Source of the DNA: a bacterium | GTDB taxonomy: Bacteria > Armatimonadota > Zipacnadia > Zipacnadales > Zipacnadaceae | Reading direction: 5' to 3' | Assembly: GCA_030603495.1 (NCBI GenBank) | Contig: JAUVXR010000002.1 | Location: 62,001-126,000 of the forward strand | DNA: 64,000 nucleotides | Shown here: positions 1 through 64,000 of the stretch, one piece after another | How the letters are laid out: every line of letters begins with the position of its first letter | Numbering within the stretch: position 1 is the first letter of the stretch | The notes under the pieces: model-generated | What the model was told of the DNA's origin: nothing | The model's input: only the letters and a program-made list of their open reading frames with translations | Databases searched by the model: none | Position numbers and translations under genes: made by a program

Positions 1-1591
1 AGGTCTCCGAGCGCAGGAAGCCTTCGCGGTCAGCGTCCAGGATAGCCACCAGCGAGACTTCGGGCAAGTCCAGCCCCTCGCGCAGCAGGTTTATGCCGAC
101 AAGCACGTCATACTCGCCCAGCCGCAGGCTGCGCAACAGCTCGGAGCGCTCCAGCGTCTGGATGTCGGAGTGCATATAGTGCACGCGAATGCCCAGCTCG
201 GCCAGGTATTCGGACAGGTCCTCCGCCATCCGTTTGGTCAGGGTCGTCACCAGCACGCGCTGCTCATTGTCAACGCGCTTTCTGATCTCGGCGACCAGGT
301 CGTCAATCTGCCCCTTGGTAGGCCGCACCTCCACCGGCGGATCAACCAGGCCGGTCGGGCGCACGATGAGTTCGACGACCTGTCCGGCGCGCTCCAGTTC
401 ATACTGCCCGGGCGTTGCCGACGCACAGACAACTTGGTTTGCACGCTGCTCGAACTCCTCGAACCTCAGCGGCCGGTTGTCGTAGGCCGAGGGCAGCCGG
501 AATCCATGGTCCACCAAGCTCTGCTTGCGCGAGCGATCGCCCTCATGCATGGCGTGGAGCTGCGAAATGGTCTGGTGCGACTCGTCAATGATGAGCAGGT
601 AGTCGTCGGGGAAATAGCCCATCAGCGTATGCGGCGGCTCGCCTGGCTGGCGTCCGTCAATGTGTCGTGAGTAGTTCTCAATGCCCTGGCAGTAGCCGAC
701 CTCGCGGATCATTTCCATATCGTAGCGGGTGCGCTGTTCGAGGCGCTGCGCTTCCAAAATACGACCTCGCTCTTCGAACCATCTAAGCCGCTCTTTCAGC
801 TCTTGCTCGATTGAGCTGAGGGCTTGCTCGAGCCGCTCCTGGGAAGCGACGAAATGCGTCGCCGGGAAGACAATCGCCCGCGACTGCTCCTCGATGATCT
901 CGCCGCTCAGCTCATCCAGCGTCATAATCCGCTCCGCTTGTTCACCGAGTAGCTCAATACGGGTTATCACATCCTCATCCACCGGGTGAATCTCAATGAC
1001 ATCCCCACGAACCCGGAATTGCCCACGGCCGGGGGCCAGATCGTTGCGGTTAAACTGCATGCGGACGAGTTGGCGCAGGATTTCCTCGCGGTCAACCGGC
1101 TGCCCGCAGGCGATGTCGAGGATGATCTCCTGGTACATCTCAGGCGATCCCAGCCCATAGATGCACGACACCGAGGCCACAACCACCACATCGCGACGCT
1201 GCGCCACCGCCTGAGTAGCGGAGTGACGGAGCCGCTCGATTTCGTCGTTAATGGAGGCGTCCTTCTCGATATAGGTGTCGGTCTGCGGGAGGTAAGCCTC
1301 GGGCTGGTAATAGTCGTAATAGCTCACGAAATACTCAACTGCGTTGTCCGGAAAGAAGTCGCGGAATTCTGCGCAGAGCTGGGCAGCCAGGGTCTTATTG
1401 TGGGCAATCACCAAAGTGGGCTTCTGCACCTGCTCGATGACCTTGGCCATCGTATAGGTCTTGCCCGAACCGGTGATGCCCAGCAGCACCTGGTGCTCCA
1501 GGCCGCTGTTCACCCCATGGGCCAGCCGCTTGATAGCCGCGGGCTGATCGCCGCGAGGCTCATATTCAGATATGACCTCAAACTCAGGCAC
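1..1591 (-). CDS. uvrB: UvrABC system protein B (excinuclease subunit B), 3' end beyond the window
   Basis: UvrB is the damage-verifying helicase-like subunit of nucleotide excision repair; it is loaded by UvrA and recruits UvrC. The minus strand reads without interruption from [20 protein letters not shown] through the Walker A region [17 protein letters not shown], the beta-hairpin segment [20 protein letters not shown], the DEAD-like [18 protein letters not shown] and late helicase motif VI-type sequence [20 protein letters not shown]. The reading frame is still open at the window edge, so the last third, including the UvrC-binding tail, is missing here. I chose a GTG start because an in-frame TAG lies about 50 bases upstream and no ATG lies between them; no strong ribosome site helps. 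A terminator and a TATAAT box lie just upstream. Identity is very certain, the start less so. Confidence 0.96.
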
Positions 1592-1644
1592 TAACCAATC
1601 ACCACTGTCGCACAGAGCAGATATGCTTCGCAACTATTCATTAT

Positions 1645-1678
1645 AACACGAAAGCCCGGACGAAATCACGTCCGGGCC
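1645..1678 (-). terminator. Intrinsic terminator of the envelope-protein operon, next to the uvrB -10 box
   Basis: A perfect 9-bp inverted repeat (GCCCGGACG / CGTCCGGGC, 6-base loop) follows the stop codon of the upstream barrel gene and is followed on the minus strand by TTTCGTGTT. The same tail runs into TATAAT (1640-1645), a likely -10 box for uvrB with only a weak -35 (TGATTT, 17-base spacing), so terminator and next promoter abut. Confidence 0.7.
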
Positions 1679-1709
1679 GACCGGGCAAGGTCCCCGCAGC
1701 GGCAAGCAT

Positions 1710-3728
1710 CTAGTATATAGAACTCAGGCCACCCAGTTCCAGGGTTACCCCACCGAGATCGCGCGACCAGCGCAGACCAATCTCACGACCTTGCCACACT
1801 CGCCAGGCCAGGCCTAGCTCGATGTCGTCAAAGCTGGTATCATCGTACTTGTAGTACGTCCCCAGCGCCGCCAGACGCCAGCGATCATTGAGGCAATAGA
1901 TCAGATCCAGGGAGGCCAGAGTGCCGTCGTTGGTCAGATCCCAGCTTCCTCGCAGGTACGATTCCCAACGGCCTAGAACAGCCCAGCTATTGAGGTCCAG
2001 CACCTGCCACCAGTCCTGCCGGTAGGCATCACCCGAGCCATACTCCAGGCCGTAGTCAAAGAATGCAGTGACACTGTTGCCGAAGCCCTTTTCCAGGCCC
2101 AGACTGGTTCGAGCCCTGTTGGCACCGTAACCGGCGGTGTCCCATGTGTACACGTTGTCAATATCGAACCGCAGCCAGGTCTGGGAGGCCAGCCGCCACG
2201 CACCGAAATCCATTTGGCCGTAAAGCTCGTTATCGAACACAAGCCCGCTCTTCTCCCAACTGTCGTGCCGCCCCCCCAGAGACGCGCCCAGGCGAAAAGT
2301 ATTGTTACTGCCCTGGGTAAACCGGCGTGGGGAGGTCAGCCAGTCAACCGCTAGCCCATAGCTGCTATCGGAGTATTCGGGCCGGCTGTAGTAACCGCGC
2401 ACGTTGTTGCGGTAGCTGCGCCGGTAGTTGAAGAGGTTGGCATCCACAAACAGGCTGTGATGCTCCGGCGAACTAATGCTCAGGTCAGCCAGGGCTCCGC
2501 CAAATACCCGCCGGGTATCGCGCCACTGCATCCCCCAATCACCCCGAGGTAGACCCGACAGCATTACCTCCCCCTCGATCTCGCTGCTCCGGTACTCCTC
2601 CCGCAGTCCCAAGGCCCAGCCCTTGTGCGCCACGACGCTGCCGCTCTGCGCGCCCCGCCGGATCTCTATTGCTCCTGCGGCGGTGTCGGTAACGCGGTAG
2701 AAGAAGGGGAAATTGACCGACAACTCGCCATCGGAGCTCACTCCCAGAATCTGGCCGTGAGACGCACCCCGATAGCCCGGCATCGGAATCACCCAGCATG
2801 AGGGCAGGCTCACAGCTTTCTCCCCGTCTACATACATCTTGGCATGGCGCAGGACAATCTTTTCATCCACAAACACAGTAATGCTGTCGGCGACGAGCCA
2901 GGTATGCGACTCCGCGTCCACAAAGTCGAAGGCTTCCGAAGACAGATCCTCATCCAGGGGGCGACTCTCCATGCTGAACAGGTCGAAGCTCACTCTGCGC
3001 GAGCCCTCATCGGTGAACTGGCGCAAGGCACCGCGCTTGGTGTAGAGCTGGAAGAAGAGGCTTTCGCCCTCAAGCTGCTTGTCATTGCGAGCCACCGTAG
3101 CCGGCTCGGCACGCAAGTCCATTCTGTCAACGTCGAGCTGAAGAATGTCGGCGCCGCTAACAGTCATGCCACCGTACTCTAACGAAGCGTCGTCCCGCGC
3201 CTCCACGATGTTCAGATCTACCGAGTAGCCAACCCAGCCACCCCTAATATTGACCACGCGCATTGCTGGAGCCGCCTCTTCCCCTTCGGGCCGGAAATCT
3301 ATAAGGAGGTCCTCGCTGCGGCTCGCCCCCACGCTTATCTTGATCTTAGCCAGCCCCGGCGTGTGGCTAGTGGCAAAGACGAGGGCACGGCCTACCGTCG
3401 TCCTGACGGTGAGCGCCGCACTCTCAGGGAATTCGGTCTCGCCCAGTCTGCCCAGGTCCGTGCTGACCACCACATTGGTGCTGTCCGGCGCGGGCCGCCC
3501 GGCGGTATCGCGGACATCAATGTAGATGCGGGCAGTACTCTTACCGTCAGCCGGCACCGAGTAGGGATTCGCCCGGGCGGTGATCTGAAAGTCACCCACC
3601 CGGCCGCCCTGAGCCTCACAGCGAGACCCCGACCCAGTCAGCACCAAGCACAAGGCCCCCATTAACGTGACCACCAGCACCGCAGACCGGTGCTGGTGGC
3701 GTATACTGTCAATTCGCCCTAAGGGCAT
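1710..3728 (-). CDS. Secreted outer-membrane beta-barrel-like protein with N-terminal invasin-type Ig domain
   Basis: A 672-residue protein. The N-terminus has a hydrophobic stretch (AVLVVTLMGALCLVLTG) that should act as a signal sequence. Residues about 45-145 (GDFQITARANPYSVPADGKS and onward) look like a Big_1/invasin Ig-like domain. A middle region resembles the jelly-roll part of OstA/LptD-type proteins only loosely. From about residue 340 on it is rich in alternating aromatic and polar beta strands with Trp, Tyr and Arg, and it ends in ...GGLSSIY with a terminal aromatic residue, as expected for an outer-membrane barrel. It is the last gene of a minus-strand operon of secreted proteins. 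The barrel is inferred from composition and strand pattern; I cannot assign it to a named family. It could serve as translocon or surface anchor for the neighbours. Confidence 0.72.
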   Translation of the reverse strand: MPLGRIDSIRHQHRSAVLVVTLMGALCLVLTGSGSRCEAQGGRVGDFQITARANPYSVPADGKSTARIYIDVRDTAGRPAPDSTNVVVSTDLGRLGETEFPESAALTVRTTVGRALVFATSHTPGLAKIKISVGASRSEDLLIDFRPEGEEAAPAMRVVNIRGGWVGYSVDLNIVEARDDASLEYGGMTVSGADILQLDVDRMDLRAEPATVARNDKQLEGESLFFQLYTKRGALRQFTDEGSRRVSFDLFSMESRPLDEDLSSEAFDFVDAESHTWLVADSITVFVDEKIVLRHAKMYVDGEKAVSLPSCWVIPMPGYRGASHGQILGVSSDGELSVNFPFFYRVTDTAAGAIEIRRGAQSGSVVAHKGWALGLREEYRSSEIEGEVMLSGLPRGDWGMQWRDTRRVFGGALADLSISSPEHHSLFVDANLFNYRRSYRNNVRGYYSRPEYSDSSYGLAVDWLTSPRRFTQGSNNTFRLGASLGGRHDSWEKSGLVFDNELYGQMDFGAWRLASQTWLRFDIDNVYTWDTAGYGANRARTSLGLEKGFGNSVTAFFDYGLEYGSGDAYRQDWWQVLDLNSWAVLGRWESYLRGSWDLTNDGTLASLDLIYCLNDRWRLAALGTYYKYDDTSFDDIELGLAWRVWQGREIGLRWSRDLGGVTLELGGLSSIY

Positions 3729-3770
3729 CTCTAAGCAACGACTCTCTGTAACTAGTCTCAGTTCTCCGAA

Positions 3771-4838
3771 TTAGCTGCCGGTAAAGTCTACCGCATTGAA
3801 GTCAACCCACTCGCTGACGATCTGGTTAGTGTAGACCGCGCGGATGTGATAACGGTACCTATTACCTGCGTCAACATCATAGTCCGGCCAGTCGGTGCGC
3901 AACGGTCCACAGTGTCCGTAGTCAATGCCATCCCAGCCGCCCCCATTGACCGACCGCTCGATCTGGTAGCGCTGCAGGTCCAAAGCGGTCACCGGTGTCA
4001 CCCAGGACAACCGGATAGCGTTCTCATCTACCTCGATACCAAGATCTGTTGGCGGCTCTCCTGCGGTGGATAGACGCTCTCCCCCACCACCAGACTTGCT
4101 AATAAGAAGGCCCGCTAGTCCCAGCAGAATCACTGGACCAAGCACCTTCCACTTGCTGGTCTTGCGGGGCTGGATGTGCTCGGTAACAACCTGGCTGACC
4201 GGGGTGCCACCCATAACCTGCATAAACTTGGTTGCGGCATCCTCTAGGGCCTCGCGAACCAGGGGCCGGTCGCTTCCGGTGTAGTTAGCCCGCGGGCGGC
4301 TGGTCCCGGTGACCGTAAAAGCCTTCTCCGGCTGCGGGTCTCCCACCGGCTGCCCAGCTGCTTCATTGTAGTTCGGGCTCACCAAGTAATATTGGCCGGC
4401 CAGCGTAATGCTTATCCGACGCGGCGGCATCTGCAGGTTCACGCTGTTGACCGTAGCCAGCAAGACCGCATCTACGCCCAGACTGTGACCCACGCCGATG
4501 GTGCCGGCCACATCGCCGACCCCAACTTCCATATGTACGGGCAGCAACCGGCCTTCGCTCAGTGCCCGCCGCACTAGCGGCGACCAGCGCTCAAACTCAA
4601 CGACCTCCATGCCCACGACGCCCTCAAGGGCTGCGTAGATTCTGTTGGTGGTCATCTCGGCCAGATCAGCGACATCGCCACCACTATTGTCCGCCGCGGG
4701 GAACAACAGAACCTTGGTTGGCGTATCAACCGCCGCCGAGACCGGGATCGCACTCCAGGGCAGAATGGTTACGACCATTGCTACAGATAGGAATCCAGCG
4801 ATTGCTCCAGACAATTTGTGCGATCTGATAAGCATCAT
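3771..4838 (-). CDS. Secreted protein with CsgG-like N-terminal part and C-terminal fibronectin type III domain
   Basis: I chose the start MMLIRSHKLSG because GAGGAGG lies about 11 bases upstream and a clean signal peptide follows (AGFLSVAMVVTILPWSAIPVSA). The mature N-terminal part (TKVLLFPAADNSGGDVADLAEMTT...) has the layout of CsgG/TolB-N-like periplasmic domains that begin with a 'vavlPf.d.tg' strand. A single hydrophobic segment (VLGPVILLGLAGLLISKSGGGG) near residue 230 is followed by an FN3-like domain (GIEVDENAIRLSWVTPVTALDLQRYQIERS). It has the same architecture as the first gene of this operon, so the two are probably paralogues. Function is unknown; a periplasmic or membrane-tethered structural role is inferred. 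Confidence 0.7.
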   Translation of the reverse strand: MMLIRSHKLSGAIAGFLSVAMVVTILPWSAIPVSAAVDTPTKVLLFPAADNSGGDVADLAEMTTNRIYAALEGVVGMEVVEFERWSPLVRRALSEGRLLPVHMEVGVGDVAGTIGVGHSLGVDAVLLATVNSVNLQMPPRRISITLAGQYYLVSPNYNEAAGQPVGDPQPEKAFTVTGTSRPRANYTGSDRPLVREALEDAATKFMQVMGGTPVSQVVTEHIQPRKTSKWKVLGPVILLGLAGLLISKSGGGGERLSTAGEPPTDLGIEVDENAIRLSWVTPVTALDLQRYQIERSVNGGGWDGIDYGHCGPLRTDWPDYDVDAGNRYRYHIRAVYTNQIVSEWVDFNAVDFTGS

Positions 4839-4909
4839 AATACCATCGGCCTCCTCGTTTGATGAGGCTACTGCCAAACTTTGGCGCAAGACAGCTTGTT
4901 GCCGCAATC

Positions 4910-7909
4910 CTATCGCGTCACCGCGAAGGTGCTAATGACCCGACCCGTCTGGCCAGTATCGGGGGACCTGGCCTCAATCTCCACTAGATACCGACCGTTG
5001 GGCACCGCTGTGCCCCGGTCGGAATGCCCATTCCACAGCATCACATTTCGCCCCGCGGTGGATACCTCGCCGCTGCTCAGATGCTTGATGACAACACCCG
5101 AGATATTGCGGATTCGGGCCTCCACCAACGCAGCACCACTCAGCGTGTAGGAGATCGCCCAGTTACCCGCAGGAGCCGCCGCCGCCGTAACATCGCTCAC
5201 TACTGGCGTCACCTGGTCAGCCATCGCCACAGTCACCTTCAGCGTCCGCACTCCGCCGTCGCCACTGTTGTATGTGTAAGAGGTGGTGGTGCGCATAAAG
5301 CGCTTCTGCCCACTAGCCACATCTTCCAAGATGGCGATCATATCCGGTGGGAGCGCGGCCAGCGATGGCCAGGTGACCGTAATCGGCTCGTTCTGGGCAT
5401 CAGTGGTAACCGCCAACAGCCAGGTATACTCACTCAGATCGGCAGGGCGCATATCTACCACACAGGCAGGAGCCTGCTGTGCCGGGCTGATGAAGTCGGC
5501 CCTAAGCACTGGTCCCTGCGCCAAGGCCGCCGGCGGACTGGGCACATCAGTCTTGTCCAGACCCTCCTGGGCCACTGACGAGACCCCCAGTGCTCGCCCC
5601 TGGCACACGCGACTAGCCCCACTTACCACCAACTCTACCTGCCACCCGTCAGCCTCGCTCGCCTCCGACGCAGCTGGCACGGCTTGGACAGGCGCAACCA
5701 CCAGGGGCGGCGGAAAGATCAAGCTGATATCCTCCCGCGCTAGGATCCAGTACCCCTCGAACGGATCAAGCCGAATCGCATACAGGTCAGTTTCCCATTC
5801 GTAGTCGTTGATACTCGGATCGTAACTGAACAGAACTGGCTGGAACAGGTTCCGGTCTATCGCTGCCTCAATGTCAAATACCTGCTGCGTACTGGTGCGC
5901 AGGACTTGCGCCTGGCTCAGTTGAATAGGCACACCAAAGGGAGAGCCGATCTGGTTCCAGTACTTGTCCAGATGCACAATGTACGCGTCGTCAGTGGAAA
6001 CCTCCTCGGCGTCGGCAGGCAGCACCAGGGTCTCCTCATTAGGGTTGTACACCCAATACCCCTCACCTGGGACGACATTTGTCAGGAAGGCGTGGGGAAA
6101 GGTCCGATACTGCCAAGCGGACGGTTCATATCTTATCAAGCGGGGATCGTCGGGCCCGCCCCCGGTCAGGTCACCCAAGCTATCGAAGACGTGCTGCGCA
6201 TCGGTGTTGTCGAAGGTGAACGGAATGGAGAGCATCTCCAGCCCCGTTAGTGAGGGCCGCGGTGGCAGGATTGGCAGGGCCGGTACGAAGACCTTGTGGC
6301 GGATCAGTTTACCTACACTGCTCATCTTTATTACAGCCAGCCCTGGGCGCGGATTCACCGCCCGTACCGTCCAGCCAACACTCTTGAGGTCATTGGGGTT
6401 AATCTGGCCTAGTGACTTGACCAGGCTCTGGCCCTCCGGACACAACTCAAAGCCATCGGGCAGGTCAATGGCGGCTTGCGCATTGAAGACCGGCTGGCCC
6501 CCGAAATTGTCCACGTAGAAGTCCACCGGGAACGGCGAGCGGCCCTTCTCGTCGGATAGGTAGTAGTGGTCTGCATCCTCGATGTCGTCAGTGGCCGGAT
6601 CATCGCCTCGTTGCTCCTGCAGGACACGAGGCCCGTATCCCGCCGCCGAGACGAATGGTTCGTAGTCCGCCGTCGCCGCGCCCAGGCCGTAAAAGGTCAC
6701 ATATCTGCGCGATTGGCCCGGCTCCAGTCGTTGCTCATCCCACTTGACTGCGTAGGCCCAGTCCATTCCCACTAAGTTCTGGTTGGGATTGGGCAGAAAA
6801 TCAAACCATGCTCGAGTGAGGCGTGACCACTCGCCAAATTCCAAACTGTCCGGAGGGCCCGCGCTGAAGGTCGCATTACCACGCGAGTTAACCTCAGAAG
6901 ACTTCACCAGCCCTCTAACGGCAATCGGCTCGGGATCGCCTATAGCAACCCAGTACTCGGGCAAGTCGGTTTCAGCATCCGGTAGGATGCATTCATTGGT
7001 TATGGTTTGCCCCGTCGGCAAAATGAATGGCTGGCCATCGAAATAGGTTGGACCACCAAAACTGCCATCGAAGAACAGCCTCGTGCCGACATAGTGGGAG
7101 CGGTCGTCCTTGTTAGTAATAATCAGCTCGACCATCAAGAGGTCGTGAATAAGCTTGAAACGATGCTCCACATCCAGCCACAGCCCGGAGTCAGTCTGGG
7201 CGGTTTGCACTTGCCCAGCAGCAGAACCGCGCCACTGATTCCCAGCGCTGGGCCACACTCCCAGGCCAGTGAGGGGATCCACCTTCGCTCGCCCGGAAAG
7301 GGCAGCCAACAAGCCCCCTGTCTGGGCCACCCCAGCGCCTTCTGCTTCCTCCTCTTCTTCCTCCTCTGCAGCCTCGAGAGGAATCCGCGCTACTCCCCAG
7401 ATCTCGCGTGTGGTAGCAGTGAGCGGAATCGGCCAGAAGTTGGCCATGTCCGCCTCCCAGTCGTCAACTGGCGCAGCGGCATCACCCAGATTGTGGATGT
7501 CAACGTAGAGGCCCGGAAGCAATGCGTTGGTTTGGTCTATCGAAAACTCGATCTTCGAAGAGAAGCTGTAGAGATCATTAACGGGAACCAACAAGTCACT
7601 GCAGACTCGCCGGTTTTCGTCGCCCACCTCAGTGGGGTCTCCCCCGGTGGGAGCAGCGATAGCGGTGCGCAACTGAAAGTGGGCGGCCGGTCGCTGCCAG
7701 AACTTGCGCACGTCCTCTTCCGTCCAGCGAAGCGTGACCGGCTCTTCCACCTCCACGGTCATCAGACCACCCGGATGATTGAGCGTTAGCGTATACTCCA
7801 CCTGCGCCCAGCCCGGCGCCGCAACCACCACCAGTCCAGCCACGCCCAGCAGAAGTCGAGCCAGAATTGATAGCTTCGCTTGGCCATTGCCAGTATTAGT
7901 TCGGAACAC
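4910..7909 (-). CDS. Very large secreted protein with C-terminal FlgD-like Ig domain
   Basis: 999 residues with a GTG start preceded by AAGGAG and a signal peptide ending in APGWAQ. The N-terminal half begins VEYTLTLNHPGGLMTVEVEE and contains no domain I recognise; an acidic run (AAEEEEEEEAEG) splits it. From about residue 560 the protein matches its upstream neighbour: a 'GLEMLSIPFTFDN' segment, repeated 'GYW' segments (VPGEGYWVYNPNEE, FEGYWILARED), and a final FlgD-type Ig domain with ARIRNISGVVIKHL and NGRYLVEIEA. In T9SS and related systems such a terminal Ig-like module often directs or anchors surface proteins; that role here is inference. It is separated from the neighbouring genes by 2 and 35 bases, so co-transcription is likely. 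Confidence 0.75.
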   Translation of the reverse strand: MFRTNTGNGQAKLSILARLLLGVAGLVVVAAPGWAQVEYTLTLNHPGGLMTVEVEEPVTLRWTEEDVRKFWQRPAAHFQLRTAIAAPTGGDPTEVGDENRRVCSDLLVPVNDLYSFSSKIEFSIDQTNALLPGLYVDIHNLGDAAAPVDDWEADMANFWPIPLTATTREIWGVARIPLEAAEEEEEEEAEGAGVAQTGGLLAALSGRAKVDPLTGLGVWPSAGNQWRGSAAGQVQTAQTDSGLWLDVEHRFKLIHDLLMVELIITNKDDRSHYVGTRLFFDGSFGGPTYFDGQPFILPTGQTITNECILPDAETDLPEYWVAIGDPEPIAVRGLVKSSEVNSRGNATFSAGPPDSLEFGEWSRLTRAWFDFLPNPNQNLVGMDWAYAVKWDEQRLEPGQSRRYVTFYGLGAATADYEPFVSAAGYGPRVLQEQRGDDPATDDIEDADHYYLSDEKGRSPFPVDFYVDNFGGQPVFNAQAAIDLPDGFELCPEGQSLVKSLGQINPNDLKSVGWTVRAVNPRPGLAVIKMSSVGKLIRHKVFVPALPILPPRPSLTGLEMLSIPFTFDNTDAQHVFDSLGDLTGGGPDDPRLIRYEPSAWQYRTFPHAFLTNVVPGEGYWVYNPNEETLVLPADAEEVSTDDAYIVHLDKYWNQIGSPFGVPIQLSQAQVLRTSTQQVFDIEAAIDRNLFQPVLFSYDPSINDYEWETDLYAIRLDPFEGYWILAREDISLIFPPPLVVAPVQAVPAASEASEADGWQVELVVSGASRVCQGRALGVSSVAQEGLDKTDVPSPPAALAQGPVLRADFISPAQQAPACVVDMRPADLSEYTWLLAVTTDAQNEPITVTWPSLAALPPDMIAILEDVASGQKRFMRTTTSYTYNSGDGGVRTLKVTVAMADQVTPVVSDVTAAAAPAGNWAISYTLSGAALVEARIRNISGVVIKHLSSGEVSTAGRNVMLWNGHSDRGTAVPNGRYLVEIEARSPDTGQTGRVISTFAVTR

Positions 7910-7944
7910 TTAGCTCTCAGCTCCTTTCAGAACCGGGAGAACGA

Positions 7945-10900
7945 TTAGGGCAATATGGTGAACGGGCGTACTGCCTGCACGGTCTGGCCATCGGCGGCCT
8001 CCGCCGTGATGCGCGCGAGATAGCGACCCGCGGGCACCTTGCTGCCCCGCTGACTGCGTCCATCCCACAGCATCATCTCGACCTGGCCCCCACTGCTGGT
8101 ACGCTCGCTAAGTCGTTGGATGACCACGCCCGATATATTGCAAATCTCCGCGCCAACTGTAGCCGGCTTGGAGACGCTGTAGGTGATGACCACACCACCG
8201 GAGTCCGACAGCGCCTGGGCACTTATTCCCGACAGGGTCAGCGATGTCGCTGTGTCGTCGTAGGCCACTATCCTCAGGTGACGCACGGCGCCGCCCTCGG
8301 GACTGCTAAAGGTATAACCACCGGCAGTACGCATGAAGACCTGCTGGCCGCTGTCGAGGTCCTCGAGCATCAGCTTGATTTCCGTGGGCACCTCGGCGTT
8401 CAACCGCGGCCACGTCAATGTCACCGGCACATTACTTAGCCCGCAGAACACCTCTATATCCCAGGTCTGCGAGCCGGCTGCCGCCGGCCGGATATCTCGG
8501 GCGTAGTGCGCCGAGTACTGCTCCCAGTCGCTTCGCGGCTGGTAGCACTGTATGACATCATCTACTGCAGGCGGCTCGACGACATCCAGGCCGGGATCGT
8601 AGCCGGCTGTCGCCCGGCTGCTGATACCAATATAGTTGGCCTGATCGGTATGTCCCCCGGCGCTGGCGATAATCTGCGCTTGCCAGCCATCTTCGGAACT
8701 GATCGTCCCAACCTCCGGATGCTCGGCGGCCGCTCCCCCAAGCTGCCCAGCAAAGATCACCACTGTGGTGTCTTCCCAAACATGGAGCCAGTAGCCCTTG
8801 AACGGCTCCAGGCTGGCGCCGGCCGGACTAGCTGGGAAATCATAGTAGCCGCTGTCCCCCGTGCTGGTAAATCCCCATAGAATTCCGTCGGTGACACCTT
8901 CTTCGATCGCTTCAAAGAAACTCTGATAGTTGCCCTCTGTGATAAACTGGGCGCTCCCGAAGTTGACCGCGTTGGTAAACGGACACCCAATCATATTCCA
9001 GCCACGCGGTCGATTGGTACCGTAGCCCAAATCAATCTCATAGCTCGATGTCAAACCATCCAGGGCAATGCCAGTATCCTCTATGGTCCCGCCGGCCGTC
9101 GTCTTCAGCCTTATGAAGTAGCCGAGCCCAGCCGGCGGCGAGTCTACGATCGCACTACCTCCCTGAGCGTCCGGCGGATTGAACGTCCCGTAGGTATCAT
9201 AGCTGCCATTCTCCGGATCGTAGACTCGGTACTTGTTGGAAGACGAGTCCTGCGGCCACCATCGGGTCGTGGCCACCTCATCCGGGTCCAACCCGAACAG
9301 ACTGCTGGGCGTGGGAAACTGCCCCGGATTGTAGGTATAGGGGAGCGAGAACAGATGCAGGCCAGCGTCGAAGGACTTCTGTAATATGCGGAAGTAGATA
9401 GTCTTCTCTGCTTCATCGCCATCGTTGTTCTTGGCCCGTACCGTAACCTGATGCGCCCCTTCACCCAGACTCGCCTCATAACGAAGGAATCCCGAGTCAG
9501 CATCGTAAGTGAAGTCACCCAGCGTGTATACATCTGTATCAATCGTCAGCACAATCGAGCTTTCATCCACGCCGCTGTCCGGATCTGTTATGAATGCCTG
9601 GATGACAGGGGTGGTGCTGAAGATAGCGCTATTGTTGAGCGGGTTAGTTATCTCTATCACTGGACGGGTCGGCTCGACCAGCTGGATATAGGAGGCGGTT
9701 ACTGACGCACCTTCACTGCAAGTGACCGTGACGCTAATTCGGTATTCGATTGTGCTATCGGTAGTATTCTCGGGCGAAGTCCAGATAGTAGTCGGAGCCC
9801 CAGGGGTATCAAAGCTGCCGGCGTCATCGGTTGCACTCCACCTATAAGTCAAGCTGTGGCTGAGATCGTCCACCGCCGAGACGCTGCATTGTACCTGTCC
9901 TTCGCCAGTCACCGGATTAGGATCGCCCTCGGGCCCATCGGTAACCCTCAGGTGCCCCAGGCGAATAACGTTGACTGCATAGTGCTGCATGTCCGAGTAG
10001 ATGCCGCCCCAGGGCATGGTATGGTCATTATGGTCCCAAGTATCGTGGATGTACATATCGCCGGTGTCAGTGTCGTAGCCCAAGCCCACCATCGAATGCC
10101 CTTCAAGGTGGATGAGAACAGGGCGGCCTGCATCAATCTCGGCCTGGAAATCCTCAAAAGTGAATCCCTGCTCCGTGTTGCCTCGAACGCTATTGAGGAT
10201 GTACTGGCTGAAGTTCTCCACCACCGAATAGCCACGCGATTCGGCAAAGAGCTGCATACCGTGGCCTCCGTCTCGATAACCCTCAGAGTCGGGGGGGTCG
10301 TAGAAGGGCGAGCCATCATCATTGTAGAAGAAGTAGGTTGTGCCATCCGACGCGTTGAAATTTGATTGATTGGTGCCCATGAAGTCGGCGGTGCAATCGG
10401 CATGGATATGCTCGACCCACCCGTTAACAATAAAGGGGTCCGGACCGGGATCTCCGAATGCGACCCAGTAGTCATCTACATTGCCCCGGGTGGTGCGGCC
10501 ATCATAGCTCATATGGGTAGCACTAAGCGGGCACTCGCCATAGCCCCACGACGCATTAGTCATCGGAAAGACGCCGCCGTTGGTCGGACCGGCATACATG
10601 TTTCCTAAGCCGGCGAGGTTGTCGTAGTAGCCAAACATCATGGCCGCAGAGGTCGGCGAACACCCGTAACACCAGTCCAGAGCAGGCACGTTAGTAAGAA
10701 CGTTGACGGCTTGGTCAGGGCCGACCGCTGCGGGTAGGACTACGGGGGGCTCGGATTGCCTCAGCTCAGGAGGACAGCCTGGGACCACCATCTGAACGAC
10801 AGTCTTGCCTTCGTACTCAAACGTCCGGACTATGTAGTCCTCTACTGCAGCAAGAGAGACAGACGAGGATATAAGAAGCAGTGCGACTACCGCCAGGAGA

Positions 10901-11022
10901 ACGAGGCGGCATCCAGGGCCCAAAGACCGCCGCCGCGCATGGGTTGCAGGCAATGCGGGGGCAGCTAAGAAGTTGCGCAGGAGCAACGACCTCGGTTTGC
11001 GGGCCTTTGTCTCTAGCATCAT
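7945..11022 (-). CDS. Secreted C39-like (papain-fold) cysteine protease with C-terminal FlgD-like Ig domain
   Basis: Start MMLETKARKPRS chosen because GGGAGAG sits 5 bases upstream; the longer reading frame has no such site. A hydrophobic signal (CRLVLLAVVALLLISSSVSLA) precedes the protease domain. Catalytic residues of a C39/papain-like fold are visible: Cys about 121 in WCYGCSPTSAAMMFGYYD, His about 309 in GHSMVGLGYD and Asp about 327 in HDTWDHND. An Ig/PKD-like region follows (VDDLSHSLTYRWSATDDAG), then a module shared with the downstream neighbour (GLHLFSLPYTYNP, FKGYWLHVWED) and a final FlgD-like Ig domain (AEICNISGVVIQRLSE, AGRYLARITAEA). It probably cleaves peptides outside the cytoplasm; the substrate is unknown. 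Confidence 0.82.
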   Translation of the reverse strand: MMLETKARKPRSLLLRNFLAAPALPATHARRRSLGPGCRLVLLAVVALLLISSSVSLAAVEDYIVRTFEYEGKTVVQMVVPGCPPELRQSEPPVVLPAAVGPDQAVNVLTNVPALDWCYGCSPTSAAMMFGYYDNLAGLGNMYAGPTNGGVFPMTNASWGYGECPLSATHMSYDGRTTRGNVDDYWVAFGDPGPDPFIVNGWVEHIHADCTADFMGTNQSNFNASDGTTYFFYNDDGSPFYDPPDSEGYRDGGHGMQLFAESRGYSVVENFSQYILNSVRGNTEQGFTFEDFQAEIDAGRPVLIHLEGHSMVGLGYDTDTGDMYIHDTWDHNDHTMPWGGIYSDMQHYAVNVIRLGHLRVTDGPEGDPNPVTGEGQVQCSVSAVDDLSHSLTYRWSATDDAGSFDTPGAPTTIWTSPENTTDSTIEYRISVTVTCSEGASVTASYIQLVEPTRPVIEITNPLNNSAIFSTTPVIQAFITDPDSGVDESSIVLTIDTDVYTLGDFTYDADSGFLRYEASLGEGAHQVTVRAKNNDGDEAEKTIYFRILQKSFDAGLHLFSLPYTYNPGQFPTPSSLFGLDPDEVATTRWWPQDSSSNKYRVYDPENGSYDTYGTFNPPDAQGGSAIVDSPPAGLGYFIRLKTTAGGTIEDTGIALDGLTSSYEIDLGYGTNRPRGWNMIGCPFTNAVNFGSAQFITEGNYQSFFEAIEEGVTDGILWGFTSTGDSGYYDFPASPAGASLEPFKGYWLHVWEDTTVVIFAGQLGGAAAEHPEVGTISSEDGWQAQIIASAGGHTDQANYIGISSRATAGYDPGLDVVEPPAVDDVIQCYQPRSDWEQYSAHYARDIRPAAAGSQTWDIEVFCGLSNVPVTLTWPRLNAEVPTEIKLMLEDLDSGQQVFMRTAGGYTFSSPEGGAVRHLRIVAYDDTATSLTLSGISAQALSDSGGVVITYSVSKPATVGAEICNISGVVIQRLSERTSSGGQVEMMLWDGRSQRGSKVPAGRYLARITAEAADGQTVQAVRPFTILP

Positions 11023-11131
11023 TCGTGCTCTCCCGTCACTTTTCAGCATCATTATGTGCTGGTACAACGCTGCCTGCCAACAACGTCCCCTCACCGACAA
11101 AGTCAAGTAAGTCTGCATCTGCCGGTTCCAG

Positions 11132-12379
11132 CTAGGAACCGGATAGGAATTGCCCTGTCAGCACCTCCGGCATTGCTCCTGCGACCCCGGCCGCCTGCAG
11201 GCCGCTCAGGTATGAGTTTAGGAAAGGCAGCCAAGACTCTATAGTCTGGCCCTTCCCAGCCTGCCCATACGCCGCCGGCCATCCCTCCCTGCCCAGGGGG
11301 AAAAACACTGCCAATCCCTGATCTCGGACCTGCACCGGGGCCAGCGGACCTTGCAGATAGCTGGCAACTATAGCCCGTCTAGTAGCCCGGGCCAGTTGCC
11401 GAGCTTGCTGGGCAACTCCGCCATGAGCAGTAAGGCCCCCCAGCGCAGTCGCGAAACCACCCAGATCTACTAACTCCGACTGGGTCCCCCAACTCTCCGC
11501 TCGGCTGCGCGCCAGGGTTATCTCCGGGATTATTGCGGGCATTTCATCTTGTGCCCCAGCCACCAAGGCTCGTAGTCGCCGCCCCACCGCCGCCGCTCTG
11601 GACATATCAATCGCAATCAAAGAGATGGCCACGTCAGGCTCATGCTGCCACATATCGCCCAGGCTGGCCACAGCCTGTTGCGCCAACGCTCGCCCATCCC
11701 CCCCAGGATGGGCTATCAGCCACGACAGTATTTCATCCCATGGCAGCCCGGGGCTATACATCAACCCGGGTGTGCCTACCAGGTAGCGCACCGTCCCCGC
11801 CAACTTCGCCGCGACTTCCACAGTGACGCCAAAGCAGCAATCCAGGAAAAGCGCGTCCAACTTCTCCTGAGCGCTGCCCTCAACCCCGTGTGACAAGGCC
11901 ACTTGCAGGTCCAGCCATAGGAAGCTGGCTCCTGCCCTGTCTTGCTCTGAGGCCAGCGTCGGGGCTACCTGTCCGTGGCCGACGACCACCAGCGCGTAAC
12001 GTTTAGCCACCGCTTGCTGCATCCCCCATTTTATAAGGTTCGCAATACGCTTCCCCTGCGACGCCTCGCTCAGCTCCACCACCTGGCAATGTCGTTGCCC
12101 CACTTTGTCGAAGAAGTAGCGCTGCCCCCGCACTTCCCCTGGCTCATTGCTGTCCGTGGTCACCACCTCGGCAACCGCAGTGATTTGACTCGCGTGCCGC
12201 ACCCTCTCCAGGTAGCGCAGGTAGCGCTCCCCGAGCCGCGGGAGGTCAGCCTGCTCACTTACATATACCAGTAGCCCCCATTCTGCTGGTCGGGCCGAAG
12301 CACCACTAACCTCGACCAGAGCCAACAGCCCCAACACCACCGCGCACCCAAGGTATTTCCCCCATCCCGAGGCTGTCAT
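11132..12379 (-). CDS. Secreted clostripain-like cysteine protease (peptidase family C11)
   Basis: 415 residues with a signal peptide (YLGCAVVLGLLALVEVSGASA). The C11 signature is present: His135 in YALVVVGHGQ and the Asp-x-Cys motif in LDALFLDCCFGVTVEVA (Asp180, Cys182), followed by a segment typical of the caspase-like fold (YLVGTPGLMYSPGLPWDEIL). Clostripain relatives cleave after Arg or Lys and are usually exported. The gene lies between a C39-like protease and a CsgG-like/FN3 protein in one operon, so it may process or mature the secreted products of the same operon. Length and motif order fit the family well. Confidence 0.85.
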   Translation of the reverse strand: MTASGWGKYLGCAVVLGLLALVEVSGASARPAEWGLLVYVSEQADLPRLGERYLRYLERVRHASQITAVAEVVTTDSNEPGEVRGQRYFFDKVGQRHCQVVELSEASQGKRIANLIKWGMQQAVAKRYALVVVGHGQVAPTLASEQDRAGASFLWLDLQVALSHGVEGSAQEKLDALFLDCCFGVTVEVAAKLAGTVRYLVGTPGLMYSPGLPWDEILSWLIAHPGGDGRALAQQAVASLGDMWQHEPDVAISLIAIDMSRAAAVGRRLRALVAGAQDEMPAIIPEITLARSRAESWGTQSELVDLGGFATALGGLTAHGGVAQQARQLARATRRAIVASYLQGPLAPVQVRDQGLAVFFPLGREGWPAAYGQAGKGQTIESWLPFLNSYLSGLQAAGVAGAMPEVLTGQFLSGS

Positions 12380-12447
12380 TGCTCGCTTTCGTCTTGCCCG
12401 GCAACCGGCCCATCTCGGCCTGTTGCTAAGAGATCTCGTACGTGCTC

Positions 12448-14388
12448 TCAGCGGCGCCCGTCCCCGAACTCTTGCCCGCGTTCATGCCATAAGCCGCTGC
12501 GACTGGCGGGATGCCGCGCCGGGCGGTCACTGCCCCCTACCGCCGCGCTTGACGGCGGGGATGGCGGCCCTTCGGCGGTGGTGAAGGTGAACACGCTGCT
12601 GTAGATCCAACCAGTCCGATATTCACCAGCTACGTACGAAATGGGGTCAGCTTCGCCTATCTTCCGGTTGCCCACTACCCACCAATATTGCCTGGCATTG
12701 TCAAAGGTATAATCCGTGACGGTATGGGTCATGTAGTTGCTGCCGGTCCACGAGAGGTCACCACTCGTGTACACAGGCGGCCAGCTTAGCGTCGGGCTAT
12801 CGTAGACTTGCACCTGGTACTGGTCGGCGCGCACTGAAGGAGTCCATTCGAAGGTAACACTGGTAGGATTAATCCCCCCGGTGTTGCTGTCGGGCTCCTC
12901 GAGGATAGCCGGCTCGAAGTAAGTCACTGGCCCCGCTGCCCGACTCGCTTCGCTGAGTGCGTCGGGAGGGTCAACCTCCTGCGCGGCTTCTTCCTCTTCT
13001 TCCTCCTCCTGCGCCGGGCCTACCCGGGTTGCCCTCACCCCTGCCGACCCGACAACCGGGGGAACGGGTTGGATCGGGTCCACGACGCGCGCTACCTTGT
13101 AGAAATATGTGTCGCCGGTCACCAGTGCGGGGTCGTCGTAGGTAATATCCACACTACCGTCAGCCATTTCGTTGTTACGGTCGAGATACTGAAAGCTCGT
13201 GCTAAAGATAACCCCCAGGCGAGCCGGGGCAGTATCCTCGTAGAAATCCAGCCGTGGCTCACTGGTCGCACCGACGATATTCTCTGGTTCAGCGATCAGA
13301 CCGGCACTTTCACCCCGATAGAACAGCCAGGCGTGGACCTGACTCGTTTCCGGGATCAAACCACGGTCCAGATTCACCCTGATGAACGGTGTCAGGCCCA
13401 GTCCGGCTTGGCCGATTTGCGCGTCAACCACAGGTGGCTTGGTCGTTCCCTTGCTCATGCCTATCGCCAGTACCCCGAGCAGCATAGCGAACGCCCAACC
13501 TTTGCGTATCGTCTTAGTAATGCTTTGGCGGTGCTGGCGCTCTCGGACGACCTCAGAGGGAGTGTACTGCGCGTAGATATAGTCGCCGGTGCGAGGCCAC
13601 AGACTATCGCCAATGGCCCTGCCCTTGGAGAACCGAGCCTGCACGTCGAAGACCGTGATCTCCCCCACCGCCCGAGCCTTAACCCGCTGAAGATCAGGAT
13701 TCCAGTCGGCGCGCACGACCACCATATTCTGCCCATCGTGAACGCCGTTGTTCAGACCAATGTTCATGGTTACGATCCCGTGGTTGTCTACAGAGTCAAT
13801 CTTCCCCCGCGGCACATGATGGCGCAACATCGTCCTAACCGCTGCCTCTGCCACCTGCCGGAGTGCCTCGTTGACCACGGTAGCGTCGTCCCCCCGCCAG
13901 CCCGGAATTGGCGCGGTCTCGACAGAAACCATCGCGCCATCCAGAACCCACCCCAGGAAAACGTCCATCGCCTTGAGCTCCAGGCGCACCCGGCACTGAC
14001 CGGTCCCGCGGTCCACCGCCACTTCGTGCACGGTGCCAGTAATTACCTTATCAACCTGGAGATACTCACCGAGACGAACCTGTTGGGTCTCCATCAGCGG
14101 CGGTACCAGCCCCAGGTCCGCCAGGGCTGCGTGCAGTGAGCGCTTGGCAATAGTCCGGAACTCCCCAGAATCTTCCAAGGCCATAGCCACCGCATCGGTG
14201 GCCTTCTCCGAGGCCTTGAACGAATCGTGGCCGGTGATATCCTGAATCGGCAGCACTACTGCGGAGGTCATCTCGGTAAAGGCTTGCCCATAGGCAGCAG
14301 TCGGAGCAAGACCGTAGGGGACTGCGATCAAGACTGCTACAATGAGTGCTACGTGCTTGGCTAGGGGTTCGTGGCTTATCCGGTACAT
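12448..14388 (-). CDS. Secreted protein with CsgG-like N-terminal domain and C-terminal FN3-type domain
   Basis: First gene of the envelope operon, 646 residues. After a signal peptide (VALIVAVLIAVPYGLAPTAAYG) comes a CsgG/curli-assembly-like part (SAVVLPIQDITGHDSFKASE... AVAMALEDSGEFRTI... VDKVITGTVHEVAVD). A transmembrane-like segment (AFAMLLGVLAIGMSKG) lies near residue 310, as in its shorter paralogue at the other end of the operon. The C-terminal half holds beta-rich Ig/FN3-like sequence (PTSVTFEWTPSVRADQYQVQVYD) after an acidic hinge (EEEEEEEAAQE). CsgG-like proteins form outer-membrane pores or periplasmic assemblies; that this one supports export of the operon's own proteins is inference only. 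Confidence 0.7.
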   Translation of the reverse strand: MYRISHEPLAKHVALIVAVLIAVPYGLAPTAAYGQAFTEMTSAVVLPIQDITGHDSFKASEKATDAVAMALEDSGEFRTIAKRSLHAALADLGLVPPLMETQQVRLGEYLQVDKVITGTVHEVAVDRGTGQCRVRLELKAMDVFLGWVLDGAMVSVETAPIPGWRGDDATVVNEALRQVAEAAVRTMLRHHVPRGKIDSVDNHGIVTMNIGLNNGVHDGQNMVVVRADWNPDLQRVKARAVGEITVFDVQARFSKGRAIGDSLWPRTGDYIYAQYTPSEVVRERQHRQSITKTIRKGWAFAMLLGVLAIGMSKGTTKPPVVDAQIGQAGLGLTPFIRVNLDRGLIPETSQVHAWLFYRGESAGLIAEPENIVGATSEPRLDFYEDTAPARLGVIFSTSFQYLDRNNEMADGSVDITYDDPALVTGDTYFYKVARVVDPIQPVPPVVGSAGVRATRVGPAQEEEEEEEAAQEVDPPDALSEASRAAGPVTYFEPAILEEPDSNTGGINPTSVTFEWTPSVRADQYQVQVYDSPTLSWPPVYTSGDLSWTGSNYMTHTVTDYTFDNARQYWWVVGNRKIGEADPISYVAGEYRTGWIYSSVFTFTTAEGPPSPPSSAAVGGSDRPARHPASRSGLWHERGQEFGDGRR

Positions 14389-14445
14389 TGGCTACACTCT
14401 CCCTATGAGGATGTCGCTGGTTCTGTCTATGTGTTAATGTAGCTT

Positions 14446-14475
14446 AGTATACCACAGCGCCGTCAAACGTGTAAA
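14446..14475 (-). promoter_or_regulatory. Sigma70-type promoter of the envelope operon
   Basis: TTTACA and TATACT are spaced by 18 bases on the minus strand, placing transcription start about 50 bases before the first gene of the envelope operon. No other promoter-like pair is seen between the six genes, whose gaps are short. Confidence 0.55.
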
Positions 14476-14841
14476 CTCTCCCGACACCTCTCCCACCTGA
14501 GTCTCCACTGACCTTGTCCATCTTCTACTACGACAATATCATCCTCGTTTCTTCACCAGCGCCCAGCCCAACACCATTCCGCCACCCGTCTCAGTTACAA
14601 GCGGCCTGGCCTTCAACCACCGCGATGTCCGTGTTTGCCCTTGTCTCTGGCTCCGTATTATAGCACAGGCCCTCTCTCGGTGCAAGCCTAACTTGGCTGC
14701 TAGCAGCAGCCCTCCCCAGATCCCAACGCCTCTGCTGCATCCCAAACTGGTAAGGCCGGGCAACCACGGCGCCTACTTATGACTCTGGGACCTTGCCCAA
14801 TTCACCGAGATTCTCGGCCAGCACGGACTGCCCGCCTGCCG
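14476..14841. other. Intergenic region without a recognisable gene
   Basis: Between the envelope operon promoter and the end of the aspartate kinase gene. The only open frame (about 74 codons, minus strand) has no ribosome site and no recognisable sequence. I see no RNA gene here. Confidence 0.5.
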
Positions 14842-15708
14842 CTACCCGGCACACACAACGCGCGTGCCCGAAACCTGTGGATCAAAGCCGCTGCGAACCC
14901 AAATGTCGACTTTCTGCTGTAGAGCATACTCGACCGCCTCCCGCTGAATGACCTGCGGGAACTTCGGCCACTCCAGCAGCTCCCGGCCATCCACCTCACC
15001 CAACTTCCGCGCCTCCTCATGGACGGACGGGTCGCGGTCATAGATGCCGTCCACGTCGCTGCACATTGTCGCTTCGCTCTGGCCCAGCGCAGCAGCCAGT
15101 GCCACGGCCGTCAAGTTGGACCCACCTCGCCCCAGAACGGACACCTGGTCCCGGCCCGTCTTCACTTCCCGGCAGTAGCCCTGGAACCCGGCTACCACCG
15201 GCACAATGCCCCAGTCAATTAGCTCCAGAATATACTCGCTGTCTACCGACTCAATCAACGCGCCGACTACTCCACCCGTGGTGCGTATCCCCGCCTCCCG
15301 GCCGGTCATTGAATAGGCGGGACAGCCCATCGCCTCCAGCGCCATAGCCAGCGACGAGTTGGCGCGCAACTCCCCGCTCATAAGCAGCCGGGCGTATTCG
15401 CGATCCGACGGGTTAGGAGAGATGTAGGCACTGAGCTGGTCCAGCTTGTCAGTGGCCCAGTCAAATGCGGAGACAACGATTACGGGAGTTACCCCTTCTT
15501 CACACAGCGGTATAACATACCCCTCGGCGATCTCGCGTAGCCGTTTGGCCCGGGCCCGATTGCGCCACTGCTCCAGCAGGCGGTATATCTGGTTAGCATC
15601 CCCCAGCCCACAGCATTCTTCGACTAGCCGATCTTCGCCCGGGCCGAACCGCTCATAGCCCTGCAGCGTTCTTCCTCCGAATTTCAGCACCGGTATCGTT
15701 GCCGACAC
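14842..15708 (-). CDS. Aspartate kinase, catalytic domain only
   Basis: Transfers phosphate from ATP to aspartate, the first step towards lysine, threonine and methionine. Amino-acid kinase motifs are clear: LKFGGRTL at the N-terminus (usual KFGGTS), VIVVSAFDWATDKL, the aspartate-kinase stretch SVLGRGGSNLTAVALAAALG, and SDVDGIYDRDPSV. The protein is 288 residues and stops after the kinase fold (QKVDIWVRSGF), so both C-terminal ACT regulatory domains found in ordinary LysC are absent. This implies an unregulated or specialised enzyme. A consensus promoter lies 55 bases upstream. It could belong to another branch of the amino-acid kinase family, but the GRGGSNLTA motif favours aspartate kinase. 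Confidence 0.82.
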   Translation of the reverse strand: MSATIPVLKFGGRTLQGYERFGPGEDRLVEECCGLGDANQIYRLLEQWRNRARAKRLREIAEGYVIPLCEEGVTPVIVVSAFDWATDKLDQLSAYISPNPSDREYARLLMSGELRANSSLAMALEAMGCPAYSMTGREAGIRTTGGVVGALIESVDSEYILELIDWGIVPVVAGFQGYCREVKTGRDQVSVLGRGGSNLTAVALAAALGQSEATMCSDVDGIYDRDPSVHEEARKLGEVDGRELLEWPKFPQVIQREAVEYALQQKVDIWVRSGFDPQVSGTRVVCAG

Positions 15709-15762
15709 TGTCTTTCCATACGCTCCAATAATGGCAGGTTACACTTAGATAGCGCTGCTGAG

Positions 15763-15790
15763 ATTATAACCATAATCAATCTGCTGTCAA
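15763..15790 (-). promoter_or_regulatory. Consensus sigma70 promoter of the aspartate kinase gene
   Basis: TTGACA and TATAAT, both exact consensus, with a 16-base spacer on the minus strand. The predicted 5' UTR is about 48 bases, too short for a lysine riboswitch. Confidence 0.8.
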
Positions 15791-15839
15791 CCGTGCCGCC
15801 CCATATTCCTCGGGCAAGGGGAATCAACCTCCGACCGGG

Positions 15840-16277
15840 TCAGAGCAGCAACCGCGCAAGGTTGACGGCCCAGCCGACCAGCAGTATGACGAGCATTACT
15901 CGCCCCCCCTGCTCCGAGAACAGCCAGCGGGGCAGCAGCATCCCGTCCCGTACCAGCCCTATAATTGTTGCCAGCAATACTGCCCACGTCGCCAGATAGG
16001 CCGCCGGGCCTAAAATATGGATGTTGAAAGCAGCAACTACTCGCCCGTCAGCCATCAGGGCGAAGGCCGTAGTCATCCCGCAAAAGGGGCACGGCAAGCC
16101 CGTCAGCCAACGGAAGAGGCACGGCAGCGGCAATAGGTGCTCGTGGGTGCCATAGCCGCCGGCTTCAGGAGTCAGCAGCCGCGCAACTATCAGCACAGCC
16201 AAAGCCCCCAGGGCCCACAAGAGCGATTGCTTCCGCCCTTCCGACCACCACCCAACTGCCCGCCCAGACGATACCAT
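15840..16277 (-). CDS. DUF2752 family membrane protein
   Basis: Small integral membrane protein of unknown function. The family hallmark is visible: CLFRWLTGLPCPFCGMTTAFALMADGRVVAAFNIH, with the conserved Cys-Pro-x-Cys-Gly and the Asn of the 'NP' position (here NIH). At least three hydrophobic segments follow the soluble start (SLLWALGALAVLIVARLL, LGPAAYLATWAVLLATIIGLV, VMLVILLVGWAVNLARLLL). The open frame extends upstream through the tRNA-Leu gene, but that part translates tRNA sequence and is not real; I placed the start at MVSSGRAVGWWSEG. The exact start remains uncertain. Confidence 0.78.
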   Translation of the reverse strand: MVSSGRAVGWWSEGRKQSLLWALGALAVLIVARLLTPEAGGYGTHEHLLPLPCLFRWLTGLPCPFCGMTTAFALMADGRVVAAFNIHILGPAAYLATWAVLLATIIGLVRDGMLLPRWLFSEQGGRVMLVILLVGWAVNLARLLL

Positions 16278-16410
16278 CAGCCTGTCGCTGTCGGCCGGAG
16301 CAGCCCTCTGGATTCTCGCACAAGACTCAGACACCACTGTGCTCTTGATGGATGGTTGGAGCGATCGCCGCCATGCGTATTGAGATTGGCAAGTCAGGAT
16401 AAGATGGTGG

Positions 16411-16496
16411 TGCCGGGGATGGGATTTGAACCCATACGCTCCTTGCGGAGCCCAGGATTTTAAGTCCCGTGCGTCTGCCGATTCCGCCACCCCGGC
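16411..16496 (-). tRNA. tRNA-Leu (UAA), CCA encoded
   Basis: Minus-strand cloverleaf: acceptor GCCGGGG pairs with CCCCGGC, the anticodon loop is CTTAAAA (anticodon TAA), the variable arm is long (CTCCGCAAGGAG), the T loop is GGTTCAAATCC, the discriminator is A, and the 3' CCA is encoded in the DNA (16408-16410). Confidence 0.97.
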
Positions 16497-16580
16497 CCTA
16501 GCCTTGATATTAACATACCCCGCTCAGGCTGTCCACCAATCCCCAATTTCCCCCTACTCCGCTGGCACCGGGTGTTTCCG

Positions 16581-16610
16581 CTTGGTTGACGGTTGGCTCA
16601 AGGCCTACCG
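16581..16610 (-). repeat. Boundary repeat, degenerate copy 1
   Basis: Minus strand CCTTGAGCCAACCGTCAACC is about 80% identical to the core CCTTGAGCTGACCGTCAAGC found at five other gene boundaries up to 21 kb. It lies just after the stop of the 92-residue gene. This is the weakest copy. Confidence 0.45.
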
Positions 16611-16620
16611 TGATGGCCTG

Positions 16621-16899
16621 TTATTCGTCCCTAGTTCGCAAATGGGCGTGAGGATCAACCCCAATTGACGTAAGGTACTCATCAATAGCCCGGTGCTTGG
16701 CCAGGGCGCAGCCCAAGGTGATAAGCTCCGCGGGATCTACTTCTTCCAGGTCCACGGCACCGAGTTCGCCCAGCTCGCGCAGGCACTTGTGGAAGTCAAT
16801 GGTGCGGACCACTTTAGCGCCGGCAACAGTGTCTTCGATTTCGACCTCTACGTTCTCGGGCACTTCTATGGATGTCAATATGCGCGCCTTTATAGCCAT
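16621..16899 (-). CDS. Hypothetical acidic 92-residue protein
   Basis: MAIKARILTSIEVPENVEVEIED... is preceded by AAGGAG 9 bases upstream, a good ribosome site. The N-terminal stretch looks like a short beta hairpin, the remainder is helical and acidic, ending DPHAHLRTRDE. No signal peptide or membrane segment, and I do not recognise a family. It lies downstream of a truncated aminoglycoside acetyltransferase-like frame and between two copies of the boundary repeat, so it is part of the small-gene array. Confidence 0.6.
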   Translation of the reverse strand: MAIKARILTSIEVPENVEVEIEDTVAGAKVVRTIDFHKCLRELGELGAVDLEEVDPAELITLGCALAKHRAIDEYLTSIGVDPHAHLRTRDE

Positions 16900-16923
16900 G
16901 CAACTGCTCTCCTTGCTTTCAGA

Positions 16924-17076
16924 TTACCCGCCTTGCTTGACGGTCAGCTCAAGGTCTGGCATAACCGTAGAACTAGAAAGCGAGCTGTGGACACCGACTA
17001 TATTTCGCTCCCCCAGGCCTAGCCTCCGCAACCCCTGCTTCATATCTTCTTTGGTGAGGACGGTTTGTCCGATCAT
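16924..17076 (-). pseudogene. Truncated AAC(3)-type aminoglycoside N-acetyltransferase N-terminus fused to the boundary repeat
   Basis: A 50-codon frame starts MIGQTVLTKEDMKQGLRRLG and continues to NIVGVHSSLSS, which matches the conserved start of the AAC(3)/YokD antibiotic N-acetyltransferase family (typically 'vtk.di...L..LGl..Gd.vlVHSSLss'). The remaining 200 or more residues of that family are missing; instead the frame runs straight into the repeat peptide VMPDLELTVKQGG and stops. AAGAGG lies upstream of the ATG. It follows the GNAT gene by 35 bases. I read it as a gene stump created by deletion or recombination at the repeat. Confidence 0.65.
16931..16962 (-). repeat. Boundary repeat, copy 2
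   Basis: Minus strand begins ATGCCAGACCTTGAGCTGAC and translates as MPDLELTVKQGG before a stop. It is in frame with the acetyltransferase stump and ends about 32 bases before the next start codon. Confidence 0.8.
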
Positions 17077-17111
17077 TTTGAACTAACCTCTTAAGGCTGG
17101 TAGCAAACTGA

Positions 17112-18233
17112 CTACCATCTATCGCTCGCGGGGTGATGATACGGTACCTCCGGCAGCAAGGCCTGCAGAGCTTGCGCCACCTCGGGGCCGAGCTTGGGTC
17201 TCAGCGTCAGACCGCCGCGCAGGTAACCCTCCCAGGCGGAGATCATGCCGCAAACGATCTGCGTCAGCAGCTCGCGGGATCCGACCAGGTCCAGAGCCGC
17301 TCCCGACCCACCCAGTCCGAGAGTACCGGATTGCTCACCCCAGGTTAGCGTGATTGCTTCCGCCAAGACTGATTTATCCAAAGCAGTGGCTCTCTCCTCA
17401 AACATAGGGCGCAGCAAGTTAAGCAGCCCCGGCAGGTCGAGGATTTTGAACTGGAAAACACAAGCCGGTGCCGGCCGGTAGCCGCGAGCCCACAAGAGAT
17501 GCACCAGTGGTTGGTCGCCCTCCGATATGGAGAAGGTGAGTTCGGTCTCTCCCAACTCTCTTACTGCGGCGCTGAGAGCATACAGAAGTGCGTCAGCGAC
17601 TACTAGTCGATCCTCGATGTCCGGGGGAACAAAGAGCCCCGCCACCAAGCCGGGCCAGTATAGGAAGCGCTCGCAGAATCCGATTATCTCTCCGTGTTTC
17701 TCGGCGATAACCCCGACTGGCTCTTGACCGCCTTTTCGACACCCCTCTTCGCTTGTATACCAAGAATGGCTTTTCCTCCACCAAACCAGGTTCTTCTCAC
17801 ACACACCAAAGTACGGCCGTTGGACCTGTTTGACGAAGCTTAGCACGGCGGCTTCATCATCGTCGCAATATGGCCGCACTGCGACCTGCCCAGCTTGCTC
17901 CGTTGCAAGCGGGCCGCTATAATTACGTTGGTTAAAGAGGTATACATGGCCAGCACGGGCGTAAAGCCGGCGGGGGTGATTACCAGCACTCACGGCTGAG
18001 CAGGTATAACCATGGTCTAGCGCAAACTGATGCGCTCGCTGCATCATGCCAGCGGCGATGCCTCGACGCCGCACGCTCTCGTCGACGCTTACACCGCCAA
18101 TCCCAGCTAGCGGAACACAGACCCCAGTGGGAAACTGAAAGGAAATATGGGGAACTGTGATGCGACCGACATCGTTGCTCTCTAGGGCGGCTATAACAGT
18201 ATTCGCTTCCCATCGGAACCGAGGTTCAGTCAT
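17112..18233 (-). CDS. GNAT family N-acetyltransferase, Eis-like architecture
   Basis: 373 residues. The acetyl-CoA binding motif of the GNAT fold is seen at about residues 44-62 (GIGGVSVDESVRRRGIAAGMM), followed by HQFALDHGYTCSAVSAGNHPRRLYARAGH. A second, degenerate GNAT-like half (VAVRPYCDDDEAAVLSFVKQ ... EKHGEIIGFCERF) and a C-terminal SCP2-like part (LTLRPKLGPEVAQALQALLPE) give the Eis-type three-part plan. Family members acetylate aminoglycosides, peptides or polyamines; the substrate here cannot be read. The nearby AAC(3)-like stump hints at an antibiotic-modification cluster. AGGAGG lies about 10 bases before the start. Confidence 0.78.
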   Translation of the reverse strand: MTEPRFRWEANTVIAALESNDVGRITVPHISFQFPTGVCVPLAGIGGVSVDESVRRRGIAAGMMQRAHQFALDHGYTCSAVSAGNHPRRLYARAGHVYLFNQRNYSGPLATEQAGQVAVRPYCDDDEAAVLSFVKQVQRPYFGVCEKNLVWWRKSHSWYTSEEGCRKGGQEPVGVIAEKHGEIIGFCERFLYWPGLVAGLFVPPDIEDRLVVADALLYALSAAVRELGETELTFSISEGDQPLVHLLWARGYRPAPACVFQFKILDLPGLLNLLRPMFEERATALDKSVLAEAITLTWGEQSGTLGLGGSGAALDLVGSRELLTQIVCGMISAWEGYLRGGLTLRPKLGPEVAQALQALLPEVPYHHPASDRW

Positions 18234-18275
18234 CGGGAATGTCCTCCTGTGATACTTTCGGCTTGTTCGGAGCGG

Positions 18276-18419
18276 TCAAGTCGGCGAAGAATATCCCAAT
18301 CTCCGCGGCGTCCGCTGGCTACCCTTCTGCCGACTAGCTTCGGCGTTGCACCAGTCACGGACGGTCCTTACCGCGATATCTAGCTGTTTAGCCGGCTACC
18401 TGACGGTCAGCTCAGGGTC
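18276..18419 (-). pseudogene. Decayed excisionase-type helix-turn-helix gene containing boundary repeat copy 3
   Basis: The minus-strand frame reads DPELTVR-stop-PAKQLDIAVRTVRDWC and on to RQKGSQRTPRRLG, then stops. This is the pattern of MerR/excisionase-like HTH_17 domains ('LTvkqAAelLgvsvrTVrrWc'), interrupted by a TAG where Gln is expected. The first residues (DPELTV) are the boundary repeat (18393-18420). This copy therefore indicates that the repeat peptide PDLELTVKQ is the N-terminus of a helix-turn-helix protein. Confidence 0.6.
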
Positions 18420-18425
18420 TAGTAC

Positions 18426-19496
18426 TCACTGCTGCCCTTCGTCGCACCTTGCTATCCCGCTCGTGAGTACGTTCAACCAGCTTGCCAAACGCTGCTTGAC
18501 TAACAACACTGTCGCATAAAGCCACCTCGCCCGGGCCTTCCCTGACCAGGGAAGCTGGCGCAGGATATACGCGAACTGCCACCGCGCCTTTTCGAGCTTG
18601 CCGCCGGCCAGGCACATCTTGCCCGCCTCGTAGTGCTCCCGCAGCGGACCATATTCCAACGGGCCCAGGTCTTGCTTGGCCTGGGCAAGCTGCCTCTCAA
18701 GCTCTGCGTCCCGGTCGAACTCAATGCCTCTCTGCTTAGCCCGGAACTGCGCTTGGGCTGTGCGGGCTAGGGCCATTTGCTCGTGCGTGTGACGAGTCGA
18801 GACCTGCCCGGCGCGGTGGCGGATCATCACCAGGGGCTCGGGCACGAATCCGATGCGCGAGCAGGCGCTAACTCTGAGGATCAGATCAAAGTCGCTGGCA
18901 TACCGGAAGAACTCGTCATAGCTATTGAGCTGTCTTAGCACAGACATACGTATCATACTAGACGAGTGAACGAAGGGCATGCGGCATTGCTCGAAAACAC
19001 GGCGGTGGGCGCCAGCATCGTCCCGAGGCTTTTTCGGGTGGGGGTGACCGGCGATCGTGCCCTCCTCGTCTATCGCCCACGATGTGCCCCCCACCAGCCC
19101 TAGCTCAGGCCTCTCCCGGATCGCGGCAACGCTCAGCGCGAATCGCTCGGGCCGGGCAACATCATCGTTATCGAGGATAGCGGCGAATTCGCCCCTAGCG
19201 GCAGCAACAGCCCGGTTGCGCGACGCGGTCCCACCGACGTTGCGTTCATTTCGCAAGAGCCGAACGCGTGCGTCCCTATTGGCGAATTCCTGGACGATTT
19301 CGGCGGTCCGATCGGTGGAGGCGTCATCTACCACAATCAACTCCCAATCCTGATAGGTCTGCGCCAGTACCGAGGCCACCGCCTCCCCGACATGGGCCTC
19401 ACAATTGTAGGCGGGCATGATGACGCTGACCAACCCGGGGATGCAGTTGGCGCACTTACCAGCCATCTGCTTGCCGGTCAGCTCAAGGTCCGGCAC
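18426..19496 (-). CDS. Family 2 glycosyltransferase
   Basis: Transfers a sugar from a nucleotide donor, probably in cell-surface polysaccharide synthesis. GT-A motifs: VSVIMPAYNCEAHVGEAVAS near the N-terminus, WELIVVDDASTDRTAEIV, and the DxD-type AILDNDDVARPERF, followed by GLVGGTSWAIDEEG and the acceptor-side YASDFDLILRVS. The C-terminal 90 residues are helical and basic. The GTG start gives a leader MPDLELTGKQMAGK that is the boundary repeat; the true start may be the repeat's GTG or a codon nearer to VSVIMPAYN. No other polysaccharide genes adjoin it, so it appears to be an isolated accessory gene. Confidence 0.85.
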   Translation of the reverse strand: MPDLELTGKQMAGKCANCIPGLVSVIMPAYNCEAHVGEAVASVLAQTYQDWELIVVDDASTDRTAEIVQEFANRDARVRLLRNERNVGGTASRNRAVAAARGEFAAILDNDDVARPERFALSVAAIRERPELGLVGGTSWAIDEEGTIAGHPHPKKPRDDAGAHRRVFEQCRMPFVHSSSMIRMSVLRQLNSYDEFFRYASDFDLILRVSACSRIGFVPEPLVMIRHRAGQVSTRHTHEQMALARTAQAQFRAKQRGIEFDRDAELERQLAQAKQDLGPLEYGPLREHYEAGKMCLAGGKLEKARWQFAYILRQLPWSGKARARWLYATVLLVKQRLASWLNVLTSGIARCDEGQQ

Positions 19497-19504
19497 GGGT
19501 TACT
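19467..19504 (-). repeat. Boundary repeat, copy 4
   Basis: GAGGAGTAACCC followed by GTGCCGGACCTTGAGCTGAC, reading (V/M)PDLELTGKQMAGKCAN. It overlaps the end of the upstream gene and forms the first codons of the glycosyltransferase frame. Confidence 0.8.
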
Positions 19505-20216
19505 CCTCACTCTCCGGCGTTATAATGCCGAGAGCAAAAGCGTCCGGCGGAGGCCTATACTCATCATAAACAAAGAGAAGGCTCTTGAAATGATCGTTGA
19601 ACCTGGCGAATAATTCAACCCCTTCCTGCTGCAACCCCAAAGCCTCCAACCGAGTTGATGTAGATGCCTGGCAAAGCTCGGGAAAGTCTCCTACCGCATT
19701 GTCTACCAGGCGCGCCGCAGTATAAGCCCAGAAGGAATAGTAGATGGAGTAAGGATCATCCCGGAGATTCCTGACAGCCCATTTGAGTCTCTCACAACTT
19801 CTCTTATTAAGCTCGCGAGACTTTTGTATTGCCTGCAGTTCTTCCGTCGTGCCTCTAGGGGAGGCAATGCTTATCACCCGCATGTCTCGTTCGATCCGGT
19901 CGAGTACTGCGGACGGACCGTTCGTGACCGGGGCTTTACCCTCCTCCGTGCCTCTAGGGGCGGCAATGTCTATGTTCTCCAGAAGTTCCCACACTTCCGA
20001 ATTCCAGTTGTCAACGTCACTTGCCCATTGCCCAACCTCCGCAGGACTCTCAAGCTCAAGGTCCAGAACAGGCTCCCCCTCGGCTGGGGTGGGAGGCTCC
20101 CCGGCTTCCTGGGCAAAAGCCGCCTGCCCCAAGAAGAGCCAATTCCCCAGCATACCTCCACCCAGCCCGGCTACTGCCAATACTGCCAGTGCCACATAAT
20201 ACTGCTTACGGTTCAT
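19500..20216 (-). CDS. Secreted hypothetical protein with internal IDIAAPRGT / ISIASPRGT repeat
   Basis: 238 residues with a signal peptide (YYVALAVLAVAGLGGGMLGNWLF...AFA). The mature part is acidic and helical. A short motif occurs twice (NIDIAAPRGTEEGKA and VISIASPRGTTEEL, about 33 residues apart), and the DNA repeat is visible as two copies of GTGCCTCTAGGGG on the plus strand. No catalytic motif or known family is seen. The ATG overlaps the end of the frame that continues from boundary repeat copy 5. It probably resides in the periplasm or cell envelope. Confidence 0.65.
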   Translation of the reverse strand: MNRKQYYVALAVLAVAGLGGGMLGNWLFLGQAAFAQEAGEPPTPAEGEPVLDLELESPAEVGQWASDVDNWNSEVWELLENIDIAAPRGTEEGKAPVTNGPSAVLDRIERDMRVISIASPRGTTEELQAIQKSRELNKRSCERLKWAVRNLRDDPYSIYYSFWAYTAARLVDNAVGDFPELCQASTSTRLEALGLQQEGVELFARFNDHFKSLLFVYDEYRPPPDAFALGIITPESEE

Positions 20217-20262
20217 CTCTCTGCCCTCCGTGTTTGCTTGGTGTGACTGCGGACTCTGCCCG

Positions 20263-20290
20263 CCTGCTTGCCGGTCAGCTCAAGGTCTGG
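20263..20290 (-). repeat. Boundary repeat, copy 5
   Basis: GGCGAGGAGTCGCCTATCCCAG then ACCTTGAGCTGACCGGCAAG: the start ATG has become ATC, but the frame PDLELTGKQAGRVRSHTKQT continues to a TGA that overlaps the next gene's ATG. About 47 bases before that gene. Confidence 0.8.
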
Positions 20291-20386
20291 GATAGGCGAC
20301 TCCTCGCCCGCCCGTGGCAGCTTTCCATCCTATCAGGCGCCACTGGTGCGATACCTTTACGTTTCACTATACGCGCTTCCCGTGCG

Positions 20387-20893
20387 TCACCAGAGCTCCA
20401 ACATCTCGTCGCCCACAAGCGTCTCTCCCTGTTCCCACTCGGCGACTGGCACGTCTTCCATGAAGAACTCTATGCCCAGGTCCCCGTCGGCGATCTCCGG
20501 GAAGTAGTCGCGCACAATGCCGGCAAGCTTCTCGGCTGCCTCAGCGTAGGTAGTCTTTACCTCCTCGTCAGAGCACGCGAAGTCTCCGTCACCCAGATAC
20601 ATATCCCAGTCGGGTTTGGTGCTCGTGTTTACTTCCAGGTTTATACCCCAGTACTCAACGTAAAGTACAGAACTTGTCTGCACGAGCCGGTCGGTGAGAT
20701 ACCGCTCGTAGCCCTCAAGGGCGTTGAATTGAACCTCCCGCCACTCCACCAGCGTCGGGGTGTGAGACTCCGAATAATACTCCGGCAGAAAATCAAGAAC
20801 CAATACCTCTTCTTCCTGCGCCACTACCATTCCGGCGACAAACGCCACAACCACGGCTGCTCCAATTGTCAGCCACAACCACTTCTTGCTCAT
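20387..20893 (-). CDS. Secreted hypothetical protein
   Basis: 168 residues starting MSKKWLWLTIGAAVVVAFVAGMVVAQ, a clear signal peptide or N-terminal anchor; GGAGGG precedes the ATG by about 8 bases. The longer frame adds the boundary-repeat peptide MPDLELTGKQAAGKYANNST and is not needed. The mature part is strongly acidic (WREVQFNALEGYERYLTDRL, EEVKTTYAEAAEKLAGIVRD, MEDVPVAEWEQGETLVGDE). No known family recognised. Confidence 0.65.
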   Translation of the reverse strand: MSKKWLWLTIGAAVVVAFVAGMVVAQEEEVLVLDFLPEYYSESHTPTLVEWREVQFNALEGYERYLTDRLVQTSSVLYVEYWGINLEVNTSTKPDWDMYLGDGDFACSDEEVKTTYAEAAEKLAGIVRDYFPEIADGDLGIEFFMEDVPVAEWEQGETLVGDEMLELW

Positions 20894-20937
20894 TCTCAGT
20901 CCCTCCCTCGTAGAGTTGTTGGCGTACTTACCAGCCG

Positions 20938-20970
20938 CCTGCTTGCCGGTCAACTCAAGGTCTGGCATTG
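20938..20970 (-). repeat. Boundary repeat, copy 6
   Basis: GGCGAGGAATAGCCA then ATGCCAGACCTTGAGTTGAC, reading MPDLELTGKQAAGKYAN. The TAG stop of the upstream membrane protein lies inside the repeat unit, 2 bases before the repeat's ATG. Confidence 0.85.
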
Positions 20971-20971
20971 G

Positions 20972-21400
20972 CTATTCCTCGCCCTCTTGCTTCGGCGGGA
21001 AGAACAACCGGCGGCGGGTCGCCAATACCCACACGAACAGAGCTATCGTGATGAGTCCCGGCAGCCCGACAAAGAAGACGAAGAAGCCCAGAAACAGCTC
21101 CCCTCCAATATCCCGCCGTGTTGCTAAGAACGCCAAGCCTAAGCCTACGAGCCCTACTATAGCGAGGCTCGTCCAAACTGCCCCGCACCACCATCCCCAC
21201 CGACGCAGCCGCACTAGGCCCCAGATTGTCACAAAGCCGAACAGGACTACAGGAAGGACTACAGGACTATAAGAATATAGACCGCTAAACAGCCCTGCCA
21301 CGACCTGCAGGCTTACAGACCCGACTATTGCCGCCACGACATACACCGGCCAGACGGACGGCCTGGCTCTGTGCTTGTCAGTATCTCTAAGCGTGTTCAT
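20972..21400 (-). CDS. Small multi-spanning membrane protein, paralogue A
   Basis: Starts MNTLRDTDKHRARPSVWPVYVVAA, with GAGGGTGAG upstream. Four hydrophobic segments follow (the first VVAAIVGSVSLQVVAGLFSG; VVLPVVLFGFVTIWGLV; LAIVGLVGLGLAFLA; FFVFFVGLPGLITIALFV), with RLRRWGWWCGAVW between helices 2 and 3, and a basic-acidic tail RRRLFFPPKQEGEE. It shares start, RWGWWCG motif and tail with the next gene, so they are a tandem duplicate pair. Unknown function. Confidence 0.7.
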   Translation of the reverse strand: MNTLRDTDKHRARPSVWPVYVVAAIVGSVSLQVVAGLFSGLYSYSPVVLPVVLFGFVTIWGLVRLRRWGWWCGAVWTSLAIVGLVGLGLAFLATRRDIGGELFLGFFVFFVGLPGLITIALFVWVLATRRRLFFPPKQEGEE

Positions 21401-21410
21401 CTGTCTCACC

Positions 21411-21450
21411 CTCTTGCCTATTTACCCCGCAACAAAATAGGTCGGCTAGT
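21411..21450 (-). repeat. Divergent boundary element, copy 7
   Basis: GCACTAGCCGACCTATTTTG...GGGGTAAAT upstream of paralogue A resembles the element upstream of paralogue B (copy 8) and shares YAGCCGACC and GGGGTAA positions with the other boundary repeats. Much more divergent than copies 2-6. Confidence 0.35.
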
Positions 21451-21491
21451 GCGCCAGCTTTCGCTCTACGGGCTTCCTGTGCGCCTGTGGG

Positions 21492-21941
21492 CTATTCCTC
21501 GCCCTCTTGCTTCGGCGGGAAGAACAACCGGCGGCGCGCTACCAAGAGTCCTAAAACGGCAACTCCAAGGCACACTGCGGGGAGCATGACCGACCCCGCC
21601 CACTCCACCAGCCCCAGCCCCAGTATGGGCAACGCGCCCCCGACTATCCATATTCCAGCGAATACACTTCCACACCACCAGCCCCATCCCCGCAATTGGA
21701 GCAGGCCACTGGCTGTGACGAGTCCGAAGAGCCCGAATACGGCACTAGCTAACGGTAGGACCAGGAAAGCCGCGTCAGACACCGAAACAACAGGCCCCCG
21801 GATGACGGACAACAGGCCACCCCATAGCAAGACCATAGCCAGGTGCGCCAGGGCGATAATCAGCACCGCCACCACCGCCACATACACCGGCCAGACGGAC
21901 GGCGTGGCTTTGCCCTCGTCAGTGTCTCTGGGCGTGTTCAT
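21492..21941 (-). CDS. Small multi-spanning membrane protein, paralogue B
   Basis: 149 residues, MNTPRDTDEGKATPSVWPVYVAVV, with ACAGGAGG upstream. It has the same plan as its downstream neighbour: four to five hydrophobic segments, a central LRGWGWWCGSVF and the identical tail RRRLFFPPKQEGEE. The last 45 bases of the two genes are nearly identical while the middle has diverged, which suggests either strong constraint on the tail or recent gene conversion. No family recognised. Confidence 0.7.
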   Translation of the reverse strand: MNTPRDTDEGKATPSVWPVYVAVVAVLIIALAHLAMVLLWGGLLSVIRGPVVSVSDAAFLVLPLASAVFGLFGLVTASGLLQLRGWGWWCGSVFAGIWIVGGALPILGLGLVEWAGSVMLPAVCLGVAVLGLLVARRRLFFPPKQEGEE

Positions 21942-21957
21942 CTGTCTGCCTCCTGTC

Positions 21958-21992
21958 GCCGACTTACCCCTGTCTGATGGTCGGATAGTGCC
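21958..21992 (-). repeat. Divergent boundary element, copy 8
   Basis: GCACTATCCGACCATCAGAC...GGGGTAAGTCGGC immediately upstream of paralogue B; related to copy 7 and more distantly to the core repeat. Confidence 0.35.
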
Positions 21993-22013
21993 TTGGCAAC
22001 CTATGAGTAGTGA

Positions 22014-23273
22014 CTATGGTAACACAGGCGCGGAACCGGGTGTCAGGGTTATCAAGGCCCCGTAGCTGAGGAGGTTGTCCGGAAAGGCCCCCATCCCGGC
22101 CCGCAGTGCCGCCTCGTCACCCGCAAGTTTCTCGGCCGTCCGTTGGAACTCATCTGCGGCCGACTTGCCTCCGGCCGCCCCTGTCTCGCGGCAGATCTGG
22201 GCCATCAAGAACCACGGGCCCGGCGCCTGGGGGATCTGTTCCGTCGCCTGACGGAGAAGCGACAGGGCCTTCTGGACCCGCTTCTGGCGGTAGGCCAGGT
22301 ACCCTCGCTCCTGAAGGAATATGAACCGGTAGCCCGGGGACAGGTCCCTAACGTTCAGGCCGGCGCGATACCGCTCTTCCGCCTCGGCGGGCTTCCCCGT
22401 GGCCGCCAGCGAGTAGCCGTAGAGGTAGTACTCCGCCGCTTGCTGATTCGGGGTCCGCGGCGGGTATGCCGACGTCGTCGCTAGAGATGGCCGGGCGCCG
22501 TCCTTTGGTGTGAGGACGCAGCACATACGGTCGGCGGCAGACCACATCGCCTCGAAGTCGTCGTAAGGCACCTCCCAGGCGGGGCCGAACACTGGATCGT
22601 GGACGATGACCACGCGGCGAGCCGGGTCAAGACCGACCACCACGCGCACACAGCGCGTCGCGATCTCGTGGAGAGGGTTCATCGGGAAGGACTCGCCGAT
22701 CTTGCGGTGCACATCCAGGCCCACCATGCGGCCCACAATCCGCGACGAGTAGTCCTGGGAGTCAAGGTCCTGCAGGGTCACGCCGAATTGGGCTCCTGCG
22801 CCGATTAGCATCTCGAAGATGCCGTAGAGTTCATGTGCGTAGGGCGTGTTTGCAGTGACGACAAGCACGGGATTGCCAGCGGACAGGAGAGCACGAAGCT
22901 CGTCGAGAGTCTTGCCGTCTCCCCATTCCTCTCGCAGCGGTCCATTCTGCTCGTCGGTAGCCTTGAGGTAGTCTTCCCACGTCTTGGCATCCGGCCGGTG
23001 GTAGCGAAGCACCATCATGTGTGCTGCGCGGGAGGAGGGGTGGTACAAGATCAGCGCGGGATGCTCGATTGCGCAGCCTTCTTTGATGGAAATGAAAGGT
23101 ACGCCTCCGACGAGCACCGGTGCGGGGGCTTCGGCGGGCGGTGGGTCGGCAAAGACCACCATTGAAGTGCCCAAAGGTCCCAGCGCCAGCACGGTCAGAG
23201 CGAGGAGGCACGGCAGGCCCCACCGGTGCGAAGCCGAGCCGAAGCCCTGATTCAATGTTGTTGTCGACTGCAT
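22014..23273 (-). CDS. Secreted protein with an apparently inactive C39-like domain and TPR repeats
   Basis: Start MQSTTTLNQGFG chosen for AAGGAGGGG 5 bases upstream; a signal peptide follows (LLALTVLALGPLGTSMVVFA). Residues about 55-230 look like a bacteriocin-processing C39_2 fold: GGVPFISIKEGCAIEHPALI ... MMVLRYHRPDAKTWEDYLKA ... VVVGLDPARRVVIVHDPVFG ... YDDFEAMWSAAD. The positions expected to hold the catalytic Cys (SSRAAHMMVL) and His (TRCVRVVVGLD) do not, so I expect no protease activity. The C-terminal half has TPR-like helices (QQAAEYYLYGYSLAATGKPA, LQERGYLAYRQKRVQKALSL). Probably a periplasmic binding or scaffold protein. Confidence 0.72.
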   Translation of the reverse strand: MQSTTTLNQGFGSASHRWGLPCLLALTVLALGPLGTSMVVFADPPPAEAPAPVLVGGVPFISIKEGCAIEHPALILYHPSSRAAHMMVLRYHRPDAKTWEDYLKATDEQNGPLREEWGDGKTLDELRALLSAGNPVLVVTANTPYAHELYGIFEMLIGAGAQFGVTLQDLDSQDYSSRIVGRMVGLDVHRKIGESFPMNPLHEIATRCVRVVVGLDPARRVVIVHDPVFGPAWEVPYDDFEAMWSAADRMCCVLTPKDGARPSLATTSAYPPRTPNQQAAEYYLYGYSLAATGKPAEAEERYRAGLNVRDLSPGYRFIFLQERGYLAYRQKRVQKALSLLRQATEQIPQAPGPWFLMAQICRETGAAGGKSAADEFQRTAEKLAGDEAALRAGMGAFPDNLLSYGALITLTPGSAPVLP

Positions 23274-23480
23274 ATGTACCCCTCCTTGGAGTGCGAGCGG
23301 AGAGAGCACCGCCCGTCCTCAGCGGGAATTAGCCATATGGTTCATTGTCAGTGATAGCGTTCTCCGAGTGACCCGGGAATTCTTGGGGCACGCCTCAGCA
23401 GCTCCTCACCCAGCCCCGCCGGCAGCCCCATTCAGTTTACTCGCTGGGTGGCTCCAGCAGTCCCCGGCCCGACCAACAAC

Positions 23481-24017
23481 TCAACTTCCCCCGGTTCGGA
23501 CAAACCTCTTATAGCCCAGGGCAATCGTCACGATCAGGCCAACCCCCACGGGGATGACGGCGGTTTTCGGGCTATGAGCGAAACCCAAGCCTATACTGAA
23601 GATAAGCGTAAACAACCCGCCCAACAACAGGCCTTCGGCGATCACCGGCAGGCTGCTGGCGAACCCGACGCCAACCGCCATCACCAGCACAGAGATGAGC
23701 AGCGACAGCAGGGAGACATTCCGGGCACGTCTCTCGGTCTTGTCCGAGAGAGCCTCGTGGAGCTCCTCCCGTTTCTCTTGCTCGGCCTCATACCTTTTCA
23801 GCGAGGTCTCATAGTCCTGAAGCTTGGCTCGTTTCTGGGCAGCACTCAACCCCTCAAGGTCTAATGCTGTGGGTTTGTCTGGCGGCGACTCATACCGGGG
23901 CACACCTGCATACTCCGATTCCCAGTCCGGGGCCGGGTATAAGGCCGCCATGGCCCACGCCACAAACAGCACTAGCAGCACGCCGAGGAAAATGCAGTAC
24001 AATACTTTGATTACCAT
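23481..24017 (-). CDS. Membrane protein with coiled coil and C-terminal helices
   Basis: 179 residues. An N-terminal membrane helix (VLYCIFLGVLLVLFVAWAMAAL) is followed by a charged coiled-coil region (LSAAQKRAKLQDYETSLKRY ... EQEKREELHEALSDKTERRA) and then three tightly packed hydrophobic helices ending KRFVRTGGS. AAGGGGGG lies 7 bases before the ATG. I do not recognise the family. It lies upstream of the C39-like/TPR gene and downstream of a duplicated gene fragment. Confidence 0.65.
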   Translation of the reverse strand: MVIKVLYCIFLGVLLVLFVAWAMAALYPAPDWESEYAGVPRYESPPDKPTALDLEGLSAAQKRAKLQDYETSLKRYEAEQEKREELHEALSDKTERRARNVSLLSLLISVLVMAVGVGFASSLPVIAEGLLLGGLFTLIFSIGLGFAHSPKTAVIPVGVGLIVTIALGYKRFVRTGGS

Positions 24018-24095
24018 CACTTCGCCCCCCTTGAATCTGAGAGATTGTCGCCAGCACCCACTACTTTCGCCGCGCTGGACGCAAGGTCCTGCTGC

Positions 24096-24238
24096 TCAGC
24101 CGGGGGCCGGCAACTGCTTGAAAAATTCGCGGAGGGGGGGACGCAGGTCGGGGTCAAGGTAATCGAAGTTCACGCCCCGGTCGGTAATCTCCCCGAACTC
24201 CGGCTCGGTCACGCTCAGCAGCTCCTCGCCCAGCCCCC
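24096..24238 (-). pseudogene. Duplicated 3' end of the neighbouring DUF2254-like gene
   Basis: This 143-base stretch is about 90% identical to 24558-24700, the last 48 codons of the next gene, and still reads LGEELLSVTEPEFGEITDRG ... LREFFKQLPAPG-stop. The rest of the gene is missing. A further 25-base trace of the same sequence (GLGEELL) lies at 23394-23421. Confidence 0.8.
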
Positions 24239-24557
24239 GATTGTCCTGTCGCTGCCGCCTAGTTGTCAAGGTTCACGGATTGGTCTCATTGTTTCACCTC
24301 CTTCCTGTCTTTGTGAACCGTTACCTCAGTGTTTACGCTTGCGCTCCCGCTCCTGCTTCTGTTCTTCACGTCGTTTCTTTGCCCTTTTCACTCTCTTCGC
24401 GCCCTTGCCTGCCACTGCTCTCACCTCAATTCGTCGGCCACAGTTAAGTACAACATCAGACCTACCCAAACGACACCTCAGAAGTAATAGCTGCGTATAA
24501 TCGCTTTCATAACCGGCAACCCCCTTCCGCTTCTTTCCGCCCGAAAGCCCCTGCTCA
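24239..24557. other. Intergenic region; possible very small basic ORF
   Basis: Between the duplicated fragment and the intact gene. The minus strand contains GAGGTGA followed by GTG and about 29 codons reading AGKGAKRVKRAKKRREEQKQ and on to a lysine/arginine-rich end. I do not claim it as a gene. No RNA gene seen. Confidence 0.25.
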
Positions 24558-26093
24558 TCAGCCGGACGGCGGCAACTGCTTGAGCAATTCGCGGAGGGGA
24601 GGGCGTAGGTCGGGGTCAAGGTAATCGAAGTTCACGCCCCGGTCGGTAATCTCCCAGAACTCCGGCTCGGTCACACTCAGCAGCTCCTCGCCCAGCCCAA
24701 CAAGGACATCAGGCTCAACCTGGCGCAGAGCCGCCTGTACCTGCTCCTGCAACGACTCGGCCCCTGCGGACAGATAGAAAGCGCCCAGCGCCAGCCACAT
24801 CTTGTATACACCCGCCAGCGCCTGGCTGAAACCTCGCCTCTGCAGCGCCCCGCCCAACGATAGGAAAGCCGCGAGCAGATCAGCAGTCAGCGGGCAGTCC
24901 TGTTGATAGGCCACGCGATTGAGGACTTGCAAGTCATAGGCTACCGTCTCGGCGACGAACTGCACCCCCTGGCCCTCCGCGACGGGGGCATAGTAGCACA
25001 GATGCTGGCTGATGCGGACGGCCAGTTCCGGCCGGGAGTCTACCAGGTATTCAGCGAGGCTGCGATACTCGGCCAGCAGATTATAGATGATACCCTTTTG
25101 CCGGCTATTTATCGCCTCGCGCAGGAAGGTGTTGAAGTGCTTCACCACCAGCTCTACCACGGTATCATCGCCGGCGGACAGAGCGCTTTCCCCCAGACGC
25201 CGGGCGCTTACTGCTACCGCCGTCGCCACCTCCCGAGAGCCTCCCAGAGACGAGCTGAAGATGCCCTGCAGCTCGCGGAGCACCTTGACCTCCACCCAAC
25301 TGCGTTCCTGCTCAATGCGGCTGACATACTCCTCGGAGGGGCCCAGGAAAATGCCCGGCTCAACGATGAACCACTGCTGGGGCTGCTGCGGCTTGCGCTC
25401 AAGGCAGTTCGCCGAAATATCCATCAGCGCCCAGACGCTGCTGAGCGCGACGCTGGTGTCGTTAATGCGCAGAGAGCCTTTGGCAATATCGCTGATCTGC
25501 TCCAGGCTCTGGCTGAACCGCAGCTTGGGACTGCCCTCGGGAGTCGCCCTGCGGGGGGCCTGCTTCAGACAGCCCAGGGCACGCGATTTTATCTTGCTAA
25601 TGATGCTGGTGGGCGCCAGGAAACTAAACACGAAGAAGATGTACGGGATCAGAGAGGCCAGACAGACCGTCATCAATATCAAGCACGTCAGGATCCCGAA
25701 GCGCGGGCCAAAATCTGGGGTTATCGTGTTGGCGACATAGAAACAGTAGATGATGGTGGATATGAAGACCGCCAGGAGTAGCAGGTTGGCCTTCGCCTCG
25801 ATAAACAGGTCAATCAGCTTGGGGGTGTAACGGCTGGCGGTAAGCTCGACGACGATCAGGGCCAGAGTTATGGTGATAGCCAGCACGGTGCTAAGTGCAC
25901 AGGCGATAGAGGTGAGGGTGTAGCGAGCGGTAGATGGGTCGGCCGCCAGCGACGATTCCGCAAAGTTGCCCGGGAGTTGCTGGCGGGCCAGGTCAACGGT
26001 CTGAATCACCGAGAACAATGCGACAACTACCACCACAATGACAATTGGCACAACTTTGGCCAGCCAGCGGATGCGATGTGATAGGCCTCTCAT
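24558..26093 (-). CDS. DUF2254-like integral membrane protein
   Basis: 511 residues. The N-terminal third has four hydrophobic segments (VVPIVIVVVVVALFSVIQTV; LTSIACALSTVLAITITLAL; NLLLLAVFISTIIYCFYVAN; ILTCLILMTVCLASLIPYIF) with the DUF2254-like pattern IVVELTASRYTPKLIDLFIE between helices 2 and 3. The large soluble C-terminal part is helical (DIAKGSLRINDTSVALSSVW, LLAEYRSLAEYLVDSRPELA). The family is of unknown function. A partial copy of its 3' end lies downstream, so the locus has been duplicated and trimmed. Confidence 0.75.
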   Translation of the reverse strand: MRGLSHRIRWLAKVVPIVIVVVVVALFSVIQTVDLARQQLPGNFAESSLAADPSTARYTLTSIACALSTVLAITITLALIVVELTASRYTPKLIDLFIEAKANLLLLAVFISTIIYCFYVANTITPDFGPRFGILTCLILMTVCLASLIPYIFFVFSFLAPTSIISKIKSRALGCLKQAPRRATPEGSPKLRFSQSLEQISDIAKGSLRINDTSVALSSVWALMDISANCLERKPQQPQQWFIVEPGIFLGPSEEYVSRIEQERSWVEVKVLRELQGIFSSSLGGSREVATAVAVSARRLGESALSAGDDTVVELVVKHFNTFLREAINSRQKGIIYNLLAEYRSLAEYLVDSRPELAVRISQHLCYYAPVAEGQGVQFVAETVAYDLQVLNRVAYQQDCPLTADLLAAFLSLGGALQRRGFSQALAGVYKMWLALGAFYLSAGAESLQEQVQAALRQVEPDVLVGLGEELLSVTEPEFWEITDRGVNFDYLDPDLRPPLRELLKQLPPSG

Positions 26094-26212
26094 TGCTTCA
26101 CCCTTATAAGCAAAAATGCGGCGTTCCTATCACGGTTCGCCGCAGAGCGGAGCATTACCTACCTTAATCAGAGCGAAGAACCGACTGGCTGGGTCGGTTC
26201 ACCAAAGATTGG

Positions 26213-26285
26213 AGGCGGCGGCCGGAATCGAACCGGCGAATAGCGGTTTTGCAGACCGCTGCCTTAACCACTTGGCTACGCCGCC
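26213..26285 (-). tRNA. tRNA-Cys (GCA), CCA encoded
   Basis: Acceptor GGCGGCG/CGCCGCC, anticodon loop CTGCAAA (GCA), T loop GGTTCGATTCC, discriminator T (U73, the tRNA-Cys identity base), CCA encoded. Last gene of a five-tRNA cluster. Confidence 0.96.
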
Positions 26286-26298
26286 CCCGAAATATTGG

Positions 26299-26371
26299 AG
26301 CGGAAGAGGAGATTCGAACTCCCGACCTTCTGCTTGGCAAGCAGATGCTCTACCAACTGAGCTACTTCCGC
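26299..26371 (-). tRNA. tRNA-Gly (GCC), CCA encoded
   Basis: Acceptor GCGGAAG/CTTCCGC, anticodon loop TTGCCAA (GCC), T arm GGAGTTCGAATCTCC, discriminator T, CCA encoded. Confidence 0.96.
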
Positions 26372-26392
26372 ACTTGGTTTTCAACGAATTGG

Positions 26393-26465
26393 AGCGGGAA
26401 AGGGGATTCGAACCCCCGACCCTCAGCTTGGGAAGCTGATGCTCTACCAACTGAGCTATTCCCGC
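26393..26465 (-). tRNA. tRNA-Gly (CCC), CCA encoded
   Basis: Acceptor GCGGGAA/TTCCCGC, anticodon loop TTCCCAA (CCC), T arm GGGGTTCGAATCCCC, discriminator T, CCA encoded. Confidence 0.96.
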
Positions 26466-26550
26466 CCATCGCCACCCGCCGTTACGCCCTTGCCCTTGTC
26501 CTGTCGTTGAGCCTGTTGTTGAACCTGTCGTTGCACCTGCCGTCAAATGG

Positions 26551-26623
26551 TGGGCGGTGCAGGGCTTGAACCTGCGACCTCTTCCGTGTGAGGAAAGCGC
26601 TCTCCCGGCTGAGCTAACCGCCC
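26551..26623 (-). tRNA. tRNA-Val (CAC), CCA encoded
   Basis: Acceptor GGGCGGT/ACCGCCC, anticodon loop CTCACAC (CAC), T arm GCAGGTTCAAGCCCTGC, discriminator A, CCA encoded. Confidence 0.95.
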
Positions 26624-26648
26624 ACTTTGCCGGTCATACTCTAGCTGG

Positions 26649-26733
26649 TGCCGAGGGCGGGATTCGAACCCGCACGAACCTTGCGGTCACTAGCCCCTCA
26701 AGCTAGCGTGTCTGCCAATTCCACCACCTCGGC
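26649..26733 (-). tRNA. tRNA-Leu (GAG), CCA encoded
   Basis: Acceptor GCCGAGG/CCTCGGC, anticodon loop TTGAGGG (GAG), long variable arm with ACCGCAAGGT, T arm GCGGGTTCGAATCCCGC, discriminator A, CCA encoded. First gene of the cluster. Confidence 0.96.
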
Positions 26734-26833
26734 GCACCCCAAAGTATACCTCTCACGACCGGATTAGTCAAGCTACGAGATGCGAATCTAGGCCCGGTCG
26801 GCAGACTCCGATAACGCGGAAATATACTTGTCA

Positions 26834-26992
26834 TCATGACGTCCAGGAAGAAGCTTTGCTCGGCACGCGCAGGCCCAGTGGCAGGTAGGTAAAGACACCG
26901 GAGGTCAGCGGGCGGACGAACCCGCCGCGCACCAGCAGCTTATGACTGGGGATTTCCGCTTCCGCCGGCGTCGGATGGTGCGAGCTGCGGAT
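26834..26992 (-). pseudogene. proS: N-terminal fragment of prolyl-tRNA synthetase
   Basis: The minus-strand frame reads (I)[19 protein letters not shown] followed by [20 protein letters not shown] and [12 protein letters not shown]-stop. This matches the conserved class II ProRS N-terminus ('...paeAe..SH.Lm.RaG.irrl.[13 protein letters not shown]'). The initiator is ATC instead of ATG and the frame is lost after LRV, so only about 45 of some 570 residues remain. It lies just upstream of the tRNA cluster. An upstream open stretch ([20 protein letters not shown]) is not recognisable. The complete proS must lie elsewhere in the genome. Confidence 0.72.
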
Positions 26993-27169
26993 CGGGGAGC
27001 AGTAGACCTGTCCGGGGCGCTTCCCGCCGCCACGTCGCCACGTTGACCAGGCAGAATGTGGGTCGGCCTGGCGACTCCTTGTGAGGAAAGTAAGTCATCA
27101 CAGCTCCCTCGCCATCTTCCGCCAACTTAGAGCAAGAGATTCGGCGGCTCGTTCAAAGCATTCGCTGCG

Positions 27170-28375
27170 CTAGCTGCTTCCTTGCCAAACGCGCTCGAGG
27201 ACGAACCCCCTCGCAGCGTGAAGCGCAGACAAAGCAGAGCGATTGACATCGATGAAGTTGCCAAAATCGCGATCTTGTTCACGCACGCCGAGACGGTGAA
27301 GCTGGTCTATCTCTGCCTGAGCGTCGTCAAGCAAAGCAAGGTGGGCCTCGAACGTCTCTCTGTACGAGCCCCTTGAAGCTAGGGAGCATTGCCTGTGCAG
27401 GCACTGCAAGTAGTGTCGATACGATTGCTGCTCAGAATAGTCTGTAGACGTTGGCTGAGCACCAGAGAAAAGCACGTCAGCATAGTCTGAGCCGAGGTCC
27501 ACGTCGGGCCGAAGCGAATCGAGCGCGCCATCCCTGTAGGCTATGTCCAGGAAAGGCACTTTGAATTCGGACAACGCTTGCGGACAGTAGTACCACTTTG
27601 CCTTGCGCTTTATGTCGCCAGGTTGACGCTCGTGAAACTTCTCAGGCGCGAACGAACGCACATTAAGCCAAGTGCCGGATGCGATAGCGTCCACGCGTGC
27701 TGTAGCGAGGCAGAGCATCTGATGGCTGCCATAACCGAGGAGCACGTCCTTGTCTTGCAGCTTCAACCCAGCGCACAGAATCAGGAGATTGCCGAGCCAC
27801 ATTGAGTCGTCAACTAGGTATTGGGTCGCTGGATGCTCTGGGACGATGTAAACTCCGCCTACATCCCAGGCTTCGGCGGCATTTAGTGCCATCTCAATCT
27901 GATCCTCGAATCGGAGTGCTTCAGCGGAAAGGCACAACGTTGCAATGCGAGGCCTATCGGTTACCAGATTTGCGGCCTCGTCGATGACCGTGCTCTGCAC
28001 CGCCAACCAGTCATCATCGACACGTTCACCATAGAGTCCCGGGACCACGAATCTGTCCGCACACGCTGAGTCGTTCAAAGCCAGAAGACGCTGCAACAAG
28101 TCAACGAGGGCCGAACCTCCATCCAACATGCTTGTGGCGAAGTCGTCAGGCCAATAGTCGTGATTGACAAGTCGATGATGCGTCGCTCGTGGCTCGAAGA
28201 ACTGCGGATCCAGAAGGTTGCGGCCTCCGCATTTCACAATTTCTGAACCGAAGTGTTGGATCTGCTTGCGGGTCAGATCGCGAGGGCTTAGGATTACCGT
28301 AGCCTCTTCCCAACGCTCCAGCAGATGGCGGCAGTGTGCCATCATCCCATAGCCGAGCTGAAGGTAGAGTTCCAC
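27170..28375 (-). CDS. Unknown 401-residue protein, third gene of the nuclease-kinase operon
   Basis: I do not recognise a named family. The sequence has alternating beta/alpha character (EATVILSPRDLTRKQIQHFG, PRIATLCLSAEALRFEDQIE, WDVGGVYIVPEHPATQYLVD, DKDVLLGYGSHQMLCLATAR, VDAIASGTWLNVRSFAPEKF) that suggests a TIM-barrel-like fold. The late 'LLGYGS...A...VDAIASGTW' segment loosely recalls tRNA-guanine transglycosylase-type barrels, but catalytic residues cannot be confirmed. There is no signal peptide or membrane segment, so it is cytoplasmic. It starts 12 bases after the kinase gene stops and is surely co-transcribed with it. The C-terminal 100 residues are helical and may be an interaction domain. 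Confidence 0.7.
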   Translation of the reverse strand: MELYLQLGYGMMAHCRHLLERWEEATVILSPRDLTRKQIQHFGSEIVKCGGRNLLDPQFFEPRATHHRLVNHDYWPDDFATSMLDGGSALVDLLQRLLALNDSACADRFVVPGLYGERVDDDWLAVQSTVIDEAANLVTDRPRIATLCLSAEALRFEDQIEMALNAAEAWDVGGVYIVPEHPATQYLVDDSMWLGNLLILCAGLKLQDKDVLLGYGSHQMLCLATARVDAIASGTWLNVRSFAPEKFHERQPGDIKRKAKWYYCPQALSEFKVPFLDIAYRDGALDSLRPDVDLGSDYADVLFSGAQPTSTDYSEQQSYRHYLQCLHRQCSLASRGSYRETFEAHLALLDDAQAEIDQLHRLGVREQDRDFGNFIDVNRSALSALHAARGFVLERVWQGSS

Positions 28376-28387
28376 GAGCTTGCCTCC

Positions 28388-29257
28388 TTAACTCTCGTCC
28401 AGGTTCATTACCGCGCATATCGCGTCAAACCACTGCTTGGCCTGAGCGGCCGACGGCGGGCGCCGAGAGGGGTACTCATCCATCAGCACGGCAAAGAAGC
28501 CGCCCAATTGATTCTCTGGATCTTCGGGAATCTCAAGCGCCGGAGTGGTCATCTTTTCGGTTCTGCGCAGTATGTCCAATTGATCTCTAGCCCCGTCTGC
28601 GAAAGGATGCACGCCCAAAAGACATTCGTACGCCACCACGCCAATCGCGAACAGGTCCGCACGGATGTCGATCTTCTTCTTCAGATTGCGGAATTGCTCA
28701 GGAGCAGCGTATCCTGGTGTGTGAGGGCCGAACTGCGCTTCTGTCGGCGTTATGGACGTCTTGGCAAGATGCCGGGCGATCCCGAAGTCCAGAAGCCTAA
28801 AAGACGCATCTGGGCAAACCATGATGTTTTCCGGCTTAATGTCTCGATGGACTATTTTCTGTTCCTCCATCGCCACAGCCGCCTCAAGCAATACCCTGAC
28901 CAGTTTCAGAACGGTCGGCGTGCAGAGCCTCTGCTTTGCCTTTAGCTCGTTCCGAAGCGTCACGCCTTCGATGAACTCCTCAACGATGTAGACAGCGCAA
29001 CCGTCGACACGCTCAAATGCTCCCGAACCATATAACCGTGCTGTATTGGGGATTTCACACACTGTTGCCACTTCGACCTCACGTTCCAGTCTCAGTCGTT
29101 CGTCGGAATCCGACTCCGGCAGGACCTTTATCACAACCTTGCCATGGTCCTCGTGCACGCCATAGAAAACTGTCCTCTGTCCGCCGCGATCCAGTAGAGT
29201 AACCGCGCTAGTCTTGGGAATATTGGCCTCAACCTCCTGGGCGTTCATCTCTTGCAT
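28388..29257 (-). CDS. Serine/threonine protein kinase (soluble, single-domain)
   Basis: 289 residues, Hanks-type kinase: Gly-rich loop LLDRGGQRTVFYGV (degenerate), VVIKVLPES with Lys44, IVHRDIKPENIMV with the His-Arg-Asp triad at 137-139 and Asn144, LLDFGIARHL (Asp157), and APEQF. There is no transmembrane helix, PASTA or other sensor domain, unlike the PASTA kinase elsewhere in this window. The gene lies between a PD-(D/E)XK nuclease gene (13 bases upstream) and an unknown large protein (12 bases downstream). Standalone kinases in such tight operons often act as regulators or triggers in phage-defence systems; that role is inferred from context only. Confidence 0.88.
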   Translation of the reverse strand: MQEMNAQEVEANIPKTSAVTLLDRGGQRTVFYGVHEDHGKVVIKVLPESDSDERLRLEREVEVATVCEIPNTARLYGSGAFERVDGCAVYIVEEFIEGVTLRNELKAKQRLCTPTVLKLVRVLLEAAVAMEEQKIVHRDIKPENIMVCPDASFRLLDFGIARHLAKTSITPTEAQFGPHTPGYAAPEQFRNLKKKIDIRADLFAIGVVAYECLLGVHPFADGARDQLDILRRTEKMTTPALEIPEDPENQLGGFFAVLMDEYPSRRPPSAAQAKQWFDAICAVMNLDES

Positions 29258-29269
29258 GGATTTCCCCCG

Positions 29270-29989
29270 TTAACTGCTCTGAAGACGCCGGCCTATCCAT
29301 TCGTTGAACAGCCATGAGCCATAGGAAGCGGGAATGTGGCCCTTTCGAGCGCTCTCCAGGCGACGCACTCGACCGCCGTTGAGCAGTAGTATCCCCACGC
29401 CGGTTCGACGTGAACGGTCCAAAGCCGTACCGCTGGGGCTCTCGATGGGCGACAGGACATAGGATTGTGACGCGAACCACTGGTCAAGCTGGGCTTGCCG
29501 AAAAGCATTGCGCCAGTTCTTCATTTTCGCTTCCACAGCCACAATTGAACGGAGACCGAACACCCATTTGAGGGGCTTGGGCATCCATTTGCCTCCCGAT
29601 CGCGTGATCATATTGGCATCAAGGAGCCTCTCCAGCGTGCCCAGAAGTGTTCTTGGGTCGACACCAAGCGCGCCAATCAACATGCGCACATCGGCACCCT
29701 TCACACCCACAAGATGATGCATCACCTTGAGATCCACTGGCTTGAGTTCTAGTCGTGTCGCTGGCCAGCGAAAGGCCCTTGGCATATATTGGACAGCAAC
29801 AAGATCAGGGAATCCACTGTCCATCTGAGGCTCATGGAAAAGCGCTACATCGCCCTTCTGCCACCGGAAGCAAGCAGGGACAAACTCCTTGAAGTCCTCA
29901 ACTAGCTCAGCTTCGGGTCCCGCTGCCCCGTTGCGGGCCGCGAGGCCAATGCCGGGATTGCTTCCCCGGAATTCGATGATGTTCATCAT
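29270..29989 (-). CDS. PD-(D/E)XK nuclease-like protein with inserted winged helix
   Basis: Start MMNIIEFRGSNP chosen for AAGGAG 4-7 bases upstream. The restriction-endonuclease-like core is readable: conserved Glu in helix 1 (GPEAELVEDFKEF), Asp62 in SGFPDLVAVQY, the E-x-K pair Glu153/Lys155 in SIVAVEAKMKNW, then the family's NAFRQAQLDQWFASQSYVLS. Between the Asp and the Glu-x-Lys lies a winged-helix-like stretch (residues 85-135: LKVMHHLVGVKGADVRMLIG ... LLGTLERLLDANMITRSGGK). The fold predicts DNA binding and cleavage or at least recognition. It is the first gene of a three-gene operon with a kinase and an unknown protein. Confidence 0.75.
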   Translation of the reverse strand: MMNIIEFRGSNPGIGLAARNGAAGPEAELVEDFKEFVPACFRWQKGDVALFHEPQMDSGFPDLVAVQYMPRAFRWPATRLELKPVDLKVMHHLVGVKGADVRMLIGALGVDPRTLLGTLERLLDANMITRSGGKWMPKPLKWVFGLRSIVAVEAKMKNWRNAFRQAQLDQWFASQSYVLSPIESPSGTALDRSRRTGVGILLLNGGRVRRLESARKGHIPASYGSWLFNEWIGRRLQSS

Positions 29990-30062
29990 CAGCTCCTTCT
30001 TTACCATAGCACTCCTATTTATGGCTTGTCAACACGCAGGTAACGTACACCCAGACGCCTGA

Positions 30063-30650
30063 CATATACGGAAATCTGGTCAGTCAGCGACGCAGCACCA
30101 CTACGGCGACTATAGCGACCGTCGGGCAACTACTCAAGGCCAATCACTTCCCGCCAGGAACCGCGCCAGTCTGGCGGTCGTCTGCACCAATAGGGCGGTT
30201 GCGTACGCTCTGCCAAATGGCGCACCGACTCTGGCAGCCGAGCCCTATTATCCGTTTGATCAAGCTGCAATGTGGTTCCCCCAGCATGGCGTCTCGCAGG
30301 CTGTCATAGGGCTTTCCTCCTTTTGGCAAACGCCCCTTGAATCGTATCTTCTCATGTTCGAGTTGCCCAAGCAACTGAAGGTATACACTCCCCAGTCAAG
30401 CAGCAGGTACCACCCTCGCGCAGCCTGGGGACTCGAAGAGCTCAGGGACAGGTGTAACCAAGGTGCAGTTGACTATTTGATAGCACCCGACCTATCGGGT
30501 TTGAGCTTTCCCTGGACGGACCCTAGATTCCGGATCATCAACCCGAGAGAAATCGCTCTTCTTGCGTCCGACCAAGCCAAGGGCTTCACCTATGTCACTA
30601 CGTTCTCTGCCCACGGCAGGAGCCTGATCTTGTGCCGCGTTGACAAATAG
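30063..30650 (+). other. Open frame with protein-like C-terminus, probable remnant of an unidentified gene
   Basis: A plus-strand frame open from a TGA at 30060 has no ATG until 30270, yet its sequence looks like real protein (AVAYALPNGAPTLAAEPYYP, RYHPRAAWGLEELRDRCNQG, PWTDPRFRIINPREIALLAS, ending SLILCRVDK). The ending recalls the C-terminus of membrane glycosyltransferase-like proteins, but no family is certain. The 5' part is absent, so it is likely a truncated gene. Confidence 0.35.
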
Positions 30651-30703
30651 CCACGGACGCAAGCTGAGTCACTGGGCAATGCCCTTTGGCCGGCGAGACG
30701 CAG

Positions 30704-31021
30704 TCAGCCAGAGCGGGAGCGGAGGCCAAGCAGCAAGCCGAGCAGAAAACCGACGGCCATGGGAAGATTGTAGGCGAGCGCGCTGACCCCGGCTTGCAGC
30801 GCATCCCCAGCCAGACCCGGGACGGGCTTCAAATGCTCAAAAAAGGCCGCCCAGTCCCACTCGACCAGACCGTAGTAGCCGAGGATCTGGACCGCGATGA
30901 ACAGGACAACAACCAGACAGCCCAGCGCCCGTGCTGCCGACTTCAATGCCAGCACGGCCAGCCAGCCCAGCAGTATGCCGAGCGCTGCGCTTACTATGAT
31001 TGAGACTACGTAACTGGGCAT
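30704..31021 (-). CDS. FUN14-domain membrane protein
   Basis: 105 residues, with two N-terminal hydrophobic helices (VVSIIVSAALGILLGWLAVL; ALGCLVVVLFIAVQILGYYG), a conserved 'GLVEWDWAAFFEHL' segment, and a C-terminal Gly-rich helix (NLPMAVGFLLGLLLGLR). This is the FUN14 pattern known from small bacterial and archaeal membrane proteins of unknown function. The start ATG is clear; a GGGAG-like site is not obvious. Confidence 0.75.
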   Translation of the reverse strand: MPSYVVSIIVSAALGILLGWLAVLALKSAARALGCLVVVLFIAVQILGYYGLVEWDWAAFFEHLKPVPGLAGDALQAGVSALAYNLPMAVGFLLGLLLGLRSRSG

Positions 31022-31079
31022 CTGTGATCACAGAGAAGTGGGTTCGCGCCACGCTAGGAGGCGGCCTGGGGACCCCAGA

Positions 31080-33500
31080 TCATCTAGTCGCGTACACATG
31101 CACATCGTGCGGAGCAAAACTGTCTTGGAAGGTGCCGATGGGTGCAGTGAAGTCAGCCCTAGGCGAACCCAATCCCGACGTTCGGACCTCGACGTGTTCA
31201 TCTGGGCTTGGTTCGCCGCGGGTGCCCTGATCGTTGCACGTGATCGCGCGGTGCTCAAACATAACACTTAGCTGGCGCGCTGCAATGTCGGGCAGAGCAA
31301 AGTCCGCTATGACACCCCGGTCTGACGTATTGACCACGACAATGTAGTCGCCGCCGTCGTAGTGCCAGGCGGCCAGATGCAGATCACCGTCGCTGGCCGT
31401 CGGCAGCAGGCGGTGTTTCCCCTGCAAGAACACCGGCGAGAGCCACTGCAGCTCGCGGTTGATCTGGGGCAGCGTTGCCCACAGGTCGGGGGCATCCTGA
31501 CGCAGCCGGAACCGCCTCGTGCCCGGATAGCTGGGAATATCATACCCGTAATAGATCAACCCGGTAGCGCCGTGGACAAGCGCCAGATATGTCATCGCCC
31601 GCACCTCGGCCGAAGTCGGCTGCCGGCCGGAGTCGCTGGGGTCCAGGGCCGCGTCCTCGTACCAGGCCCGCCCGGCCGCCTGGATGACCGCCCACACTGG
31701 GCGCTCGCCATCGGTTGCCTCCACCGCCGCAGCGACGATACGTGCTAGAGAAGTTATCGGCGCCCTGGGCACGGGCAGTGACCAAGCAACCACAATGTCG
31801 GCGAAGTCGCTATAGTAGGGCAGCAGTGAGGGCGAACTAAGGGCCATCAGCGTGGGGTGCGCTGGACTCATTATTTCTAGCTCCTGACACACGGCCGCAG
31901 CCACTTCCGGCGGGGCGGTCTGCTGATCTGGCCGCGGCAGCACGTACCAGCCCAGGAGGGCCGAATTGCCCCCGAACTTGCGCACCAGGTTTTCCCACAA
32001 GTCGCGGCTCGGAGCGGGAATGCCGAGGCCTGTCCGGGGTCCAAGTATGCGTGGCGAAGAGACAATTAGGGATATGCCTTGGTTGTGCGCTTCATCGGCG
32101 AAGGCATAGCTGGCCCGGGACGAGGGAACAACCGCGAAGTTGAAACCGGCACCGGCGATAGGTGCCAGGTCAGTCGACTCGCAAACGTAATAGATGCCGC
32201 GTGGCAATATGGGCATGCCGTTCAGCCACAGCCGACGGTGACGATCGTAGCCTACTTCCGCGGCGGAGGGCGGTAGCCGTTTCAGCACAAGCTGCAAGCT
32301 CTGGCTAAGCTCACCACTGGGTGTGGCCGCCGTGATCAACGTCGTGTAGTTGCCACTGAGCAAGTTATCGGCAGACATGGTGATGACAAAGCGGGTCGGC
32401 CCAATCCGAGTAATGCCGCCGTTGTGCTCCGTCACCTTTGTTCCGGTTTCCGAGATCTCCGCAGTCAGTTCGAGTCGGCGGGCGATATTCTCAACGGCGT
32501 TTATCTGGCCGACAATCTCCAGTGTGTCGATCGGTATGCTGGATAGGAGCGTGCTGCGGAAGGCCGGTTGGGTGAATTGAGCTTCGATCAGTCCAGGGGC
32601 AAGCGTCTGCTGGTGGTCATATATCTCGCCGCTGTCGTCGTCCCTGACTACGAGCTGGAGGGTATGGGGCAAATCGAGCGGCAAGGCGTAGTCAAGATCC
32701 AGCACACCGGTGCCGTTAGCCTTAATGCGCGCCTCTTGCTCCACCCGTTTTCCGTTGCCCCGCTGGTCTACCGCGACAAGCACTACCTGCAGCTCGCGAC
32801 TACGGGAGCTATGGTTGTCTAGACGGACGGTAGTCCGTCGCTTATTGGGCAGCTCATACACCGTTCCCTTACGCACAATCGTCGCCGCCACCTCGTCGGG
32901 GTAGGGGCGCAAGGCCACCTGGTCAACGTAGAATTTCCCCGGACCGGTAAAGCGGAGGATTGGCACCACCTGGCGCGCACCGGGGAGAGCTTCAAACTGC
33001 CACGAGAGCAGACTCCAGTCTTTGGATTCTGGGATATTTTTGGCCTCGGCCTGCAGCGCACGGGTCTGCCACTCCTGTTCGCGGAAATCCTCGGCGAAGG
33101 TCACCAACGACATCTGCACGTCGGGCTCCTGCTCGGTGCGATAATAGCAGGTCAACAACATCTTGTTGCTGCCCAGCTCGCTCATCTCGATCGGCGGTGC
33201 ATACACATCGAACAGAATGAGCTGCTCGGCACTTTCCATCAGCAAGCAGTTGCGGCTCTTGTAGCCCTGCTGGACTACCCTAAGATTCGCCTGAGACCCA
33301 GGCTCGGGCGGAAAGGTACGCCAGCCGACCGGCATTCCCGCCACATCCAGCTCTTCAAATCCCCCATTTGAGAGCAGATTCCCAGCATAAGCGCCGCCAG
33401 GCAGACTGAGCAAAGATGTGATCGCCGCCAGCACCAGCACCATGCGCGTGGTTTGTCCGGCTAAGATCAGCGTTGAATAGGGACACTTGCTACGAGTCAT
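31080..33500 (-). CDS. Secreted carbohydrate-active-type protein with CBM-like N-terminus and TIM-barrel-like domain
   Basis: 806 residues. GGAGGCGG precedes the ATG, and a signal peptide ends at GGAYA. The first 150 residues start NLLSNGGFEELDVAGMPVGW, the typical 'NGGFE' entry of carbohydrate-binding beta-sandwiches. Beta-rich domains follow, then from about residue 420 a barrel-like region (RRLWLNGMPILPRGIYYVCE ... APIAGAGFNFAVVPSS ... GNSALLGWYVLPRPDQQTAP ... LALVHGATGLIYYGYDIPSY) as in glycoside-hydrolase-like proteins with 'GwYv.DEP' segments, where the usual acidic pair is not clear. A closing beta domain ends DVHVYATR. Catalytic residues cannot be assigned, so the substrate is unknown. 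Confidence 0.72.
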   Translation of the reverse strand: MTRSKCPYSTLILAGQTTRMVLVLAAITSLLSLPGGAYAGNLLSNGGFEELDVAGMPVGWRTFPPEPGSQANLRVVQQGYKSRNCLLMESAEQLILFDVYAPPIEMSELGSNKMLLTCYYRTEQEPDVQMSLVTFAEDFREQEWQTRALQAEAKNIPESKDWSLLSWQFEALPGARQVVPILRFTGPGKFYVDQVALRPYPDEVAATIVRKGTVYELPNKRRTTVRLDNHSSRSRELQVVLVAVDQRGNGKRVEQEARIKANGTGVLDLDYALPLDLPHTLQLVVRDDDSGEIYDHQQTLAPGLIEAQFTQPAFRSTLLSSIPIDTLEIVGQINAVENIARRLELTAEISETGTKVTEHNGGITRIGPTRFVITMSADNLLSGNYTTLITAATPSGELSQSLQLVLKRLPPSAAEVGYDRHRRLWLNGMPILPRGIYYVCESTDLAPIAGAGFNFAVVPSSRASYAFADEAHNQGISLIVSSPRILGPRTGLGIPAPSRDLWENLVRKFGGNSALLGWYVLPRPDQQTAPPEVAAAVCQELEIMSPAHPTLMALSSPSLLPYYSDFADIVVAWSLPVPRAPITSLARIVAAAVEATDGERPVWAVIQAAGRAWYEDAALDPSDSGRQPTSAEVRAMTYLALVHGATGLIYYGYDIPSYPGTRRFRLRQDAPDLWATLPQINRELQWLSPVFLQGKHRLLPTASDGDLHLAAWHYDGGDYIVVVNTSDRGVIADFALPDIAARQLSVMFEHRAITCNDQGTRGEPSPDEHVEVRTSGLGSPRADFTAPIGTFQDSFAPHDVHVYATR

Positions 33501-33573
33501 TATCCGCCTCCGTTCTCGGCCCAGGGATTCGCGTGGCAGTTGAATCTCCTGCTACCTTGATTCACCGCAGCGG

Positions 33574-34500
33574 CTATTCTCCCTGCCCATCGGTTACCAC
33601 ATAGATGTGCCGGGTCAGCCTCCCCTTGACCACCTGTACCTCTTGGTGGATGCAAAACCCCAGTTGTCGGAGCAGGCGCCGTTCGTCAGCGCCAACCACC
33701 ACGGCCATCCGCCTGACTTGGCTGCGCAGATTGAGCAGAATATCAGTGTGCAGGCCGGGAGCAACCGGGGCAGAATGGCCGTAGGGAAGATCAACCACCG
33801 CCGCATCAAAGCTTCCGGCGATAGTGCAAGCGTCACCGACGAAAATGTTGGGAGACAACCGTAGCGCCCGCAGGTTGGCAGCGGCCTGGTGAGCCAGCGC
33901 TGGGCTTATCTCCATGCCCCAGGCGTGAATACCGTCAGCGAGGGCCTCAGCCACCACTGTTCCACTGCCACAGCACGGATCTAGCAGAAGATCGCCAGGA
34001 GCCGCCACTAGGTTCACCAGCGCCCGGGCCATCCGGGGCGCCAGCGCATGAGAGTAATGGTAAGGACGCCGAACCCCAGCCCGCCAGCGCTGTGCGCTGC
34101 GCGAGATGATAGGCCCGAAATGCCAGCCATCATGGGTGACCACCACCGCAAGCTCCGTTCGCGGATAGTCAAGGTTAGGACGGCCCGATATCAAGTCAGC
34201 GATAGCTTTCTTCAACTCAGTCGCGCTAACTGCCGCCTTAGGCCCAGGCCGGAAGACCTCGATACGGTAGCCCTCAAGCTGAAGCTCAAGCTGGCCTACG
34301 GCCTCTTGCAATTCGGGCCAGTCGCTACCGGTGGCGACTTGCTCGCCGCACAAGCGGATGTAGGCAGCGCGAGTAACGTCTGCACCCATCGCCCCCACAG
34401 CAACTCGGCCTTGGGGTGTGCAACCAGCCACCGCCCACAACTCGGCGCGAGCCAGATCGAGTTCCTCGTCCGGCCCCATCAGCAGATAGAAATGGGCCAA
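33574..34500 (-). CDS. Trm11/TrmG10-like tRNA (guanine-N2) methyltransferase
   Basis: 308 residues. N-terminal ferredoxin-like/THUMP-type region, then the methyltransferase domain with the SAM motif LLLDPCCGSGTVVAEALADG (residues about 168-187) and the catalytic AAVVDLPYGHSAP (usual DPPYG). The preceding HFGPIISRSAQRWRAGVRRP matches the family's RPY/HP region (YHYSHALAPRMARALVNL). Relatives make N2-methylguanosine at tRNA position 10. DLPYG instead of DPPYG is a mild oddity. The gene overlaps no neighbour and sits between the secreted GH-like gene and an HD-GYP regulator. Confidence 0.85.
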   Translation of the reverse strand: MAHFYLLMGPDEELDLARAELWAVAGCTPQGRVAVGAMGADVTRAAYIRLCGEQVATGSDWPELQEAVGQLELQLEGYRIEVFRPGPKAAVSATELKKAIADLISGRPNLDYPRTELAVVVTHDGWHFGPIISRSAQRWRAGVRRPYHYSHALAPRMARALVNLVAAPGDLLLDPCCGSGTVVAEALADGIHAWGMEISPALAHQAAANLRALRLSPNIFVGDACTIAGSFDAAVVDLPYGHSAPVAPGLHTDILLNLRSQVRRMAVVVGADERRLLRQLGFCIHQEVQVVKGRLTRHIYVVTDGQGE

Positions 34501-34618
34501 TCACCCCCACCCCCTGGGGGACTGCCAACGCAGGTGCAACTGCAGCAATAGTGAGGCTCGCCGCCGAGTCTGGGGCACGGCCCAACCAGTGCGCTATGCG
34601 GGCCCCCGCCGGCAGACG

Positions 34619-36100
34619 TCAGCAATCTTCCTCGGCCTCAGAGACTGGTGTCTCCTGCTGGAGAGAGTCCGTCCGGTGTAAGCCTTGCATCACGATTCGG
34701 CGAAAGGCCATCACCAACTCAGGGTCGAATCCGCTGCCGGCTCGGGCTAGGATATCATGCAGAGCCTCCTGCGGCGACAGACTCGCCTGACGAGCCGGGT
34801 TGTGCGGATTGATGAGCCGATCATAGGCATCGGCGATGGCGATTATGCGTGCGTCGTAGGGAATGGCGTCGCCCTTGAGGCTCTCGGGGAAGCCCGTGCC
34901 GTCCCAGCGCTCGTGGTGGTGGGTAACCACCGAGAGCACAGGTTGCAGGAAGGTCACGGGCGCCAGAATGCTCTGGCCGATGAGGGGGTGCATCCGATAG
35001 AAGGCCTGCTCAGGTTCGCCAGGTTCGCCGTTGGCAGGGAGGTCGTCCCGGTCGAGCCCGATCTTGCCGACGTCATGGAGGATCGAGCCGAAGCGCAGCA
35101 GTTCGCGTTGCTCCTCGGGTATCCCCACTTCTGCGGCAATCTGGTCAACGATGTCAGTGACCCGTTCAGAGTGACTGTAAGTATCGCTATCTTTGGCCTC
35201 AATCGCCCGGGTCAAGGTGCGGACGGTCTCGTAGTAGCTGCGGCGGATATCCTCGTACAGTTCGGCGTTCTCGATGGCCACGGAGGCCTGGTGGGCGAAA
35301 GCAGTAAGCAGATCCACTTCCCGCTGGACAAATCTGCGCGGGGACTTGGCGTAGACCCGCACCACCCCCAACACCTTGTCTTTGGTCTCCAAAGGCACAA
35401 TGAGCACGGAGGTCAGGCCAGCTTGCCTGGCGGCTTCAGGGTACTGAAAATGAGGGTCAGTGCGCACGTCGTAGATCTGCTCAGCGTGGCCGCTGAGCAC
35501 CCGTTGATCCACCACACTGCCTGGCACCAGCACTGGGCCTTTTTGCCAGTAGTCCTCGCCCAGCCCAGCGCTAGCCGTGAGCTTTAGCTCGCCGGTCTCC
35601 TCGTCGAGCAACCGGATGTTGCATGCCTTAGCATCCATAACGCGCATAGCGTGGGAAGTGATAAGCTCAAGCACCTGCTTGATGCGCAAGGTCGAGGTTA
35701 TACTGCGGGCTACTTCATAGAGCGTCCGGGCCTCCACCACCCGCCGTTTGAGTTCGGACGATAGTCGCGAGGCAACGATGCCTACCACATAGAAGATGAG
35801 CATGCGCAGGATCATATTGAACAGATTCTGCAAGCTCGAATCGGCTGAGGAGAGCCCCTGTCCAGATTCGGTAGGCATCCACCAACCGCAGCCAAGCCCA
35901 GCTATCAGGGAGACGATTATCGCCCCGGGGTCACCAAACATGAAAGCGGCCCACAGTATGGGCAGATAGTAGAAGTGCACAGCATAGCTGTCGGTCCCGG
36001 CCAAGTACACCAGCCATGTGACAAACGCCATGGCCAGGGCCAGCACCATCAGGGATACTATGGTTCCTGTTCGGCTACGCTTCATCGCTGCCAAGACCAT
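34619..36100 (-). CDS. Membrane-anchored GAF/HD-GYP cyclic-di-GMP phosphodiesterase-type protein
   Basis: 493 residues. The N-terminus holds about four hydrophobic segments (GTIVSLMVLALAMAFVTWLV; YLPILWAAFMFGDPGAIIVS; LRMLIFYVVGIVASRL). A GAF domain occupies about 120-290 (RIKQVLELITSHAMRVMDAK ... TSVLIVPLETKDKVLGVVRV). The C-terminal HD-GYP domain carries SHSERVTDIVDQIA, the HD motif LHDVGKIGLD, and HHHERWDGTGFPESLKG (canonical HHE..DG.GYP; here GFP). It likely hydrolyses c-di-GMP in response to a signal sensed by the GAF domain. AGGAGGA abuts the first ATG, so translation may begin at TTG or at MKRSRTG a few codons later. Confidence 0.88.
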   Translation of the reverse strand: MVLAAMKRSRTGTIVSLMVLALAMAFVTWLVYLAGTDSYAVHFYYLPILWAAFMFGDPGAIIVSLIAGLGCGWWMPTESGQGLSSADSSLQNLFNMILRMLIFYVVGIVASRLSSELKRRVVEARTLYEVARSITSTLRIKQVLELITSHAMRVMDAKACNIRLLDEETGELKLTASAGLGEDYWQKGPVLVPGSVVDQRVLSGHAEQIYDVRTDPHFQYPEAARQAGLTSVLIVPLETKDKVLGVVRVYAKSPRRFVQREVDLLTAFAHQASVAIENAELYEDIRRSYYETVRTLTRAIEAKDSDTYSHSERVTDIVDQIAAEVGIPEEQRELLRFGSILHDVGKIGLDRDDLPANGEPGEPEQAFYRMHPLIGQSILAPVTFLQPVLSVVTHHHERWDGTGFPESLKGDAIPYDARIIAIADAYDRLINPHNPARQASLSPQEALHDILARAGSGFDPELVMAFRRIVMQGLHRTDSLQQETPVSEAEEDC

Positions 36101-36228
36101 TCCTCCTGGTTACCCGTTGTCCTCCCACTCTAAGCTGGACACATTCGCGGTAGCACTGACCGTTGGCGACAAAGTAACACCGATTGACAGCCGGCTTCCC
36201 CGCTCACAGCTCAGTCATACTGTCCCGC

Positions 36229-38205
36229 CTATCGGACTACAGTGCCTGGCGGGCAAAGGCGATCGGCCACCACCAATGCCTCGGGCTCCTCCGCACCGAC
36301 GGCAAGAATCATACCCTGCGACTCTACCCCATGGATGGTCGCCGGTTCCAGATTCGCTACTACGACCACGTTGATGTTCAACATCTCCCGGGGATTGAAC
36401 TGCTTGGCAATCCCTGCTACGATCTGGCGGGACTCGGACTCGCCCACGTCAACTATCAGCCGCAGGAGCTTATCGGCCCCGGGGATGCGATGAGCCTCCA
36501 GTATTGTACCCACGCGCAGATCTAGCTGCGCAAACTGCTCAATAGTGACAGTATCGGCACGGGCCACGGCCTGCTGTTCTGCTGCGGATTGCTCGGCCCG
36601 CTCACTGCGCGCCTGGAGACGGTCCATGGCTCGCCTTATGTCCACACGCGGGAAGATGGGGCGTCCGGGCTCGATAGCGATACCACTGGGTAGCTGCAGT
36701 GCCCGGCAGTCGTCCCAGGATTTTTCGGCCCCCGCAGATTCTAGCCCCAGTTGCCGCCAGATCTCATCACAGATAGCGGGCATGAACGGCGAGACCATTA
36801 TGGCCAGTACCCGCACGCAGTCCAGGACATCGTACAGGACCGCCTCGAGCTCGACCTGCTTGGCCTCTTTATGGAGTGTCCAGGGCGCGCGCGTGTCCAG
36901 GAACTTGTTAGCGCTCGCCACCAGCTCCCAGATGGCTACCAGAGCAGCACTGAAGCTATATTCCGCCATCTCCTGCTCCACAAGCGCGCGGACCCGGTCA
37001 ATCTCGGCGGCCAGTTCGCCCGCACCCGGCCCGGGCTCGGGAATCTTCTTCTCCAGGTAGCGCTCGACCAACGGTAAAGTGCGGTTGAGCAGGTTGCCCA
37101 GATCGTTGGCCAGGTCGGCATTAAATCGACTTAGCAGTCCCCGCCAGGAGAATGAAGCGTCCAGACCGAAGGTTACCTCGCGCAGCAGGAAGTAGCGCAG
37201 ACTGTCCACGGCCACAGCGGTCGTCGCCCCGGAAATATCGGCCAGCTCGCGCGCCACTTCGTACGGGTGCAGCACGTTCCCCTTCGACTTCCTCATCCTG
37301 TCACCTTGGGCAGTGATCCACCAGCCATGTGCAAAGAGCGTCTCGGGCAGCGGCAAGTCCAGCGCCATGAGTATAGCCGGCCACAGGGTGGCGTGAAAGC
37401 GGGTTAGGATGTCTTTGCCCATCAGTTCCAGACGCGGCGGCCACCACTGCCCGAACTCGTCGAGGTCATCGGGATACCCGACCTGGGAGAGGTAGTTTAT
37501 CAGGGCATCGAACCAGACATAGATGGATTGCGTGTCGTCGTCGGGCACCGGTATGTCCCATTCGGTATGGCCGCGGCTGATGCAGGCATCGCGCAAGCCC
37601 TCCCCCATAAACGAGAGCACCTCGTTGCGCCGCGACTCGGGCAAGATGAATTCGGGATGGCGCTCGATGTGTTCCCGAAGTCGGTCGGAATAAGCAGACG
37701 TGCGGAAGAAATAAGCCGGTTCGGTGACCTGCTCGACCTCCCGCTTGCATTCGGGGCAGTCGCCCCCCACCAGTTCACTCTCTAACAGGTGCGTCTCGCA
37801 CGGAATGCAATACCAGCCTTGGTACTCGCCCAGGTAGATGTCACCGGATTCCCGCAGCCGCCGGAAGACGTACTGGACAGTCGCCACATGATGGGAGTCG
37901 GTGGTGCGGATGAAGCGGTCATAATCAATGTGCAGTCGCTTCCACATCCGCTGCCAGGCCTCGACTACCTCGTCAACTAACTCCTGAGGCTTCAGGCCGC
38001 GGGCCTCGGCAGAGCGGGCTATTTTCTGCCCGTGCTCGTCGGTTCCGGTCGAAAAGAGGACCGGTTCGCCGAGCAGCCGGTGGTACCGCGCCTGGGCGTC
38101 CGCCCCTATCGTGGTGTACGAGTGCCCAATGTGGGGCAAGTCGTTAACGTAGTAGATAGGCGTGGTAATGTAGAAGCTTCTGCCCGAATCGTCTGCTGAT
38201 CTCAT
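36229..38205 (-). CDS. metG: Methionyl-tRNA synthetase with C-terminal tRNA-binding domain
   Basis: Charges tRNA-Met. Class I motifs: YYVNDLPHIGHSYTTIGAD (HIGH), RMRKSKGNVLHPYEV (KMSKS variant), and the four-cysteine zinc knuckle WYCIPCETHLLESELVGGDC with PECK. The C-terminal 110 residues (TIEQFAQLDLRVGTILEAHR ... MILAVGAEEPEALVV) form the Trbp111/EMAP-like OB domain. I set the start at MRSADDSGRSFYITTP. The frame stays open upstream, but that part overlaps the FmdB gene and does not look like MetRS. The enzyme is complete. Confidence 0.96.
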   Translation of the reverse strand: MRSADDSGRSFYITTPIYYVNDLPHIGHSYTTIGADAQARYHRLLGEPVLFSTGTDEHGQKIARSAEARGLKPQELVDEVVEAWQRMWKRLHIDYDRFIRTTDSHHVATVQYVFRRLRESGDIYLGEYQGWYCIPCETHLLESELVGGDCPECKREVEQVTEPAYFFRTSAYSDRLREHIERHPEFILPESRRNEVLSFMGEGLRDACISRGHTEWDIPVPDDDTQSIYVWFDALINYLSQVGYPDDLDEFGQWWPPRLELMGKDILTRFHATLWPAILMALDLPLPETLFAHGWWITAQGDRMRKSKGNVLHPYEVARELADISGATTAVAVDSLRYFLLREVTFGLDASFSWRGLLSRFNADLANDLGNLLNRTLPLVERYLEKKIPEPGPGAGELAAEIDRVRALVEQEMAEYSFSAALVAIWELVASANKFLDTRAPWTLHKEAKQVELEAVLYDVLDCVRVLAIMVSPFMPAICDEIWRQLGLESAGAEKSWDDCRALQLPSGIAIEPGRPIFPRVDIRRAMDRLQARSERAEQSAAEQQAVARADTVTIEQFAQLDLRVGTILEAHRIPGADKLLRLIVDVGESESRQIVAGIAKQFNPREMLNINVVVVANLEPATIHGVESQGMILAVGAEEPEALVVADRLCPPGTVVR

Positions 38206-38278
38206 CAACTGAGACGTCCTTCGTGCAATTGTTGCTCTCCGCCCCGCATATTGCGCTGCTCTATGGCTCGGCATCAGC

Positions 38279-38515
38279 TTACCTACAGCATGAGGCGCAA
38301 CTGCTAGCGCTGCAACTGGTGCAGCTTCCCGAACCACTTATACTCCGGCTGGTCGAAGAGCCCGAGCCGACCCGTCCGTAGAACGACGACATTATACGCT
38401 GGATATCGCTCCCACCACAAGACGGGCAGGCGGCCGGCTCATCTCGAGCAGTGCGCGAACGCAGCAGTTCAAAGCTGTTCGCACACTCTCGGCACCTATA
38501 CTCAAACAATGGCAT
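38279..38515 (-). CDS. FmdB family zinc-ribbon regulatory protein
   Basis: 78 residues. MPLFEYRCRECANSFELLRS and ACPSCGGSDIQRIMS form the CxxC...CxxC zinc ribbon of the FmdB/CxxC_CXXC_SSSS family, named for a regulator near formamidase genes. The C-terminal tail is Ser/Gly/Cys-rich (SGSCTSCSASSCASCCR), an elaborated version of the family's SSSS tail. It lies about 70 bases upstream of metG on the same strand. Confidence 0.88.
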   Translation of the reverse strand: MPLFEYRCRECANSFELLRSRTARDEPAACPSCGGSDIQRIMSSFYGRVGSGSSTSRSISGSGSCTSCSASSCASCCR

Positions 38516-38565
38516 AGCTCCACTCCGACTGCCTTTTTCTCAATATCCTCTGGGTGCTGGCTAGG

Positions 38566-39501
38566 TCAACTGTCTTGGTCTATCCTGCGCTCTTGCCTTG
38601 CCACCGTGTGCGCATCGGCGGCAGACACAACGACGATACGCTGGTCGGCCAGCTTCACCGTTAACTCCTGCTTGAGTACGCGCTGCTCAACGACTTGGCC
38701 CTCGCCGTGGGGCGTCTGGACTTGCTCTCCCACGTCTGCCAACCGGGCGCGGGCGGTGGCATATACGCCGTGTTCATAGCGCAAGCAACACATCAATCGG
38801 TTGCACACCCCGCTGATCTTCTCTGGATTCAGGGGCAGGTCCTGGTCCTTGGCCAAGCGAATGCTGACCGGTTTGAACTCGCGCAGGAATCGCGCGCAGC
38901 ACAGCGGCTGGCCACAGGGGCCCAGGCCGCCGTGCATCTTCGCCTCGTCACGCACCCCAATCTGGCGCAGCTCGATATGGCAGTGAAAGGTCTGGGCCAA
39001 GTCCCGGACCAACTCGCGGAAGTCCACCCGGCCCTCAGCAGTGAAGAAGAAAATAAGCTGGCGCTGGTCCAGGGTATAGTCGGCCCTGACCAGCTTCATC
39101 ACCAACCCGTGCTCGGCGATCTTCTGCCTGCAGACCGCGATGGCCTCCCGGGCCTGCTCCTGGAGCCAACGCTTCCTCCGGAAGTCGCTCGATTCGGCTT
39201 TGCGCAATAGCGACTTGGTGGGGGCAGGATGACCTGGTTCGGCTTTGTCCTTCACGTAGACCACTTGGCCAACATCCGGTCCCCTCTCAGTTTGGGCCAC
39301 GACAAACTGCCCCGGCCTGATCTTCACTCCGCCGGACTTGAACCAGTAGATCGGCCCGGTACGCCAAAAGCACAGCGCGACAACCTCGTCGCGGCGCTGC
39401 TCCGCCCGACTCCGCGTGGGCATGTCCGCCCCCCGCGCAGTCTGGCCAGCCTCGGTCTGACCATCTTGATCCCGATTGTCCTGCAGGTCCCTGTCAGCCA
39501 T
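38566..39501 (-). CDS. PSP1-domain protein (RicT/YaaT family)
   Basis: About 311 residues from MADRDLQDNRDQD. The PSP1 core is clear: VKIRPGQFVVAQTERGPDVG, YTLDQRQLIFFFTAEGRVDF, RELVRDLAQTFHCHIELRQI and the cysteine cluster LGPCGQPLCCARFL with CNRLMCCLRYE. In Bacillus YaaT binds an FeS cluster with YlbF/YmcA and works with RNase Y. The first 40 residues are charged and disordered. A longer frame starts within the mfd stop region; I prefer the internal ATG. The gene follows mfd by about 40 bases. Confidence 0.87.
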   Translation of the reverse strand: MADRDLQDNRDQDGQTEAGQTARGADMPTRSRAEQRRDEVVALCFWRTGPIYWFKSGGVKIRPGQFVVAQTERGPDVGQVVYVKDKAEPGHPAPTKSLLRKAESSDFRRKRWLQEQAREAIAVCRQKIAEHGLVMKLVRADYTLDQRQLIFFFTAEGRVDFRELVRDLAQTFHCHIELRQIGVRDEAKMHGGLGPCGQPLCCARFLREFKPVSIRLAKDQDLPLNPEKISGVCNRLMCCLRYEHGVYATARARLADVGEQVQTPHGEGQVVEQRVLKQELTVKLADQRIVVVSAADAHTVARQERRIDQDS

Positions 39502-39543
39502 AGTCTTGATCACCGATCGTGCAGAGCCGCGCCACCACACAGC

Positions 39544-42500
39544 TTACGAGGCGGTCGCTACAGTATCCTGCTCTGCTAGGTCGTAGTTGGCCCTGTCCAA
39601 CAGCCGCCCAACCAACTCCTGGACAGCAGCCATTGCAAACTGGCCACCCTTTTGTCTGTATCCGAAGCAGATCTGCTGTGAGTCGAAACTGGCGCGGGGC
39701 AGCTTGGAGCGCGCCCCCCGCCGGGCCTGAAGCTTGGTCGGCTTGTACAGACCCTGTAGCAGACGCAACTCCCCAGGCTTTAGACGTGCCTCGGCCCGCA
39801 ATCGGATAACAATCCGACTATTCTCTGTGGTGATGTCAGCGATACCGACGGCGATACAGCGCAGCTTGAGTTCAGCTATCTGCACCAGGTTCTCAACCGC
39901 AGGCGGCAGCCTGCCGTAGCGGTCGGTCATCTCCGCGGCCAGGTCAGCTATCTGCTCAGGAGTGGTCGTCGCAGCAAGCTGCCGGTACAACGCTATGCGC
40001 TGGTTCTCTGCCGGCACGTACTCGGCGGGAATCAGCGCCTCGATGGGCAAGTCAAGCGCCGGCGCGCCCTCGTAGTCAGACGTCGGTTCGCCTTTGAGCG
40101 TCTTAACGGAGTCGGCTAGCATCTGGCAGTACAGGTCCAGGCCCACCGCCGACAGGTGCCCGCTCTGCTCGGCCCCCAAGATATCGCCGGCACCCCGTAT
40201 CTCCAGGTCGCGCAACGCCAGCTTGAAGCCGCTGCCCAGTTCGCTGAATTCCTCCAACGCCTTGAGGCGCTGCTCGGCCTCGGCAGTCATTCGTTCCGGG
40301 TAGCGGTACAGTAGATATGCGTAGGCCTGGCGGTCGGATCTGCCCACACGCCCCCGAAGCTGGTAAAGCTGGGCCAGCCCCAGTCTGTCCGCATCATCAA
40401 TTATTATAGTGTTAGCGTTAGGTACGTCCAGGCCGCTCTCGATGATGGTCGTGCAAACCAGTACATCAAACTCCTCGGCATAGAAGGCCAGCATGACCTG
40501 CTCGAGATCAGCTTCGGGGAGTTGGCCGTGCCCAACTGCTACCGTAGCCTCGGGCACCAGACGCTGAACGGCGGCGGCAATATGATTAATAGATTTTACC
40601 CGATTATGGACGAAATACACTTGGCCGCTGCGGCGCAACTCGCGGAGAATCGCCTCGCGGATTAGCTGATCGTCTCGCTCTCGGACGAAGGTGCGGATGG
40701 GCATACGGCCCCGGGGCGGGTCGTTGATCAGCGAAATGGCCCGCACCCCCGACAGGGCCATATTCAGCGTCCGCGGAATCGGCGTAGCGGTCAGCGTTAC
40801 CACATCCACGCTCTGGCGCAGTTTCTTGAGCTGCTCTTTCTGCTTTACTCCGAACCGCTGCTCCTCGTCAATAACCACCAAACCCAGGTCATTCAAGCCA
40901 ACATCAGTGGCCAGCAGACGGTGGGTACCTATGACGATATCCACGGTGCCTTCTTTGAGCCCGCGGATTATCTTCTGCTGCTGCTCGCGCGTGCGGAAGC
41001 GGCTGAGCATAGCTATTTCAACCGGGTACCCCGACAGACGCTGGCCGAAGGTATTATAGTGCTGTTGGGCCAGTACGGTTGTCGGCACCAGCACGGCGAC
41101 CTGCTTGCCGGCCAGCACCGCTTTGAACGCCGCCCGCACCGCCACCTCGGTCTTACCGAAGCCGACATCACCACAGATGAGCCGGTCCATCGGCTTGCCT
41201 GCTTCCATATCCGTTTTGACATCGGCAATGGCCCCCAGTTGGTCGCCAGTCTCCTCGTAGCGGAAGGAGTTCTCCAGTTGGGCCAGCCAAGGGTTGTCGG
41301 GGGCGAAGCAGTAGCCCTCGACCTGCTCCCGCGCGGCATACAGCTTCATCAACTCACGGGCTAGCAGCCTGGTGGAGGCTTGGGCCTTCTTCTTGGCACG
41401 ATTCCAGCGCCCACTGTTGAGCTTGGTAATCGGCGGTGAGCCATGCGAACCGATGTACTTCTGAACGCGGTCGAGTTGAGTGGCCGGCACGTAGAGCTTG
41501 TCGCCGTCGGCATACTCGAGGACGAGGTATTCCCGCTCCACTCCGTTGAGGGCCTGCTTAGTCAGACCGCGATAGACGCCAATGCCGTGGTTGATGTGCA
41601 CCACGTAGTCGCCTTCGTGCAACTCGCGTAACGAGGTGAGCGAGAAGCCCGGGTGGTAGCTGCGCTCTGGGGGCCGCCGCAGCTTGCGCCAACCGTAGAT
41701 CTCATTTCCGGTCAGGACTATGAGATCCACTTCGGGGACGGTGAAGCCGCCAGAGAGGTCAACGTCCACCACGTTGATACTGCCAGGTAGCAGCTCGTGA
41801 AGCTCGGTTTCCTGGTAGACTCTATCAAGCTCTCGCGAGCGTAGGACCTCGCTGATGCGGGACGGATCGCTGGTGCAGATGACCAGGTACTTGCCTGCGC
41901 GTTGCCACTCGGCCAGGCCTTCAACCAGCAGTTCGAATCTGCCGCCGAAGCTGTCCACGGGCGGAGTATCGAAGCGCACCACCGGAGCATCTTGCTGCCA
42001 CGGCACTTCCCGGCGGAGCATACTCAGGTAGATTATCGGTCGGGCCCAGCGGTTGTGCTCAAAATACATAGCCAGGAGCTTAGCAAAGGGCATACAAGCA
42101 GTCTCGGGCAGCCGCAGGTGGCTACCTAGCTTAACGCCGGCCCGGTAGGCCTCGTGGACCTCGTCCTCAAACTGCTCGGCATGCGACTTGAGGTGGATTG
42201 GCTCGTCCACGACCAAGTAAGCGTCCTCAGGCAGGTAGTCACAGAGCGCCTGGGGGCGGGAGTATACATAGGGCAGGTAATGCGCCAGCCCGGGCGCGGG
42301 CCGAAGCTGTCTGAGCAGGCGCAGGTCCTCGTCCATTCGCTCGCGGAGCCGCTCGGCCTCGCGCAGCTTGTTCTGGGAGCGGAGCTGGTCCAACTCGCGC
42401 TCAAAGGCGCTGCGAATGGCCGGAAGCGCCGCCTGTAGCGACTTGTGGGTGAGCAGTATTTCCCCGGCTGGACCTATCCCGATACGCTCCAGGGGCTGGG

Positions 42501-43167
42501 TGGCCCTCTGCGTGACCGGGTCAAAGAGCCGCAACCGCTCCACTTCATTGCCCAGTAGTTCCAGGCGCACCGGCCACTGGCTAGTCGGCGGCGAGATATC
42601 TACAATGCCCCCCCGTACCGAGAACTGCCCGACCTCATCTACCAGGTCCACCCGCTCATAGCCCAGATCCAACAGCGCCCCGCCCAGCTCGTCGCGGTCA
42701 ATCTCCTGCCCTGCTACCACCTCCCGGCGGGCTTTACGTAGCTCTGTCTGAGGCATCGTGAGATGCAGGACCGCCTTGATGCATGCTACGACTACCGTTG
42801 GCCGGCCGGCGCACAGCCGTTCGAGAACTGTCAAGCGCTGGGCGACCTGAGCAGGGCCAGGCTCTACCCCATCGTAGAGAGCCGAGGCTGTCGAGGGATA
42901 CAGCATCACCTCGAGGTCAGCGATATTGCTAAGCAATTGGCCTAGGTCGGTAGCCAGCTGCTGGGCGCGGTCGTCGGTGTAGGTGATTAGCAGAGCAGTG
43001 GACCGCTCACGGCTGAACAGCGCGGCCAGCAGCACCGCCTTGCCCACAGCACTGACCCCTTCAACCGAGAGGGCCCTCGCGCCACTGGCGAGTTGCTGCT
43101 GCAGTTCAGCGAAGCTGTCCGCTTCGGCAATCTTGTCACGAAGTTGCGAAAGAATTGTCGTCGCCAT
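39544..43167 (-). CDS. mfd: Transcription-repair coupling factor Mfd
   Basis: Removes stalled RNA polymerase and recruits UvrA. About 1207 residues, complete. Order: UvrB-like N-terminal domains (VEPGPAQVAQRLTVLERL, QFSVRGGIVDISPPTSQWPV), RNA-polymerase interacting domain (LHEGDYVVHINHGIGVYRGL ... EYADGDKLYVPATQLDRVQK), translocase with Walker A GDVGFGKTEVAVRAAF, DEEQRFGVKQKEQL, TATPIPRTLNMALSG, and GRVGRSDRQAYAYLLYR, then the C-terminal TRCF domain (PIEALIPAEYVPAENQRIAL). Start MATTILSQLRDK chosen over an earlier GTG-type frame; no strong ribosome site is visible. Confidence 0.97.
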   Translation of the reverse strand: MATTILSQLRDKIAEADSFAELQQQLASGARALSVEGVSAVGKAVLLAALFSRERSTALLITYTDDRAQQLATDLGQLLSNIADLEVMLYPSTASALYDGVEPGPAQVAQRLTVLERLCAGRPTVVVACIKAVLHLTMPQTELRKARREVVAGQEIDRDELGGALLDLGYERVDLVDEVGQFSVRGGIVDISPPTSQWPVRLELLGNEVERLRLFDPVTQRATQPLERIGIGPAGEILLTHKSLQAALPAIRSAFERELDQLRSQNKLREAERLRERMDEDLRLLRQLRPAPGLAHYLPYVYSRPQALCDYLPEDAYLVVDEPIHLKSHAEQFEDEVHEAYRAGVKLGSHLRLPETACMPFAKLLAMYFEHNRWARPIIYLSMLRREVPWQQDAPVVRFDTPPVDSFGGRFELLVEGLAEWQRAGKYLVICTSDPSRISEVLRSRELDRVYQETELHELLPGSINVVDVDLSGGFTVPEVDLIVLTGNEIYGWRKLRRPPERSYHPGFSLTSLRELHEGDYVVHINHGIGVYRGLTKQALNGVEREYLVLEYADGDKLYVPATQLDRVQKYIGSHGSPPITKLNSGRWNRAKKKAQASTRLLARELMKLYAAREQVEGYCFAPDNPWLAQLENSFRYEETGDQLGAIADVKTDMEAGKPMDRLICGDVGFGKTEVAVRAAFKAVLAGKQVAVLVPTTVLAQQHYNTFGQRLSGYPVEIAMLSRFRTREQQQKIIRGLKEGTVDIVIGTHRLLATDVGLNDLGLVVIDEEQRFGVKQKEQLKKLRQSVDVVTLTATPIPRTLNMALSGVRAISLINDPPRGRMPIRTFVRERDDQLIREAILRELRRSGQVYFVHNRVKSINHIAAAVQRLVPEATVAVGHGQLPEADLEQVMLAFYAEEFDVLVCTTIIESGLDVPNANTIIIDDADRLGLAQLYQLRGRVGRSDRQAYAYLLYRYPERMTAEAEQRLKALEEFSELGSGFKLALRDLEIRGAGDILGAEQSGHLSAVGLDLYCQMLADSVKTLKGEPTSDYEGAPALDLPIEALIPAEYVPAENQRIALYRQLAATTTPEQIADLAAEMTDRYGRLPPAVENLVQIAELKLRCIAVGIADITTENSRIVIRLRAEARLKPGELRLLQGLYKPTKLQARRGARSKLPRASFDSQQICFGYRQKGGQFAMAAVQELVGRLLDRANYDLAEQDTVATAS

Positions 43168-43190
43168 AACCGAGTGCCAAAACACACCTA

Positions 43191-43211
43191 GCCCGAGATA
43201 CCAACTCGGGC
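43191..43211 (-). terminator. Hairpin between ssb and mfd, possible weak terminator or attenuator
   Basis: GCCCGAG / CTCGGGC with a 7-base loop; on the minus strand it is followed by TAGGTGTGTTTT, an imperfect T tract. It lies about 24 bases before the mfd start codon. Confidence 0.4.
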
Positions 43212-43340
43212 GGGGTGAAAGTTGAATGATTCTAAGTTGTTAGACATAATCCGGCGCGCTACGGTTCGGTCTTCTACTAGTACAGACCGGGCAAATCAGC
43301 AGCCGCAGAGTGCTATCAAGGGCTGAACATGCTCCGGGTG

Positions 43341-43820
43341 TTACTGGTCCCCGAAGATGTCCTCACCCTCGGGAATCGAGCTGAACTCGTCGTCAGTGTC
43401 GGAGGCTGCCCCGGCTTCGCCGCCCGTACTAGGTGCAGCAGGGGCACCAGCCCCGGCGCGCTGCTGTTGGCCAGCCCGGCGGCGTTCGGCTTCCTGGCGG
43501 CTTTCCAGGAACTGAACGCGTTGCGCATTAATCTCCACCGCATAGCGGTTCTGGCCGTCCTGGGTCTGCCAGGTCCGCGACTGGACCCGGCCCTCGACGG
43601 CTACCAACGAGCCCTTGTCCAGGTACTGGGCGCAGTTCTCGGCCTGCGCTGCCCAGGTTACGATGTTGAGCCAGTCAGTTTGCTGCTCCCCCTCGGGAGC
43701 ATCACGTCGAGGCGGGCGACCTACCGCCAGGCGAAACTTGGTGACGGCCGTCCCGCTGGGCGTATACCGCATCTCCGGGTCGTTTGCCAGCCGTCCTACG
43801 AGCACCACGTTGTTGACCAT
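43341..43820 (-). CDS. ssb: Single-stranded DNA-binding protein
   Basis: OB-fold protein covering single-stranded DNA in replication and repair. MVNNVVLVGRLANDPEMRYT, TKFRLAVGR, DWLNIVTWAAQAENCAQYLD and GSLVAVEGRVQSRTWQTQDG are standard Ssb positions. Length 159 is typical. The C-terminal tail is Gly/Ala/Gln-rich and acidic, ending SIPEGEDIFGDQ, which lacks the usual DDDIPF tip that recruits partner proteins. It is 13 bases downstream of rpsF, the classical rpsF-ssb pairing, but rpsR and rplI do not follow here. Confidence 0.95.
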   Translation of the reverse strand: MVNNVVLVGRLANDPEMRYTPSGTAVTKFRLAVGRPPRRDAPEGEQQTDWLNIVTWAAQAENCAQYLDKGSLVAVEGRVQSRTWQTQDGQNRYAVEINAQRVQFLESRQEAERRRAGQQQRAGAGAPAAPSTGGEAGAASDTDDEFSSIPEGEDIFGDQ

Positions 43821-43833
43821 AGCACATCCCCCG

Positions 43834-44529
43834 TTATTCGTCGCTTGCGGCCACTGGGCGGGCAGCTTCCGCTTCGGACTCCTCGGCGGGTGGTCCGGGC
43901 TCTTCTGCGGCTTCAGGCGCCTCCGGGGATGATTCGGCCGCTTCCTCGCCTATCTCGTCCTCTACGGCGAGTGCTTCTTCCTCTTCCCCCACAGCTTCCG
44001 GCAGCTGCTCAGCCGACTCCGAGGATGATTCGGCCGCTTCCTCGCCTATCTCGTCCTCTACGACGAGTGCTTCTTCCTCTTCCCCCGCAGCTTCTAGCGG
44101 CCGCTCAGCCGACTCGGAGGCGGCCAGCGCATCGGCCACAGCTAACTCGTCTTCCCGTCCTGCCGCCTCACCCCGCTCTTCCAGCTCTTCGGCGCGCTTT
44201 TCCTCTTCTTTGCCAGAGCGGAAAATGGCCGCCGGATTGGCCACCAATACCCTCCCACGTATTATCCGTTCGTTCAGTCCAAACTCATTCTTGAGAGCCA
44301 GCACAGCCGCGCCGGTGCCCTTGAAGTACAGAATCCGGTAGATGCCGTCGCGGCTGTCGTTGATCTCGTACGCCAGGCGGCGCCGGCCGAACAACTCGTC
44401 TGCCATTACTTCGCCGTCAGCAGCTTCCACGGTGCTTCTGAGTACCCCAACTATCTCCGTCATCTCCTCGTCTTCAACGTCCGGGAGCAAGATATACATC
44501 GCCTCGTAAAGAGTCAGATCGTTTTCCAC
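43834..44529 (-). CDS. rpsF: 30S ribosomal protein S6 with long acidic repeat tail
   Basis: The first 100 residues are S6: TLYEAMYILLPDVEDEEMTE, DGEVMADELFGRRRLAYEIN, DGIYRILYFKGTGAAVLALK, NEFGLNERIIRGRVLV. Then 130 further residues follow that ordinary S6 (about 95-135 in most bacteria) lacks: charged, then two tandem 32-residue repeats (SAERPLEAAGEEEEALVVED and SAEQLPEAVGEEEEALAVED) and a Glu/Ala/Pro-rich end. GTG start with AGGAGGAAA upstream. The tail is probably disordered and highly negative. The promoter pair upstream serves this gene and the divergent cell-wall cluster. Confidence 0.95.
   Translation of the reverse strand: MENDLTLYEAMYILLPDVEDEEMTEIVGVLRSTVEAADGEVMADELFGRRRLAYEINDSRDGIYRILYFKGTGAAVLALKNEFGLNERIIRGRVLVANPAAIFRSGKEEEKRAEELEERGEAAGREDELAVADALAASESAERPLEAAGEEEEALVVEDEIGEEAAESSSESAEQLPEAVGEEEEALAVEDEIGEEAAESSPEAPEAAEEPGPPAEESEAEAARPVAASDE
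43928..44120 (-). repeat. Two 96-bp tandem repeats in the rpsF tail
   Basis: The two units (43928-44023 and 44024-44119) are about 92% identical in DNA and encode the duplicated EEEEAL(V/A)VEDEIGEEAAES segments. The high DNA identity implies a recent in-frame duplication. Confidence 0.85.
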
Positions 44530-44627
44530 TTAGTCGGTTTCCTCCTATGGCCTGGCGGCTTTGCCCAGATGGACAAAACAGGATAGGGTCGCGAACGCAC
44601 GGTCGGCGACCCCGAAAATCATCAGGT

Positions 44628-44656
44628 ATTATACCACAACCCGGCTCCGCGCGCAA
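44628..44656 (-). promoter_or_regulatory. Promoter for rpsF-ssb
   Basis: TTGCGC, 17-base spacer, TATAAT on the minus strand, about 95 bases before the rpsF start. Confidence 0.5.
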
Positions 44657-44660
44657 CCTA

Positions 44661-44689
44661 GTGACAGCACCCCCGTGTTCTGCTATACT
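44661..44689 (+). promoter_or_regulatory. Promoter for the fha-ftsW-pbpA-pknB cluster
   Basis: GTGACA, 17-base spacer, TATACT on the plus strand, followed by GGGAGGT and the TTG start. Its -35 lies only 4 bases from the -35 of the divergent rpsF promoter. Confidence 0.55.
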
Positions 44690-44712
44690 CTTGCCGCTGG
44701 GAGGTAACAGCC

Positions 44713-45366
44713 TTGCTTGAGAAGCTGGAAGCCGCTCTACGGTCGGCGTTAGAGGGAGCGGCCAGGCTGCTGCCGGGCAAACTGCACCCCCTGGAGCTAG
44801 CGGGACAGCTGCGCGTGGCAATGGACAGCAGCCGGGTAGTCTCCACCGAAACCGGGTATGTGGCCAACAGATACCGCGTTCTGCTCCATCAAGAGGACTT
44901 CGAGCCGTTGGCGGAGCTTGCGGCCGACATCGAAGCCCAGTTGGCTCACCACCTACAGGAATACGCAGCGCAACAGGGCTACGGTGGTAGTCCGCGGATC
45001 ACGGTGAAGATCGCCAGTGACGGCGAAGTAGCCCGCGGCTCGGCCAAGGTGACCTCGACGTTCGACCGTTCGCTACTGCCTGCTGAATTGGCAGTAGTAG
45101 GCGGCTTGCCGGCGCAGGTGTTCGAGGTGACCAAGGCAGCAGAAATGGGCCGGTCCGCACAGTGCCCGATTCACCTCCCCGAGCCGAGCGTCTCGCGGCA
45201 CCACTCCCGACTGGAGTGGACCTATCAGGGCTGGCTGCTGCGCGACCTGGGCAGCAGCAATGGCACCTACGTGAACGGCGAGCTGCGGTCTGAACAACTA
45301 CTCAGTGATAACGACCTCATCCAGCTCGGAGACGTTCAATTGCGTTTCAACTGCCGCGTTGAGTGA
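44713..45366 (+). CDS. FhaA-like protein: DUF3662 domain plus FHA domain
   Basis: 217 residues with a TTG start 7 bases after GGGAGGT. The N-terminal DUF3662 region (LLPGKLHPLELAGQLRVAMD ... NRYRVLLHQEDFEPL) is followed by a C-terminal FHA domain: MGRSAQCPIHLPEPSVSRHH, then LLRDLGSSNGTYVNG with the phosphothreonine-binding Arg, Ser-Arg-His and Ser-Ser-Asn. In Mycobacterium FhaA binds phosphorylated MviN and is controlled by PknB. Here it likewise opens a cluster that ends with a PknB-type kinase, so a role in regulating cell-wall synthesis is well supported by context. Confidence 0.88.
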   Translation: MLEKLEAALRSALEGAARLLPGKLHPLELAGQLRVAMDSSRVVSTETGYVANRYRVLLHQEDFEPLAELAADIEAQLAHHLQEYAAQQGYGGSPRITVKIASDGEVARGSAKVTSTFDRSLLPAELAVVGGLPAQVFEVTKAAEMGRSAQCPIHLPEPSVSRHHSRLEWTYQGWLLRDLGSSNGTYVNGELRSEQLLSDNDLIQLGDVQLRFNCRVE

Positions 45367-45372
45367 TTACTT

Positions 45373-45930
45373 GTGGGACTTGGCCTGCTAGTGACAATCG
45401 GCAAGTACCTATTTGTTGGGCTGATATACCTGTTCGTCATTGCCATCTTCCGCACACTCATCGTGCAGATCACGGCTGTGACACAGACAATAGCTTCACG
45501 GCGAGCAGCGACTGCGCCGCCTATGCCCCGCCGGCCGCTTCCTCGCCAGCCTGCGCCAGATCCCGCTACTACCGGTGAGCCAGTTGCAGCAGCCCCGCCC
45601 GAAGTGCCGCCGACAGCAGCACCACGGCCGCATATCGCGCGTCTGGTAGTGGTGAAGACCTCGGCAGCCAATCTGGCCAGCGGCTTGAGCTTCCCGCTGA
45701 GCAAGTCAATCAGCATCGGGCGCAAGTCTCACAACGACATAGCCCTGCAGGACCGGTATGTGTCGGCTACGCACGCACTAATCATGGGCGACGAGAGCAA
45801 CCACATTCTGCGCGATTACCATTCCACCAACGGAACGCTGCACAACGGCGCCAGAATCAAGGAGGACGTGGTCCTGCGCGACGGCGACGAGGTCACAGTG
45901 GGCACTACCGTCCTCCGCTACCAGGGCTAA
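45373..45930 (+). CDS. FhaB/FipA-like membrane-anchored FHA protein
   Basis: 185 residues, GTG start 6 bases after the fhaA stop. One N-terminal membrane helix (YLFVGLIYLFVIAIFRTLIV), a Pro/Ala-rich linker (PPMPRRPLPRQPAPDPATTG) and a C-terminal FHA domain (ISIGRKSHNDIALQDRYVSA then HALIMGDESNHILRDYHSTN). The usual SRxH is represented by SATHA, which keeps His but lacks Arg. In Actinobacteria the equivalent protein is phosphorylated by PknB and interacts with FtsZ and PBPs. Confidence 0.86.
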   Translation: MGLGLLVTIGKYLFVGLIYLFVIAIFRTLIVQITAVTQTIASRRAATAPPMPRRPLPRQPAPDPATTGEPVAAAPPEVPPTAAPRPHIARLVVVKTSAANLASGLSFPLSKSISIGRKSHNDIALQDRYVSATHALIMGDESNHILRDYHSTNGTLHNGARIKEDVVLRDGDEVTVGTTVLRYQG

Positions 45931-46017
45931 CCTGATTCGCGCGGCAGTGCGGCCCGGTCGAACCCTGGGGGAAACCCTCTTCCTCACGAAGCGTCTTGCT
46001 CAAGGAGAGAATTCCTT

Positions 46018-47307
46018 ATAACCGCAGCACGACGAACAGAACTCAGCTTGTTGGTGGTCTGTGGCGCGATAGGTGGCCTGGGGCTGGCGCTGGTGGCGGA
46101 AGCTACGGCTCAGCCGCTCTCCTGGGCCCTGCGCGGTCTGACCCCGGCTGGGGTACTGCTCCTGGCGGCCCTGCTGATGGATCTGGTAAACGGCCACCGT
46201 GACCGTCTGCTGCTGCCGCTGTGCGGGCTGCTGGCCACCCTCAGCGTGGTCTTCCTGACGCGGACCGATGTCTTCCTGGCGATGCGCCAGCTCATCGCAA
46301 TCGTCATCGGCGTCTTCCTAATGGTTGCCATCTATTTCCTGATTGAGGACGTCCGGTCGCTGGGGCGGCTGAAGTACACTGCGGGAGTGTGCGGGGTCGG
46401 GCTATTGGTGGTTACTATGCTGTGGGGCGAAGTCCATCACGGCGCCCGCCTGTGGCTGGCGATACCTCATCTGGTCACTTTCCAGTCCGGCGAGGTTGCC
46501 AAGATCCTGATGGCCATATTCCTGGCTGGATATGTGGCCGAGCGGGGCGAGTTGCTGCGACGCACCGGTATCCGCCGCATGGGAATGCGCCTGCCCCCAC
46601 TGCAGGTCGCCGCCCCGCTGCTGGTGGTGGTGATCTTCTGCCTGGCCATATTCGTGGCCCAGCGGGATCTGGGAGCAGCGATGCTGTTCTTCGGCCTGTT
46701 CGTAGCAATGTTCTACCTGGCTACCGGCCAGGCCAGCTACGGACTATTAGCCACGGTGGTCTTCGGGCTCGGCCTGGTCATCGCCCACCACTACTTCCCC
46801 CACGTCGGCGTGCGGATGAGCAGTTGGCTCAATCCCTGGGCAGACCCACAGGGAGCGGGCTACCAGCCGCTTCAGGCACTGTTCTGCCTTGGCGAAGGCG
46901 GCATCTTCGGGGCGGGACTAGCACACCTGCCGGTCACCAAGCTGCCCGCCGCCGCCACCGACCTGATCCTAGTGGTGATCGGGGCGGACCTGGGGCTGAT
47001 CGGCTCGCTCAGCATCGTGCTGATTTATGCACTGATAGCGCTGCGCAGTTACGGCCTCGCCTGGCAGGCCACCGACCGCTTCGCCAGCCTGTTGGCCGCT
47101 GCGCTGGCGACGGTCTTCTCCCTGCAAGCCCTGGTCATCATGGGGGGAGTACTGCGGGTCATTCCCCTCACCGGCATTACGACCCCTTTTCTCAGCTACG
47201 GGGGCACATCGGTCGTAGTCAACTTCGTCGCCCTCGGCCTGCTGCTGGCGGTATCGCGCGACTGTGTGCCGCAACCGGAACCGACGGAACCAGATGCAAG
47301 AGCTTAG
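46018..47307 (+). CDS. FtsW/RodA/SpoVE family lipid II polymerase, probable ATA start
   Basis: SEDS glycosyltransferase that polymerises peptidoglycan glycan strands, partner of the transpeptidase encoded next. About ten membrane helices; conserved motifs LVTFQSGEVAKILMAIFLAG, FVAQRDLGAAMLFFGLFVAM, GAGLAHLPVTKLPAAATDLI and IPLTGITTPFLSYGGTSVVV. The first in-frame ATG/GTG/TTG is a TTG at 46048, but AAGGAG (46002-46007) points to an ATA at 46018, which would give MTAARRTELSLLVVCGAIGG; the RRxTELxLL stretch is typical for this family's N-terminus and lies before the TTG. I therefore place the start at the ATA codon. Its 3' end overlaps the next gene by 14 bases. Confidence 0.9.
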   Translation: MTAARRTELSLLVVCGAIGGLGLALVAEATAQPLSWALRGLTPAGVLLLAALLMDLVNGHRDRLLLPLCGLLATLSVVFLTRTDVFLAMRQLIAIVIGVFLMVAIYFLIEDVRSLGRLKYTAGVCGVGLLVVTMLWGEVHHGARLWLAIPHLVTFQSGEVAKILMAIFLAGYVAERGELLRRTGIRRMGMRLPPLQVAAPLLVVVIFCLAIFVAQRDLGAAMLFFGLFVAMFYLATGQASYGLLATVVFGLGLVIAHHYFPHVGVRMSSWLNPWADPQGAGYQPLQALFCLGEGGIFGAGLAHLPVTKLPAAATDLILVVIGADLGLIGSLSIVLIYALIALRSYGLAWQATDRFASLLAAALATVFSLQALVIMGGVLRVIPLTGITTPFLSYGGTSVVVNFVALGLLLAVSRDCVPQPEPTEPDARA

Positions 47308-48685
47308 CGCCAACATAAGACGACTCGCCGTCCTGATGTTGTGGGGATTTCTGCTGGTATGCCTACTCTTCGGCTACTGGCAGGCCGTCCGCGCTCCGGG
47401 GCTGCGCGCCAACCCCCATAACGAGCAAGCCCGACAACGCGAAAATGCCATCAAACCCGGATGCGTCTACACCGCTGATGGCGAGGTCGTCCTGAGAGCC
47501 GAGAGGATCGCCGACGAGTGGCGGCCTGCCTATCCGCAGGGGGCAGTCTACTGCCATCTGACCGGTTACAACCGCGACACCGGCCTGCAGAAGGCCATGC
47601 GGGAGGTGCTACTGGGCATTGGCGCTTATGAAGACTGGTGGCGCACAGTCCGCTATGGCCCAGGTGGCTTGGACATAGCACTAACGGTCAACAGTAAGGC
47701 GCAGAAGTTAGCCACCATGCTAATGCGCGGCAAGCGAGGCAGCGTGGTGGCACTAGACCCCAGGACCGGGGCAGTGCTAGCGATGGTCAGTGCGCCCGCC
47801 TACGATCCGGCCGTCGTCCTTGAGAATAAGCTGAGCTACGAGATGTTCCGCAACGATCCCAACTCGCCCGAGTTGAACCGGGCACTGCAAGGTCTCTACC
47901 CGCCGGGATCAATCTTCAAGGTATTCACGGCTGCGGTTGGGCTGGACATTGGTCTGGTCGAACCCGAAACAATCTTCGAGTGCAGCGGCGCTACGCGAGT
48001 CTCTGGAGTTCTGGTAAAGTGCCGCAAGCCCAGCGGGCACGGACGGCTGACGCTTTCGTGGGCTCTGGCCGATTCGTGTAATGTGGCTTTTGCCAAGCTG
48101 GCTGAGCAGATTGGGCCGGCGCAGTTCCGCAGCTATCTCAAGAAGTTCCACCTGCTGGACCAATCGGATGTCTCCCTACCCGCTTCTCAGGGGAAGATGG
48201 CGGACTTTGACGCATATAAGGGCGAGAGGGAACTGGCCCAGGCGGCTTTCGGCCAGGGGGCAACGATGGTGACGCCCCTGGCAATGGCCCGTATGACGGC
48301 GACCGTCGCCAACGGTGGCGAGCTTATCCAGCCCTATCTGGTCGCCCAGGTCAAGCGACGCGACGGCCAGATCCTCAGAGAGTACAGCGGGCGCTCGCTG
48401 GGGCAGGCGATAAGTCAGGAAACTGCGGGGCAGGTGGCAGGTATGATGGCCCAAGCTGTCGAAAAGGGCACAGCAAGCAGGATGGCACTGCCCGGCTACA
48501 GTGTCGCAGCCAAGACGGGATCTGCCCAGGTCATGCACGGAGAGCCCCACGCCTGGATGGTAGCCTTCGCGCCAAGGCAAGCGCCACGGGTGGTCGTAGC
48601 GGTAGTTGTGGAGAACGGCGGCGCCGGTGGCACAGTGGCAGGTCCCATTGCCCGTGAGCTGCTCAATACTTTGCTCGCCGAGTAG
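47294..48685 (+). CDS. pbpA: Penicillin-binding protein transpeptidase, PbpA-like
   Basis: Class B PBP that cross-links peptidoglycan peptides. Short N-terminal cytoplasm, one membrane helix (LMLWGFLLVCLLFGYWQAVR), then a compact dimerisation part and the transpeptidase domain with the active-site SxxK in YPPGSIFKVFTA, SxN as ADSCNVAFAK, and KTG in VAAKTGSAQVMHG. About 464 residues from MQELSAN, the PbpA rather than PBP2/FtsI length. The ATG lies inside the end of the ftsW-like gene, indicating translational coupling with its SEDS partner. Confidence 0.93.
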   Translation: MQELSANIRRLAVLMLWGFLLVCLLFGYWQAVRAPGLRANPHNEQARQRENAIKPGCVYTADGEVVLRAERIADEWRPAYPQGAVYCHLTGYNRDTGLQKAMREVLLGIGAYEDWWRTVRYGPGGLDIALTVNSKAQKLATMLMRGKRGSVVALDPRTGAVLAMVSAPAYDPAVVLENKLSYEMFRNDPNSPELNRALQGLYPPGSIFKVFTAAVGLDIGLVEPETIFECSGATRVSGVLVKCRKPSGHGRLTLSWALADSCNVAFAKLAEQIGPAQFRSYLKKFHLLDQSDVSLPASQGKMADFDAYKGERELAQAAFGQGATMVTPLAMARMTATVANGGELIQPYLVAQVKRRDGQILREYSGRSLGQAISQETAGQVAGMMAQAVEKGTASRMALPGYSVAAKTGSAQVMHGEPHAWMVAFAPRQAPRVVVAVVVENGGAGGTVAGPIARELLNTLLAE

Positions 48686-48746
48686 AGATTCACCCGCGAG
48701 TCAGCGGCGGGTACGGCCGGAAGTCACAGACCGTGGAGGTGAGAGA

Positions 48747-50606
48747 ATGGAAGGCAGGATAATCGCTGATCGGTACCGGATCGAGAGTCGCATCGGTGAG
48801 GGCGGTCTGGCTGTGGTCTACCGCTGCACGGACGCGACCTTGGACCGCATAGTAGCCATCAAGGTCCTCAAACCTGAGTGGGCCTTGGATGCTGAGGCAC
48901 TGGCGCGCTTTCGTCGAGAAGCCCGGTCTGCTGCCCGACTAAATCATCCCCATATCGTCCAGGTATTTGATACCGGCGTGGATGGTGATGTCCACTATCT
49001 GGTAATGGAGTATCTGCCCGAGCCAAACCTGAAGCAGATTATCACCGAGTACGCGCCGCTGCCATCGCGGAAAGTGCTGGAGGTAGCCGTGCAGGTCTGC
49101 CGCGCCCTGGCCTACATCCATCAACAGGGCCTAGTCCATGGTGATATCAAGCCACAAAACATTCTGTTTACGGACCAGGGCCTAGCCAAACTGTCTGACT
49201 TCGGCATTGCCGCGGCCGCGGGCAGCGAGAGCGACTCGACCTCGGGGATGGTGCTGGGTACCGCCCACTATATCGCCCCGGAGCAGGCGCAGGGCAAGTC
49301 AACAGGGCCGCAGTCGGACCTCTACTCACTGGGCTGCATAATTTACGAGGCTTTCACCGGCCAGACGCCCTTTTCCGGTGAGACTGCAGCCCAAGTAGCC
49401 GCCAAGCACGTTCGCCAGCAGCCACCCTCGCCGCGCATCCTCAACCCGAGCATATCGACCTCCGAAGAGTATCTGATAACCAAGGCGATGACCAAGGACT
49501 TGAGCCGCCGCTACCGCTCCGCCGACGAGATGGGCGCCGACCTGGTCAAACTCGCGTCCGGCCAGGAGTTGGACCGCACCGGCGTGCTGTCCCTGGAGGA
49601 CCAAGCCACAATGCCGATGCGCCCGACGCCAGCACCACCGGAGCCGGCGGCGGCAGGAAGCCAAGCACCCGCACCAGCGCCGCTGCGCCGCGAACCGCAG
49701 ACCGATGCCACTGTAATCTGGAGCACCGTCACCGTAATTGTCCTGGCGCTGGCCGCGCTCGTGCTATTCGGCTGGTTGATGAAGAGAGCCTTCTACCCGG
49801 GAGCCCCGCCCGCGGAGGTGCAAGTGCCCTCGGTCCGCGGGCTGACCGAGGCCGAAGCCCGCCAGCGATTGGTGGACGCCAAGCTCGAGGTTGTCGTCAG
49901 CCGACCCGAGCAAGATCCAACGAAGCCGGTGGGGCAGATCATTGACCAGTATCCGATGGAGGGCCAATCAGTCCCAGTGGGCACAAAGGTGCGGCTCACC
50001 GTCAATCTAGGCGTGGAAGAGGTCACTGTGCCCGACGTGGTGGGGCTGTTGTATCGTCAGGCCGTAGTCAGGCTCGAACAGGCGGGACTGAGTGTGGGAG
50101 AATTGGATGAAAGGCATAGCGACGAGGTTCCCGAAGACAGAATCATTCGGCATTCGTCACACGCCCCGGGCACGCGCGTTGACAAGGGCACGCCAATTGA
50201 CCTGGTCGTCAGTAAGGGGTCCGAGCCAGACGAGCCCGCTGAACCAGCGGAGACGGCCGAGCTCGTCGAGGAACCTATTGAGGACGATGAAGAGTTCGTG
50301 CCCAACGACCCCCATGTCAGCATCAGCGTGGACGAAACCAGCATCTCGGCGGACGGCATGGAGCGCGATTACATTGTCAGTATCACCGTACTGGGCCAGA
50401 AGGAACAGCAGGAGATCAAGGTAATCAAACGCGATGCGACCGGCAGCCCAATAATTGAGCTCAACGAGACGATGAAGCCGGGTCAGGCGAAGGGGCTACG
50501 GATTACCGGCCGCGGCAATACGACCATACAGGTCTACCACGATGGTGAGCTTATCAAGCAAGAGCACTTCACCGTCGAAGCGCCAGTGAGCAACAACAAC
50601 GAGTAA
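48747..50606 (+). CDS. PASTA-domain serine/threonine kinase, PknB-like
   Basis: About 620 residues; start MEGRIIADRYRIESRIG chosen for GGAGGTGAGAG upstream. The kinase domain has Lys39 (IVAIKVLKPEW), VHGDIKPQNILF and LSDFGIAAAAG; note HGD instead of HRD, i.e. a non-RD kinase that may not need activation-loop phosphorylation. A Pro-rich linker and one membrane helix (ATVIWSTVTVIVLALAALVL) follow. Two PASTA repeats (VQVPSVRGLTEAEARQRLVD and VTVPDVVGLLYRQAVVRLEQ) sit outside and would sense lipid II or muropeptides. An acidic linker and an extra beta-rich C-terminal domain (VSISVDETSISADGMERDYI) are unusual additions. It closes the fha-ftsW-pbpA cluster. Confidence 0.93.
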   Translation: MEGRIIADRYRIESRIGEGGLAVVYRCTDATLDRIVAIKVLKPEWALDAEALARFRREARSAARLNHPHIVQVFDTGVDGDVHYLVMEYLPEPNLKQIITEYAPLPSRKVLEVAVQVCRALAYIHQQGLVHGDIKPQNILFTDQGLAKLSDFGIAAAAGSESDSTSGMVLGTAHYIAPEQAQGKSTGPQSDLYSLGCIIYEAFTGQTPFSGETAAQVAAKHVRQQPPSPRILNPSISTSEEYLITKAMTKDLSRRYRSADEMGADLVKLASGQELDRTGVLSLEDQATMPMRPTPAPPEPAAAGSQAPAPAPLRREPQTDATVIWSTVTVIVLALAALVLFGWLMKRAFYPGAPPAEVQVPSVRGLTEAEARQRLVDAKLEVVVSRPEQDPTKPVGQIIDQYPMEGQSVPVGTKVRLTVNLGVEEVTVPDVVGLLYRQAVVRLEQAGLSVGELDERHSDEVPEDRIIRHSSHAPGTRVDKGTPIDLVVSKGSEPDEPAEPAETAELVEEPIEDDEEFVPNDPHVSISVDETSISADGMERDYIVSITVLGQKEQQEIKVIKRDATGSPIIELNETMKPGQAKGLRITGRGNTTIQVYHDGELIKQEHFTVEAPVSNNNE

Positions 50607-50655
50607 TGGATGTCTACAAGTGTAGGCACAGCATTCCCCAAGGAGTGATGAATCA

Positions 50656-51423
50656 ATGACCAGACCATCGGTGCCAGGATCCGCGGTCATAAGCCTTATA
50701 ACGATTGTGGCCATAGTCTTGCCAATCTACGCGGCCGAGCCGATTGCTGCGGGCGCCACCAACATCGCTGCCGCAGAAAACGGTGGGCATATCGTGGCCT
50801 TCTCCAGCCAAGCTCTGGACGAAAACGGCAGAGTAATGCCGGAGTGGCAGGTAACAAACCTGATTGACGGCAAGCACGTAGTGGGCAACTACACTCCCGC
50901 CGAGTCCTACGGCTGGTCCTCGCAAAGCGCTCCCTCCGAGGAGAATCCCGAGTGGATAATCATTGGCTTTGCGGAGGAGCGAACCCGGCTGCTGCGCCGG
51001 ATCGTGATCGACCCGCAAACTGACGACCCGTCGTTCATCGGCCGGTGGGTGCGGTGGTTCCAACTCCAGGTCTCCACCACTACCCGCGACGGTCCCTACA
51101 AAACTGTGGGCAGCTTCCTGGTGGACAACCGGTCGGTGCAGCAGGCCTTTGACTTCATGCCAGTTGAGGCCCGTTACGTTCGTATCCTTGTCACCACCAA
51201 CCACGGTTCGGACAAATGCGTGGAGATGGGCGAGGTTGCGATATACGAGGCCATCGTGGCCGACAGCGTCATTGACGACTTGATCATCCGCCTGGAAAAC
51301 TTGCTTGGCGAACTCAAGCGCTACCGCGATTTCCAGCTCTACCAGCAGGAGCAACAGAGCCTGGAGGCTGCGACGACGAAGCCTGAGCCGCCTGCGGGCA
51401 CAACCGGCGCCGGCGGCGACTAA
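50656..51423 (+). CDS. Secreted protein with F5/8 type C (discoidin)-like domain
   Basis: 255 residues, AAGGAG upstream, signal peptide ending PIYAA. Residues about 40-195 have the jelly-roll pattern of discoidin/F5-8C domains: LIDGKHVVGNYTPAESYGWS, SQSAPSEENPEWIIIGFAEE, RLLRRIVIDPQTDDPSFIGR, FMPVEARYVRILVTTNHGSD then EMGEVAIYE. Such domains bind carbohydrate or lipid. The C-terminus is helical and Pro/Gly-rich (LEAATTKPEPPAGTTGAGGD). It is 50 bases downstream of the PASTA kinase and possibly in the same transcript. Confidence 0.75.
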   Translation: MTRPSVPGSAVISLITIVAIVLPIYAAEPIAAGATNIAAAENGGHIVAFSSQALDENGRVMPEWQVTNLIDGKHVVGNYTPAESYGWSSQSAPSEENPEWIIIGFAEERTRLLRRIVIDPQTDDPSFIGRWVRWFQLQVSTTTRDGPYKTVGSFLVDNRSVQQAFDFMPVEARYVRILVTTNHGSDKCVEMGEVAIYEAIVADSVIDDLIIRLENLLGELKRYRDFQLYQQEQQSLEAATTKPEPPAGTTGAGGD

Positions 51424-51466
51424 CCATCCATACAGGTCCTGACTACGCAGCACAGCGCTAAATGAT

Positions 51467-51506
51467 AGCCAGGGTTAGCCGGTGACTATACGGTCTAACC
51501 CTGGCT
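51467..51506. terminator. Bidirectional terminator-like hairpin between convergent genes
   Basis: Perfect 12-bp inverted repeat AGCCAGGGTTAG ... CTAACCCTGGCT with a 16-base interior that can extend the stem by a further CCG/CGG. It sits between the plus-strand discoidin gene and the minus-strand oxidoreductase. No long T run on either side. Confidence 0.65.
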
Positions 51507-51549
51507 GCGTGGTGGACGTCGGCGCAAGCGGCCCGTGGGGTAGCTGGTT

Positions 51550-52499
51550 CTACCAAGCCTGGCGGTAGATCTCCTCGACCAACTCCATCGTCTTGATCGC
51601 GTCCTCGAACGAGGCAATCGGCTGGGTGCCGGACTTCACGCAGTCAATGAAGTAGCGGTTCTCATCGAAGAAACCGTAGTAGCGGTAGTGCTCATCACTG
51701 TCGGCGAACTGCTGGGCATCGAGCCTCTCAACGAACTCCTCGCCATTGATGTGGATCACAGATTCATAGTCACCATTGATGAAGGCTGAGGCACCGTCGG
51801 TGTGCAGCTCGAACTGGTGGACGCGGGCACCAGCGCGCCAATTGGCCAGCAGTACCCCCACGCAACCGTTATCGAACTGAACCAGCGCCGTGAAGCTGTC
51901 GTCGAAGTCGCAGTGCACTTTCCGCACTGAGCTGGCCACCCGGGTCACCTCGCCGCCGGCCAGCCAGCGCAGCGTATCAACGGCGTGCACGGCATCACAC
52001 GATAGTATGGGCCCTGAGCGTCAGGGTGACACTTGTAGAAGGTAGACACCACCTGCTGGACCCGGTCGCTGTGTGCCAGGACCTTCTCCCGGCAGTGGGT
52101 GAGCACGGGAATGAAGCGACGGTTCCAGCCGACCATGCCGATTACGTCGTTTTTCTCAGCATACCTTGCCATCCACGTAACCTGATGGGCAGTTATGCCC
52201 GGAGGCTTCTCGACAAAGATGTTAAGGCCCATCTCCAGGCAGTCAATGGTCAGGTCGTAGAGGTGGTGCGGCGGCATTATAATGTAGATTGCATCCGGCT
52301 GGGTCTCTTCCACCATTGCTCGATAATCCGTGAAGCGGCCCTCGACACCGTAGCGGTCAGCGGTTGCCTCCAAGCGCTCCGTATTAAGATCGCATATCCC
52401 CACCAGATCAACATCATCCATGTCGGCTAAAGATGGATAATGTACAGCAGTGGCCATACCACCGGCACCAATGAAACAGACTCGTACTTGGTCGCTCAT
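51550..52499 (-). pseudogene. Gfo/Idh/MocA family oxidoreductase, single-base frameshift
   Basis: NAD(P)-dependent oxidoreductase acting on sugars or inositols. The N-terminal Rossmann part begins MSDQVRVCFIGAGGMATAVH and contains IFVEKPPGIT (the family EKP) and GMVGWNRRFIPVLTHCREKV. The second domain (VHAVDTLRWLAGGEVTRVAS ... AIKTMELVEEIYRQAW) is in another frame. The switch falls at GGGCCC (52009-52014): adding one base to the C run restores QGPILSCDAVHAVDTLRWLA, an uninterrupted family sequence. The lesion is therefore one missing base in a homopolymer, either a real mutation or an assembly error. No other damage is seen, and its stop and start are normal. Confidence 0.88.
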
Positions 52500-52526
52500 G
52501 TTGGCCCTCTTTCGAGATTGTTGCAC

Positions 52527-52837
52527 AAGCTACCTCTCACAATTGAGACAGCACGATATTCAGTTTTTTTGAAGCCATAGTTCTGGCATTACTTATCCAG
52601 TTTCTTGGTCTAGTTGTGGTTCAGGCGCTTTCTAAGCGATATGTCACGGGCACCATTTCAGCCGTCGTAGCCGTAGGCTACTATGGCGAAGTCGGCCTGG
52701 TTGTTTGTCGTCGTCCCGCGATGTGTCTCGCTGCCTATCACCTCCTCAGCCTACCGCCGGACATAGCTTGCCGCTGGTTCGGCACAGTCCGGCGCTCAAT
52801 AGTCTGACTATCTTCTGGCAATTGACCACGATACACG
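52527..52837. other. Region without recognisable gene
   Basis: AT-richer than its surroundings, between the oxidoreductase and the transposase remnant. Short open frames on both strands have no ribosome site and no recognisable sequence. I see no repeat or RNA. Confidence 0.4.
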
Positions 52838-53160
52838 TCAGCACCACTTGCCCTCTAACTTTAGCCAGGCCCCAGTAGCGCACCTTCCCCAGTGCTTACT
52901 TTCAAAACTCATGCTGTTATGAGCGTGCTTGGCACGGGCGTTGCGTTGAGCGAAGTGGGTGTCTAAAGTGCGGCGTCGCTCAACTGGGTCTTCGAAGTTC
53001 CTACCGAAAAGCACGCGGCGTTTGGTCTGGTTGAAGATCGCTTCCACCGGGTTCAGCCATGGACTGTAAGTGCATAAGGGGAACAGGAATATCACCGGGC
53101 GGCGCGCAAGCGCTGCGCCGCAGAAGTCCCGGAGGGCCGCGGCCGAAGCTGTCGCCGCAA
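52838..53160 (-). pseudogene. IS630-type transposase C-terminal remnant
   Basis: The minus-strand frame reads ALRDFCGAALARRPVIFLFP then LCTYSPWLNPVEAIFNQTKR and RVLFGRNFEDPVERRRTLDT. This is the last part of the IS630/Tc1-like DDE domain ('lP.YSPeLNPiE.iw...K'). The catalytic Asp residues and N-terminus are absent; no inverted repeat was found. It is joined in another frame to an unrelated small frame upstream. Confidence 0.75.
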
Positions 53161-53388
53161 CTCGTGCTGATTGGGTTCGCCCAGAAACTTGAAGTACAGT
53201 TGGGGCACTTCCGCCACTTCGTACACCGCGTCCATACCTTTCTCAGGATCAAGAAAGCCACCGTACTGTAAATCGACGTGATACCTATCGGTCGGCGTCT
53301 CCGCGCACGCCGCAAGGATCAGCCCCCGTGCGCCCGAGAATCCAGCGTTGTCGAGTATTTCGTCCAGCTCAAGCTCAGATGTACGCAT
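53092..53388 (-). pseudogene. Small unknown gene truncated by the transposase remnant
   Basis: The frame begins MRTSELELDEILDNAGFSGA and runs to LYFKFLGEPNQHELRRQ before continuing into transposase DNA out of frame. GGAAGGGGA precedes the ATG, and a good promoter lies upstream, so the 5' end is genuine. The C-terminus appears to have been replaced. Family unknown. Confidence 0.45.
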
Positions 53389-53454
53389 CAGGTGTCCCCT
53401 TCCGGCGCATTGCTACGTGTTGCCGTCCGGATTCTCGTCCATCGCTTGATACAC

Positions 53455-53483
53455 ATTATAGCATATATGTTCTAATACGACAA
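53455..53483 (-). promoter_or_regulatory. Promoter of the truncated small gene
   Basis: TTGTCG, 17-base spacer, TATAAT on the minus strand, about 65 bases before the ATG of the small frame. Confidence 0.55.
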
Positions 53484-53927
53484 CCACTTCGCTTCGCGTT
53501 TCGCCAGGAGCCCGAAGTATAGTACGCTGGTCTTACGCATGCCCCGCTCTGGTATTCCCTGCAATCTGCGGCATTCCCTCCTGCACTCCAGCGGGGGCGA
53601 CGCCCGGCCCGGGGTGACCATGACCTAAAGCGGCGAAGGATCGGTAGTCTTGCCTATACCCAGGCGAGACTGTCTCTGCTATCGCCTAAGAGCTGTCATA
53701 TTTGTTCAATTCGGGGCAGAAGCTTCTTCATAACTGTTCCAATCTCGGGTTGTGTTAGCCAAATGATCCGCAGCAGGAGAAATCGGTGCAGGAAACAAAG
53801 AATGTTAAACGCAGCAACAGAGGATATGGGAAATGCCAGGTATAGTAAAGTGCAATGTCTGCCTAACGCAAACGAGCCGGATGAAGTTCCTTCTGTCGTA
53901 GATCTTCAGCGAGAATGATAGCAGCAC
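53484..53927. other. Intergenic region upstream of the propeller-secretin gene
   Basis: About 440 bases with no recognisable coding sequence or RNA gene; the overall base composition drops in GC from 53700 on. Presumably contains the promoter for the plus-strand gene that follows, but no clear box pair is seen. Confidence 0.4.
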
Positions 53928-56374
53928 ATGCCAATTTGCCACGAGAGGAGTGCCGGCGTCTTGATCACCATAAATAGACAATTCTTCCGTTGCCCCACGT
54001 GTATCGTTGTATATTGTGTGATCCTTGTGGGTGGTGCCACCAGCATAGCTTCAGCGTATGAGGTCGCGCCCGGGCTTGACATGCAGCGGTTGACCGAGGA
54101 CGGGAAGTCGTATACCGAGCGGGGCATGGGATTTGCCCCCCAAGGCGACAGCATCGTATTATACAAAGAGGTCACGAAGTCGCAACGCGAGCTATGGTTG
54201 ATCAAGGCTGACGGCACCGAGACGCAAGCTATCAGTCCTGTGGGGTGGCCCACGATTGCCGGATGGTCACCTGATGGGAGCAAAGTAGGTTACGTCTTTG
54301 CCAACAATAACGATCCCGAGAGCGAAGCTTCCATTTGCGTGTACGATACGGCTACCAGTGAGACTACGAGGATTGCGGGAGGCTACTAGCTACGTGATTT
54401 TGGTGCGGGGTGCAACGCGCCTCCCATCTGGGCGCCCGACGGCAGCCACCTGGCCTATCAGATTCATGACCGCCAGCGCGAAGCGTGGTTCTTGTGGGTC
54501 TTTCCCGCCGATGGTGGCACACCCGCGCGCCTTGGGGGCAACCTGGCAGGGACGAAAGCTTTCGATACGAACGGATCTTGGTCTCCCGATGGTCACGAGA
54601 TCGCCTTCGTTGCGTACCCGTCGGAAGGATCAGAAACAGAGATCTACCGGTGCAAAATAGACGGCACTGGCCTGTTCAAGATCACCGACGACCGACGAGA
54701 TTGTGGCGAACCCAAGTGGTCACCAGATGGAGAGTGGATCGTCTTCTTCTCTGCCAAAGACCGACTGCCTGAGGAAGTGCGTATGGGCTGGAAGTGGAAT
54801 CTGCTCCTCGTGCGCCCGGATGGCACCGAAGAGCACACTATTCTCAGCGGGAACAGCCAGACCACCGAAGGTCGAGCAACGTACGTACACCCAGAATGGT
54901 CTCCTGACCAGAGCTTCGTTGTTTGCCATGGTAGCGTTCGAGATAGGGATGATCACTCTTACAACGGTACGTATCTGGTTGACTGGCAGCAATACACGTC
55001 TGAGCCCAAGCTCATACTGGGGCACCACTTGGAGATAGGAATCAGAACTGGGGCCATGATTGGGCGATATCACCTGATTCGAAGAAGGTCTTCCGCCACG
55101 GCTCGACAAGCGTTCTTCGGGGAACAGGACGCGAAGCGCAAGACACCGATTACGGCGGCCGCCTCGAAGTGTACGACGTCGCCACCGGCGAGGTTGCCAA
55201 GTTGATCTCCTACCGTGAGGAAAAGGACCCTTACTACCTGTACGGGGCAGAAATAACTAATGACGCCGAATCATGGGCACCGGACAGTAGGTGGATACTA
55301 ATATGCCAAGCGAAAGTCATTAGCTGGGAGCAAGAGCAATTCGAGCCCGACTTGTACGTACTGACTATTCCAGGGGCAGCGGAAGCCGAAGAGGCCACCC
55401 CCGGCGCTGAGACGCCTCCTGCCGAAGCGAGCCTTCCCGCGCCGCTGAGTGCCCATCTGATCCGCCCCAAGTACCTGACCGTGGAGCAAGTACTCGCAGT
55501 CATTCCTCAAGAATACCAGTCACATATTCAGGCAGAGCCGGAGCGGAACATATTGATGGTCACGGGGGGTGCTGAATTCACCGAACAGATTCGAGAGTAT
55601 CTGGCAGCAATCGACGTCCCGGCACCACAAGTGACACTTGATGTGTTAGCCACAGAGATGTCGAAGCAAGCCAGCCGTGACCTGGGGCTGGATTGGAGCT
55701 ACGCCAAAGGGCGTTTCGGAGCGTACCTTCCGATTGGGGACCTCGGGTTGGGACAGGCTGTCTATCAAGGGGTGGGCAAGCTTGACGAGGAGTTCTTCGT
55801 GGCCCTGAACGCACTCGAGGAGAAGGGTGCTGCGACCGTCTACGCCAATCCGCGTCTTGCTGCAATCAGCGGGAAGTCCGCCGAGTTAAGAATCCGCCGG
55901 GTCAAGTACTACTTCTACACCCAAGGATACGATGCACAGGGCAACCCAATCATTCGGCAGAGTGACATTTCCGCGGACATCACTGGCAAGATTACTCCTC
56001 GGGTTGTGGGGGATGGACACATACTGATCGATATTGAGGTGGGTGTTGGCAACTTCATCTTTACCTCAGCTAGCACCTTGCCTGACGTCACCACTCGGGA
56101 TGTTAAGGCTAACGTCGCTGTGAACGAAGGGGAGACCATCATGATCGGCGGTCTTGTGCTTCGGCAGCAAACACGTGCCGTCAGCAAGACCCCCATATTG
56201 GGTGACATCCCGCTGATTGGCAACTTGTTCCGCAAGAGCCATTGGGATACCGAGGAAACGGTCCTGACGATCTTTATCACACCCTACATCGGCTTGCGAC
56301 CTGAGCAGACTGCCGAGTCTGAGGGCCACGAGAACTTGCGCCCTCCAAGACTGGGCAAGACTAGTGGTGGTTAG
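53928..56374 (+). pseudogene. TolB-type beta-propeller fused to a secretin domain, two lesions
   Basis: Three pieces in order form one protein of about 815 residues. Signal peptide, then WD40/TolB-like blades (TIAGWSPDGSKVGYVF; CNAPPIWAPDGSHLAYQIHD; NGSWSPDGHEIAFVAYPSEG; EPKWSPDGEWIVFFSAKDRL), a Pro-rich linker (ATPGAETPPAEASLPAPLSA), a short N-domain (VLAVIPQEYQSHIQAEPERN) and a secretin core ending SKTPILGDIPLIGNLFRKSH with ETVLTIFITPYI, as in type II/IV pilus secretins. An in-frame TAG (54387-54389) interrupts blade 2-3, and a frameshift near 55035 separates HHLEIG from NQNWGHDWAISPDSKKVF. Function would be outer-membrane export; the combination of a propeller with a secretin is uncommon. 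Confidence 0.8.
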
Positions 56375-56379
56375 CATTG

Positions 56380-56530
56380 CCTGCAAGCGTACGCCCTTGG
56401 TCTCTGCGCAGCATCCAGGTCAAGCTGATCAAGATCGGGGCCAAGGTAGTTCGCCACGCCCGACAGGTAATTTTCCAGATGGCGGAGGTGGCGGTATCCA
56501 AGGAGCTCTTTGAGCAAGCACTGGCGTGAA
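56380..56530 (+). pseudogene. IS1380-type transposase C-terminal remnant
   Basis: The plus strand reads WSLRSIQVKLIKIGAKVVRH then ARQVIFQMAEVAVSKELFEQ and stops. This is the well-known C-terminal segment of IS1380/IS4-like DDE transposases ('lr.iLvKIGAKVVRHgr.v.FQmAEVavpr.LF'). Everything upstream of it is missing. It begins directly after the stop of the secretin gene. Confidence 0.8.
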
Positions 56531-56608
56531 TCTGGGCCTTAGCGCCTGGCACCGGTGACGGTGCGGCCGACGCCCGCGTTACTGATAGCCACTGTCTCAC
56601 CCACCCAG

Positions 56609-57018
56609 CTACAAACTCAGCCCCAGTTGGTGCTTAGCAACAAGCAAAGCCTCCCGGGCCCCCTCGGTCTCCTCACAAAGCTCATCGAACATACCCGGTC
56701 TTAACTCAGCATTGCGGGAGAGGGGGAGAGAAGAGTAGCGCTGCTCTTGAAGGACCTGAGCGGCCAGTACCCTCGCGCGGATCACGGCGGAAGGCTCACC
56801 GGAAGGGGGGGAGAAGACCTCCTCATCGGAAAGCGGGGGAACCCACACTCTCAGGTCAATGCGATCCCAGATAGGCCCGGACATCTTAGCGACATACTTT
56901 TGGCGCTGAGACCTGGTGCAGCGGCACTCGATACAAGGATGACCCCAGTACTCCAATGGGGGCCTACAGCCACAAGGATGCCCACGACAGAAATCGTCAA
57001 AAACCGGCCAGAATGCCC
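56609..57018 (-). pseudogene. C-terminal fragment of ComM/YifB-type Mg-chelatase-like ATPase
   Basis: The minus strand reads DDFCRGHPCGCRPPLEYWGH then PCIECRCTRSQRQKYVAKMS and GPIWDRIDLRVWVPPLSDEE, ending KHQLGLSL. This is the segment after Walker B in ComM ('...NPCPCGy.g....C.Cs..qi..Y..rlSGPllDRiDl.v.vp'). The AAA+ core before it and the final helix bundle after it are missing; a TAA closes the frame upstream. ComM normally aids recombination of incoming DNA. Confidence 0.85.
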
Positions 57019-57270
57019 CTTACGCACGTCAGGCGGCGATTTGGTAAATTGGCATCCGCTACCACCAGATAGCCCCCCCGCCAGGTCGCCCGCTGGGGTG
57101 GGGGGAAGATGGTGCACAGAGGGGGGTGAGTGGGGTGAGGGGGCAAGGGTGAAGAGTAGGTGGGGAGGGTAAGCAACGGGTGATTTGGTTGTGATATTGG
57201 AACAAGAATGGGATAAATAGGGGCAGCATCAGAATCAGAAGTAAACAACGGTGTAGAACCAGGAGCAGAC
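57019..57270. other. Low-complexity purine/pyrimidine-skewed stretch
   Basis: Contains long G-rich runs on the plus strand (about 57090-57170). No coding frame recognised. Confidence 0.4.
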
Positions 57271-57462
57271 TTGAAACCGGAGCAGCGTCAGGAGCTGGTG
57301 ATCAAGCGCAGACAGCGAGGCTGAAGCCTGAGGAGGATCGGTGAGGAGGTAGGTGTTAGCTACGAGACGGTTCGCGGGGACTTATCAACTGTCAGGAGAT
57401 TGGCAGTTGACTTCCTCGAGCGCACCGTAGGCAAGGATGGCAGGTCCCGCCCAGGCATGAGT
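57271..57462 (+). pseudogene. Helix-turn-helix gene remnant with internal stop
   Basis: Reads LKPEQRQELVIKRRQRG-stop-SLRRIGEEVGVSYETVRGDL then RLAVDFLERTVGKDGRSRPG. This matches regulators with a 'lslRqIaeevGvs..TVrrDL' helix-turn-helix followed by 'vGkDGr.rP', as in ParB-like or phage-type proteins. A TGA sits before the recognition helices. The rest of the gene is not seen. Confidence 0.6.
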
Positions 57463-57733
57463 ATATACTTGCGTGTACGTTTCCAGGCATGTTTTCTTGT
57501 CACAGGGAGGAAAGAATCGGGGGACCTGCTTCGATCCTGTGAGTATCCACACCGGACGTCAATACGCGGTGGGCGATATCTATACATATTGGGCACGGTC
57601 AGTTGCCGTCAGAACCTGTTGTGAGCAAACGCAATACGTGACAGCACAGGGCGGACAACTGGCTCGTTGTTGCCCCTTGCGCACGGCTGAAAGTCGGCCG
57701 CTTTACCACCACGAGCAATGGCCGCGTCGGTTC

Positions 57734-57760
57734 TTGCCTTATGACTGCGTCATAAGGCAA
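57734..57760. repeat. Perfect 12-bp inverted repeat with 3-base loop
   Basis: TTGCCTTATGAC-TGC-GTCATAAGGCAA. No adjacent gene, no T tract. Could be an operator, a mobile-element end or a structured RNA stem. Confidence 0.7.
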
Positions 57761-58445
57761 TCCCCAGCAACATCCCTAGCCCAGACGGGCACATGACCAG
57801 GATTATCACCCTTCGGCTTGGCATGACAAAGCCGACTATGCTGCTGAGGAAGAAGAAGCGAACAGGAACGTTGGGGGAAGAGCAGGGGAATCCATGTAGC
57901 ACTTCAATACGTGGCAACAAGTAAGCCGAGTTCTGGGCTCAAAATCCCTAGTTATCCGCCCATTTTCGGGCTCATAGTGGGTGCATAATTGGTGATATTA
58001 TCCCACTTTCCCGGAATCCTGCAACCTCGCTTACGCCATCTACTGTATTCCCCGCCACCTATTGAGAAACCTTCTTTTTCACCGAAATCCAGCACTAACA
58101 TCTCTCATCCAAATCCGCCTCGGATGAAGCGGCGACCATCTGAAGTCGGTTGAAGCTGCTGGCTGCTAAACCGCGTTCATCTATTGACGTGAGATAAGCA
58201 CAGCAACAAGAGCCGGGCAATAGGCAAGAAGTTGGCCGACTATTTGAAGGAAGGATTGAAATTCCGCTGGCTCCCCGGGACCCCCCAAAATCCGAACTTT
58301 CCCCCCTTTAGTTAACATAATACTGTACCTAAAGCCGGAATTTGTCCGAAATGGGCGCCCTGAACGTCTGGGCTACTGCTATGCCCTGACCGTCGCAACA
58401 TTCTCAGCACCGCCCGAAACACGCAGAGTTAGGAGAGAGACGCCT
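57761..58445. other. Non-coding stretch in the decay zone
   Basis: About 680 bases in which I recognise no gene, RNA or repeat. GC content is lower than in the flanking operons. Confidence 0.4.
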
Positions 58446-58595
58446 CTGGAAAGGGCTCAGCGATTCCAGCGGATGCTCGACTCTGGCCAGGTCAGGAATA
58501 GAGCAGATCTCGCCAGGACGCTCGGTTGCTCAAGGGCGTGGGTGACCAAGGTCCTGCGCACCCTTGCCTACAGCGATGCGGGCTCCTCTCCGTGA
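58446..58595 (+). pseudogene. Helix-turn-helix fragment of a recombinase/regulator-type gene
   Basis: The 49-codon frame reads LERAQRFQRMLDSGQVRNRA then DLARTLGCSRAWVTKVLRTL followed by AYSDAGSSP-stop. This is the 'aelAr.lGcSrawVtkvLrLL' helix seen in ParB-like and recombinase-associated proteins. No start codon or further domain is present, so it is a fragment. Confidence 0.5.
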
Positions 58596-59095
58596 ACGGG
58601 ACTCGGTGGCTGCTGTGGAACTTGCCCACTTCGGGGAGACGGCCGCTCACCAGGCTGGGGCCGTGGCTTGTCCACTGACCGCTATGGCTTTCGCCGGGCT
58701 CGCCGCCGTGGTCTGCAGCACGTATCCCGAGGTCCGAAAGCCATCTTGTCAGAGCGAATAGAATTCCGAAGAAGAAGTCAAGACTGTCACTGACAGCCTA
58801 TACACCGTGCCATCCCGTCCTCCCCAACTGCGCAGATCAGTCCTGGGACCTTACGGGGCACAGCGCCGTCCTATATCGGATAAAGCTGCTATTTGGTCAT
58901 TCCGCGGCGGTCAGTTCCCTCCATGATCTTCCATCCACACTAGAGACTAATACTCTTGGTCCATTACGGCAGAAACCGCTGATGCTGTCGCCGCGGGCAA
59001 AGCGACAAACGGTCAATGTCGAGTATCTCATCCGGGCCCGCTGCTTCCGGCACGCAACGAGGACACACTTTAGATCGGCTCCCGCAGGGGGATGC
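58596..59095. other. Non-coding stretch before the molybdate/tungstate operon end
   Basis: Short open frames only; nothing recognisable and no clear terminator after the transporter ATPase stop. Confidence 0.4.
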
Positions 59096-60133
59096 TCAGA
59101 AGCAATGTACGGCGGAGCTCTTGAAGGTGCAATACAGTTCAGTGCCCACGTCTATACCCAGAACATTGAATGACTCGTACGTGACGAGGGCCGTTAGGCT
59201 CAATGCACCGCTGGATATGCGCACCGCCAGCAGAGGGCCGGAATTCTCCCATTCTTCCACTGTACAGCGGAACTGATTCCGCGCGCTGGAATCAAAGGGC
59301 TGGCGGGACAGCAAAATCTCCTCAGGCTTGATCCACATGTGAGATATGGACTCGTCAGCCAAAGCCGCGTGAATCTCCACTCCGCCGGCGCGACATATGC
59401 CTTGGCTAGCAGAATCCACTGTCATGATGTTCCGCATACCGAGGAATTCGGCGACCTCCGGGTGGGAGGGCGAGCGGAACAACTCCTCGGGGGTGGCGAC
59501 CTGGCGAATGCAGCCCCCCAGCATCACCCCGATGCGGTCAGCCAGATACAGGGCGTCATCAGGGTCGTGGGTCACGTGCAGGAAGGTGGTGCCGGTGTGT
59601 TGGTGAATGCGCCGCAGCTCATGGCGCAGTCGCGCGCGCAGGCCGACATCCACAGCCGCGAGGGGCTCGTCCAGCAACAGCATGCGCGGACGCGGGGCCA
59701 ACGCCCGGGCCAGCGCTACGCGCTGCTGCTCACCGCCGGACAGAGCACCAGTATGGCGATTCAGTAGGGCAGCGATGCCCAGCGTCTCAGCCAGAGCGCG
59801 GATCCGCCCCGCAGCTTCCCGCGACTTGACACCCCGCGCCCGCAGACCGTAGGCAATATTCCCGGCGACGGTGAGGTGGGGAAAGAGAGCATAATCCTGA
59901 TAGACGACGGCGAAGTCACGGGCTTCCGGGGGGCTGGTTGTGATGTCCTGGCCTTCGCAGAGGATCCGGCCGGCATCCGGAGCCATAAACCCGGCGACCA
60001 TTTCAATGAGAACCGTCTTCCCCTCCCCGGAAGGCCCCAACAGGACGAAGTACTCCCCCGGATTCAAACGCAGATTAAGCTCAGCGATGGTGAATAAGCC
60101 CAAACGCTTGCAGAGGGATTCAAGTTCAAGCAT
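59096..60133 (-). CDS. Molybdate/tungstate ABC transporter ATP-binding protein
   Basis: Energises uptake of tungstate or molybdate. About 345 residues from MLELESLCKRLG. Walker A GPSGEGKTVLIEMVAG (GxSGxGKT), Q-loop YQDYALFPHLTV, ABC signature LSGGEQQRVALARAL, Walker B MLLLDEPLAAVD, His switch HVTHDP. The C-terminal 120 residues (GVEIHAALADESISHMWIKP ... SLTALVTYESFNVLGI) resemble the TOBE regulatory domain of ModC/WtpC-type proteins. It overlaps the permease gene by 8 bases. The binding protein in the same operon makes tungstate/molybdate the likely substrate. Confidence 0.88.
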   Translation of the reverse strand: MLELESLCKRLGLFTIAELNLRLNPGEYFVLLGPSGEGKTVLIEMVAGFMAPDAGRILCEGQDITTSPPEARDFAVVYQDYALFPHLTVAGNIAYGLRARGVKSREAAGRIRALAETLGIAALLNRHTGALSGGEQQRVALARALAPRPRMLLLDEPLAAVDVGLRARLRHELRRIHQHTGTTFLHVTHDPDDALYLADRIGVMLGGCIRQVATPEELFRSPSHPEVAEFLGMRNIMTVDSASQGICRAGGVEIHAALADESISHMWIKPEEILLSRQPFDSSARNQFRCTVEEWENSGPLLAVRISSGALSLTALVTYESFNVLGIDVGTELYCTFKSSAVHCF

Positions 60134-60935
60134 TCTGAGCCTCCTGAGTTGGGCGACGGGCGAGGAAGCGCACGACCACAAAGATCGCCACGCAGATGAT
60201 AATCAGCAAAACCGCCACTGACCGGGCATAGGCCAGGCCATAGTCGTTGAAACGCTGAAACACCATTACCGGCGTAGTCATGGGATGATAGGCGATGATG
60301 ATCACTGCACCGAATTCGCTGATGCCCCGGGCCCACATCAGCACCATTCCCGAAAGGATGTCCCGCCAAGCCATAGGCAGGGATATAGTGAAGAACACCC
60401 GCCACGGGGAGGCGCCCAAGCTGCGGGCCGCCTTTTCCAGCCTTTCGGGCACGGCCAGAAAGCCCGCGCGGGCGGCGTTGATCAAGAAAGGCACTGATAC
60501 AAACGCCATTGCCACCGCAATCCCCGTGGCACTGCCCATTAACCCGCCCGTCATCGACCCCAGCAACGAGCGCCGGCCAATAACGGTCAGCAAGGCGATG
60601 CCGGCGGCAGAGTGCGGGATGATTATTGGCAAGTCTATAATCGCCAGTAGTGCAGTCTTACCGCAAAACTTCTTTCTCGCGAGCACGTACGACAGAGGAA
60701 CGCCCGCGAGGGTACAAATGAGCGTTGCGGCCAGGGCGGCGGCCAGCGTCAGGCGGATGGATTGGGTTACCTCTGCGTCGGCCGCGGCCTGAGAAAGCTC
60801 GCCGAACGACGATGACAATACCAATGCCAGCAACGGCGCGACGATCAAGAGCAGCACAACAGACCCCAAAGCCGCGAAAATCAGGGCGAACCAGGAGATC
60901 CGATAACTACGCGCCTCGCCCAGCACGGTGCTCAT
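60126..60935 (-). CDS. Molybdate/tungstate ABC transporter permease
   Basis: Start MSTVLGEARSYRISWFALIF overlaps the TGA of the binding-protein gene (ATGA). Six hydrophobic segments and the ABC-permease EAA loop EKAARSLGASPWRVFFTISLPM. The order and size match ModB/WtpB/TupB permeases. It ends within the first codons of the ATPase gene, so the three proteins are translationally coupled. Confidence 0.88.
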   Translation of the reverse strand: MSTVLGEARSYRISWFALIFAALGSVVLLLIVAPLLALVLSSSFGELSQAAADAEVTQSIRLTLAAALAATLICTLAGVPLSYVLARKKFCGKTALLAIIDLPIIIPHSAAGIALLTVIGRRSLLGSMTGGLMGSATGIAVAMAFVSVPFLINAARAGFLAVPERLEKAARSLGASPWRVFFTISLPMAWRDILSGMVLMWARGISEFGAVIIIAYHPMTTPVMVFQRFNDYGLAYARSVAVLLIIICVAIFVVVRFLARRPTQEAQNA

Positions 60936-61948
60936 AGTGCACCTGCCTGCTTGCACAACGGTTGCAGTCTGGCCGGCACTCGGTCGTATTGTAGAGCCTG
61001 CGCCGGCACGATAGGCTCCTGGCCGCATTTGCTCATAATGGCCTGTCCCTCCGGCGACAACAGTAGGGCGACGTAAGCCTCGGCCAGATCCCGGTTTGGG
61101 GCAGTCCTGGGAATCGTTACCGAATAGACAATGGGGCCGCCGGATCGGGTAATCAACTCGCCCGGCTGCTTGCCGGTCACCGCGACCGTGGCGCTGCCGT
61201 ACAGATCAGCCAGCTCCGGAGAGCGCAGACTTATTTCATCGGGTAGCCGCAGAATCTTCAATCTGTGCTGCTGGCCGACTGAACGATAGATGAACAGATA
61301 ATCAATCTCACCGGCTTCCAGCAGGGCCAGCAGATCAGTCTCTTTGGGACGGATGTATTTGTGGCCATGCTTCTGCGCCAGGCCTGTGGCCAGACCAGGT
61401 ACGTCGTAGTGCTTCTCCGCAAGCTGGAAGACCATTACCGTACGGTACCCGCAGGGGTCACTGTTGGGATCGGAGCGACCGAACGCCACATCATCCTGCA
61501 GTAGAATCTCAGGCCAGTTGCTGGGACTAATCTCGTCGGCTCTATTGCTCTTCCCGGTGTAGACTATGGCCATCTCGTTGGTGGCGAAACGGATGTTGAA
61601 ATCAGCGTGTTCCGGCATAAGTAGATTCTCAACAACCTTGTAATCTGCGGAACCAAATACGTCGCAGCTTCGACCAAGGTCACTTATCTTGCGGGCACAC
61701 TCGCGGCTGCCGCCAGCCTCGGCTTTGACAGCAATCCCCGGATGGCGCTGCTCAAACAGAACGGACACCTCACGAAAAGGTACGGATAGGCTGCCGGCGT
61801 GGAAGATCGTCAGCTCTGTTGACACTGCCGCCTGCTTGCCAACCGGGCCTTTCGGACAGCCAGTCGTCAGGAGCAGCCCAACTGTCGCCAACGCCAATAC
61901 ACCATGTACAACCAACGAAGTTCTCGTTATTTGGTTGACTCCTTGCAT
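60932..61948 (-). CDS. Tungstate/molybdate-binding lipoprotein, WtpA-like
   Basis: Substrate-binding protein of the ABC transporter. The N-terminal signal ends in a lipobox (LLLTTGC), so it is lipid-anchored. The mature start ELTIFHAGSLSVPFREVSVL with EAGGSRECARKISDLGRSCD and GSADYKVVENLL is characteristic of the WtpA/ModA branch known to bind tungstate and molybdate with high affinity. GRSDPNSDPCGYRTVMVFQL is a further family segment. 338 residues, typical length. The gene follows the MOSC-MogA fusion by 62 bases. Confidence 0.9.
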   Translation of the reverse strand: MQGVNQITRTSLVVHGVLALATVGLLLTTGCPKGPVGKQAAVSTELTIFHAGSLSVPFREVSVLFEQRHPGIAVKAEAGGSRECARKISDLGRSCDVFGSADYKVVENLLMPEHADFNIRFATNEMAIVYTGKSNRADEISPSNWPEILLQDDVAFGRSDPNSDPCGYRTVMVFQLAEKHYDVPGLATGLAQKHGHKYIRPKETDLLALLEAGEIDYLFIYRSVGQQHRLKILRLPDEISLRSPELADLYGSATVAVTGKQPGELITRSGGPIVYSVTIPRTAPNRDLAEAYVALLLSPEGQAIMSKCGQEPIVPAQALQYDRVPARLQPLCKQAGAL

Positions 61949-62010
61949 ATTCCGGCACGAGTGCTTCCGAGTTCACAGAATTATTGTCAGATCCAGCTTC
62001 TCTCCTGCAA

Positions 62011-62946
62011 TCAATGTATGTCCAATTCGTGCAACATTAGGATAAGGTGTTCCATAGTACGCAAGATTTCCCCCATATACTCCTCGACCGCCCTGACGCT
62101 GCCCGGAAGCGCATATATCAAAGTCTGGCCGCGAACTCCGGCGACCCCCCGGGTCAGCAGGGCGTTGGGATTCTGGGCCCCGAACTTGACGCGTATCGCC
62201 TCCATTATTCCCGGAATGAGCTTGTCGCAGATGCCGGCTACCGTCTCCGGGGTGATGTCCCTGGGGCCCACGCCTGTCCCCCCGGTGGTGAAGATGACGT
62301 CGACACCCGTCTCCTGCGCTTCAATCAGCACCGTGCGGAGCTCATCGGCGTCATCGGGGAGGATGGTCTGCTCTATCTGCGGGTGCCAACGCTTGTCCTC
62401 CAGAAAGGCCTCCAGTAATTCCCTAACTCGGGGCCCGCTACGGTCAACGTACTCGCCCGCAAAGGCCCGGTCACTCAGGGTGATGACCCGGAAGCGTAAC
62501 GGCCGGGGCAGGTATTCGACAGAATCGCCCGGGCGGATCGTCCCGCCCTGCACAACCCGGCAAAACAGGCCCTCAGTAGGCATAATGCAGGTTCCCACCT
62601 GCTGGTATATCGCACAGGCATCCCCATGACACTCTTTGCCTATTTGGCTGACTTCCAGTTCTATCTCGCCAATCCGAAAACGGTCCAGAACGGCGACTGT
62701 AGTTAGGTCAACCCCACGCAGGTCAATGTTCTCACCAAAGTCGCCGGGAGACAACTCGATCGCCATCTCGGCGGCAAAGCGGTCAATGCTATCCTGGCTG
62801 AGGATGCTCACCTGCCGGTGCCAGACGCCGGCGTGAGCATCATCAATAATGCCCCGCTCATCCAGACGAATCTCTGGCACCGGGCGCTTCACGGTGCCTT
62901 TTTCGTCGGAGATGTTTACCGAGACGACCTCAGCATTCTTCGACAT
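62011..62946 (-). CDS. MOSC domain fused to MogA/MoaB-type molybdopterin adenylyltransferase
   Basis: 311 residues in two parts. MOSC domain, about 1-148: VSVNISDEKGTVKRPVPEIR, the LSPGDFGENIDLRGVDLTTV segment and the conserved Cys in QIGKECHGDACAIY; MOSC domains deliver sulfur or bind the cofactor. MogA/MoaB domain, about 150-305: RFRVITLSDRAFAGEYVDRS, DVIFTTGGTGVGPRDITPET and LIYALPGSVRAVEEYMGEIL; this part adenylates molybdopterin before metal insertion. The start overlaps the moaC stop by 17 bases. The fusion is known in several lineages. Confidence 0.9.
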   Translation of the reverse strand: MSKNAEVVSVNISDEKGTVKRPVPEIRLDERGIIDDAHAGVWHRQVSILSQDSIDRFAAEMAIELSPGDFGENIDLRGVDLTTVAVLDRFRIGEIELEVSQIGKECHGDACAIYQQVGTCIMPTEGLFCRVVQGGTIRPGDSVEYLPRPLRFRVITLSDRAFAGEYVDRSGPRVRELLEAFLEDKRWHPQIEQTILPDDADELRTVLIEAQETGVDVIFTTGGTGVGPRDITPETVAGICDKLIPGIMEAIRVKFGAQNPNALLTRGVAGVRGQTLIYALPGSVRAVEEYMGEILRTMEHLILMLHELDIH

Positions 62947-63391
62947 CGCGCTTTACCTTCTCCACGAGAAAAATGTCGCCAATACGCATCTCTTTGTCCA
63001 CGGCTTTGCACATGTCGTAGACCGTTAGCAGGGCGACGCTGACCGCGGTAAGTGCCTCCATCTCCGCACCGGTGCGGCCGACGCAGGCCACTTCACTGCT
63101 GGCGACGACTTGCTTCTCCGCCAGCCGCAGTTCCACGTCAACCTTGTCCAATACCAGAGGATGACATAACGGAATAAGCTGTGCAGTCCGCTTGGCCGCC
63201 TGAATGCCCGCGATCTGGGCCACCGTCAGTACATCACCCTTCTTGATATGGTTCTCAGCGATCAAATCCGCAGTGGTCGCGGATATGCTAATGGCACCCG
63301 TGGCGCGGGCCAGGCGTCTCTGCGGAACTTTAGCTCCGACATCAACCATCCTGGCTCGCCCCTGGTCGTCTACGTGAGATAGATTGCCCAT
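62930..63391 (-). CDS. moaC: Cyclic pyranopterin monophosphate synthase MoaC
   Basis: Second enzyme of molybdenum-cofactor synthesis; converts the MoaA product to cyclic pyranopterin monophosphate. 153 residues: LSHVDDQGRARMVDVGAKVP, IAGIQAAKRTAQLIPLCHPL with the catalytic LCHP region, EVACVGRTGAEMEALTAVSV and YDMCKAVDKEMRIGDIFLVE. All conserved positions are present. One base separates it from moaA. Confidence 0.96.
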   Translation of the reverse strand: MGNLSHVDDQGRARMVDVGAKVPQRRLARATGAISISATTADLIAENHIKKGDVLTVAQIAGIQAAKRTAQLIPLCHPLVLDKVDVELRLAEKQVVASSEVACVGRTGAEMEALTAVSVALLTVYDMCKAVDKEMRIGDIFLVEKVKRDVEEC

Positions 63392-63392
63392 C

Positions 63393-64000
63393 CTACCCTC
63401 CGATGCCGTGCATCCAGTTATGTGCGCAGGCCCCGCCGGCAGCAGGCTTCTCCCGGATGGCCTGCTCCACAGCCCCGGCCGCTCCCAACTCTCGCACGCT
63501 GAAGGCGAGGTCGGAAAACAGGCACGGCCTAATCAGGCCGTCGCTGGAGATGCGCACCCGATTGCAGTGGGAACAGTCGCCGCCCGCGCCGCCCTCCACC
63601 ACAGAGAATCGGCCCGTGGCCAAGTCCATCACATGAATAAACCGTGCTTCCAAGCCATTCTTACAGGCGAATTGAGCTACACTGACGGCGTCCGGCTCCG
63701 CCGATGACTCTGTGACTACACAGTTGAGTTTTATGGGGACCAGCCCGGCCTCGCGGGCAGCCTTGATCCCCGCCAGCACTCGTTGGAGGTCGCCACCGCC
63801 GGTAATCTGTGCGTAGTGCTCTGGCTCCATACTGTCCAGGCTAATGTTGACCCGATGCAATCCGGCGGCGGCCAGAGCGTCGGCATGGTCGCTGAGCAAT
63901 ATACCATTGGTGCTCATAGCCAGATCCTCAATGCCCTCGATCCTCGCCAGCATTGCCACCAACTGCTCAATATCGCGACGCACCAGCGGCTCGCCACCGG
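63393..64000 (-). CDS. moaA: GTP 3',8-cyclase MoaA, 5' end beyond the window
   Basis: Radical SAM enzyme starting molybdenum-cofactor synthesis from GTP. The visible part begins GGEPLVRRDIEQLVAML and includes STNGILLSDHADALAAAGLH, RVNISLDSMEPEHYAQITGG, and the second FeS site GDCSHCNRVRISSDGLIRPC (CxxC-x13-C), ending in the functional GG tail (HNWMHGIGG). The N-terminal radical SAM CxxxCxxC cluster lies outside the window. Confidence 0.95.
   Translation of the reverse strand, partial: GGEPLVRRDIEQLVAMLARIEGIEDLAMSTNGILLSDHADALAAAGLHRVNISLDSMEPEHYAQITGGGDLQRVLAGIKAAREAGLVPIKLNCVVTESSAEPDAVSVAQFACKNGLEARFIHVMDLATGRFSVVEGGAGGDCSHCNRVRISSDGLIRPCLFSDLAFSVRELGAAGAVEQAIREKPAAGGACAHNWMHGIGG

Follow-up and report, generated by a model that had tools for sequence, protein, structure and literature searches.

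The window (the whole stretch of bacterial DNA analysed here, 64,000 nucleotides long) encodes a trio of adjacent genes that forms a real co-inherited module and that is mobile. Its products are a putative PD-(D/E)XK-type nuclease, a Hanks-type Ser/Thr protein kinase, and a 401-residue protein with the predicted fold of tRNA-guanine transglycosylases (TGTs). A TGT fold, Hanks-kinase signalling, and a nuclease would thus be joined in one small portable operon of bacteria and archaea. Since the three genes move together in both domains, carried by phages, plasmids, and conjugative elements, they probably constitute an undescribed conflict system; we give about an even chance to a horizontally mobile module used in conflicts with phages or other mobile elements. 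If it acts in defence, the immune repertoire would gain an undescribed protein family and possibly a nuclease controlled by phosphorylation, and the trio would be relevant to the recurrence of kinases in immune systems.

A Co-Inherited Three-Gene Unit

Homologous loci were gathered starting from the 401-residue protein, and the count comprises 16 divergent loci carrying this protein whole, the window included. The phylum of the window contributes, besides the window itself, the loci L032 (genome G088), L033 (G214), L068 (G007), L069 (G283), and L070 (G274). A flavobacterial element is represented by L006, whose near-identical copies L007–L009 were not counted separately, while L030 (G438), L031 (G554), and L071 (G936) came from searching the phylum and the order to which the flavobacterial genome belongs. 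The set is completed by the viral contigs L011, L012, L014, and L015 (L013 is near-identical to L012) and by two plasmid-borne copies, one from the haloarchaeal Natribaculum (L010) and one from the betaproteobacterial Polaromonas (L035).

All three genes stand side by side in 16/16 of these divergent loci, bacterial and archaeal, at a median pairwise identity of only 19–27%. One more locus (L034), beyond the 16 and cut by a contig end, still has all three. A first-pass annotation of the window had made its proposal of a new module depend on whether homologues of the three genes are found together elsewhere, and they are, the trio being complete throughout the set. The pairwise distances of the three proteins are correlated (Mantel rho 0.53–0.60, p ≤ 0.0002, 16 loci), as expected of genes moving together. 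Gene order and orientation vary among loci, with nuclease–kinase–TGT-fold found in most; in L030, L031, L069, and L071, the kinase and TGT-fold genes stay together, and the nuclease gene is on the opposite strand. The partial matches in L005 and L067 are weak (38–75 residues), and neither a kinase nor a nuclease is encoded within ~1.5 kb of them; both were regarded as remnants or chance matches.

In the window, the three genes are packed on the minus strand into a compact operon of 2.8 kb (Table 1), as the first-pass annotation had described. That annotation gave gap sizes of 13 and 12 bases, of which only the latter stands, as both intergenic gaps measure 12 bases.

In two near-identical viral contigs, a small gene that was assigned by eye as RHH-like overlaps the start of the nuclease gene (Table 1); its product is a possible autoregulator.

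Table 1. Positions of the trio, its neighbours, and associated genes in the window and in homologous loci.
Feature	Sequence	Position	Strand	Remarks
Three packed ORFs of the trio	Window	27170-30007	minus	
Putative PD-(D/E)XK-type nuclease gene	Window	29270-30007	minus	245 aa; alternative start 29989 = 239 aa; Shine-Dalgarno-like sequence ahead of both starts (30007 and 29989)
Soluble Hanks-type Ser/Thr protein kinase gene	Window	28388-29257	minus	289 aa; PF00069
TGT-fold protein gene	Window	27170-28375	minus	401 aa; predicted structure
Five-tRNA cluster (Cys, Gly, Gly, Val, Leu)	Window	26210-26733	minus	Edge of variable region
FUN14-family membrane protein gene	Window	30704-31021		Adjoins trio
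12-base tandem repeats	Window	26500-26539		Between tRNA-Gly and tRNA-Val genes
DUF2254 gene	Window	24558-26093		
Duplicated 3' end of DUF2254 gene	Window	24090-24240 and 24545-24700		~50-codon fragment, 87% identity
PP2C gene	L030	9745-10404		Overlaps nuclease gene by a few bases
PP2C gene	L014	4990-5733		
PP2C gene	L071	9673-10356		Overlaps nuclease gene by a few bases
RHH-like gene	L012	6131-6328		Overlaps nuclease start
RHH-like gene	L013	6131-6328		Overlaps nuclease start
Very diverged trio locus	L069	6663-13918		

The Putative PD-(D/E)XK-Type Nuclease

Residues E32, D68, E159, K161, and Q171 of the nuclease are found in every one of the 16 homologues, E59 is found in all but one (15/16), and the E…D…(E/D)xK…Q active-site pattern of the PD-(D/E)XK superfamily is present. 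Residues are numbered on the 245-residue form, in which D68 and E159-A-K161 correspond to the Asp62 and Glu153-x-Lys155 on which the first-pass annotation had based its PD-(D/E)XK call; that signature is preserved across the 16 homologues. The winged helix that the same annotation saw inserted between the catalytic halves was placed by structure comparison at residues ~80–150, between D68 and E159, where the matches are ArsR/MarR winged helices. The spacing from D to ExK is ~90 residues in 13 homologues with this winged helix and 13–26 residues in the three from which it is absent.

The predicted structure of the nuclease (pLDDT 74, pTM 0.61) has solid matches to the winged helix only. For the core, the VIA-align and Foldseek structure searches gave no significant fold match, and that VIA-align listed no restriction-enzyme fold does not count against one; Foldseek gave weak matches to VC1899 and Card1, both with a restriction-endonuclease-like domain. 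Similarly, the nuclease and the homologues tested have no significant catalytic-family match in Pfam, NCBIfam, PHROGs, or PADLOC, while some homologues match winged-helix models weakly. It is the conservation of the motif that points to a PD-(D/E)XK core.

The Kinase and an Occasional Phosphatase

The window kinase matches PF00069 (Pfam, E 2.9e-32), and its residues K44, E60, HRD 137–139, N144, and D157/G159 are invariant in 16/16 loci. No domain besides the kinase domain was found in it, in agreement with its earlier description as a soluble Hanks kinase with intact catalytic residues and no sensor. A PDB profile search identified PknB/StkP-type kinases as its closest solved structures. Against the PADLOC models of PD-T4-6, the window kinase reaches up to 154 bits, and the same models score the general kinase domain too. 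A Hanks kinase is the feature that the trio shares with PD-T4-6, a single-gene system, and with other single-kinase defence proteins in PADLOC.

A PP2C phosphatase gene adjoins the trio in only three loci (L014, L030, and L071; Table 1), and no such gene adjoins it in the window. The PP2C of the trio loci matches the PADLOC candidate PDC-M21C. The suggestion made in the first-pass annotation, that the kinase could gate the nuclease or the third protein, fits both the intact kinase at every locus and the PP2C at three.

The Protein with a Predicted TGT Fold

The 401-residue protein and the homologues tested match no family in Pfam, NCBIfam, PHROGs, or PADLOC. When its AlphaFold2 model (pLDDT 79, pTM 0.83) was compared with the PDB using VIA-align, all 50 matches listed were TGTs of archaeal, eukaryotic, and bacterial origin (Z 18.3–20.3, ~300 residues), the best among those listed being the archaeosine TGT 1iq8 (Z 20.3). 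Plain Foldseek ranked a TGT only fifth, among other TIM barrels, so the TGT assignment comes from VIA-align. Structure prediction followed by these comparisons thus gives a predicted (β/α)8 TGT fold, at ~10% identity, to a protein that the first-pass annotation had left without a family.

No resemblance to TGTs was detected in sequence. The TGT family PF01702 has no match in 12 members at E ≤ 10, a profile–profile comparison of the family with TGT gave an hhalign probability of 0.2%, and a PDB sequence search with the profile of the TGT-fold family returned weak spurious matches only, mostly to antibodies. The CxCxxC…H zinc site is absent, and the 16-member alignment has no conserved Cys. Asp56 (D56), in contrast, is invariant in 16/16; located at the end of strand 3, it would occupy the position of the TGT general-base Asp, as judged from strand order in the model. 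An Asp at the position of the TGT nucleophile in strand 8, likewise placed by strand order, is found in only 8/16. This combination makes the fold TGT-like and canonical TGT chemistry doubtful. The protein further differs from TGTs in always standing beside a kinase and a nuclease, and the window's own genome encodes an ordinary TGT elsewhere. The NCBIfam model for DpdA (NF041059) has no match among 12 members, and in the window's genome only the ordinary TGT scores against it, weakly. Identification of the 401-residue protein as an ordinary TGT or as DpdA was rejected, as neither profile matched.

Mobility and Distribution

At least 8/16 loci lie on phage contigs, plasmids, or integrative/conjugative elements (ICEs). 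The trio was found on five IMG/VR viral contigs (L011–L015, with L013 repeating L012), where its neighbours include a tape-measure-like protein upstream in L012, baseplate proteins in L014 and, weakly, in L015, and a phage-type repressor and a sigma factor in L011. L071 belongs to an ICE with a TraG-type coupling protein and DUF5712, and four flavobacterial genera have a common 14-kb segment of 93–94% identity with integrase genes beside it. Within the window's phylum, the trio occurs in 7/291 genomes, and in 0/6 other genomes searched of the window's genus. Two different queries found nothing among GenBank phages, and scans of viral contigs with the haloarchaeal (L010) and Polaromonas proteins were likewise negative.

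Defence genes adjoin only a few trio loci. A type IIG/DrmMI-like methyltransferase gene lies near the Natribaculum copy, an AbiEi-like gene within the flavobacterial element L006, and a C5-cytosine methylase near the trio on the phage contig L011, while the window's own locus is in no obvious defence island. The earlier claim of a defence-type module is thus supported in part: the mobility and co-inheritance of the trio and the DrmMI-like neighbour speak for it, and the small number of loci with such neighbours speaks against it.

Proposed Mechanism and Alternatives

We infer the anti-phage or anti-element role, the order of signalling, and the nucleic-acid target of the TGT-fold protein as follows. 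The proposed chain builds on what stays constant, namely an intact kinase, an intact nuclease motif, and a TGT-fold core that does not vary. The TGT-fold protein would be the recognition or trigger part, binding a nucleotide base of DNA or tRNA and perhaps acting on it. The kinase would turn the trigger signal into phosphorylation of a partner, and the PD-(D/E)XK protein, usually equipped with its own winged helix for nucleic-acid binding, would cut nucleic acid as the effector. A PP2C that adjoins the trio may reset or restrain the kinase. A more specific proposal, which we advance tentatively and with low expectation, is a novel form of defence built on a TGT-fold enzyme that no longer has zinc or the usual nucleophile. 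This enzyme would provide the trigger by recognising or removing a base in invader DNA or host tRNA, and protein phosphorylation would couple it to a separate PD-(D/E)XK nuclease. With 16 aligned loci, a set of conserved residues (D56; K161; kinase HRD), and a compact operon, the trio lends itself directly to testing.

TGT is a tRNA-anticodon-loop enzyme, and a protein predicted to share its fold might recognise tRNA and bring the nuclease or the kinase to it, stopping translation on infection. Such a tRNA-directed abortive module is unlikely, as the PD-(D/E)XK motif is typical of DNA cleavage and a winged helix is usual in the nuclease; the tRNA genes adjoining the trio in the window do not count as evidence.

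Mobile carriage and a nuclease equally fit toxin–antitoxin or element-maintenance roles. The trio could be a phosphorylation switch, either a toxin–antitoxin or one similar to KKP, that stabilises or regulates a prophage, plasmid, or ICE, with defence a side effect or absent. KKP is a prophage kinase–kinase–phosphatase toxin–antitoxin module that protects from phages (PMC11341870), and the trio resembles it in its phage-borne Ser/Thr kinase and in the PP2C of three loci; carriage on phage contigs, plasmids, and an ICE also speaks for such a switch. However, KKP has two kinases and a PP2C, whereas the trio has one kinase and an optional phosphatase, and its nuclease and TGT-fold protein are always present. 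Some chromosomal copies of the trio, moreover, have no element genes nearby, and this explanation, too, appears unlikely.

Dpd-like restriction–modification, in which the TGT-fold protein would mark host DNA by putting a deazaguanine in place of guanine, the nuclease would cut unmarked DNA, and the kinase would regulate, is quite improbable. DpdA is homologous to TGT and belongs to a defence system, and both Dpd and BREX-related capture (BRC) systems contain TGTs (PMC12839542); a TGT-type protein beside a nuclease in a defence-like setting is, by predicted fold, what the trio offers as well. On the other hand, the 401-residue protein has no sequence similarity to DpdA or TGT, no partners of the DpdB/DpdC type were seen, a kinase being present instead, and there is no helicase or ATPase partner. 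Full-length QueC (preQ0 synthesis) was found in 6/11 trio genomes, including that of the window, a count to be read with the incompleteness of some assemblies and possible salvage in mind; G291, G438, G936, G007, and G214 gave only partial weak matches. Thus, the loss of the zinc-site and nucleophile motifs and the existence of trio genomes without full-length QueC weaken the Dpd-like explanation.

It is very unlikely that the trio is an ordinary regulatory or repair operon of the chromosome with no part in mobile-element conflict: L030, L031, and L070 do lie among housekeeping genes, but the trio is very patchy in two domains, has near-identical copies in different genera, and is carried by phages and plasmids, and a metabolic or housekeeping operon was rejected as the main reading because of this patchy, mobile distribution.

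Relation to Described Systems

The first-pass annotation knew of no described system with this exact trio, and we found none in PADLOC 2.0, NCBIfam, or the open-access literature searched, although a prior description elsewhere is possible. BRC systems likewise have a TGT domain in a defence locus and are built on PglZ, a BrxC-like ATPase, and HerA (PMC12839542); none of these, nor other BREX core genes, was recognised among the trio neighbours listed, read by eye, or scanned. A PD-(D/E)XK (NERD) nuclease and an S/T kinase are fused in BREX type 2 PglW and some DndF proteins (PMC12839542, PMC10853773). The trio resembles the N-terminal parts of these proteins in pairing the two activities, there within one defence protein, and differs in its separate small proteins, another nuclease type, a TGT-fold partner, and the lack of PglZ.

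Setting of the Trio in the Window

The tRNA cluster that the first-pass annotation noted beside the trio adjoins it on one side and is a real synteny breakpoint: synteny with G281, a genome of the same genus, ends at ~26772, some 40 bp beyond the tRNA-Leu gene. The opposite flank, where the same annotation placed gene remnants, holds a single 126-residue ORF without a family, followed by the FUN14 gene (Table 1). GC3 is 0.61–0.63 in the trio genes versus 0.66–0.77 in their neighbours. The breakpoint, the patchy occurrence, and the low GC3 agree with the earlier description of the locus as a typical place for acquired modules, but no att-type repeat was found around the trio. A tRNA att-site island was rejected, with both such a repeat and a clean empty site absent, the latter because G281 has other genes past the tRNA cluster and the right flank differs throughout.

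Two minor features lie on the tRNA side of the trio. Short tandem repeats separate a tRNA-Gly gene from the tRNA-Val gene, and the 3' end of the DUF2254 gene is duplicated downstream of it as a fragment (Table 1). A DUF2254 3'-end fragment occupies the same position in G281; one also occurs in G283, which belongs to the same family but to a different genus, and there it is on a separate contig. The very diverged trio of G283 (L069) has a DUF2254 homologue at a distance of ~3 kb and a tRNA-Leu gene at ~1 kb, a setting that resembles that of the window and possibly marks a recurrent insertion site.
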